DNA of 31,759 nt, taken from positions 1-31,759 of IMG/VR virus record IMGVR_UViG_3300025849_000138, one strand, 5' to 3'. The notes under the pieces are model-generated. The model did not search any database and was not told where the DNA came from. It saw only the letters and a program-made list of their open reading frames with translations. Numbering within the stretch: the first letter of the stretch is position 1; every line of letters starts with the position of its first letter. The DNA is from a virus. Of this stretch, positions 1 to 31,759 are shown piece after piece. The position numbers were made by a program, and so were the translations under genes.

Positions 1-564
1 AATTACTGTGTCAAAGAATGTTGTATAGGCGGTTACAGTTGTATACGCAGTAACAGTAGCTAATGTAGTATTAAATGTAGTTACTCTACTTGTTTCAAAA
101 GTCGTAGTTGTACTGAATGTAGTAGTAGTAGTTAATGTAGTGTTAAATGTTGTTGTAGTACCAAAACCTGTTGTAGTTGTAATGGTAGTGTTAAATGTTG
201 TAGTTGTACTAAATACAGTATCTGTTGCTCTACTTGTGTTAAAAGTAGATACTGTATCTCTAGTTGTTTCTGTAGTTCTTTGTGTATTAAAGGTAGATAC
301 TCTAGAAGTGTTAAATGTAGAGATAGTATCTCTTGTAGTATTAAATATTGTTGTAGTATTAAAGGAAGTTTCCTGAGTACCAGAAATATAAGTTGTATTA
401 GTATTGGTATTTCTATCAGTGACAAATACGGCTTCAAAAGGGCCTGCTAATGTCCCATTATCATTTACGTATACTTCGTTGATACGACGAAGTGTTCCAC
501 CGTCATTGATGGCAAGGAAGTCGATAGTTCGTAAACTACCGTTGTCATTGATATATAACGCCAT
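1..564 (-). CDS. Thr-rich low-complexity tail protein, N-terminal part (3' end outside window)
   Basis: The frame is open from ATG at 564 to the window edge: 188 codons with no stop. Residues 1-58 form a recognisable head: MALYINDNGSLRTIDFLAIN followed by DGGTLRRINEVYVNDNGTLA. It has three related strands (YINDNGSLR, AINDGGTLR, YVNDNGTLA), a pattern seen in marine phage tail proteins. From about residue 65 it becomes a Thr/Asn/Phe low-complexity repeat (units like TTTTFNTTL, TFNTSRVST, DTVFSTTTTF). This is probably a fibrous stalk or adhesin-like surface. It is the last gene visible in the fibre cassette. The window holds no stop, so full length and C-terminal domain are unknown. Confidence 0.75.
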   Translation of the reverse strand, partial: MALYINDNGSLRTIDFLAINDGGTLRRINEVYVNDNGTLAGPFEAVFVTDRNTNTNTTYISGTQETSFNTTTIFNTTRDTISTFNTSRVSTFNTQRTTETTRDTVSTFNTSRATDTVFSTTTTFNTTITTTTGFGTTTTFNTTLTTTTTFSTTTTFETSRVTTFNTTLATVTAYTTVTAYTTFFDTVI

Positions 565-567
565 ATA

Positions 568-792
568 TTAACTCGAATATACAAACCATATATGACCACT
601 CGATGTACCACCCACATTAGTAGGAGCAGTTTGAGTGATAGTATAAGGTAGTCTTGCTGATGAGACAGTTCCGCTTGTAATTTTATCTGCTGCTATAGTA
701 ATCGCTGCTGCAGCTCCTGCGCTGTCAAACTTTTCACTACCATCAACACTTAAACCTGCGTCCTCAATGTTAAAGTTTAATTTTGTTCCCAT
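568..792 (-). CDS. Small structural protein
   Basis: This 74-aa protein begins MGTKLNFNIEDAGLSVDGSE and ends SGHIWFVYSS. It includes AAAAITIAADKITSGTVSSA followed by RLPYTITQTAPTNVGG. The segment KITSGTVSSARLP resembles a fibre repeat of the ...ITSGTVSA.RLP type frequent in phage fibres, so this may be a small fibre-tip or adaptor protein. It follows the repeat fibre by 1 base and ends 3 bases before the next ATG. I do not assign a function. Confidence 0.55.
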   Translation of the reverse strand: MGTKLNFNIEDAGLSVDGSEKFDSAGAAAAITIAADKITSGTVSSARLPYTITQTAPTNVGGTSSGHIWFVYSS

Positions 793-793
793 T

Positions 794-3700
794 TTATACC
801 TCTATTGTTGTTCTAATGAACTTATAACTCATGCTATCTGTTGAAGCAGGAGTTACTCTTAATCTTACGTTACCACCACTTATATCTGCATCAAATGTTG
901 CTTGTGCACCATTGTCAAAGATAGAAGCGTACTGTGTTAAATAAACTGTTGTTCCATCATGGAACATAACTATTTCTAATGATTGATAATCTGAATCCGT
1001 TGTATTTACAACTTGTAATAGATATTTAGCAGTTCTAAATGTAGTTGCTGAAAAACTATCTAATGTAAATTGTGTAATTGCTGATGAAGTTCCTGAACCT
1101 ACATCCATACCAGCTACTTCGTCTATGTGAAGTTTTTGTGGTGGTGCTGTATCTTGTATACCTAAGTTTCCATTTACATTTGTTGTATCGGCACCATCTC
1201 CAAGTGTAACTGCTCCAGAGAATGTAATATTCCCTGTCATGTTTTTACCGCCAAGTGCTGCACTTGATAATTGTGTAGTTGTTACAGAGTTATTTGCAAT
1301 CTCACTTGACCCAACAGCGTTTGCTGCTATTTTAGCTGCTGTTACAGAGTTGGCTCCAAGTTTTGCATTTGTTACTTGTAAGTTTCCAATATGTGCTGTA
1401 TCTATACTACCGTCTACATAATGTTCTGAATTGATACTGTCATCTGCTATTTTTGTACCGTTTACTATATCTGCGGCTAAATGTATTCTATCTATACTTC
1501 CTGTAGCAATTTCAGAACTATCTATTGCGTTTGCAGCTATCATTGCTGAGCCTACTGCATTCCCTGCTATTTTTGAACCTGTTACAGCGTTATCTGCTAT
1601 TTTACCATTCGTAACATTTGCATCTAGTATCTTCGCTGTTACTACAGAATCAGAAGCTAATTTAGCTGAAGTTACTTGTAAGTTTCCAATGTGGATAGTA
1701 TCTATACTACCAGAAATTAATTCTGCAGAATCTACTGAGTTGGAAGCTAATTCACTTGAACCAACTGCTCCTGCAACAATAGCTGCGGCTCCTACAGAGT
1801 CCGTTGCTATTTTATTTGTTGTTACTGCATTATCTGCAATGTGTATAGTATCTATACTACCAGTAACAAGTTCGCTTGAATCTATTGAGTTCGCTGCTAT
1901 TTTACTTCCTACTACTGCATTGTTTGCTATATGAATTGCGTCAATAGACCCACTTACTATTTCACTGGAGTCCACTGAGTTTGCTGCTAAATCACCTGCT
2001 GCAATAGTTCCATCTGCTATCAAGTCTGATGTAATTAAACCGCTTGAAATAAAGTTTACACTATTAATAGCATTGTCTGCTATTTTAGCACTTGTTACAG
2101 AGTCAGAAGCTAAGTGAATTGCATCTATGCTACCACTTACTAATTCTGCACTATCTACAGTATTTGCTGCTAAAGTTGTTGATAAAGCGACTGCACCTGA
2201 GCCATTAAAGTTGACAGCTGAAGCAGTTACATCTCCTGTTAAAGAGAAAGCTCTATTTGTTGCTAAAGTTGTTGCTGTATCAGCATTACCTGTTAAAGCT
2301 CCAGTAATATTTCCTTCTACATTAGCTATTATTGTTCCTGTTGTCATTGTTAAGTCGCCAGTAGAAGCACCAGTAAATATACCTGTACCTACTCTAAACT
2401 TATTTGCACTCTCGTCAAAGCCTATAAAAGCATTGTCTGAGTCACCTCTTTCTATAACGATACCTGCATCATTTGCTGGAGTACCTGTTGTTCCTGTACC
2501 AAGTTCCATTAATGGATCAGCAATTGTTGTGGTTGTTGAATTAACTGTTGTAGTTGTTCCATTTACAGTTAAGTTACCTGATAATGTTACATTACCTGTA
2601 AAAGTCTGTCCCCCAAGTGCACTACTTGCTAGTTCGCTTACTCCGACAGAGTTGGCAGCTAATTCACTAGAATCTACTGCTCCCGCAGCTATGTGTCTGG
2701 CTAAAACTTGGTCTGTGGCAATTTTTGCAGAAGTAACATTATTTGCTGCTATTTTTGCTGTTGTTACTTGAGAAGTTCCAATGTGTATAGTATCTATACT
2801 ACCACTTACTAATTCTGAACTATCTACAGAGTTTGCAGCTATTTGTAATGCACCTACTGCATCAGTTGCTATTTCTGATGAGCCAATTGTATTTTCTGCT
2901 ATATGTCTTGAAACTACAGAGTTACTAGAGATTTTAGTGCCATCGATAGCATTATCTGCAATATTTCCTGTTGCAATAGTATTTGCTGCTATATCTCCTG
3001 AAACAATAGTACCGTTTGCAATATGGTCTGAAGATACTACTTCTGAAGGAAGTTTACTTGCTGTAATAGCATTATCAGCTATTTTTGCTGTTGTAACTTG
3101 TAACGCTCCTAAATGTATTGTGTCTATTGAGCCTGATACTAATTCTGCTGAATCTACTGAGTTAGCAGCTATTTTATCTGCTGTTACAGAATCCGTTGCT
3201 AAGTGTATTACATCTATTGAACCACTTACTAATTCTGCACTATCTACTGAGTTTGATGCAAGTTCAGAAGCACCTACTGCAGCTGCTCCTATATGTCTTG
3301 CTTGAATACTATCTGTAGCTATTTTTGTTCCGTCTATTGCGTTATCCGCTACATTTCCTGTTGCGATAGTATTCGCAGCTATTTTAGCTGAAGTTACTTG
3401 TAAGTTTCCAATATGTGCTGTATCTATACTACCGTCTACTAAATGCTCTGAATCTATTGAGTCATCTGCAATTTTAGCACCTGTTATTGCATCTCCAGCT
3501 ATTTTTGCTGTAGTAACTTGTAAAGCCCCTATGTGTATTGTGTCGATAGAGCCAGTAATTAATTCTGCGCTGTCAACACTGTTTGCTCCGAGTTGAGTGC
3601 TAGTAATACTCCCATCAGCAATATGATGAGCAGTAATCTGATTTTGAGCAATCTTCGCTGTTGTAACTGCATTGCCTGCTATTTCTAAAGAGCCTATAAC

Positions 3701-4075
3701 TCCTGTTGCAATTTCTGCTGAAGTAATAGCGTTTGCAGCTATTTTTGCAGTTGTAATTTGTCCTGTGCCTATGTGTATGGTATCTATTGACCCACTTACT
3801 AATTCACTAGAATCTACTGAGTTTGCAGCTATAGATGCTGCATCTATTGCATTATCTGCTACTGCTGTGATAGCTGATGCTTGTAATTGTGCTGTGCCTA
3901 TAGCGTTAGTAGCAATCTCTGATGTTCCGACAGCGTTTGCTGCGATTTCACTAGAGCCTACTGCATTTGCTGCTATCTCGCTTGCAGTAACAGAGTTACT
4001 TACTAATTCAGTAGTCCCGACTGCATTGGCCTCCAATACGGAGACTAAATGATTTTCCTTACCTATTAATGCCAT
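794..4075 (-). CDS. Decapeptide-repeat tail fibre protein
   Basis: This 1093-aa protein is dominated by 10-residue repeats (pattern N/G/D-x-V/I-T/D-S/T-A-x-I/L-A-x, such as NSVDSAELVS, GSIDTIHIGT, LQVTTAKIAA). I count about 47 units at residues 17-484 and 30 at 638-938. A 153-residue segment separates the blocks, starting SALGGQTFTGNVTLSGNLTV, and an analogous AALGGKNMTGNITFSGAVTL opens the C-terminal domain (939-1093). The C-terminal domain (LHIDEVAGMDVGSG, DADISGGNVRLRVTPAS, ending FIRTTIEV) is known from cyanophage-type structural proteins. The repeats suggest a long regular beta-helix or fibrous shaft with a globular tip. Overall it is probably a side fibre. The ATG is 1 base after the previous stop. 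Confidence 0.85.
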   Translation of the reverse strand: MALIGKENHLVSVLEANAVGTTELVSNSVTASEIAANAVGSSEIAANAVGTSEIATNAIGTAQLQASAITAVADNAIDAASIAANSVDSSELVSGSIDTIHIGTGQITTAKIAANAITSAEIATGVIGSLEIAGNAVTTAKIAQNQITAHHIADGSITSTQLGANSVDSAELITGSIDTIHIGALQVTTAKIAGDAITGAKIADDSIDSEHLVDGSIDTAHIGNLQVTSAKIAANTIATGNVADNAIDGTKIATDSIQARHIGAAAVGASELASNSVDSAELVSGSIDVIHLATDSVTADKIAANSVDSAELVSGSIDTIHLGALQVTTAKIADNAITASKLPSEVVSSDHIANGTIVSGDIAANTIATGNIADNAIDGTKISSNSVVSRHIAENTIGSSEIATDAVGALQIAANSVDSSELVSGSIDTIHIGTSQVTTAKIAANNVTSAKIATDQVLARHIAAGAVDSSELAANSVGVSELASSALGGQTFTGNVTLSGNLTVNGTTTTVNSTTTTIADPLMELGTGTTGTPANDAGIVIERGDSDNAFIGFDESANKFRVGTGIFTGASTGDLTMTTGTIIANVEGNITGALTGNADTATTLATNRAFSLTGDVTASAVNFNGSGAVALSTTLAANTVDSAELVSGSIDAIHLASDSVTSAKIADNAINSVNFISSGLITSDLIADGTIAAGDLAANSVDSSEIVSGSIDAIHIANNAVVGSKIAANSIDSSELVTGSIDTIHIADNAVTTNKIATDSVGAAAIVAGAVGSSELASNSVDSAELISGSIDTIHIGNLQVTSAKLASDSVVTAKILDANVTNGKIADNAVTGSKIAGNAVGSAMIAANAIDSSEIATGSIDRIHLAADIVNGTKIADDSINSEHYVDGSIDTAHIGNLQVTNAKLGANSVTAAKIAANAVGSSEIANNSVTTTQLSSAALGGKNMTGNITFSGAVTLGDGADTTNVNGNLGIQDTAPPQKLHIDEVAGMDVGSGTSSAITQFTLDSFSATTFRTAKYLLQVVNTTDSDYQSLEIVMFHDGTTVYLTQYASIFDNGAQATFDADISGGNVRLRVTPASTDSMSYKFIRTTIEV
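1262..2164 (-). repeat. Decapeptide repeat block 2 (about 30 units)
   Basis: The same repeat covers residues 638-938. The same pairs (NSVDSAEL.., GSIDTIHI.., LQVTSAKL..) are present, so both blocks share an origin. One unit is 11 residues long and one is poorly conserved (NAINSVNFIS). Confidence 0.88.
2624..4027 (-). repeat. Decapeptide repeat block 1 (about 47 units, 30-bp period)
   Basis: The 30-bp period covers residues 17-484 of the fibre. Conserved places are a hydrophobic V/I at 3, small polar T/D/G at 4, and I/L at 8, followed by A. Frequent higher-order pairs (SVDSAELVS then GSIDTIHIG, then a unit with TTAKIA) suggest doublet or triplet duplications. One unit is 8 residues (SAITAVAD). 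Confidence 0.9.
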
Positions 4076-4076
4076 A

Positions 4077-4409
4077 TTATGTTTGCTCCAAATATGATAG
4101 GACTACATCGATACTACTTGCTACGTTGCTTTGTATTTGTATACTGTCCCCTGCCTCTAATACTACTTTTGCGTCTCCACCTATGACCGCTATTGACGAG
4201 CCACTTGGTATTGGTGTATTATGTGTTATGTTTACTAATGTAGATGAACTGCTATCACTGAAAACAGTGTTTGCTTCGATTGAGCCACCACTTTGATTAC
4301 ATAAGTACATACCTATTATAGTGCTGGTACTACCTACTGGTGACGTATAAACCGTTGTAAGCGAAGTGCCTACATTTGCTGCCGTTGCTGTCTTAAATGA
4401 TGAAGCCAT
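4077..4409 (-). CDS. Small virion structural protein
   Basis: This 110-aa beta-rich protein has the layout MASSFKTATAANVGTSLTTV followed by YTSP, a middle STSTIIGMYLCNQSGGSIEA, and the closing KVVLEAGDSIQIQSNVASSI. This pattern (a signal near the N-terminus for Thr/Val strand pairs, LEAGDSIQ(I/V)QS near the end) occurs in many marine phage structural proteins. It would form a small jelly-roll-like domain. Its task is unknown; it may sit at the tip of a fibre or in a baseplate-like structure. It lies 1 base before the repeat fibre. Confidence 0.65.
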   Translation of the reverse strand: MASSFKTATAANVGTSLTTVYTSPVGSTSTIIGMYLCNQSGGSIEANTVFSDSSSSTLVNITHNTPIPSGSSIAVIGGDAKVVLEAGDSIQIQSNVASSIDVVLSYLEQT

Positions 4410-4413
4410 ATTT

Positions 4414-4617
4414 CTATCCTAGTGCTATGGCTAACGCTAGTACATCGTCTTCGGTTTGTCCACCTGAAGAACCTATTGTTACTATTGAACCATTAGCCGC
4501 TTTTGTATAAATCTTACCGTCTGCGATATTCATCGCAATTTCATGTGTTTGTAGGTCATCTGTTCCTGGTTTACTACCACTTGTTTCAGACCTTTTTGGT
4601 TTAATCACATGCGCCAT
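4414..4617 (-). CDS. Stand-alone fibre N-terminal (KRS) module
   Basis: This 67-aa protein starts MAHVIKPKRSETSGSKPGTD, then EIAMNIADGKIYTKAANGSI followed by VTIG. The pattern (I-K-x-K-R-S, a spaced L..E.A, a (F/Y)-containing strand, G..VT.IG) is the same as residues 1-48 of the neighbouring 526-aa fibre, here without a shaft. Such small proteins are common beside fibres in ocean phages and may bind the tail side of a fibre or a partner protein. It ends ALAIALG. It is 1 base from the fibre gene and 4 bases from the next gene. Confidence 0.65.
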   Translation of the reverse strand: MAHVIKPKRSETSGSKPGTDDLQTHEIAMNIADGKIYTKAANGSIVTIGSSGGQTEDDVLALAIALG

Positions 4618-4618
4618 A

Positions 4619-6199
4619 TTAGAACGTACCTCCGTCTAATGTATTTGACCATGCTATTGTTCCGTTTGCTCCAACTTGTAGTACTTGTCCTACTGAATTA
4701 GTAGAGTCATATGCTCCGATAGCAAGTCTAGTATAAGAACTACCACCATTTGCTCCAAAGATTAAATCACCTTCTGAAACTGAGCCAATACCTTTTATTC
4801 TTAGAATATCAGAATTAATTTCAATTGTTGTATCATCTACTCTTACATCTAAAGTGTTACCTGTACCTAATAAACCATCTCCTGCTGTTATCTGTCCAGC
4901 ACCTGAGAATTGTGTATATACTAAGTTGTCTGTCCCTACTGTTGCCGAGCCTGTTACTGAAGTTAAAACAAAACCATTGTCGCCATTTGTAGAACCTTCT
5001 TCAACGAATGTAAACATACCACCTGTAACTTCTGCAGAAGAATCTGCATCAGTTGTTCTTGTTAGTACAAAAGCAGTACTTCCATCTCCGACTGTTGTTA
5101 CGCTATAAAGACCATTTTGAGTAGTAGTAGTTTGATTTTTAACAAGTATTCTGTTACCAGAAGTTAAAGTGACTCCATCAACTGAAATTGCACCATTTCC
5201 ATCTGCTGTAAGTGTAGCTCCTACACCACCTGTTCCATTGTCATATGTAGCTGCTAAGTTTGCTGTGGTTGCTACTCTTGCTGAGTCTTTAATGTCTAGT
5301 GCTTGTTTAACGCTATCTACATAAGCTTTTGTTGTTGCGTCTGTTGCTTGGGTAGGAGTACCAATATTTCGTACTCTATTTCCACCCATATCAATAGTAT
5401 TTGTAGAAGCAACATTTAATCCATTACTAAAGTCTACGGTGTTCCCGAAAGTTGCATTACCATTGATAGTTATTGTGTCTGTTGCAGCATCTCCTAAAGT
5501 AACTGCTCCGTTACCTGTAAGTGCTCCTGTGATTGTAACTCCAGAAGAAAAAGTTGCGGCATTAGTTACTCCTAAAGTACCACTAATACTTGTATTACCT
5601 TCTCCTGATGATACTGTAAACTTATCTGTATTTACAGTAATGTTACCTGTGACTCCTAAATTACTTCCCACATTTGCTGAACTTGTAACTTCTAAAGTAC
5701 CGCCAGTATTTAGAGACATTGTTCCTACATTTATGGATTCAGAGCCATTAGTTGTTATAAATGATAAATAAGGTGTTGTTCCTTCTTTTATAACAAAAGA
5801 TGCTGCTTCATTATCAGCAATTAATAAATCAGTTGCTTGAGCATCTACATCTATTGCACCACCATGAGTAACTACTAAGTCTCCTGTTGGAGCTATAGTT
5901 AAATTACCTGATGAAGTTGAAATTGTATCTGAAGAACCAGTAACTACAATATTACCAGATTTAAACTGGTCAACTTTACTTTGTGCGTCTACAAGAATTG
6001 CAGAACTTGCGGTAAGTGTACCAGCAGTATGGTCAAGCATAGCAACATATAAGTTGCCGCCTATTGTTGTAACTGTTCCATCAGATGGAGCTCCAATAAA
6101 TAGCTTCTGCGAATTAGAAGAATACGCTAATTCACCAGCACTTAATGAAGTTGGCGTGGCGGAACTGCTACTTCTTTTAATTTTAATTGTTTGTGCCAT
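4619..6199 (-). CDS. Tail fibre protein
   Basis: This 526-aa protein starts MAQTIKIKRSSSSATPTSLS followed by AGELAYSSNSQKLFIG, the N-terminal attachment module common in marine phage fibres. Residues 75-265 are a beta-repeat shaft (LGVTGNITVNTDKFTVSSG, TFGNTVDFSNGLNV). Residues 266-435 match a widespread tail-fibre domain: NRVRNIGTPTQATDATTKAY followed by VDSVKQALDIKDSARVATT, then RILVKNQTTTTQNGLYSV, LTRTTDADSSAEVTGGMFTF, and NLVYTQFSGAG. The end (LQVGANGTIAWSNTLDGGTF) is of a form frequent at fibre C-termini. It probably forms a trimeric fibre that touches the cell surface. The 67-aa gene that follows shares its N-terminal module. Confidence 0.85.
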   Translation of the reverse strand: MAQTIKIKRSSSSATPTSLSAGELAYSSNSQKLFIGAPSDGTVTTIGGNLYVAMLDHTAGTLTASSAILVDAQSKVDQFKSGNIVVTGSSDTISTSSGNLTIAPTGDLVVTHGGAIDVDAQATDLLIADNEAASFVIKEGTTPYLSFITTNGSESINVGTMSLNTGGTLEVTSSANVGSNLGVTGNITVNTDKFTVSSGEGNTSISGTLGVTNAATFSSGVTITGALTGNGAVTLGDAATDTITINGNATFGNTVDFSNGLNVASTNTIDMGGNRVRNIGTPTQATDATTKAYVDSVKQALDIKDSARVATTANLAATYDNGTGGVGATLTADGNGAISVDGVTLTSGNRILVKNQTTTTQNGLYSVTTVGDGSTAFVLTRTTDADSSAEVTGGMFTFVEEGSTNGDNGFVLTSVTGSATVGTDNLVYTQFSGAGQITAGDGLLGTGNTLDVRVDDTTIEINSDILRIKGIGSVSEGDLIFGANGGSSYTRLAIGAYDSTNSVGQVLQVGANGTIAWSNTLDGGTF

Positions 6200-6219
6200 G
6201 TTTTTGTCCTATTGAGCTA

Positions 6220-6597
6220 TTAAAAAGCTCCTGCGTCTATCGTGTCAGAATCTGCTGAGTCGTTACCTATCATTATAGGAACAAAAGTAGCTGAGCCATC
6301 GACATCTCGATAAACCTTTAACTGATTGTCGTCAGTATCATAAAATAAATCTCCTTCAGCAAGATCTTGTGTGTTTGCTGTTGGAGCTGTTGTTGCAACA
6401 TAAAATTGATTTGCTAGAAAGTTGAGTGCACCATCAACAGTTGATTGCGATGATAATGTACCTACAGGATTAGACAAGCTAATTCCTGCAGCATCACTTG
6501 CACTACCACCAACTGCCGAAGATATTGTCAAGGTTGTAGTTTGTGAAGTGGCGTTCAGGCTAGTATTATTAGGAGTAATAGTTATCGTTGTTGCCAT
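6220..6597 (-). CDS. Small fibre/adaptor protein
   Basis: This 125-aa protein has an N-terminal Thr/Ser-rich beta stretch (TTITITPNNTSLNATSQTTT), a helical element STVDGALNFLANQFYVAT, and a structured EGDLFYDTDDNQLKVYRDVD, a recurring fibre-surface pattern. It ends DTIDAGAF, resembling the LDGGTF ending of the next protein. The style is a tail-fibre shaft or adaptor; I do not recognise a specific family. It overlaps the preceding gene by 1 base and leaves 20 bases, with a weak A-rich ribosome region (AATAGGAC), before the next. Confidence 0.6.
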   Translation of the reverse strand: MATTITITPNNTSLNATSQTTTLTISSAVGGSASDAAGISLSNPVGTLSSQSTVDGALNFLANQFYVATTAPTANTQDLAEGDLFYDTDDNQLKVYRDVDGSATFVPIMIGNDSADSDTIDAGAF

Positions 6598-6935
6598 TAT
6601 CTTGTTACATTTTGTGTAACTCTTGCTACACCTTGAATTAATCTAGACATTGAATCAACGCTAGAATTATATATTTCTAAATCATAATAGTATTTACCTG
6701 CTGTAATATTTGCTGTTGTTGCGTGTCCAAGGGACATTTTTAGCGCACCATTTGCAGCATCTGTTATTATACAGGTGAATGTTGCTGTTAGGGTATTTGA
6801 AGAGGGGGTAGGTCGAAGTTGAGCGGATGCTGTGTGACTTGATAAGTTTGTAGCGACTCCGTCTTCGGCAATAGTAATCAAGAGTGCAAAGTCTGCTCCC
6901 TGATCGATAACTATATCATAATTTCCCGCTGCCAT
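6597..6935 (-). CDS. Tail structural protein, Ig-like, first gene of distal cassette
   Basis: This 112-aa protein belongs to a well-spread phage type starting AAGNYDIVIDQGADFALLIT and ending YYYDLEIYNSS ... RLIQGVARVTQNVTR. In between is LSSHTASAQLRPTPSSN followed by GALKMSLGHATTANI, the usual strand order. These small beta-sandwich proteins are found beside tail-fibre and baseplate genes in many phages and probably join fibres to the tail. A good ribosome site (AGGAGT) lies directly behind the promoter. The stop overlaps the next start by 1 base. Confidence 0.75.
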   Translation of the reverse strand: MAAGNYDIVIDQGADFALLITIAEDGVATNLSSHTASAQLRPTPSSNTLTATFTCIITDAANGALKMSLGHATTANITAGKYYYDLEIYNSSVDSMSRLIQGVARVTQNVTR

Positions 6936-6956
6936 AAAATACTCCTATATGCAATA

Positions 6957-6998
6957 ATTATACCAAAAACTTGAGGTGGTGTCAAGAACTATTTTTGG
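6957..6998 (-). promoter_or_regulatory. Consensus sigma70 promoter for the distal fibre cassette
   Basis: In the 80-base gap between genes, minus-strand TTGACA (6985-6980) and TATAAT (6962-6957) are perfect and 17 bases apart. An AGGAGT ribosome site and the ATG at 6935 follow within about 25 bases. The 18 bases CAAAAATAGTTCTTGACA (6997-6980) are identical to those of the 31.37-kb promoter. A further inverted repeat (CCAAAAA at 6998-6992 and TTTTTGG at 6969-6963, with inner CTTGA/TCAAG arms) covers the -35 and spacer and could be a control site. No terminator is visible before it. Confidence 0.85.
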
Positions 6999-7015
6999 GG
7001 GGTGTTTTCTTTACC

Positions 7016-7204
7016 CTACGATTTAGGATACTTGTCCTTAACTGCTTTTAACTCTGTATAAAAAGACGTTAATTTTGCATTATCCCCAAATACTTCGTCA
7101 TCTATGGCGTGCCAAAGTAAATCAAGCTGAGTTCCCAGGGTTGGATAATATTTTTGTCTTTTATCAGAGTAAGTTGCATTTGCTGTTTCTAAATCTATAT
7201 TCAT
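7016..7204 (-). CDS. Small conserved phage protein of the YPxxxxQLDxLW type
   Basis: This 62-aa protein is of a form found near tail-fibre genes of many phages: a short N-terminus, YYPTLGTQLDLLWHAIDD, then a helix LTSFYTELKAVKDKYPKS. The conserved YP...QLD.L(W/Y) core and the closing VKxxYPKP-like end are clear. The role is not established; such proteins are sometimes catalogued as fibre-assembly or minor structural proteins. It is the last gene before the 6.98-kb promoter and overlaps the previous gene by 4 bases. Confidence 0.65.
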   Translation of the reverse strand: MNIDLETANATYSDKRQKYYPTLGTQLDLLWHAIDDEVFGDNAKLTSFYTELKAVKDKYPKS

Positions 7205-7623
7205 GTTAATCTCCTATTTACTATTATATTTTGCCCTGCAGTATAATATTTGTCTTTTTTAAATTGTAATGTATGTCGTCCCGCCATTGTTCCTGTAAAA
7301 GTTAAATCTCCGCTTTCATATGTACCTTGAGATACTTTATTCAAAAATATTTCAGTTCCTGCTGGACATCCTGTAACTGTAACTGTACCATCAACATCAA
7401 TAGTAGTTGCAGAAAAAGTTAAATTAAATGAATGATATCCGACTACATTATCTTCAGCATCATTTATATAAAAATGGTCACAAGCAGGTATTTGTTCTAG
7501 CTCAAGAGACAAATAAGATAATCCTAATGCTGCTTGAGAATCAATTATATCCTGTGTAACGGGAGCGTCTGCAGCCCATTTAATATCTTTATTTGAATCG
7601 TAAAATATATGATAGGTGCTCAT
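7201..7623 (-). CDS. Small structural protein with PEGA/Ig-like C-terminal domain
   Basis: This is a 140-aa protein. Residues 1-70 (STYHIFYDSNKDIKWAADAP) look like an adaptor in which short, aromatic-containing strands alternate with a helix (TQDIIDSQAALG). Residues 72-140 are a beta-sandwich-like module: TIDVDGTVTVTGCPAGTEIF, then GRHTLQFKKDKYYTAGQNI. This matches the pattern of PEGA-type surface domains (V-x-G-x-PAGteI, then G-x-H-T-L-x-x-x-K-x-x-Y). The function is unknown; a tail-fibre tip or accessory role is inferred from the neighbours. It overlaps both neighbours by 4 bases. Confidence 0.65.
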   Translation of the reverse strand: MSTYHIFYDSNKDIKWAADAPVTQDIIDSQAALGLSYLSLELEQIPACDHFYINDAEDNVVGYHSFNLTFSATTIDVDGTVTVTGCPAGTEIFLNKVSQGTYESGDLTFTGTMAGRHTLQFKKDKYYTAGQNIIVNRRLT

Positions 7624-8201
7624 AGCCCTAATCCTCCTGTAAAATCTTTTGCTTTAAAAATTATATATGCGTAATATATTGTTTGTTTATTTGTACCAAA
7701 CTCTTCGTCTGGTGCTGTGTCTGTTTCATTATCACTAACTTCGACATTATACCCAAACTCGTGATTATAAATAGTAAGTTGAGTAGTGGTCATTGTTGTA
7801 GCTATTCCCATTAAAGATATTTCGTCCCATATAGCTTCTACTTCTTCGACTAAATCATAACCATAGTTATTGTGTCTTGCATAACTTGGTGTATACATTC
7901 TATTTGCAACACCACTTGTTAAATCACTTGCATAACACCATCTTACTACATAAAGAGGTACATATCCTAAATCATGACTTATTGTAGTACTTGTAGAATA
8001 ATCAACTCCACCTGCATCATTAGTAGCATATGGTGCTAGTGAACCTTCTCCTTTTGCATGAATTACTAGACCACGAACAGCACGAGAATCAAAAGCAAGT
8101 GGAGTTGTAATACTTGTATTAGCAACATCTACTCCATTTTGAGAAACGAAAACACCAAAATCTGAAGTGCCTCTTTTACCTACTAGTACTCTATTTGCCA
8201 T
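7620..8201 (-). CDS. MANR-type tail structural protein, paralogue 3
   Basis: This 193-aa protein begins MANRVLVGKRGTSDFGVFVS followed by QNGVDV, the closest to the usual form of this marine-phage family, with PLAFDSRAVRG and DLGYVPLYVVRWCYA matching paralogue 1. Beyond that are two aromatic-rich portions (YARHNNYGYDLVEEVEAIWD, TIYYAYIIFKAKDF). There is no signal peptide or catalytic motif. It overlaps the previous gene by 1 base and the next by 4. Tandem duplication of an ancestral gene followed by domain change is the likely origin of the trio. Confidence 0.7.
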   Translation of the reverse strand: MANRVLVGKRGTSDFGVFVSQNGVDVANTSITTPLAFDSRAVRGLVIHAKGEGSLAPYATNDAGGVDYSTSTTISHDLGYVPLYVVRWCYASDLTSGVANRMYTPSYARHNNYGYDLVEEVEAIWDEISLMGIATTMTTTQLTIYNHEFGYNVEVSDNETDTAPDEEFGTNKQTIYYAYIIFKAKDFTGGLGL

Positions 8202-8653
8202 TAGAAAAGTGCCGCCGTTGAAAAACCTTTTATAACTGATACTGTTGCAGTTATAGAAGTATCTCCTGTATTACTTATTGTTCCACTTGTAGCTCCTGTA
8301 TAGTCCCCATTTAGTGTTTGTTCAAAATCATCTTGCGTGGTGTAAGATCCTAGAAAATCAGTGTATAAAAGATTTCCTGTTCCTAAATCTTCTGTACTTA
8401 TTGTAGCTGTAGAGCCACTTGCAACAGTAACATTAGTAGAAGCATCTGTTCCACCTGAAATAGGAACTATTTGAAATTGTCCAACATCAATTGCTCCTGC
8501 TACAGCACCAGCATTATCTGTATTAAATATAAGCTGATCTTTTGTACAAGTTGTTATATCATCTCCTGCTCGAGAAATATATAAACCAAACTTGCCTCCT
8601 GTATGTCCAAGATTTGTATTTGTACTTTTTCCTATTATAATTCGATTAGCCAT
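8201..8653 (-). CDS. MANR-type tail structural protein, paralogue 2
   Basis: This 150-aa member of the same trio has the N-terminal signature MANRIIIGKSTNTN, then FGLYISRAGDDI and LIFNTDNAGAV. It is the shortest and lacks the LGY(I/V)P element. The rest is Thr/Gly/Ser-rich beta sequence (STNVTVASGSTATISTEDLG, GDYTGATSGTISNTGDTSIT) ending KGFSTAALF. The first third is homologous to its neighbours, while the remainder appears to be a different surface module. It overlaps the third copy by 1 base. The role is unknown; a tail-tip adaptor or decoration is inferred from context. Confidence 0.65.
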   Translation of the reverse strand: MANRIIIGKSTNTNLGHTGGKFGLYISRAGDDITTCTKDQLIFNTDNAGAVAGAIDVGQFQIVPISGGTDASTNVTVASGSTATISTEDLGTGNLLYTDFLGSYTTQDDFEQTLNGDYTGATSGTISNTGDTSITATVSVIKGFSTAALF

Positions 8654-8654
8654 T

Positions 8655-9365
8655 TTAACTCCATAGACTTGCGTCGTTCATTTTTCCATACTGACAGGGA
8701 AGGCGTAGTACAATAAACTTAAAATTAGTTGCAGTTCTGCTTTCTCCTGCACCACCTCCACTATTTCCACCACTTACATCGTCTTTAAACTTTATTGGAT
8801 TTATATTGGTTGTTGTTACTTCGTGCATTCCTGCTCTGTCTTGATACCTTTCTTCAGAGGAGGCAAGGTTAAAACTTTCAACTGCTCCTTTTTTATCATC
8901 CATTGAAATACATACAGGAATATATCCAAGTGTTCCTTTTGTACTAGACCAGTTTATTCCTGTAGTAGAAGCAGCACTACCTCCCGCATATGTCATTCCA
9001 CTTCTTACTGAAGTTGAATCAAAAATTAAAGGCTCTGTTGGACTTAATACATTATCTCCTGGTTGAGATACTTGAAGTCCATATTCATTATAGGCTGCAT
9101 AAAAAGTGCCATTTACAGGTAAATACTGAGTGCTTATATCATGACTTAAAACTATATCCCAAGTGCCTCCATTTCCAACTTGATTTTTATACCAAACGTA
9201 TACATCTGTACCCCCAATGTTATTAGTTCCATCTATACTAATATAAGATCCCACTCTTATTGCTTCTGCATTTGTGACGTTATAATATCCTGTTGCATTT
9301 GCAAATGCACGCGCACTTACTGTATGTACTGTTGCTAATTTACCTATTACTACTCTATCTGCCAT
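8655..9365 (-). CDS. MANR-type tail structural protein, paralogue 1
   Basis: This 236-aa protein is the first of three adjacent genes sharing an N-terminal signature MA(N/D)R-[VI]-x-x-GK and, further on, YGLQVSQPGDNV followed by LIFDSTSVRSG. In this copy about 80 residues, with beta character (NATGYYNVTNAEAIRVGSYI), are inserted between the two signature halves. A middle element LGYIPVCISMDD matches LGYVPLYVVRW of the third copy. Proteins of this kind are common in marine phage tail clusters and are usually catalogued as virion structural proteins of unknown role. Location next to the J-like gene suggests attachment to the tail tip. It overlaps J by 1 base and ends 1 base before the next gene. 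Confidence 0.7.
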   Translation of the reverse strand: MADRVVIGKLATVHTVSARAFANATGYYNVTNAEAIRVGSYISIDGTNNIGGTDVYVWYKNQVGNGGTWDIVLSHDISTQYLPVNGTFYAAYNEYGLQVSQPGDNVLSPTEPLIFDSTSVRSGMTYAGGSAASTTGINWSSTKGTLGYIPVCISMDDKKGAVESFNLASSEERYQDRAGMHEVTTTNINPIKFKDDVSGGNSGGGAGESRTATNFKFIVLRLPCQYGKMNDASLWS

Positions 9366-12300
9366 TATGAACTATCCGAAATTAAAATCCTTTGATTAGT
9401 TGAATCAATTACAATGTTTGCGCTTGATATTGCACTGGATGTTATTGTCCATCCCCCAACGCTACCACCAGTTTTTGCTCCGCCCGATAATGTATTTGTA
9501 TTAGCCGCTGTATTAGCCTGTGCTAAAGTAGCTTTTGTTCCTGCTAGAGTAGAAGCATTGGCTGCTGCATTAGAAGCATCACTTGTAGAAGTATTCATAG
9601 CTGTTGTATTAGGGAAAGATGCAATCTGTCCTATTGTTACAGTTGCAGCTGATAGGTCTCCTTTAAAGAAAGCGTTACCTGCAGTATCTATATAAAATTG
9701 TTTAGCGTGAATAGACCCTTGACTATTTAAAGTAATACCCCCCGTAGTATATCCACTAATATCTTTTGTTCCACTATAGATTGCAGATGAATCAATAGTC
9801 CAGCCGCCTACTGTGCCTCCTGTCTTAGCTCCGCCTGCCAAGGTATTTGTATTAGCTGCTGTATTCGCTTGTGCTAAAGTAGCTTTACTATCTGCTGTAT
9901 TTTGTGCAGCTGAAGCTGAGTTAGCCGCAGCTGAAGCTGAGTTAGCTGCTGAATTAACTGAATCTGAAGTAGCTCCGCCTGCACCTGTTACAGAACCTAT
10001 AGTTAAACTTCCCTTGAAGAAAGCATCTCCATTTGTATCTATATAAAATTGTTTTGCATGTATTGAGCCGGCACCATTTAAAGTAATACCACTAGTAGTA
10101 TATCCACTAGTATCTTTTGTTCCACTATAGATTGCGCTACTGTCAATAGTCCAGCCACCCACACTACCACCAGTTTTAGCCCCGTTTGATAGTATGTTTG
10201 TATTAGCTGCTGTATTCGCTTGTGCTAAAGTAGCTTTACTATTTGCCGTATTTTGAGCAGCTGAAGCTGAGTTAGCCGCAGCTGAAGCTGCAGCTGTTGC
10301 TCCTACTTCTGCTTCAATAGTAGAAGCTGCTGTTGCTCCTATTTGTACGGATTGCCCTATAGCTAGTGTTCCGTTTGCACTATAGAACTTAATAAACTTG
10401 TTTCCTGAATCCTGTCCAATATTTACATTACCAGCACCGTCAAAGTATACACCTAAGTCCCCGTCTGCAAAGGTGGTTTTATTTGCTGTGACAAACTTAC
10501 CATTATCTCCACTTGTTCCTAATTGAATTGTGTTTGCTATATTTGCTCTATTTGTAAATGTAGTATTTGCACTTAATCTATTTGCTTGTAATGTTCCTTC
10601 AACAATTACTGAGCCATCGAAAGTTTCAACAACTAATGAACTAAAGTTTGCTGCTGTTATTGAACCTGATGAAGTAGCTGCAGAACCGTTATATATTCTT
10701 GTACCTGCAACATCTGCACTATTGTCTGTTACTGTTATTCTATCGTTTGGTCTTATTGTGCTATCACTTGCATTTGCTATTACAGCTGAAGCTACCGCTT
10801 GTGCGGAGGCATTATTAAGAGTACCTGCAAAATTACTTGCTTGTGCTGCTGATATTTGTGCAGTATCACTTTCTTCAAAAGTAAAGATACTTGAACCTCT
10901 AACCCCATCAACACCTATGCTACCAGCATTTACTTTTACAAAATTAAGTGTTTTTACTGCTACTGTTACGCCATCTGAATTATCGATAATAGGAATAGTT
11001 GTGCTACCTGTAAGAGTTGAACCACTTCCTATAGCTGAGTTTGCATTAAGAGAAATTACTCCACTTGCTGATACAGCTGAACTTACATTTACATCTGTTC
11101 TTGTTCCATATCTAAAACTATTTGCAGTATAAGGAGAAGTTGCATCATAAGTATATGCCTGACTTCCTTTAAATACTGTTGGACTTGAACTAAAAGTTGT
11201 AAAATCGCTAATTGTTCCGCTACTATTTGCATCAAAAGCGTGTGATTCATTTGTAAAAACTACAGTATATGCATCTACTCCTGGTGCTCCATCATCTCCT
11301 CCAATTGATTTAGATAATGATTGTATTTTTGTAAATGTAAACTCATTACCATCACTATTTTTGACTGTAATAGTATAAGTTACTTTTGCATTATCTGCAG
11401 TCATAGAGCTGTGATTTGCAAATCTTCTTGTGTATGTTGAAACAGTACTTGCACTTCCTACAGTAATATTGGTACCTGATGCACTTACTCTAAAAGAAGG
11501 TGAAGCATAAGGAGAGCTTCCATCATAAGGAACTTGAGTTATACCATCGTATACTAGAATATCTGTTCCCGAATCAGTATAAGTTACTACTCCCGCATTT
11601 GTGGTGGGAAGAGTGTGTGCCTCATTAGATAATATAACAGTTATCGCATCTGCACCATTATCCCCGTCTGTTCCGTCTGTTCCATTTGTTCCATCTGTTC
11701 CAGGTTTTACTCCGTATACTGTTAGTTGGTCTCTAGCTTTAATTGCTGCAGAGCCACTATCTCTAATTTGAACTTCTATTTTATCAGGCATATTGCCGAA
11801 AGAAGATTGAGGTGTGTATGTGTAAGTATTTGTAGTAGTATTTGCCTGACTTACATCATTTAAGAAAAACTCGTAATATACAGTTCCACTTGTATTTAAT
11901 GCAGTAGCTGTTACTGTTGTACTTGAAGGAGAAGGAGTGCTTCCTGTATTTGCATAGGTAAATGCTTGGTCACCTATAGTTAAGTTTACTGTTCTTGAAT
12001 CTTCTCCTGCTGAGCCATCTTCACCATCTGCACCTGGTAGTCCATCTGCTCCTTTCTCTCCACTAGCAAAATTAACTAAAGAGAATGTACCTCCAGTATT
12101 TAGTACTGAAGCTATTACAGTATCTTTCTGTCTATCGAATCTTAATGATTGTGCAAATAAGTTAGCTCCTGAGTATGTTCTGTCAGAGCCACTAGCTACA
12201 GTCATTGAAGTATCATTTTCAATATGTGCTACTCTTGCCCAAAAACGAGAAGCTCCAGCATCATCTAGTACTACTATGTCGCCTGCTCGGAAGTCAGTTA

Positions 12301-15300
12301 AGAATGTTGTAGAAGACCCAACTACATTTGAACTAAATCTATCTAAACTAAAAGTACCATTTGCTTGTGATAAGTCTTCATTAGATTGTCCTAATCTTTT
12401 GAAGAAAGTAAAGTAGTATGGTTGACCGCCCGTAGCTGTAGCTGCTATATTATCTGTTCCAGCAACAACTGATCTTAGTACATCTGTTCTTGTAGATCCT
12501 CTTGCTAAGTTTCCATCGTAATCAAATAGTAAGTACCCTGTTTCACCGTCTGCCAAACTTGAAAAGTTTTGTTGAGTAAAATTAGTGTTTCCACTTTCTA
12601 TAGTTATACTTGGTACTCCAGTAGGTGGAGTAAATGTATAAGTACTTGAATCAAAAGCAACAGTAGCATTTGCACTGCCTATACTCATTCCTGTAGTTAA
12701 ACTTCCGCCTCTAGCAATTTGTTGATTTAGTCCTGCTCCAATTACACCTTCACTTGGTGCGCCTACATCTGAAGGGTCAAAAGTAAACTTAGCTTGTATA
12801 AACTCAGAAGTGTACCCTTGAGTATTAACTGTTCTTATACGTACTCTGTACTCATCCCCTGGTGGTATATTTTTTATGCTAAAACTGCTTTGTCCTCTAC
12901 TTCTAATTTGTTCTCTAATAAAGCCACTATTATTTCTTACTTTATCAGATTGAGGCACATCATGTTCTAAGTCAAAACCAGCTAAGTGTTCATAAATATC
13001 ATCTAATGCATTTCCGTCTGAATCTGTTCTTATAGATTTTGGTGCTGTCCATTGTACTAAAGCTTTATAGCCTTTTATTGGTTGGTCAACATCTGTAACA
13101 TCTCCACCTTCTTCATCAGGTATTATTTGTACAGATACATTTATTGGCAGTGGAACTATCTCTGTTCTAAGAGCTGGTCTCATTATATCAGGTATATCTG
13201 GTATTACCCAACCTCTATCTATTTCTGTAAACTTGTTAATATCATATTCTGCTGCAGTAATTTCAAACTGTAGCTCTTTTGTTTTTTCTTTTATACCAGT
13301 AATAATATACTCTTTTGCACTTCCAGTTACATCAGCTCCTGATGCTTGTTGTCCTGTAATTGCATATATTACTTCACTGTTAGGTGCGGAACTAAATGCA
13401 CTTGATACAGTTACATTTGATGAGTTATATAATGAAATAGGTTTTGTTTCTATTCTTTGATCTTCTGACCATATAACTTGTACTTGGCCACCTGAATCAT
13501 CTTTTAATTGTGATGCAGAAGCTTGAGTTGAGATTGCTGTTCCGTTTGCGTGTTCTAATACAAGGTCGCCTACTTTATAATCTGTGCTGTTAATTGTAGC
13601 AGTTGGTTGCGCTATATATGCACCTCCGCTTGGATATATTAAATGTAAATCAAAATTATCTGTACCATTTAGACTTAATTCTCTATCTGTTTCGATTACA
13701 GTAGTAGTAGAAGCTTTTGCAGTTGATACTCTTCCAGAGAATTGTACATCTTTGTCATCTGCATCTTGTACAAGAATAACATCTCCAGCAACTAAAGCAC
13801 CCCCATTGATACCTGTACTAAATGTTACGATTTCTTTTTCTAATTTTTCAGTAAGTAAATGCCATCTTCCAAGTCTTTGTGCTTGACCTTGAGAAGTACA
13901 ACCAAGAGCTGGTAAATCTTTTGATATTACCCTACCTGTTTCTGCAATATTATTATCGTCTGTTACTATTTCTACTGCTTGTTTATATCTATTACCTGGG
14001 TCATTCCAAGTAACCTTTACTTCATTTGTTCTAAATCTTCTAGAACTGCCTGAATAACTAAAAGTTCCTTCAATAACATTTGATTTACCAAAAGTATATA
14101 TCGGGCCTTTCTCTCTGTTTGAGTTTAAACTCACTTGACCATTGTGCCAAATAAGCATACCACGAATCATAGTACTTAAATCTTTCAGTAATCTTAATGC
14201 ATCTTGCCCTTTCTGTATAAATAAATTACATGAGAAGCGAGGCTCTGTTCCGCCTTTTCCATTTGGTACAAGTTCGTCACAGTACTTCGCTAAATTATAT
14301 AAAGTGTATTTATCTACTTGTGTAAAGTCAAAATCTGGGTCTACATACTTTCCAAGACCATATCTTGGATTTGTAATTAAGTCCATAAATATCCATACTG
14401 GATTGCTACTATATACAGGCATATAGTTAGGACTTGCAGCACTAAAAGTTTTTTGGTCTCCTCTAAAGTTACCGTCCCAGTCTACAGGGTTTCCTGTGTC
14501 TGCACCTGTAGTAACATTACGACTATAAGAAGCAGTTGCCCTTCTTGCTCCTGTATCATCATGTATTTCATCTGCTGGAAAATAGTTGGTAGGAACTTTT
14601 ACTTTTAGTCCTCTAATTTCGTATGCTCTTTCAGGTATATCATCAAAATCTTCTGCATCAACTATCACAGCTGCATAAGCTGTATAAGGATAAGTTAACT
14701 TATCAGTAATAATATTTTCTATAGATACTAAACTGCCTTGGTTAGTTTGTTGCCAACCATTTTCTTTTTGATTTACTGGAGATACTCTTTGAACTTCTAT
14801 TTTGTAATCAGTAAAAGGTTGGTATTTTGATATATCAAAACTAAATATACTATTGAAAGGAGCTCGTATCTGTCCATCAATTATGCCTGAGCTACCTGCT
14901 TTGACTCTAGTATTTCTATGATAATCTCTAGTATTTGAAGATAGAGTTCTTCTGCCATAAACAACGTGTTCGTTATTTGAAAAACTATCTGTTGAATCTG
15001 TTTTGTATGAAAAAACTATTCTATATTCAGCAAATCCCGCTCCTTTCTTACCATTTTCTTTATTAGAAATCATTGAAGCATGATTTAAAGTTATACGAAT
15101 GTAATCTACTTCTCCTGGGTCTGCTATATTCATACCAGTAGAAGCAACTCTGCTAATCCCTGATTCTCCGTTTCTATTAGGAGAAATGTCAGTATTTATT
15201 CCTAAAGCACTATTAGTTGGTTGACCTATTGATCTTAAATCTGTTTGGTCTAATGCTGCATTTATTGAATGGGCTGAAGAAGCACTACCTATACCAGAAG

Positions 15301-16039
15301 GAGCAGATAGATATGCTTGTTCTCTTTCTCCTTTTCTAAATGCCCAGCCAAAGTTGTTAAAATTGTATTTTAGTACGTCTCCTCTTGCTGATTTAGGGGG
15401 AGATATTATAACTGCAGTAGCTGAAGTTGTTATTCCGCCACCATTTGTTAAAGTTGCCTGAGTGCTACTACCTATAGTTGAAATTGTGTCTACTAAGTCG
15501 ATTGAAACGTTAGCAGAAGAAACTGTTTTTGCAGGAGGACTGTCTACTCTTACATGAGTAACATTTATAAATTGAGTTATTTGACCTGCATACTCTGTGC
15601 CGTCTTTACCCGCTCCTTCTATTCTAATAAATTGATTTAATGGTTTTGCTTCATCTCTAATATCATCTGCTGCAAAGAAAGAAGTGGCAGTACTAATAAT
15701 ACTATTACCTGCGGAAGTAGAAGCATTTGTAGCTCTTTTCTTACCTGCTATTACAGATATATATCTTTGTCCTTGTGCAGTAGTAAGATTTTCAAATACA
15801 GCTCCACCGCCTTGGTCTGTTACTATCCTACTTGTTGCATTATAAGAAGCATTAGGAGTCCTAAGTAGTTGAAAATAAGTACCTACATTGGCAGATGCTG
15901 CAGGGTTGCCGTCAACTATAATACTGTTTGGTCCGTTGACTAATCCCTCAATCGGGCCTTCAGACACAGCATCATATATGACAGCAGTTTGATGTCTAGT
16001 AGATTTTGTTAATTTATTATATCTGGAGTTTCCTGCCAT
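9365..16039 (-). CDS. Tail tip / host-specificity protein, lambda gpJ-like
   Basis: At 2224 aa this is twice the length of lambda gpJ. Residues 1-50 show the J start (TAVIYDAVSEGPIEGLVNG). The conserved phage-tail domain is at about 450-950, including SSNPVWIFMDLITNPRYGLG and the later VSLNSNREKG and PGNRYKQAVEI. A fibronectin-like region follows (980-1090: GYKALVQWTAP, DEYRVRIRTVNTQGY). The second half differs from lambda: three collagen-like stretches (1327-1347, 1447-1464, 1581-1589), each followed by a beta module (such as TVNLTIGDQAF, AITVILSNEAH, AYTVVFTNESH). Then come fibre-like beta segments and three 117-residue repeats to the C-terminus. The protein forms the tail tip and central fibre and probably contacts the receptor. 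It overlaps both neighbours by 1 base. Confidence 0.92.
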   Translation of the reverse strand: MAGNSRYNKLTKSTRHQTAVIYDAVSEGPIEGLVNGPNSIIVDGNPAASANVGTYFQLLRTPNASYNATSRIVTDQGGGAVFENLTTAQGQRYISVIAGKKRATNASTSAGNSIISTATSFFAADDIRDEAKPLNQFIRIEGAGKDGTEYAGQITQFINVTHVRVDSPPAKTVSSANVSIDLVDTISTIGSSTQATLTNGGGITTSATAVIISPPKSARGDVLKYNFNNFGWAFRKGEREQAYLSAPSGIGSASSAHSINAALDQTDLRSIGQPTNSALGINTDISPNRNGESGISRVASTGMNIADPGEVDYIRITLNHASMISNKENGKKGAGFAEYRIVFSYKTDSTDSFSNNEHVVYGRRTLSSNTRDYHRNTRVKAGSSGIIDGQIRAPFNSIFSFDISKYQPFTDYKIEVQRVSPVNQKENGWQQTNQGSLVSIENIITDKLTYPYTAYAAVIVDAEDFDDIPERAYEIRGLKVKVPTNYFPADEIHDDTGARRATASYSRNVTTGADTGNPVDWDGNFRGDQKTFSAASPNYMPVYSSNPVWIFMDLITNPRYGLGKYVDPDFDFTQVDKYTLYNLAKYCDELVPNGKGGTEPRFSCNLFIQKGQDALRLLKDLSTMIRGMLIWHNGQVSLNSNREKGPIYTFGKSNVIEGTFSYSGSSRRFRTNEVKVTWNDPGNRYKQAVEIVTDDNNIAETGRVISKDLPALGCTSQGQAQRLGRWHLLTEKLEKEIVTFSTGINGGALVAGDVILVQDADDKDVQFSGRVSTAKASTTTVIETDRELSLNGTDNFDLHLIYPSGGAYIAQPTATINSTDYKVGDLVLEHANGTAISTQASASQLKDDSGGQVQVIWSEDQRIETKPISLYNSSNVTVSSAFSSAPNSEVIYAITGQQASGADVTGSAKEYIITGIKEKTKELQFEITAAEYDINKFTEIDRGWVIPDIPDIMRPALRTEIVPLPINVSVQIIPDEEGGDVTDVDQPIKGYKALVQWTAPKSIRTDSDGNALDDIYEHLAGFDLEHDVPQSDKVRNNSGFIREQIRSRGQSSFSIKNIPPGDEYRVRIRTVNTQGYTSEFIQAKFTFDPSDVGAPSEGVIGAGLNQQIARGGSLTTGMSIGSANATVAFDSSTYTFTPPTGVPSITIESGNTNFTQQNFSSLADGETGYLLFDYDGNLARGSTRTDVLRSVVAGTDNIAATATGGQPYYFTFFKRLGQSNEDLSQANGTFSLDRFSSNVVGSSTTFLTDFRAGDIVVLDDAGASRFWARVAHIENDTSMTVASGSDRTYSGANLFAQSLRFDRQKDTVIASVLNTGGTFSLVNFASGEKGADGLPGADGEDGSAGEDSRTVNLTIGDQAFTYANTGSTPSPSSTTVTATALNTSGTVYYEFFLNDVSQANTTTNTYTYTPQSSFGNMPDKIEVQIRDSGSAAIKARDQLTVYGVKPGTDGTNGTDGTDGDNGADAITVILSNEAHTLPTTNAGVVTYTDSGTDILVYDGITQVPYDGSSPYASPSFRVSASGTNITVGSASTVSTYTRRFANHSSMTADNAKVTYTITVKNSDGNEFTFTKIQSLSKSIGGDDGAPGVDAYTVVFTNESHAFDANSSGTISDFTTFSSSPTVFKGSQAYTYDATSPYTANSFRYGTRTDVNVSSAVSASGVISLNANSAIGSGSTLTGSTTIPIIDNSDGVTVAVKTLNFVKVNAGSIGVDGVRGSSIFTFEESDTAQISAAQASNFAGTLNNASAQAVASAVIANASDSTIRPNDRITVTDNSADVAGTRIYNGSAATSSGSITAANFSSLVVETFDGSVIVEGTLQANRLSANTTFTNRANIANTIQLGTSGDNGKFVTANKTTFADGDLGVYFDGAGNVNIGQDSGNKFIKFYSANGTLAIGQSVQIGATAASTIEAEVGATAAASAAANSASAAQNTANSKATLAQANTAANTNILSNGAKTGGSVGGWTIDSSAIYSGTKDTSGYTTSGITLNGAGSIHAKQFYIDTNGDAFFKGSLTIGSVTGAGGATSDSVNSAANSASAAANSASAAQNTADSKATLAQANTAANTNTLAGGAKTGGTVGGWTIDSSAIYSGTKDISGYTTGGITLNSQGSIHAKQFYIDTAGNAFFKGDLSAATVTIGQIASFPNTTAMNTSTSDASNAAANASTLAGTKATLAQANTAANTNTLSGGAKTGGSVGGWTITSSAISSANIVIDSTNQRILISDSS
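9368..10276 (-). repeat. Three 117-aa (351-bp) tandem repeats at the C-terminus of the J-like protein
   Basis: The units begin near residues 1922, 2039 and 2156, and the third is cut short by the end of the gene. Each has an Ala/Ser/Asn-rich helix (SKATLAQANTAANTN) followed by a beta part (GGWTIDSSAIYSGTKD, IHAKQFYIDT, AFFKG). The DNA is also similar: a 46-base stretch beginning at 9846 recurs identically at 10197, exactly 351 bases apart, and a diverged copy starts at 9495, again 351 bases apart. Confidence 0.9.
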
Positions 16040-16737
16040 TATTTTTGTTCCTCTGTAATTAGAGCGTCATTACCGCCACCACGGCCTCCGCCACCAGAGC
16101 CACCACCTGCTGAACCTCCACCGGTTCCTCCTGAATAGCTACCTGAGTAAGTTCCATCTTTCCTTCCGAAAGTGAATCCATTACTTGCAGTAATTTTTGT
16201 GTCTGTAAATCCAAAGTTTATAGGTGCACCGCCTACTTCTAACTTACCATAAGCTAGAGGCACTGGTATACCTACTTTGGCGTTATTAATCGGGCCTTTA
16301 AATAGATTTGATTCATCCGATTCATCATCGGGCATTTCTGGAGTTAACATGTCTACTATTCCTTTAAGTGCAAGTAGTCCTCCTCCAACTATAAGTGCTA
16401 CTCCGATAGCTGTTGTTGCTCCAAAAGTAAATACTCCTAGTATTATGAGTGCTACTCCTAGTAACGCTTTTAAAAAGTCTGCTCCTTGAGGTAAAGGAGT
16501 AACAATTAAATCATCCTCTCCTAGGTCACCGTGTAAATTATCATAATCAAGAAGTTCTGAGCCTTTTGCAACATGAAACTCTATACCTTTATCGGTACAG
16601 TCTAATAAATATTTTCTAACACCACCTTTCATTTGGTCAATAGCGTGCATAGCTTCATGAACATTTTTACATACGAGTTCATGCTCTTTTCCAAAGAGTT
16701 CTCCCATTCTTCCTAATAATATTATCTTTCTTTTCAT
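16039..16737 (-). CDS. Tail assembly protein, lambda gpI-like
   Basis: This 232-aa protein has three parts. Residues 1-85 form a beta-grasp-like region (IILLGRMGELFGKEHELVCK followed by NVHEAMHAIDQ, with a later DLIVTPLPQGAD) matching lambda gpI. Residues 87-130 are a hydrophobic hairpin of two membrane-like helices (LLGVALIILGVFTF and IGVALIVGGGLLALKGIV). Residues 150-232 include VGIPVPLAYGKLEVGGAPI and then a very Gly/Ser-rich stretch (195-222). In lambda I acts with K just before J is added to the tip; the pairing of a ubiquitin-like I with a JAMM K is well known. It is absent or processed in finished virions of relatives. It overlaps K-like by 4 bases and J-like by 1. Confidence 0.88.
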   Translation of the reverse strand: MKRKIILLGRMGELFGKEHELVCKNVHEAMHAIDQMKGGVRKYLLDCTDKGIEFHVAKGSELLDYDNLHGDLGEDDLIVTPLPQGADFLKALLGVALIILGVFTFGATTAIGVALIVGGGLLALKGIVDMLTPEMPDDESDESNLFKGPINNAKVGIPVPLAYGKLEVGGAPINFGFTDTKITASNGFTFGRKDGTYSGSYSGGTGGGSAGGGSGGGGRGGGNDALITEEQK

Positions 16738-17048
16738 TGTGGTTCTAAAATAAATACCTCTTGTTGTGGGTAAGATACAATCATATATGGTATACCTACC
16801 GCATTACAGTTGTCAATGTCATACTGACTTGGACGACATTCCGAGTCATAGTGACTATGGACAACATATTTTATATTCGAATTGAGTTGATGATGTATGA
16901 ACAGTTTTGCGTCAATTTTAAACTGTGAAATATCTTCGTGGAGATTTTCACTCGGAATATATTTTTCCTCATTATCATCTACTATAACAAGTCCACAACA
17001 TTCTCCTGGAGCAGCTGATTTTGCATGAGCAAATATATCAGCTATCAT
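16734..17048 (-). CDS. Tail assembly protein, lambda gpK-like JAMM metallopeptidase, JAMM domain only
   Basis: This 104-aa protein is a Mov34/MPN (JAMM) domain. Glu16 in APGECCGLV and the zinc motif HSH-x7-S-x2-D (His64, His66, Ser74, Asp77 in VVHSHYDSECRPSQYD) are all present, so it should be an active zinc peptidase. In lambda gpK this domain is followed by an NlpC/P60 cell-wall peptidase; here the protein stops after the JAMM domain. It sits between L-like and I-like genes, as in lambda. The JAMM peptidase is widely thought to process a tail-assembly partner such as the I-type protein. It overlaps gpL-like by 1 base and the I-like gene by 4. Confidence 0.9.
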   Translation of the reverse strand: MIADIFAHAKSAAPGECCGLVIVDDNEEKYIPSENLHEDISQFKIDAKLFIHHQLNSNIKYVVHSHYDSECRPSQYDIDNCNAVGIPYMIVSYPQQEVFILEPQ

Positions 17049-18286
17049 TATGAGAACGCCTTGGCTGCTGGAAATCCTCCAAATGGTAACTCAGCACTAG
17101 TGTCTGTGCTAGATTTTCCAGTTGTGCTAGTATTTGATGCGTCTTTTGGTATAAATCCAAATCTCATCTTACATCCATCTAAACTTTTACTACAAGTATC
17201 TCCTCTTGACCAGTAAATACCAAAATCTGGTTTTGTACTTTCACTTGGTTTCACAGCTTTCCACATAATTACTTTATTATATGTAGGGCTAGAAGATACA
17301 TTATCTGTGAATATTACATAATCATTATATCTATCATCTGAATATGTAAAATATTCTGTGCCATGTGAATATGTTGTATATGTTCTCACAGGCTTAAACT
17401 TACTATTTGATAAACTTATTGTACCTGGGCTACTAGTAGTTTCTGTAGCCTGCCAATACAACGCATTAGTAACACTTGTAGTTGTTCCATTTGCATTAAA
17501 TCTCAATGCAGTTGTATTTGTTTTATAATAAGCATCTATTGTAATACTAGCTGGAGTATTACTTGCTGTTAAACTGCTAACAACACTTGCTGGAATGATA
17601 TACTCATCATCTACATTTGTATATACTGTGTATTCTGTTCCTTCGGTGCGGAATCCAAATGCTTTAATAGGCTTATATTTATTATCTACATTCCAAGTAC
17701 AGCCACTTTGTGCTTTTTGGTACTCTTCTAAATGGTCACTTGCTCCCTGATACATAAAGGGACATCTATTTGCTACAATAGAACGACCTGGTAATTGTAT
17801 TCCACTTAAATCAAAAGGAGAAGCAAGTTCTAAAGTTACTTGTATCTTAGTTCTTGATTTAATTCTATCTATGTACCATACTTGTCTAGGAAACTCTACT
17901 GGTGGACTTGCATCCCCGCTTTCTCCATACAGATATTTCTTAAGAGTAAGTCTGCGAATTACCTTTAGTCCAACTAAAGAGTCGTATTCTGTAGTTCCTA
18001 TTCCGCCACTAAATGCTGTAGTTGCATTTGCTATTGAGACAGTAGGCTTTGGTTGCGCTCCATCGTTTTTAGTTTCAAAACCATCTGCTTTCATTGGTAT
18101 AGGAGTGTACGTTCTAATAGTACTATTATCAGTAAAGTCTCTCATTTGAACGCTCGTCAAATCAGAATCAACACCTGACATTACATATATGTAAGCATTT
18201 TTAGTATACTCTATTTCAAAAAGTTGTACCAGTTCTGAGCCTGGATCTAGCTTTTGTAAATCTTTTATTATAATCTTTTCTGTCAT
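17048..18286 (-). CDS. Minor tail protein, lambda gpL-like, with large insertion
   Basis: This is 412 aa against about 230 for lambda gpL. The first 200 residues follow the family: LQKLDPGSELVQLFEIEY at the start, then RTKIQVTLELASPFDLSGIQ followed by LPGRSIVANRCPF. Lambda gpL binds an iron-sulphur cluster with four Cys. Here the four Cys are 175 (NRCPF), 196 (SGCTW), 365 (GDTCSK) and 372 (DGCKMRFG), in the expected contexts, but about 168 residues are inserted between the second and third. The insertion holds two similar beta modules, each starting KPI/KPV, with GTEY and an aromatic Tyr-rich pair (204-232 and 297-326), suggesting an added surface domain. It overlaps its neighbours by 1 base. 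Confidence 0.85.
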   Translation of the reverse strand: MTEKIIIKDLQKLDPGSELVQLFEIEYTKNAYIYVMSGVDSDLTSVQMRDFTDNSTIRTYTPIPMKADGFETKNDGAQPKPTVSIANATTAFSGGIGTTEYDSLVGLKVIRRLTLKKYLYGESGDASPPVEFPRQVWYIDRIKSRTKIQVTLELASPFDLSGIQLPGRSIVANRCPFMYQGASDHLEEYQKAQSGCTWNVDNKYKPIKAFGFRTEGTEYTVYTNVDDEYIIPASVVSSLTASNTPASITIDAYYKTNTTALRFNANGTTTSVTNALYWQATETTSSPGTISLSNSKFKPVRTYTTYSHGTEYFTYSDDRYNDYVIFTDNVSSSPTYNKVIMWKAVKPSESTKPDFGIYWSRGDTCSKSLDGCKMRFGFIPKDASNTSTTGKSSTDTSAELPFGGFPAAKAFS

Positions 18287-18663
18287 TATGCTTCGTAAAC
18301 TCGTCTTGCTGTTGCTTTTAAGTCATAGTAGTCGTCATACTTCCAAGTTTGATTCCATTTTTCTATAACCACTTTTACTGTTTCTTCATTCCCACTTTCA
18401 TTAGTATTTGCAAAAGTATAATCAAAAGCTGTTGCTCCTTTCTTACTTGCAAAGAAATCTACAATATCATCAATTTCATCTTTAGGTCTATTTACAAAAG
18501 CAAGTTCAAAAGATTGCTTAGTATTATTTATACCATTTGCAATTCTTTGCTCATATCCATCGCCGAACTCTGCTTTAAATATTACAGTTTCGTTTGATTG
18601 TGTAAAACCTCTATCTGGTCTTACAACTCCTAATGATCCACCTACGTTAAATCCTAATGCCAT
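18286..18663 (-). CDS. Minor tail protein, lambda gpM-like
   Basis: This 125-aa protein matches the short phage minor-tail family of lambda gpM. Diagnostic features are AEFGDGYEQRIANGINN near residues 32-48, the helical FVNRPKDEIDDIVDFFASKKGATAFDYT, and the closing WKYDDYYDLKATARRVYEA, a typical ending of this family. In lambda gpM helps build the tail tip beneath the tape measure. It follows the tape measure by 4 bases and overlaps the L-like gene by 1, the lambda order H-M-L. Confidence 0.88.
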   Translation of the reverse strand: MALGFNVGGSLGVVRPDRGFTQSNETVIFKAEFGDGYEQRIANGINNTKQSFELAFVNRPKDEIDDIVDFFASKKGATAFDYTFANTNESGNEETVKVVIEKWNQTWKYDDYYDLKATARRVYEA

Positions 18664-18667
18664 AATC

Positions 18668-21600
18668 TTATCCTGTTGGGTTTAATATTCCGCCTGGAGC
18701 TTGTTCTTTCATAATGGTTGACATTACAGAAGCGTTAATTGCTTCTGCTAGTGCTGAACCGCCATCTGCTGTTACATCTGCACTTGCTCCTGAGCCATCA
18801 ATATTTACATTTATACTTGTATTGTTTGTTGCGTTTGTGCCTCTTCCTAAATCTACTGGTATGCTCTTATTATCTGGTAGTGGTACGACTGCTTCATTTT
18901 GTTTTCCTTCTCCAACTAAGTATGTTGGTTGAGTTGCGATTCCACCTTTAGCATATCTTGGCATAATACCACCGTTTGCTAAACCTATTGGCATTTTGTT
19001 TCCAATGAGTCCGCCTTTTGCGAATGGTAATATAGATAGCAATGGGCCAATACCTGGTATCATTCCTAGTAACGGTTTTAGGAGTCCCATCATACCTCCA
19101 CCGCCACCGCCGAGTAATCCACCTAAGATTCCTCCGCCAGAGCCACCCATAAGTCCTCCAAGAAGTCCTCCAGTTCCACCACCACCAAGTAATCCTTGTA
19201 GTGCGCCACCGATACCGCCTTCTCCCATAAGGTTACTCATGAAGTTTTTCATCATGCCACCTTCTCCAAACATATCTGCAAATAAATCGCCAAATAAAGA
19301 GTTAGCACCGCCTTCTCCTTTTCCAAAGAGACCAGTACCATCACCTTTTAAAAGACCCATTAAGTTACCACCAAAAGTATCTATAGTTTTACCTAAATCT
19401 CCAAACATTGCTGAGAATCCTGTACCACCAGTATTTTTTCCTTCGGTTACAACTTCTTCTATTTCTCCGCCAATAGTTTTTCCTGTTTTCTCATCTACCT
19501 TAGTATCTGTACTATCTGTAGCACCGCCACCAACAGTTGAACTCATAGTTTTACCGAAAGCTGCCGCGTGATTTAATAATACTTGTTCTAGATTAGTAAC
19601 ATGGTCTACAAGAGCACTTTTCATCTTCTCTTCAGGACTTAGTTCTGTTTCTATCCCCATTGCGTCTTTTGCTTGTTTAAGAAGGCCTTGGAGTCCTTCT
19701 GTCATAGGTCTCATAATTACACCTGAGATTTCATCTGCAACTGCTCTCTTCATTGCCATTCTTACTGCATCAACAGCTTGATAGGCTTCCTTATCGCCCA
19801 TCAAGAAGTCAGATAAACTCTTTGTACCTGCTGAGTCAAACGCTTCTGTAAATGCTTTTCCAATTCTATGAATTATATTTATTTGATTTTCTAATAGTTC
19901 TAATTCAGTCATTTTATCTCTAATTCTTTGTTCTTGTACTTCTTCTAACTGTCTTTCGCCAACTGTTAAAGTTTCGAGTGATTTAATTGCCTGGTCTCTT
20001 TCGTATTCATCAAGCATTAATTGTTTACTAATCTCTTTTCTTAATCCTAATATTTTATTTTCTATTTGTGCAAACTTATTGTTTCTAGTACTAAATTGTC
20101 CAAGTATTTTATTTGCATTTGTTATCTGAGCATTTAACATCTTTGTTTGATGAACAGCTTCACTAATATCTGTTACCATGCCTTGTGTACCAAAAACTAT
20201 TCTTTGAACATTTTCTGCAGTACCAAATGTTTCTCCATTCATTTCTGCTGAAGCCATCATAAGTTCTTTTAACTTATCTTCAGTCATACCTAATTGTTGA
20301 GCAATTCTAGTTATGTATTGCTCATTTATCATAGTTTCGTTTCCAAACTTTTTAAGCTCAGCTACAGTTGTTTTTAATTGAGTTGCTTGTTGTGCAAAGC
20401 CGTCTCCTAACGCTGCAGTTGCATAAGATTTTCTTAAGTTCTCCATATTTTCTGTAGCTTGTTTTAAATACTCAGGTAAGTTTCCTTTGCTAGTAAACTT
20501 TGTTACAATATCCTCAAACTCTTTCATAGTTTCTGCATTTTGTAACCCTTCTACTGTAAAGTCTTTTAGTTCTGGAATCATTTTTTGATAGGATGATAAT
20601 AGATTTTGAGTAGCTACTTGACTCATTCTGTATTGGTCACTTTGTAGTATTTTTGCATTAGCATCTTTTATAGCTTGTTGTTCTGATGTTTCTACTTCTG
20701 CATTTGCTAATTTATAAACTGAGTTTAGTTTTTGTATATCTCCAAGTAATCCTGAAGTTCCTAATCTTTTTGAAAGTATAACAGTTGATTTTGCCGTACC
20801 ATCGTAGCCTATAGCACCTTCCATAATTTGTTCATTAAGCGATCTTAATTTCTTTCTAGTCTCATCTGCTGAAGTTTTAAAAGCATCCATTTTATCTTTT
20901 GTTTCAGTAATAAGAGCTTGTTTATCTCTAAAATGGTCTGCACTTTTTTCTAAGTTATTAGCAACACCCTCTAAACCTTTAGCCATTGCGGCTGACCCAG
21001 GTATAAATCTTCCTATGCCTGTTGTCAAAAAGTTTGCAATAGACTGAGCCATTTTTGCTATGCCTCCTAAGACTGCTCCTATTATCCCATTAAAGTTTTG
21101 AAATACAGATACAAGTCCTTGAATAACAAGAATAATTATACCAATTATACCTGCTTTACCCATAACTGCATTTGCTGCAGTTCCAAGTTTTTGAAAACCT
21201 ACAGTTAAGAAACCAATCATTTTACCCCCAGCAAACTTAATACCATTAAAAGCCATTGTAAAGCTACCTTGAACAATACCTGCGGTTCTTGCGGCTACTC
21301 CCTGGAAACCCTTCATAGACATTTTTTGTTTTGCAAAAGAAAGTTCTAATGAACGAACAACTGCTATATCTTTACCTTTAAATATACCTCTTACGATCTG
21401 GCCATGTTGTTGATATTGTTGTTCTGCTGATTTAAGAGCTTTTGATAAGTTTGCTTTGTCTGTTCCTGACATAGTGCCCCTAGCAGCTCTTTTTAATACA
21501 GGAGATTTACTTCCTCTTGATAATTTTTTAGCGGCACTTTGAGTATCTGCTGCTGCAGCTTCTGGACTCATAGTAACACTACCAACAGCCGCTTTTATTC

Positions 21601-22600
21601 TTGCGGCACTGGCTTCGGTTGAAGAAGCTAATCTTTGATTTAGACTTTCTATTTTACCTCCAAAAGACTCAAAGTCAACACCGAGTGCTCCTAGTATTTC
21701 TGTTCCCATTGATTTTGCAAAAAGACCAATAACAGCTATAGCTGCTACAATATTTTTATTTAGAACTGATGATATAAAATTAGCGAGTGGCGATATGACT
21801 CCAAGAATGGTTTGCATTAAGTCAGAAAAAGTAGTTGCTAACTGATTTAATTGGTTAACTGGTACCCCATCTCCTAATGCTCCAAAGTTATCATTTGCTT
21901 GCCTTAATGTTTCATTTAAAACAGCTTGGGACTTTTCAAATGTTGTTAACTCTTGATAGTTTTTACCGATTGCTTGTGCATATCTACGAGCAGCAGTTTC
22001 CAGCCTTAGTGTAATACCAAGTTCGTCTAATAGTTCTGGTTCTGCTTTTGTTGTACCTTGAACGATACGATTGAATGTGTCTTCGAAGTTTCTACCAAGT
22101 GCAAGAGCAGCTTTTGTAGAAGCATCTGCTACTTGTTCTATTTGTTCAGTAGAAAATCCTTTAGCAATCATAATAGCCGCTGAAGCACCTGCTTTTTGCA
22201 AGTCTATCTGGCCTTTAGTTGCTAACTGTAAGTCTCTAGAAACTTGTGCCATATTGACACCAGTATTGGCTGCGTAAGCTTCTTGAGAAGCTTGAAGTGC
22301 TTGGAAGTCTGCGGCGTTTTGCATAACTCTAAATGCAGCTCCAAGAGCAAAGAGGGTGGATGCTAGAACAGCATAAGATTGGACGAGTCCACCCGTTCCT
22401 TGTTGCATACGAGCAAAAGCTTTTGAACCAGATTCAACACGACCAGACATAGCCTGCATATTTCTACGAGCATCCCCCGCAGATTTACCGAATCCATCTA
22501 ATCCTTTCTTAGCTTGTTTTGCTTTTTGGCCTACCTGTTTAAGAGTGCCGTCATCGGTAACCTCAAAGGTAATAGTTGCGCCTTTTACTTTTTTTGCCAT
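18668..22600 (-). CDS. Tail tape measure protein
   Basis: At 1310 aa this is among the largest genes here. It begins directly at the end of the chaperone extension, as tape measures do. The tape measure sets tail length and is ejected with the DNA. Using the usual scaling of about 0.15 nm per residue, a tail near 190-200 nm would be expected. The sequence is mostly helical with many Gln/Ala/Lys, a conserved-style start (ATITFEVTDDGTLKQV), and hydrophobic segments around residues 80, 280 (NIVAAIAVIGLFAK) and 500 (GIIGIIILVIQGLVSVF). A very Gly/Leu/Met-rich stretch lies at 1128-1172. Then comes the typical end KGGIATQPTYLVGEGKQNEA followed by VVPLPD. I see no peptidoglycan hydrolase motif. No ribosome site is visible, so translation is probably coupled to the chaperone. 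Confidence 0.92.
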   Translation of the reverse strand: MAKKVKGATITFEVTDDGTLKQVGQKAKQAKKGLDGFGKSAGDARRNMQAMSGRVESGSKAFARMQQGTGGLVQSYAVLASTLFALGAAFRVMQNAADFQALQASQEAYAANTGVNMAQVSRDLQLATKGQIDLQKAGASAAIMIAKGFSTEQIEQVADASTKAALALGRNFEDTFNRIVQGTTKAEPELLDELGITLRLETAARRYAQAIGKNYQELTTFEKSQAVLNETLRQANDNFGALGDGVPVNQLNQLATTFSDLMQTILGVISPLANFISSVLNKNIVAAIAVIGLFAKSMGTEILGALGVDFESFGGKIESLNQRLASSTEASAARIKAAVGSVTMSPEAAAADTQSAAKKLSRGSKSPVLKRAARGTMSGTDKANLSKALKSAEQQYQQHGQIVRGIFKGKDIAVVRSLELSFAKQKMSMKGFQGVAARTAGIVQGSFTMAFNGIKFAGGKMIGFLTVGFQKLGTAANAVMGKAGIIGIIILVIQGLVSVFQNFNGIIGAVLGGIAKMAQSIANFLTTGIGRFIPGSAAMAKGLEGVANNLEKSADHFRDKQALITETKDKMDAFKTSADETRKKLRSLNEQIMEGAIGYDGTAKSTVILSKRLGTSGLLGDIQKLNSVYKLANAEVETSEQQAIKDANAKILQSDQYRMSQVATQNLLSSYQKMIPELKDFTVEGLQNAETMKEFEDIVTKFTSKGNLPEYLKQATENMENLRKSYATAALGDGFAQQATQLKTTVAELKKFGNETMINEQYITRIAQQLGMTEDKLKELMMASAEMNGETFGTAENVQRIVFGTQGMVTDISEAVHQTKMLNAQITNANKILGQFSTRNNKFAQIENKILGLRKEISKQLMLDEYERDQAIKSLETLTVGERQLEEVQEQRIRDKMTELELLENQINIIHRIGKAFTEAFDSAGTKSLSDFLMGDKEAYQAVDAVRMAMKRAVADEISGVIMRPMTEGLQGLLKQAKDAMGIETELSPEEKMKSALVDHVTNLEQVLLNHAAAFGKTMSSTVGGGATDSTDTKVDEKTGKTIGGEIEEVVTEGKNTGGTGFSAMFGDLGKTIDTFGGNLMGLLKGDGTGLFGKGEGGANSLFGDLFADMFGEGGMMKNFMSNLMGEGGIGGALQGLLGGGGTGGLLGGLMGGSGGGILGGLLGGGGGGMMGLLKPLLGMIPGIGPLLSILPFAKGGLIGNKMPIGLANGGIMPRYAKGGIATQPTYLVGEGKQNEAVVPLPDNKSIPVDLGRGTNATNNTSINVNIDGSGASADVTADGGSALAEAINASVMSTIMKEQAPGGILNPTG

Positions 22601-23412
22601 TTACTTTACTTTTGCTTTACGCTTTTCTGCGTCCTGTCGAGCTTTTACTTTTACATTCATCATATCTTGATGGTAATGCTCAATGTGCTTTAAAAAATAG
22701 ATACAAGTTCTTTTGTCTTCTATATCATAGGCATCTAAAATTGTACCTAATGCAGATAAATCTTTACCCATATAGTAGCCACTAGTTCCATCCCATCTAT
22801 CTGAAAGTAGGTTATGGACAAAAAAGGCTTCCTGTACCTCTCTAGGATAAGTATCCATAGTTGGAGGCATTTTTTCAGGGTCAGGTTCTTGATTTAGTTG
22901 CTCACAAACTGCGAGATACTTCTCTAAATCAATTCCTGTGTCCTTAAAGTGTCTTTTTATTAACGCAAGTATTTGTCTTACTTGCGTTGAGTAAAATTAT
23001 CCAGATCTCCTACAGTATCGGTAACCCATTGGTCGAAGTCTGCTGCGTTTCTCATTAGAGTCTCCGCATTTTCTTGAGAATACTCAAGTTCTTCGTCTTT
23101 GGCCACTCCGCTTGTATCTACTAATAGAAGCTCTTCTAAGTAAGAATACTTTAGCCCTTTCCAATTTTTGATGATTGATTTGCAATATTCGTGTAAGAAT
23201 GTTTCCTCATCGAGTTGTTCTTCAAATGCTCTAGTTTTCTTATTAAACTTATTTTTTAAGCATCTACTTCTGAGTTTTAATAACTCTTCTCTACTAAGGT
23301 ATGTCAAATCAACAACGAATCCTTCAAATCCTGGAAAGTCAATTGATACTGTTTTGCTTGGAGTTAATAAACTCTTTAGTGATACTGGTGTTTTTACTTC
23401 TTTTTCTGTCAT
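22601..23412 (-). CDS. Tail assembly chaperone, long -1 frameshift product (gpGT-like)
   Basis: The frame that is -1 relative to the chaperone is open from just after a TAA at 23000-22998 to a TAA at 22601. It therefore overlaps the end of the chaperone frame and covers the apparent gap 22871-22977. Slipping on UUUU at 22996-22993 gives about 140 frame-0 residues joined to about 130 more, beginning YSTQVRQILALIKRHF and ending KARQDAEKRKAKVK, about 270 aa in all. Lambda G/GT and many siphophages make the same two products from this position. The ATG at 22870 (MPPTMDTYPREV) would give a separate 89-aa protein, but it has no good ribosome site and the coding continues upstream of it, so I favour the frameshift. 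The extension ends immediately before the tape-measure ATG (TAA then ATG). Confidence 0.8.
22962..22996 (-). promoter_or_regulatory. -1 programmed frameshift signal: UUUU slip site plus stem-loop
   Basis: The frame-0 codons on the minus strand are AAT TTT ACT. The Phe-tRNA on TTT (22995-22993) can slip back one base on the run of four T and re-pair perfectly. Four bases later (after ACTC) begins a perfect 10-bp stem AACGCAAGTA / TACTTGCGTT (22988-22979 and 22971-22962) with a 7-base loop. The frame-0 stop TAA (22980-22978) begins at the 3' end of the left arm and runs into the loop. There is no T tract after the stem, so it is not a terminator. The slip site is not the canonical X-XXY-YYZ heptamer, which is the weak point. 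Confidence 0.75.
22978..23412 (-). CDS. Tail assembly chaperone, short (frame-0) form
   Basis: This 144-aa protein lies between the tail tube and the tape measure, the position of lambda gpG and its relatives. Chaperones of this type coat the tape measure and recruit tube subunits, and are absent from the finished tail. The sequence is acidic and helical (SREELLKLRSRCLKNKF, LHEYCKSIIKNWKGLKYSYL) with an N-terminal beta portion (SIDFPGFEGFVVDLTYL). It is similar in style to phage tail-chaperone families, but I cannot name one with certainty. It terminates inside the hairpin that forms the frameshift signal. Confidence 0.75.
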   Translation of the reverse strand: MTEKEVKTPVSLKSLLTPSKTVSIDFPGFEGFVVDLTYLSREELLKLRSRCLKNKFNKKTRAFEEQLDEETFLHEYCKSIIKNWKGLKYSYLEELLLVDTSGVAKDEELEYSQENAETLMRNAADFDQWVTDTVGDLDNFTQRK

Positions 23413-23423
23413 AATATTCCTAT

Positions 23424-23448
23424 AAAATGGGAGAGCCGAAGCCCTCCC
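23424..23448 (-). terminator. Rho-independent terminator after the tail tube gene
   Basis: On the minus strand GGGAGGGC-TTCG-GCTCTCCC (23448-23429) folds into an 8-bp stem with one G-U pair and a stable UUCG loop, followed by ATTTTAT. It starts 14 bases after the tube stop and ends about 11 bases before the chaperone ATG at 23412, with an AGGAAT ribosome site between. It probably lets the tube protein be made in excess over the chaperone and tape measure. Confidence 0.8.
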
Positions 23449-23462
23449 GGTTTATGTTTAAA

Positions 23463-24704
23463 TTAGCTTACGTAAGTAATGCCAACTTCATTTGTAGCTG
23501 AAGCGGCTGTACCTGATGATAAGTCTGTTGATAAGCCATGGAAGGCTACATCTACGGACACTACATCTTCGAAACTATGTGTTGGTAATTCTAAATGTGC
23601 TTTCGCAACTTGAACATTTGCTCTTGGAGTATTACCACTACCTCCAATGCTGAATGTTAAATCAAATGCGTTTGTAATTACACCACGAGATTCTTGCAAT
23701 CTCTCAAATAAGTCAAGTGAGCCATTTGCAGTATCGTTTAGATAACAAGTGAAGTTACCTGATACTGACCTTGTACCCATGACATGACCTAATGGTAAAT
23801 TAACTGAACCTAATGTTTCTGGTGTTAAGTAAGTAAGATTATTTTCTATTGTAATATTACCTCCTGTTAATGTAACACCATATGTTACATCACTTCCGTC
23901 AACATTCAATGCGCCTAATGTACCTGTTGATTCTGATACATCAAAGCTGATTGCTAAGTCTGTTAATTTTTGTCTAATATAATTACTTGTTGAACTAATG
24001 CCTTCGTCAATTAAGCCTAAAGCAGTTGTTCCTGAGCTTTCTGTGTTAAGAGAAGCTACTTCTTCAACTGATTGACCATTTCCAGACCAAGCAATTTGTG
24101 CTAATCCTTCTATGTCAAAGTCAATTGAAGCTGAACCGACTGAACAGTTTGCTAATTTATAAACTGTTACGCCTTCTGTTCCTGTTGTATACAATGCTGT
24201 AGAAGTATCTTTCGATGCTCCTAGTACAAAGTATAAATCAAATACCCCTAGTGTTACTTGGTTAGAGTTTCCAAAATCAAAATGCTTCGGCTCATAAGTC
24301 GCTGCATTGTTTGCAAAATCTCCTGTTCCATTACTTCCAATTGCTCTATCGTACGTATTCGCCGACATAGCTGACCATAGAGGTCCTTCTATTGCAAAGG
24401 TGTCTCCATTACCAGCATGTTGGCCCGAAGCGCCAGCACTGCCGCTTCCTGAAGTCGTAGGTCTCATGTAAGTAGTCATACTCCACTCTGCCGGTGCAAA
24501 AGAGTCAGTAAACATTGCTCTACCTCTTTTACTATACCCAGTTGAGTTAGCAGCTTCACTAAGAGTTACTTCTGATGTATTTGTGCCTTGGCTAAATGAA
24601 AATCCGTCTAATACAGGAATCTCGTATAGAGCTGTATTAGCTGTCGTATCATCATGTGTCCATTGCATAAACACTTTGGTATCTCTACTAAAGAAAAATG
24701 CCAT
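23463..24704 (-). CDS. Major tail tube protein
   Basis: This 413-aa, beta-rich, Thr/Ser/Gly-rich acidic protein lies directly before the assembly-chaperone pair and the tape measure, the standard position of the tube subunit. It has few Cys and no membrane segment. Recognisable stretches are LDGFSFSQGTNTSEVTLSEA near the N-terminus, SIDFDIEGLAQIAWSGNG in the middle and LTYLTPETLGSVNLPLG towards the end. It is long for a tube subunit (commonly about 150-250 aa), so it probably carries a second tube-like or surface domain. Expression should be high: a strong ribosome site (AGGAGA) precedes the ATG at 24704, and a terminator hairpin follows the stop. Confidence 0.8.
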   Translation of the reverse strand: MAFFFSRDTKVFMQWTHDDTTANTALYEIPVLDGFSFSQGTNTSEVTLSEAANSTGYSKRGRAMFTDSFAPAEWSMTTYMRPTTSGSGSAGASGQHAGNGDTFAIEGPLWSAMSANTYDRAIGSNGTGDFANNAATYEPKHFDFGNSNQVTLGVFDLYFVLGASKDTSTALYTTGTEGVTVYKLANCSVGSASIDFDIEGLAQIAWSGNGQSVEEVASLNTESSGTTALGLIDEGISSTSNYIRQKLTDLAISFDVSESTGTLGALNVDGSDVTYGVTLTGGNITIENNLTYLTPETLGSVNLPLGHVMGTRSVSGNFTCYLNDTANGSLDLFERLQESRGVITNAFDLTFSIGGSGNTPRANVQVAKAHLELPTHSFEDVVSVDVAFHGLSTDLSSGTAASATNEVGITYVS

Positions 24705-24717
24705 TATTTTCTCCTAT

Positions 24718-25179
24718 TTAATATCGAATCTCGCAAGTGATTTCACCCACTCCCAGAGGTTCGAGAACTCCTTCATCTGTGTCTACTGTAGCAATTGTAG
24801 TTTGCACCGTAGATTGAGATGTACCTGTCGAATCATAGTACGTGAGCGGATCATTATCCTCCAGTACTGTTTCAACATCTTCTAACAATTCTTCGAGTGC
24901 TTCAATGACATCATTGTCATCTGAAACGTAACATCGAACCGTTATTCTTAAAAATCTAAATCGAAAGCCACCGCCATCGTATTCTCTTGTTTCAGTTCCT
25001 GCTCCAATATGAATGGCAGGGAACTCTGTGACTTCGTCCCAAAACTTGAGTCTTCTTTCTACACTTTGTACTGCACTTCTAAAAGGTGGAGTACCATTTA
25101 TGTTCTCAAATTGTTGTGCGAGTGCTTCAACTATTGCTCGGCGTCGCGTGGTATGTTTCCTTGCTAGTCCCGATTCCAT
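24718..25179 (-). CDS. Probable tail terminator / tail completion protein
   Basis: This 153-aa protein has an alpha/beta layout that fits the lambda gpU / HK97 tail-terminator style. An N-terminal helix (TTRRRAIVEALAQQFENING) is followed by strands containing EFPAIHIGAGTETREYDGGG and FRITVRCYVS-type residues. A conserved-looking acidic helix (VIEALEELLEDVETVLEDN) and a final strand (GVGEITCEIRY) complete it. Terminators cap the tail tube once it has reached the length of the tape measure and join it to the neck. Position directly before the tube gene supports this. It overlaps the previous gene by 1 base and is 13 bases from the tube gene. The fold is inferred from pattern, not demonstrated. 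Confidence 0.6.
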   Translation of the reverse strand: MESGLARKHTTRRRAIVEALAQQFENINGTPPFRSAVQSVERRLKFWDEVTEFPAIHIGAGTETREYDGGGFRFRFLRITVRCYVSDDNDVIEALEELLEDVETVLEDNDPLTYYDSTGTSQSTVQTTIATVDTDEGVLEPLGVGEITCEIRY

Positions 25180-26798
25180 TAGTCTACTGTTACTCCAAAT
25201 CTTGCTCCGACTATTCCAGTCGCTATTTCTCTGACTGACTTCTTAATTAACGCTTCAGGGTTTCTTTGAGGAGTATACTTCTTACCCCCTGGTGCGAATG
25301 TTGAGTATGGGTCAGTCATATAACTTGCCTCAATCATTGTGTTTCCGCCCCTTGCCCCTTGTGTCACATTATCTACATTTACTGAGTTTGCAAATCTACC
25401 TGTTCTATAATTTAATGCAGGACTTGTCATATTCTTTGCAACTACTTGTGGTAAAAGTTCATTTAGTAGATTTCTTAAAGCCATTGGATTTTCTCCTGCT
25501 GCTTGTGCTACTTTACCCTGTGCTGTCCCTCTTGCTCTTGGAGGTCTTTTACCTTTAGCACTTTTAGTAGCTTTTCTAGTGTAAGCTGCTGTTGTTAGAG
25601 CAACCATAGACTGAACAACATCGTTTATACTTTCAGTTTTACCTTGTGCCACCAGTCTCTTATTCACTTTATACCTCATATCAGGATTACTTTTATGAGG
25701 AAACATATTTTGTACTATTTGCTTACTTCCAACTTCAACAAGTCGTTTTTTCGGACTCTTTGAAGCCTGATAATCAGGACTTTTAAACTTGTGTAGCATT
25801 GCTCTTTCAACACTATTAGCAGCTACTTCTAAAGGATGTCTATCTGCCCTAGTATGTTGATAAGTATTAACTACATCATTTGCTAGAGTCATAACAATCT
25901 CAACTTTACTATTATGCTTTATAGCAGAGGACATTGTGTTTCTTTTTATCTTTAGTCCTGCAGTTATACCATCAATTGCTTCTTCTACAAGTTTATCTAC
26001 TACTCCAGAAGTACTAAGTTTGCTTTTCATTGCAGCTCTAGTAGCAACTGTCTTACTATGTTTTTGTAAAACTTCTATCATATTTACTGAAGGAACAGTT
26101 GTATCACTTCCTCCAGTTCTACCACCAATTGGCTCTCCGTGTACTCTTCTTCTGTAAGAACCTTCTCTCGGCATGTTAGTTTTAATAGTTCCTCTACTAA
26201 CTACTGGCTTTCGTCCACCTAATCCAAAAGGCTTTCCAGAACCGGGAAGAGCACCTGAAGTCATATCCATAATACTATTATCGATACATTCATTCATTAA
26301 GTTTCTAACAACTACGTTTTGTGCGTCTCCGCCACCAAATGAGTGTTTCTTTCCATAAAAACTAGCAAGATATACGGCTGTTACATCTACTCCTGTTTTA
26401 TATATTGCTACAGGAAATAACTTTGTTTTCATGCCCATAGTACTATTTGCTATGGCTTTGGCTTGTTTTATAGTCTTAGTAACATTATATCCAAGTGACC
26501 TATGTTCGCTTGCAATATTATTAACAGTAAAAACTTTTTTCCAGTTTCTTTCAACATGCCCTCTTAAGGTATCTAACTCACTTTTAGTGAATGATACTGT
26601 TCCCCCTGTTGATGCAATATGCTTTTTAACTGCTGGAGTATTTATATAACCATCTAGTATTAGAGTTGTTATAGTATCAACCCCATGTTTTTTGTCAAAT
26701 ATAAATCTAATTCTACTAGTTTTATATTGGTCGTTTCTAGTTTTTAAATCATTCTTCATCGTTGACTTAATGTCAGCGATAATAGACCTTATTGCCAT
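25179..26798 (-). CDS. Unrecognised 539-aa basic neck-region protein
   Basis: I do not recognise this protein as a whole. It is Lys/Arg-rich, helical over much of its length, and has a Ser/Gly/Pro-rich middle (about residues 185-235). The last 110 residues resemble the small tail-completion or HK97-gp10/virion-morphogenesis group: a helix NLLNELLPQVVAKNM, then the signature LNYRTGRFANSV, a beta segment, and SYMTDPYSTFAPGG. Its place between the connector and the probable tail terminator is where head-closure and tail-completion proteins are normally encoded, and no other gene there covers both jobs. A neck protein with a large N-terminal extension is the best inference. The extension (residues 1-420) has no visible catalytic motif. 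It overlaps both neighbours by 1 base. Confidence 0.6.
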   Translation of the reverse strand: MAIRSIIADIKSTMKNDLKTRNDQYKTSRIRFIFDKKHGVDTITTLILDGYINTPAVKKHIASTGGTVSFTKSELDTLRGHVERNWKKVFTVNNIASEHRSLGYNVTKTIKQAKAIANSTMGMKTKLFPVAIYKTGVDVTAVYLASFYGKKHSFGGGDAQNVVVRNLMNECIDNSIMDMTSGALPGSGKPFGLGGRKPVVSRGTIKTNMPREGSYRRRVHGEPIGGRTGGSDTTVPSVNMIEVLQKHSKTVATRAAMKSKLSTSGVVDKLVEEAIDGITAGLKIKRNTMSSAIKHNSKVEIVMTLANDVVNTYQHTRADRHPLEVAANSVERAMLHKFKSPDYQASKSPKKRLVEVGSKQIVQNMFPHKSNPDMRYKVNKRLVAQGKTESINDVVQSMVALTTAAYTRKATKSAKGKRPPRARGTAQGKVAQAAGENPMALRNLLNELLPQVVAKNMTSPALNYRTGRFANSVNVDNVTQGARGGNTMIEASYMTDPYSTFAPGGKKYTPQRNPEALIKKSVREIATGIVGARFGVTVD

Positions 26799-27394
26799 TA
26801 AATAACTACTCTATATAAATCAAGTACTCTTTTTATATGGTCTGGAAAATCAGAATTATCTCTGATACCAGAAGTACCTTGATTCTGAACTTGAGCGCCA
26901 CCTAAAGTTCTTCTCTCTTTGTGTTCGTCTTTCATGTAATAATTTACTAAATCGAACAAGGCAAGTTGTAAATCTTTTGGAGTGCTTGAGTATCCAGCAG
27001 TGTATGTAATTTTGACTGCTCCAACACCCTTTGCCCAACTTTTGGGTTCTCCATTTTTAGTTGTTCTTTGTATTGAGTCTGATTCAGTATCAGCATAGTA
27101 CTCATAATTACCTGTAGTTAATTCTACATAAGCTTCTGAGTAAGCTGTTCGTTCTTCTACTTTAGTAACTGAAACTAACGGGCTTTCACTCAAAATTATA
27201 GTATTAGTGTAGTTATCTGTTATGCTAAAAGTTTCAACTTTTGCTGAACTATAATAGTCTAAAAAAGATATTCCACAATACTTCTTAACTAAATCAGAGA
27301 CCTGAGGTATTATAACAGCTAAACGATCATCATCCTTTTCACCTCGGATGCCTTCTGCGTCTTTGTATTCTGATACTGTTAGTAAATCTGCCAT
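26798..27394 (-). CDS. Head-tail connector (adaptor, HK97 gp6-like)
   Basis: This 198-aa protein occupies the adaptor position directly after the capsid gene. The N-terminal helix set (LTVSEYKDAEGIRGEKDDDRLAVIIPQVSDLVKKYCG) followed by a beta-rich middle (ESPLVSVTKVEERTAY, GNYEYYAD) and AVKITYTAGYSSTPKDLQLALFDLVNYY is the classic layout of phage gp6-like head-tail connectors. These form a ring under the portal. The stretch GAVKITYTAGYSSTPKDL is especially diagnostic. The ATG at 27394 has no visible Shine-Dalgarno, because its upstream region is the 3' arm and T tract of the capsid terminator. Its stop overlaps the next start by 1 base. No better in-frame start is evident. Confidence 0.8.
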   Translation of the reverse strand: MADLLTVSEYKDAEGIRGEKDDDRLAVIIPQVSDLVKKYCGISFLDYYSSAKVETFSITDNYTNTIILSESPLVSVTKVEERTAYSEAYVELTTGNYEYYADTESDSIQRTTKNGEPKSWAKGVGAVKITYTAGYSSTPKDLQLALFDLVNYYMKDEHKERRTLGGAQVQNQGTSGIRDNSDFPDHIKRVLDLYRVVI

Positions 27395-27398
27395 AGTT

Positions 27399-27430
27399 AA
27401 AAAGGGTGGGTTTAAGGAAACCCACCAAAA
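27399..27430 (-). terminator. Rho-independent terminator after the major capsid gene
   Basis: On the minus strand a perfect 9-bp stem, GGTGGGTTT-CCTT-AAACCCACC (27426 to 27405), is followed by C and five T (27403-27399). It starts 16 bases behind the capsid stop at 27442 and ends 5 bases before the next ATG. It has no T run on the plus strand, so it acts in the gene direction. Partial read-through would lower transcription of all downstream genes relative to capsid protein. Confidence 0.85.
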
Positions 27431-27441
27431 CCATCGTAGTA

Positions 27442-29502
27442 TTAAGCTGAAGCTTTATACATTTGACCCCATTTAGAAGTTGCACCGTCAATTAAGTCAG
27501 TGAATCCTAATCTCTGAGAAGCCACTAGGACTCTTCTTTGATTAGCTACTTCGTAGTCTGATTCAATTGTAACACCTCTTAATCTAGGCATTACATAGTT
27601 TCTTGGGTATACTGCAATAGCGTTAAACTTAGCAGCAGCTTTAGTTGCGAACTCGTCACATAATAGTACTCTTGATCCGAATACTTGTCCGATTTCACCA
27701 CTTAGCTTAGTAGCCATGTCGCCAACTAGGTTAGCGTCTTGGAACTCTGCATCTTCAAGTAGGTTATAGTACACATCTTGTGATACGACATAAACTACGT
27801 CTGATGGGTTAACACCATATTTGCCCATATTCTTTCTTAGTCCAAGTAAGTCAGCAGCTGTCACACTATCACCCGCAGCGAAAGTTCCGCTTGGTTGTGT
27901 GTAGTCACTGTCGTTTCTTGCAAGGTGTAATAAACCTTCAAAAGATGCACCTGAAGTACCAAAAGCACCATCAGCGTCGTCACCAGCTAGGATAGCATTT
28001 TCGATTGCTCTAGCGTGTGATCTTACCATTTGCTCTCTAATTAAAGGAAGGATTGGTAAAATTGCATCTTCTTCAGTCTCATTACCTAAGTATGATTGTG
28101 AGATTAATTTTTTGGTTGAAAGAGTTCTTTCAGTCATGTCAACACCACCGAAAGGAGCGCCATAAGCGTCGCCTCTCTCAGCTAGGTTACCGTGAGGTGA
28201 ACTACCTGATGCAGTTTGTGCTGATGCAAACTCGGCATATCCACTATCTGGTAAGATAGGAATAATCATGTTTGCAGAAGTCATAGCGATTTCTCTAAAA
28301 AGAGGTGCTAAGACTAATTCATTTTGAATATCTCTTTCGATATTTGTTGATACGATTTGTTCAAAATCTGCTGATGAAACACCAACGCCTGAATGTGCGT
28401 TAACTTTTTCCATCAATGATTTTGACATATCACTGTTCCAGCCTTTACCTGTGGCTAGACCTGCGAACTTAGCATCTATAATATCTTCTTCGAAGGCTTT
28501 TTTCCAGTCGCCTGAGCCTTGTCTATCAGCAAAATGTCTTTTAGAATCACGCATATTCATGATTTCTTCTGACTTTTCGCTTAATTGAGATTCGAGTTCT
28601 TTAACTACTTTTTCAAGATCTTCTTGTTTTTCGTTAACTCTTTTCTCAACATCTGACATAAGCTTTTCAGCTCCTGATAATCCAGCTTCGATAATTGTTT
28701 TTGTTTCTACCTGTTTTGCTTCTTGAACAGCCTGTTCATTAGCTTCTACTTCAGCTTGCTTTTCAGCCGCCTCAGCTTGTGCTTTTTCTTGTGCTGCTTT
28801 CGCCTCGGCTTGCTTCATAGCAATTGAAGTTGCAGTTTTTTCCGCTACTTCTTTTGCAAATGCTTCCAAGTCGATTGAAGTTTCAGGAGATTTCTTTTCT
28901 TCTGACATATCAGTCTCCATTTTTGAGGATCTCTCCTCGCTTGGCTGCTCAATTTTAACAGCGTCTGCTGCTGCGGTTGAGTTAGCCTTTAAAAATTGCT
29001 TTTTGAACTCATTATATTCGTCTATACTATCAAATGATTTTGACAATCCAAAGGTTGCACCCTGATTGCAAGGTATTGATACTACAGATACTTCAAATAA
29101 TTCTGCGTCCTTAATCTTATATCCATCGGTTTCTGTCATATAATCAGCATCCTTGACTTTGAAACCAACGGAAAAGGCTCCAAGGACACCATCCTTAACT
29201 AAATCTTTTATATCACCAGCAGCTTTTGATATTCTACCAGTAATTTCTAAACCTTTGTCAGTAACTTCTAAACTAGTAGCTCTGCCTATTGGTCTATTAT
29301 AGTCATGGTTAAATAGTAGGATAGGATTCTGTTTAAAGTTCTCTAATCCGCCTTTCGTCCATGCTTGTGCTTCAATTATATCACCGGCTCTATCTAGTGC
29401 ATTTGTACTTGCAGAACCTTTAATATCAATACCGCCATCATCGTTCTCTCCTAATGATTTAAAAGTATTAGTCCAGTGAAAGATTTTTGTTTTATTTGAC
29501 AT
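27442..29502 (-). CDS. Prohead protease - scaffold - major capsid protein fusion (HK97 fold)
   Basis: This is one uninterrupted 686-aa frame. Residues 1-158 are an S78 (HK97) prohead protease: DRAGDIIEAQAW, the His motif FNHDYNRPIGRA (His66), the Ser motif GAFSVGF (Ser111), and the final strand ELFEVSVVSIPCNQGA (Glu137 probable third member). Residues 195-318 are charged, Ala/Glu/Lys-rich and strongly coiled-coil, matching a delta/scaffold domain. From about 325 (FADRQGSGDWKKAF) to 686 lies an HK97-type capsid subunit with GYAEFASAQTA, TLSTKKLISQSYLGNE, IENAILAGDD and a C-terminal SQRLGFTDLIDG. In HK97 the protease (gp4) and capsid protein (gp5) are separate genes, so maturation here presumably includes cleaving the polyprotein, likely also near 320-328 to remove the delta domain. 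A GGAG ribosome site lies 7 bases before the ATG. A terminator follows the stop. Confidence 0.93.
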   Translation of the reverse strand: MSNKTKIFHWTNTFKSLGENDDGGIDIKGSASTNALDRAGDIIEAQAWTKGGLENFKQNPILLFNHDYNRPIGRATSLEVTDKGLEITGRISKAAGDIKDLVKDGVLGAFSVGFKVKDADYMTETDGYKIKDAELFEVSVVSIPCNQGATFGLSKSFDSIDEYNEFKKQFLKANSTAAADAVKIEQPSEERSSKMETDMSEEKKSPETSIDLEAFAKEVAEKTATSIAMKQAEAKAAQEKAQAEAAEKQAEVEANEQAVQEAKQVETKTIIEAGLSGAEKLMSDVEKRVNEKQEDLEKVVKELESQLSEKSEEIMNMRDSKRHFADRQGSGDWKKAFEEDIIDAKFAGLATGKGWNSDMSKSLMEKVNAHSGVGVSSADFEQIVSTNIERDIQNELVLAPLFREIAMTSANMIIPILPDSGYAEFASAQTASGSSPHGNLAERGDAYGAPFGGVDMTERTLSTKKLISQSYLGNETEEDAILPILPLIREQMVRSHARAIENAILAGDDADGAFGTSGASFEGLLHLARNDSDYTQPSGTFAAGDSVTAADLLGLRKNMGKYGVNPSDVVYVVSQDVYYNLLEDAEFQDANLVGDMATKLSGEIGQVFGSRVLLCDEFATKAAAKFNAIAVYPRNYVMPRLRGVTIESDYEVANQRRVLVASQRLGFTDLIDGATSKWGQMYKASA
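28918..28938 (-). promoter_or_regulatory. Candidate internal translation start (Met195) with hairpin-bound Shine-Dalgarno
   Basis: Inside the fusion gene, minus-strand AGGAG (28937-28933) precedes an in-frame ATG at 28920, with 12 bases between them. The site is enclosed in a perfect 5-bp stem GAGGA-GAGA-TCCTC (28938-28925) with a GNRA-type tetraloop. Starting there would give a 492-aa scaffold-capsid protein without the protease domain, at exactly the domain boundary. A second in-frame ATG follows at 28908. The spacing is longer than optimal, so this is suggestive only. Confidence 0.4.
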
Positions 29503-29755
29503 CCTTTTTCTCCACTTTCACAGTCTTTTTAGGAGCTACCTTCTTAGGTGCTTCTTTTTTAACTGGTGCTGGTACAGGATATCTTTTAGTAACTACTGAT
29601 AATACTCTATTCCATGAACCGAGCTGTCTTCTAAGAAGATAGTCTTTTACTGGAACATCATTACCAAAGTTTTTGTATTCAGCTAATGTCATTGTTTCAA
29701 CGCCTTTGCTGGCTATGAAATCTGACAAAGCCTTTATCATCTTGTCTTTTGTCAT
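29492..29755 (-). CDS. Small basic protein with HNH-repeat-like motif
   Basis: This 87-aa protein has two parts. Residues 1-55 are globular and helical. The stretch AEYKNFGNDVPVKDYLLRRQ followed by LGSWNRVLSVV matches the pattern of the short homing-endonuclease-associated repeat (Tyr, a variable Pro region, then a basic helix ending in x-G-S-W-N). Residues 60-87 are a Lys/Pro/Ala tail (KKEAPKKVAPKKTVKVEKK) that looks DNA-binding or disordered. No nuclease catalytic residues are present. It overlaps the protease-capsid start by 11 bases and follows the portal by 2, so it is part of the head operon. It might help package or cut DNA with the HNH protein, or be a minor head or decoration protein. 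The domain assignment is by eye and is moderate at best. Confidence 0.55.
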   Translation of the reverse strand: MTKDKMIKALSDFIASKGVETMTLAEYKNFGNDVPVKDYLLRRQLGSWNRVLSVVTKRYPVPAPVKKEAPKKVAPKKTVKVEKKDVK

Positions 29756-29757
29756 AA

Positions 29758-30966
29758 TTATTCTTCCTCGCTTGGCGGGCTTTCTTGTGGCCTGCCGCCT
29801 TCTTCTGGGTTGACTGCTGAACCTGCGATATTTGCAGGAACTCTTGGTGTATCAAACCCTTCAACTCTTTCAAGTCTTATCGCCTCCCTTGCTTCATTCG
29901 GTGTCATAATACCTGTGTTGACAAGTGTGGCGTAATAACCAGCTTGGTCTCTTAGTTCAGGCTGAAGTGCAGGTATATCACTTACATCTTCATCAAGTTT
30001 GAAACCGAAATATCTCTCGAAAGCACACGCTATTTTGTTAGTAATAGGTAGTATGGTTTCTAAATAATATAGTCTATGGTTAGGTCTAATATTTGCATTA
30101 TTGCCACTATCCAGTAGAATTGGTGGAACACCTAGTGCTTCTAAAATTGTCTTCTCATTAGAAGCAATTGCTTCTTGGAAATCCAAGTTTTTAAAGTTTA
30201 CTTCACTTAGGTTTTCTACCTCTAAACCACCGTCTAAGAACAATGGTCTACGTCCGCCAGACTGAGGATTGTATCTAGCAACCCAAGCCTGTAACATTCT
30301 CTCTTTGATTTTCTCAGAAAGAGTATTTGGCGACTTTAGTACCAATCCTGGTACTGCTCCATTTTTAAAAAAGTTATCCTGAAACCTTCTCATACTTCCA
30401 AGTAACTGCATAGTTCTGAAAGCTGGTTTAAGTCTCGGTACTCCTCTATAAATAGAGTTAAAACTGTTTTCTTTTATATGAATAATCTCTTTTGGACTAT
30501 AATCTATAGAATGGTCATAAGTAAACTTTTCAATATAAGTATTCTCATCACTATGTATAGTCATGTGATCTGCTGGAAGATGATACAGATGTGCACCATC
30601 AAAATAAATAAATATATTCCCATCAATTAGTAAGTCTATTAAAAGATTTCTTTTAAAAGTACTTACATCCTGAAAAGGATTTGGTTCTTTATTTAGTAAT
30701 AAATCTACTCTTGTTCTTCGTAGATTTTTCATTATAGGGTTAGTACCCTGTATTTGTGTACCTACATCAAATGGTATTTCCGCAGCGTCATCCACTATCA
30801 TGTTGACTGCTCGGTTTACTACCTCTAATGATTCGTACGCATTTTTATAATTAGTGACATTTTCACGACTATCAATAGTCATCCCTTCATCACGGGATAT
30901 GACATATTGAGCAGGATTTTCTTTTTCCTCTCTATCGATGCCTAAAAATCTGTCATACCATGCCAT
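29758..30966 (-). CDS. Portal protein, HK97 family
   Basis: This 402-aa protein has the usual length for HK97-type portals (about 390-430 aa). The portal forms the dodecameric ring at the unique capsid vertex through which DNA enters and leaves. Recognisable family features are the N-terminal helix EVVNRAVNMIVDDAAEIPF, the segment SIYRGVPRLKPAF, FKNGAVPGLVLKSP, the core helix region EAIASNEKTILEALGVPPILL, and the C-terminal TGIMTPNEAREAIRLERVEG. The tail ends in a Pro/Glu-rich stretch (PQESPPSEEE). It lies between the HNH gene (14-base overlap) and a small basic gene (2-base gap), followed by the protease-capsid gene, which is canonical HK97 head order. Confidence 0.93.
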   Translation of the reverse strand: MAWYDRFLGIDREEKENPAQYVISRDEGMTIDSRENVTNYKNAYESLEVVNRAVNMIVDDAAEIPFDVGTQIQGTNPIMKNLRRTRVDLLLNKEPNPFQDVSTFKRNLLIDLLIDGNIFIYFDGAHLYHLPADHMTIHSDENTYIEKFTYDHSIDYSPKEIIHIKENSFNSIYRGVPRLKPAFRTMQLLGSMRRFQDNFFKNGAVPGLVLKSPNTLSEKIKERMLQAWVARYNPQSGGRRPLFLDGGLEVENLSEVNFKNLDFQEAIASNEKTILEALGVPPILLDSGNNANIRPNHRLYYLETILPITNKIACAFERYFGFKLDEDVSDIPALQPELRDQAGYYATLVNTGIMTPNEAREAIRLERVEGFDTPRVPANIAGSAVNPEEGGRPQESPPSEEE

Positions 30967-31324
30967 ATTTGTCTCTCTGTACGTTAACCCAATGTTGTTG
31001 TTTCTTTGCTGTTATCAACTTTGGTCGTTTTCCATATATTCCATGTAATCTTAAGTGATGTGTATGGCATAAAGTAACAGCTTGTTCGTAGACTTCATTA
31101 TTTTTTTCTTCAATAAATCTTTCTCGAAGTCCTAATATTTCTTCTTCAGTTTCTATGGAGATTTTGTTTTCTTTCATCCATGTTTCAAGTAATTCAGTCA
31201 GCCCGTAAAAATGATGAAAGTCTAGATTCTCTGTGCTTCCACAAATGTAACAATGCGTGTCTTTTTTATATTTAGACTTAGCTTTGTCACGAACATATTT
31301 AACTAAATCTCGTTTTAAATCCAT
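30953..31324 (-). CDS. HNH endonuclease
   Basis: This is a 123-aa protein with a zinc-ribbon-type HNH fold. CxxC at residues 25-28 (CYIC) is followed by the catalytic-type His pair DFHHFYG (37-38). A second metal pair and final His follow (LCHTHHLRLHG, Cys86 to His94). About 45 helical, charged residues separate the two halves, longer than in a minimal HNH. HNH proteins beside the terminase and portal are common in HK97-like phages and are known in some of them to assist terminase cutting at cos or pac sites. The location between terL and portal fits that role, although a free-standing homing nuclease cannot be excluded. The gene is the first behind the 31.37-kb promoter and overlaps the portal start by 14 bases. 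The start at 31324 is 21 bases downstream of the -10. Confidence 0.85.
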   Translation of the reverse strand: MDLKRDLVKYVRDKAKSKYKKDTHCYICGSTENLDFHHFYGLTELLETWMKENKISIETEEEILGLRERFIEEKNNEVYEQAVTLCHTHHLRLHGIYGKRPKLITAKKQQHWVNVQRDKYGMV

Positions 31325-31344
31325 AAACCTACTTCTATAAAAGA

Positions 31345-31388
31345 ATTATATAACATATTTAAGTTGTTGTCAAGAACTATTTTTGACA
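31345..31388 (-). promoter_or_regulatory. Consensus sigma70 promoter upstream of the HNH-portal operon, with inverted repeat
   Basis: Read on the minus strand, TTGACA (31373-31368) and TATAAT (31350-31345) are both perfect consensus and are 17 bases apart. Transcription would start around 31338, giving a leader of about 14 bases before the ATG at 31324. The -35 is the right half of an inverted repeat TGTCAA-N9-TTGACA (31388-31368), a plausible operator. The A/T tract directly upstream (AAAAATAGTT) could act as an UP element. An 18-base stretch ending in the -35 is identical to one at the promoter near 6.98 kb. Function is inferred from sequence. Confidence 0.8.
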
Positions 31389-31395
31389 GGGGTAA

Positions 31396-31759
31396 TTAAA
31401 ATGTAGTGGCGCTTGTTTCAAACGAATAAAGCGCATACCGAATCGCATCTGCCATGTGAGAAGCATAATTGTGTTTAGGTTTTTCTTTTAATAAATTAGG
31501 ATTAGGATCCCATTGATATTGGTCTAAACATATTAGAGACTCATGACATGCTTGATGCACGATTAATTTATCATTATCTACTATACCTGCTACCTGTCCT
31601 ATACCATCTAGTACAGATTTCTTTGCATTGATAGTACTAATATCATAGTTTTGTGCAAAATCGAATCTTGTTTGTTGAGCAGCAGAGTCAATATAAATAT
31701 AATCTATCTTCCACTTATCAATAAGTTTGCGAATCTCCGTTGCATGTTGTTCTGTAGTT
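31396..31759 (-). CDS. terL: Terminase large subunit, C-terminal fragment (5' end outside window)
   Basis: This is an open frame entering from the window edge, with 120 codons visible before a TAA at 31396-31398. The large terminase pumps DNA into the prohead and cuts the concatemer. The visible part corresponds to the end of the RNase H-like nuclease domain. A beta-strand followed by Asp (IYIDSAAQQTRFDF) is followed by NAKKSVLDGIGQV, and near the C-terminus HNYASHMADAIRYALYSF carries the His/Asp pattern typical of the last metal-binding acid in large terminases. The ATPase domain with its Walker motifs would lie beyond the window, so it cannot be checked. The next gene downstream is separated by a strong promoter, so packaging and head genes may be transcribed separately. 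The family call is based on motif recognition plus position before the portal. Confidence 0.85.
   Translation of the reverse strand, partial: TTEQHATEIRKLIDKWKIDYIYIDSAAQQTRFDFAQNYDISTINAKKSVLDGIGQVAGIVDNDKLIVHQACHESLICLDQYQWDPNPNLLKEKPKHNYASHMADAIRYALYSFETSATTF

Follow-up and report, generated by a model that had tools for sequence, protein, structure and literature searches.

The tail chaperone locus of this virus raises the question of how a second reading frame, overlapping the first in the −1 frame, comes to be translated when the sequence at the junction is not a standard slippery heptamer. Frameshifted tail chaperones are a textbook case of recoding, and the window (the whole 31,759-base viral fragment that was analysed) carries on its minus strand a series of genes: portal and head genes, a tail terminator, the major tail protein (23463–24704; phrog_3575, E = 1e-48), the chaperone directly downstream of it, the tape measure protein (18668–22600, 1310 aa; phrog_3779, E = 1e-41), a lambda-like tip and fibres. 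Two further observations concern the same strand. A 686-aa ORF at 27442–29502 has family matches to both a head maturation protease and a major head protein within one frame, and is a possible protease-capsid fusion. The genes at 9365–18663 (central fibre J, minor tail and tail assembly proteins) are lambda-like tip genes that follow T5-like tail tube and chaperone genes; the tail module of the window is a mosaic, T5-like and then lambda-like.

The chaperone gene and its −1 frame

The chaperone ORF (23412–22978, minus strand) encodes a G-like protein of 144 aa, the normal zero-frame product, which matches phrog_313 ('Tail assembly chaperone', E = 5e-13), and its 3′ end reads GAT AAT TTT ACT CAA CGC AAG TAA. 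A TAA occupies 22999–22997 in the −1 frame, which is open from 22996 onward; at the junction it reads UUU UAC UCA ACG CAA GUA, the Phe codon of the slip site lying at 22995–22993 and the first −1 codon, UAC, at 22993–22991. The extension (22601–22993) comprises 130 codons from 22993 to a stop at 22603–22601, encodes a T-like domain that matches phrog_3914 ('tail assembly chaperone', E = 2e-17), and is followed on the very next base (22600) by the start of the tape measure gene. Both halves of the chaperone therefore match tail assembly chaperone families in PHROGs, and a Pfam search gave no match. The original prediction had described a chaperone ending at 22978 and a −1 frame of 130 open codons reaching the tape measure start, and all of these coordinates were verified.

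The slip run UUUU had been described as lying outside any standard heptamer, and this is true of the window, in which the sequence is U_AAU_UUU (22993–22999, followed by ACU) and departs from X_XXY_YYZ in having U rather than A as its first base. The perfect 10-bp stem predicted to begin 4 nt after the slip run was also found, formed by AACGCAAGTA (22988–22979) and TACTTGCGTT (22971–22962) around a 7-nt loop (22978–22972), with the frame-0 stop (22980–22978) beginning, as had been noted, at the end of the left arm, within its last two bases. This hairpin (22962–22988) has a folding energy of −12.1 kcal/mol and a z of about −5.5; none of 200 shuffles of the local stretch was as stable, and over 91 nt, 4 of 200 were. 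Stimulatory structures usually lie about 5–9 nt from the slip, and here the spacer is 4 nt if all 10 bp form or 7 nt if the inner 7 bp do. The departure from X_XXY_YYZ and a 4-nt spacer just under the usual range are features that count against a frameshift.

In its arrangement the locus resembles lambda G/GT, with ORFs that overlap in different frames between the genes for the major tail protein and the tape measure, a short form and a −1 extended form, and products that belong to described tail chaperone families (phrog_313 and phrog_3914). The −1 frameshift of lambda G/GT is said to have been described by Xu, Hendrix and Duda in 2004. The lambda slip site is G_GGA_AAG, whereas the window has U_AAU_UUU, derived from A_AAU_UUU, together with a covarying hairpin.

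Taken with the comparisons below, these features make it very probable that a programmed −1 ribosomal frameshift lets a single start yield two tail-assembly chaperones. The majority of ribosomes would terminate at the UAA whose last base is 22978, releasing the short G-like protein. A minority would pause at the hairpin with tRNA-Phe on the UUU of the slip site, slip one base back onto the overlapping UUU and read on from UAC, adding the 130-residue T-like domain; the predicted G-T fusion would have about 270 residues and the junction ...DLDNF-YSTQV.... By analogy with lambda G/GT, coating of the tape measure would fall to the short form, and recruitment of the major tail protein to the less abundant long form.

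Slip site and hairpin among relatives

Relatives were collected from viral contigs and phage records, giving 475 loci with the window included, and profiles of both domains identified 464 loci (288 after duplicate removal) in which both ORFs were present and the stop was defined. The number called distinct depends on the stretch compared, being 170 or 288 loci overall and 8 or 5 for the U-type. One Aeromonas match (L112), in which the matching strand has no annotated tail genes, was left out of the evidence. In all 288 distinct loci the second ORF overlaps the first in another frame; separate ORFs, which the original prediction had named as speaking against a frameshift, were found in 0/288, as were in-frame ones.

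The second frame is −1 in 184 of the 288 distinct loci, and in these the arrangement and a slip signal are retained. A canonical X_XXY_YYZ heptamer, which the window does not have, is present in 177 of the 184 (119 A_AAU_UUU, 44 G_GGA_AAC and 14 A_AAU_UUC), and the remaining sites are five U_AAU_UUU, the window's lineage, one G_AAU_UUU (L019) and one GCU_UUU_ACG (L388). The last of these, with only GCU_UUU_ACG at the end of its chaperone ORF, is a second, independent −1 member lacking a canonical heptamer. The G_GGA_AAC sites form a sister −1 clade (L022 and many of L315–L394), and on the tree the motif switched between G_GGA_AAC and A_AAU_UUY several times.

Both the slip run and the stem, for which a comparison of relatives had been proposed, proved to be conserved. 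Among 124 codon-aligned sequences the slip codons are AAT for Asn in 123/124 and TTT for Phe in 124/124, compared with AAT or TTT in just 60–67% at other conserved Asn and Phe columns; selection therefore acts here on the nucleotides and not on the amino acids. The Thr codon immediately after the slip varies freely (44/36/33/10).

The hairpin was assessed in 107 distinct 46-nt stretches after −1 sites, an unselected set free of any bias from the choice of register, and gave a mean z of −4.0 with 92.5% of values below −2. It occurs among relatives in two registers that have a CAAGTA element in common. For register A 92.2% of cells pair, a figure inflated because sequences were picked for the register by pairing. 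Covariation in this register was 0.204, against 0.085 when shuffled (0/500 reach the observed value), and slid structures did not exceed 0.056, the sequences for both comparisons likewise being allotted by pairing. The pair at columns 8 and 28, which alternates between G-C, C-G and U-A, is broken in none of the 32 sequences. The hairpin keeps fixed distances from the slip site in the A_AAU_UUU sequences. No hairpin was found after the slip site in the G_GGA_AAC clade (mean z −0.58); that a strong heptamer replaces the hairpin was rejected as a rule, since most A_AAU_UUC sites of the same clade also have no hairpin.

Origin of the window's slip site and alternatives to a frameshift

A tree of 132 representatives was built after removal of the slip-site columns. 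On it the window groups with L017 (A at the first position), L014 (U) and L019 (G), and this group of four nests in a large group with A_AAU_UUU or A_AAU_UUC sites; the close sister L017/L018 keeps canonical A_AAU_UUU. Judged from this phylogeny, the window's U_AAU_UUU is a degenerate descendant of A_AAU_UUU in which only the first base has been lost (A to U). The motif is thus unusual, as originally described, in the window itself, but not for the family. In codon terms the first base changed as Glu GAA became Asp GAU, and the G of L019 is the synonymous GAG. With the ancestral A_AAU_UUU both tRNAs would have been able to re-pair; the change from A to U would therefore impair two-tRNA re-pairing, so that in the window's lineage tRNA-Asn would re-pair poorly and the slip would lean mainly on tRNA-Phe and the hairpin. 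Frameshifting is known to increase substantially when a shorter motif becomes a heptamer (PMC5009743).

This loss could mean that the window's lineage no longer frameshifts or is losing the ability, in that with U_AAU_UUU tRNA-Asn loses its −1 frame pairing at the first position, and the sister L017 retains the A. We consider this very unlikely, as the −1 frame is intact and has been under purifying selection. When the window was compared with L014, another U_AAU_UUU sequence, the −1 frame gave dN 0.10 and dS 1.31, a dN/dS below 0.1, over the 35 codons that lie after the frame-0 stop and ahead of the first ATG, and the same codons gave no purifying pattern in the other two frames; the fusion therefore appears to be still selected despite the degenerate heptamer. 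The 10-bp stem has also been kept, with a compensatory change from A-U to G-C in L014/L016. Stems in the degenerate-heptamer lineages have 10 bp and −12 to −15 kcal/mol, compared with −8.6 in L017, and their mean stability exceeds that of related A-type sites (−13.4 against −10.4 kcal/mol, nominal p 0.009 uncorrected for kinship), a difference that is no more than suggestive, since the sequences are related. One hypothesis is that the stronger stem compensates for the weakened slip site.

Alternatively, the T-like domain could be a separate gene starting at the first ATG of the −1 frame (22868–22870), with the overlap and the hairpin incidental. An ATG is found at a conserved place in many relatives, and two genes are annotated in T5-like records, but we regard this explanation as still less probable. 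The ATG at 22870 has no Shine-Dalgarno core; across the −1 class such a core precedes the first internal start in 1/184, compared with 248/281 before the chaperone's own start, and any start within 60 codons in 23/184. Moreover, the codons ahead of the ATG show protein-level evolution when read in the −1 frame, the phrog_3914 match begins 13 residues upstream of it, and the slip codons are frozen. An independent start at 22870, which the original prediction had set against its own reading, is therefore disfavoured, and the comparisons with relatives that it named favour the programmed −1 frameshift.

A perfect hairpin at a gene end might be a transcription terminator or another element unrelated to frameshifting; this is highly improbable, as no U run follows it on either strand, it lies inside the shared reading frame, its distances to the slip site are fixed in A_AAU_UUU sequences, and no hairpin follows the +1 sites described below. 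Production of the fusion by transcriptional slippage on an A/T run has a negligible chance of being correct: most relatives have an A4T4 run, but that of the window is only four bases (TAATTTT), known polymerase slippage runs exceed four bases, and the conservation of the hairpin suits ribosomes.

T5-like relatives and the direction of the predicted slip

The other 104 distinct loci have the homologous second ORF in +1, an assignment made from the reading frame, in which −2 is indistinguishable from +1 by sequence. Most relatives are metagenomic contigs, and the +1 pattern also holds in complete named phages: the class includes T5, S133, Sugarland, My1, Kamaji, Stubb and several Vibrio phages as well as many environmental contigs. 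The site is UUU_CGN in 102/104 and UUU_CAC in 2/104, at the same conserved Phe as in the −1 class. This Phe codon is TTT in 103/103 aligned sequences, compared with 58–86% at other Phe columns, and the following codon is CGU, CGC or CGA in 101/103 and never AGA, AGG or CGG, AGA being common at another conserved Arg column. No hairpin was found after the +1 site (mean z 0.01).

In bacteria UUU_Ynn is known to be prone to +1 slippage (PMC5009743), and the influenza A PA-X motif is UUU_CGN, with a preference for CGN (PMC3498833). The PA-X site, UCC_UUU_CGU (PMC3498833), is exactly that of Pectobacterium phage My1; the gene and host are unrelated, and the likeness concerns the +1 relatives and not the window's −1 site.

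The window shares with T5-like phages (Demerecviridae) homologous chaperones (37–39% identity to Vibrio T5-like phages), gene order and a predicted slip at the conserved Phe codon. It differs in that its second ORF is in the −1 frame with ACU after UUU, whereas theirs is in +1 at UUU_CGN, has no hairpin and is annotated as a second gene. In T5 (L109; AY543070.1) the two ORFs, T5.143/T5.142, are at 97054–97458 and 96624–96992, and homologues in L100–L108, L110, L111 and L113 are likewise annotated as two genes. From their sequences, T5.143/T5.142 and their homologues resemble a single chaperone pair with a +1 frameshift at UUU_CGN, and distant relatives of the window, T5 among them, appear to slip in the opposite direction at the same codon. 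According to the Sugarland paper, prediction gave no frameshift signal there, as in T5 (PMC6256483), and our literature search, which may miss reports in subscription journals, found no paper on a T5-specific frameshift.

A single branch with 99% SH-aLRT divides all +1 from all −1 sequences, and one change of direction is therefore enough; the chaperone tree has no independent root and does not give the order of the change. We think it likely that T5-related chaperones reversed their frameshift once at one Phe codon, with a previously unrecognised, structure-free +1 slip at UUU_CGN in T5 and its kin, and that the window's large environmental clade slips by −1 at (A)_AAU_UUU ahead of a covarying hairpin; the lineage of the window itself would have drifted further, to stem-reliant single-tRNA slippage.

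These results bear on T5, a model phage that has been described as having no frameshift signal. The family provides matched natural cassettes, −1 with or without a hairpin, with a full or a degenerate heptamer, and +1 at the same codon, and so opens to test how the direction of a frameshift can change while the fusion protein is kept, and to what extent a hairpin can make up for a slip site that has weakened.
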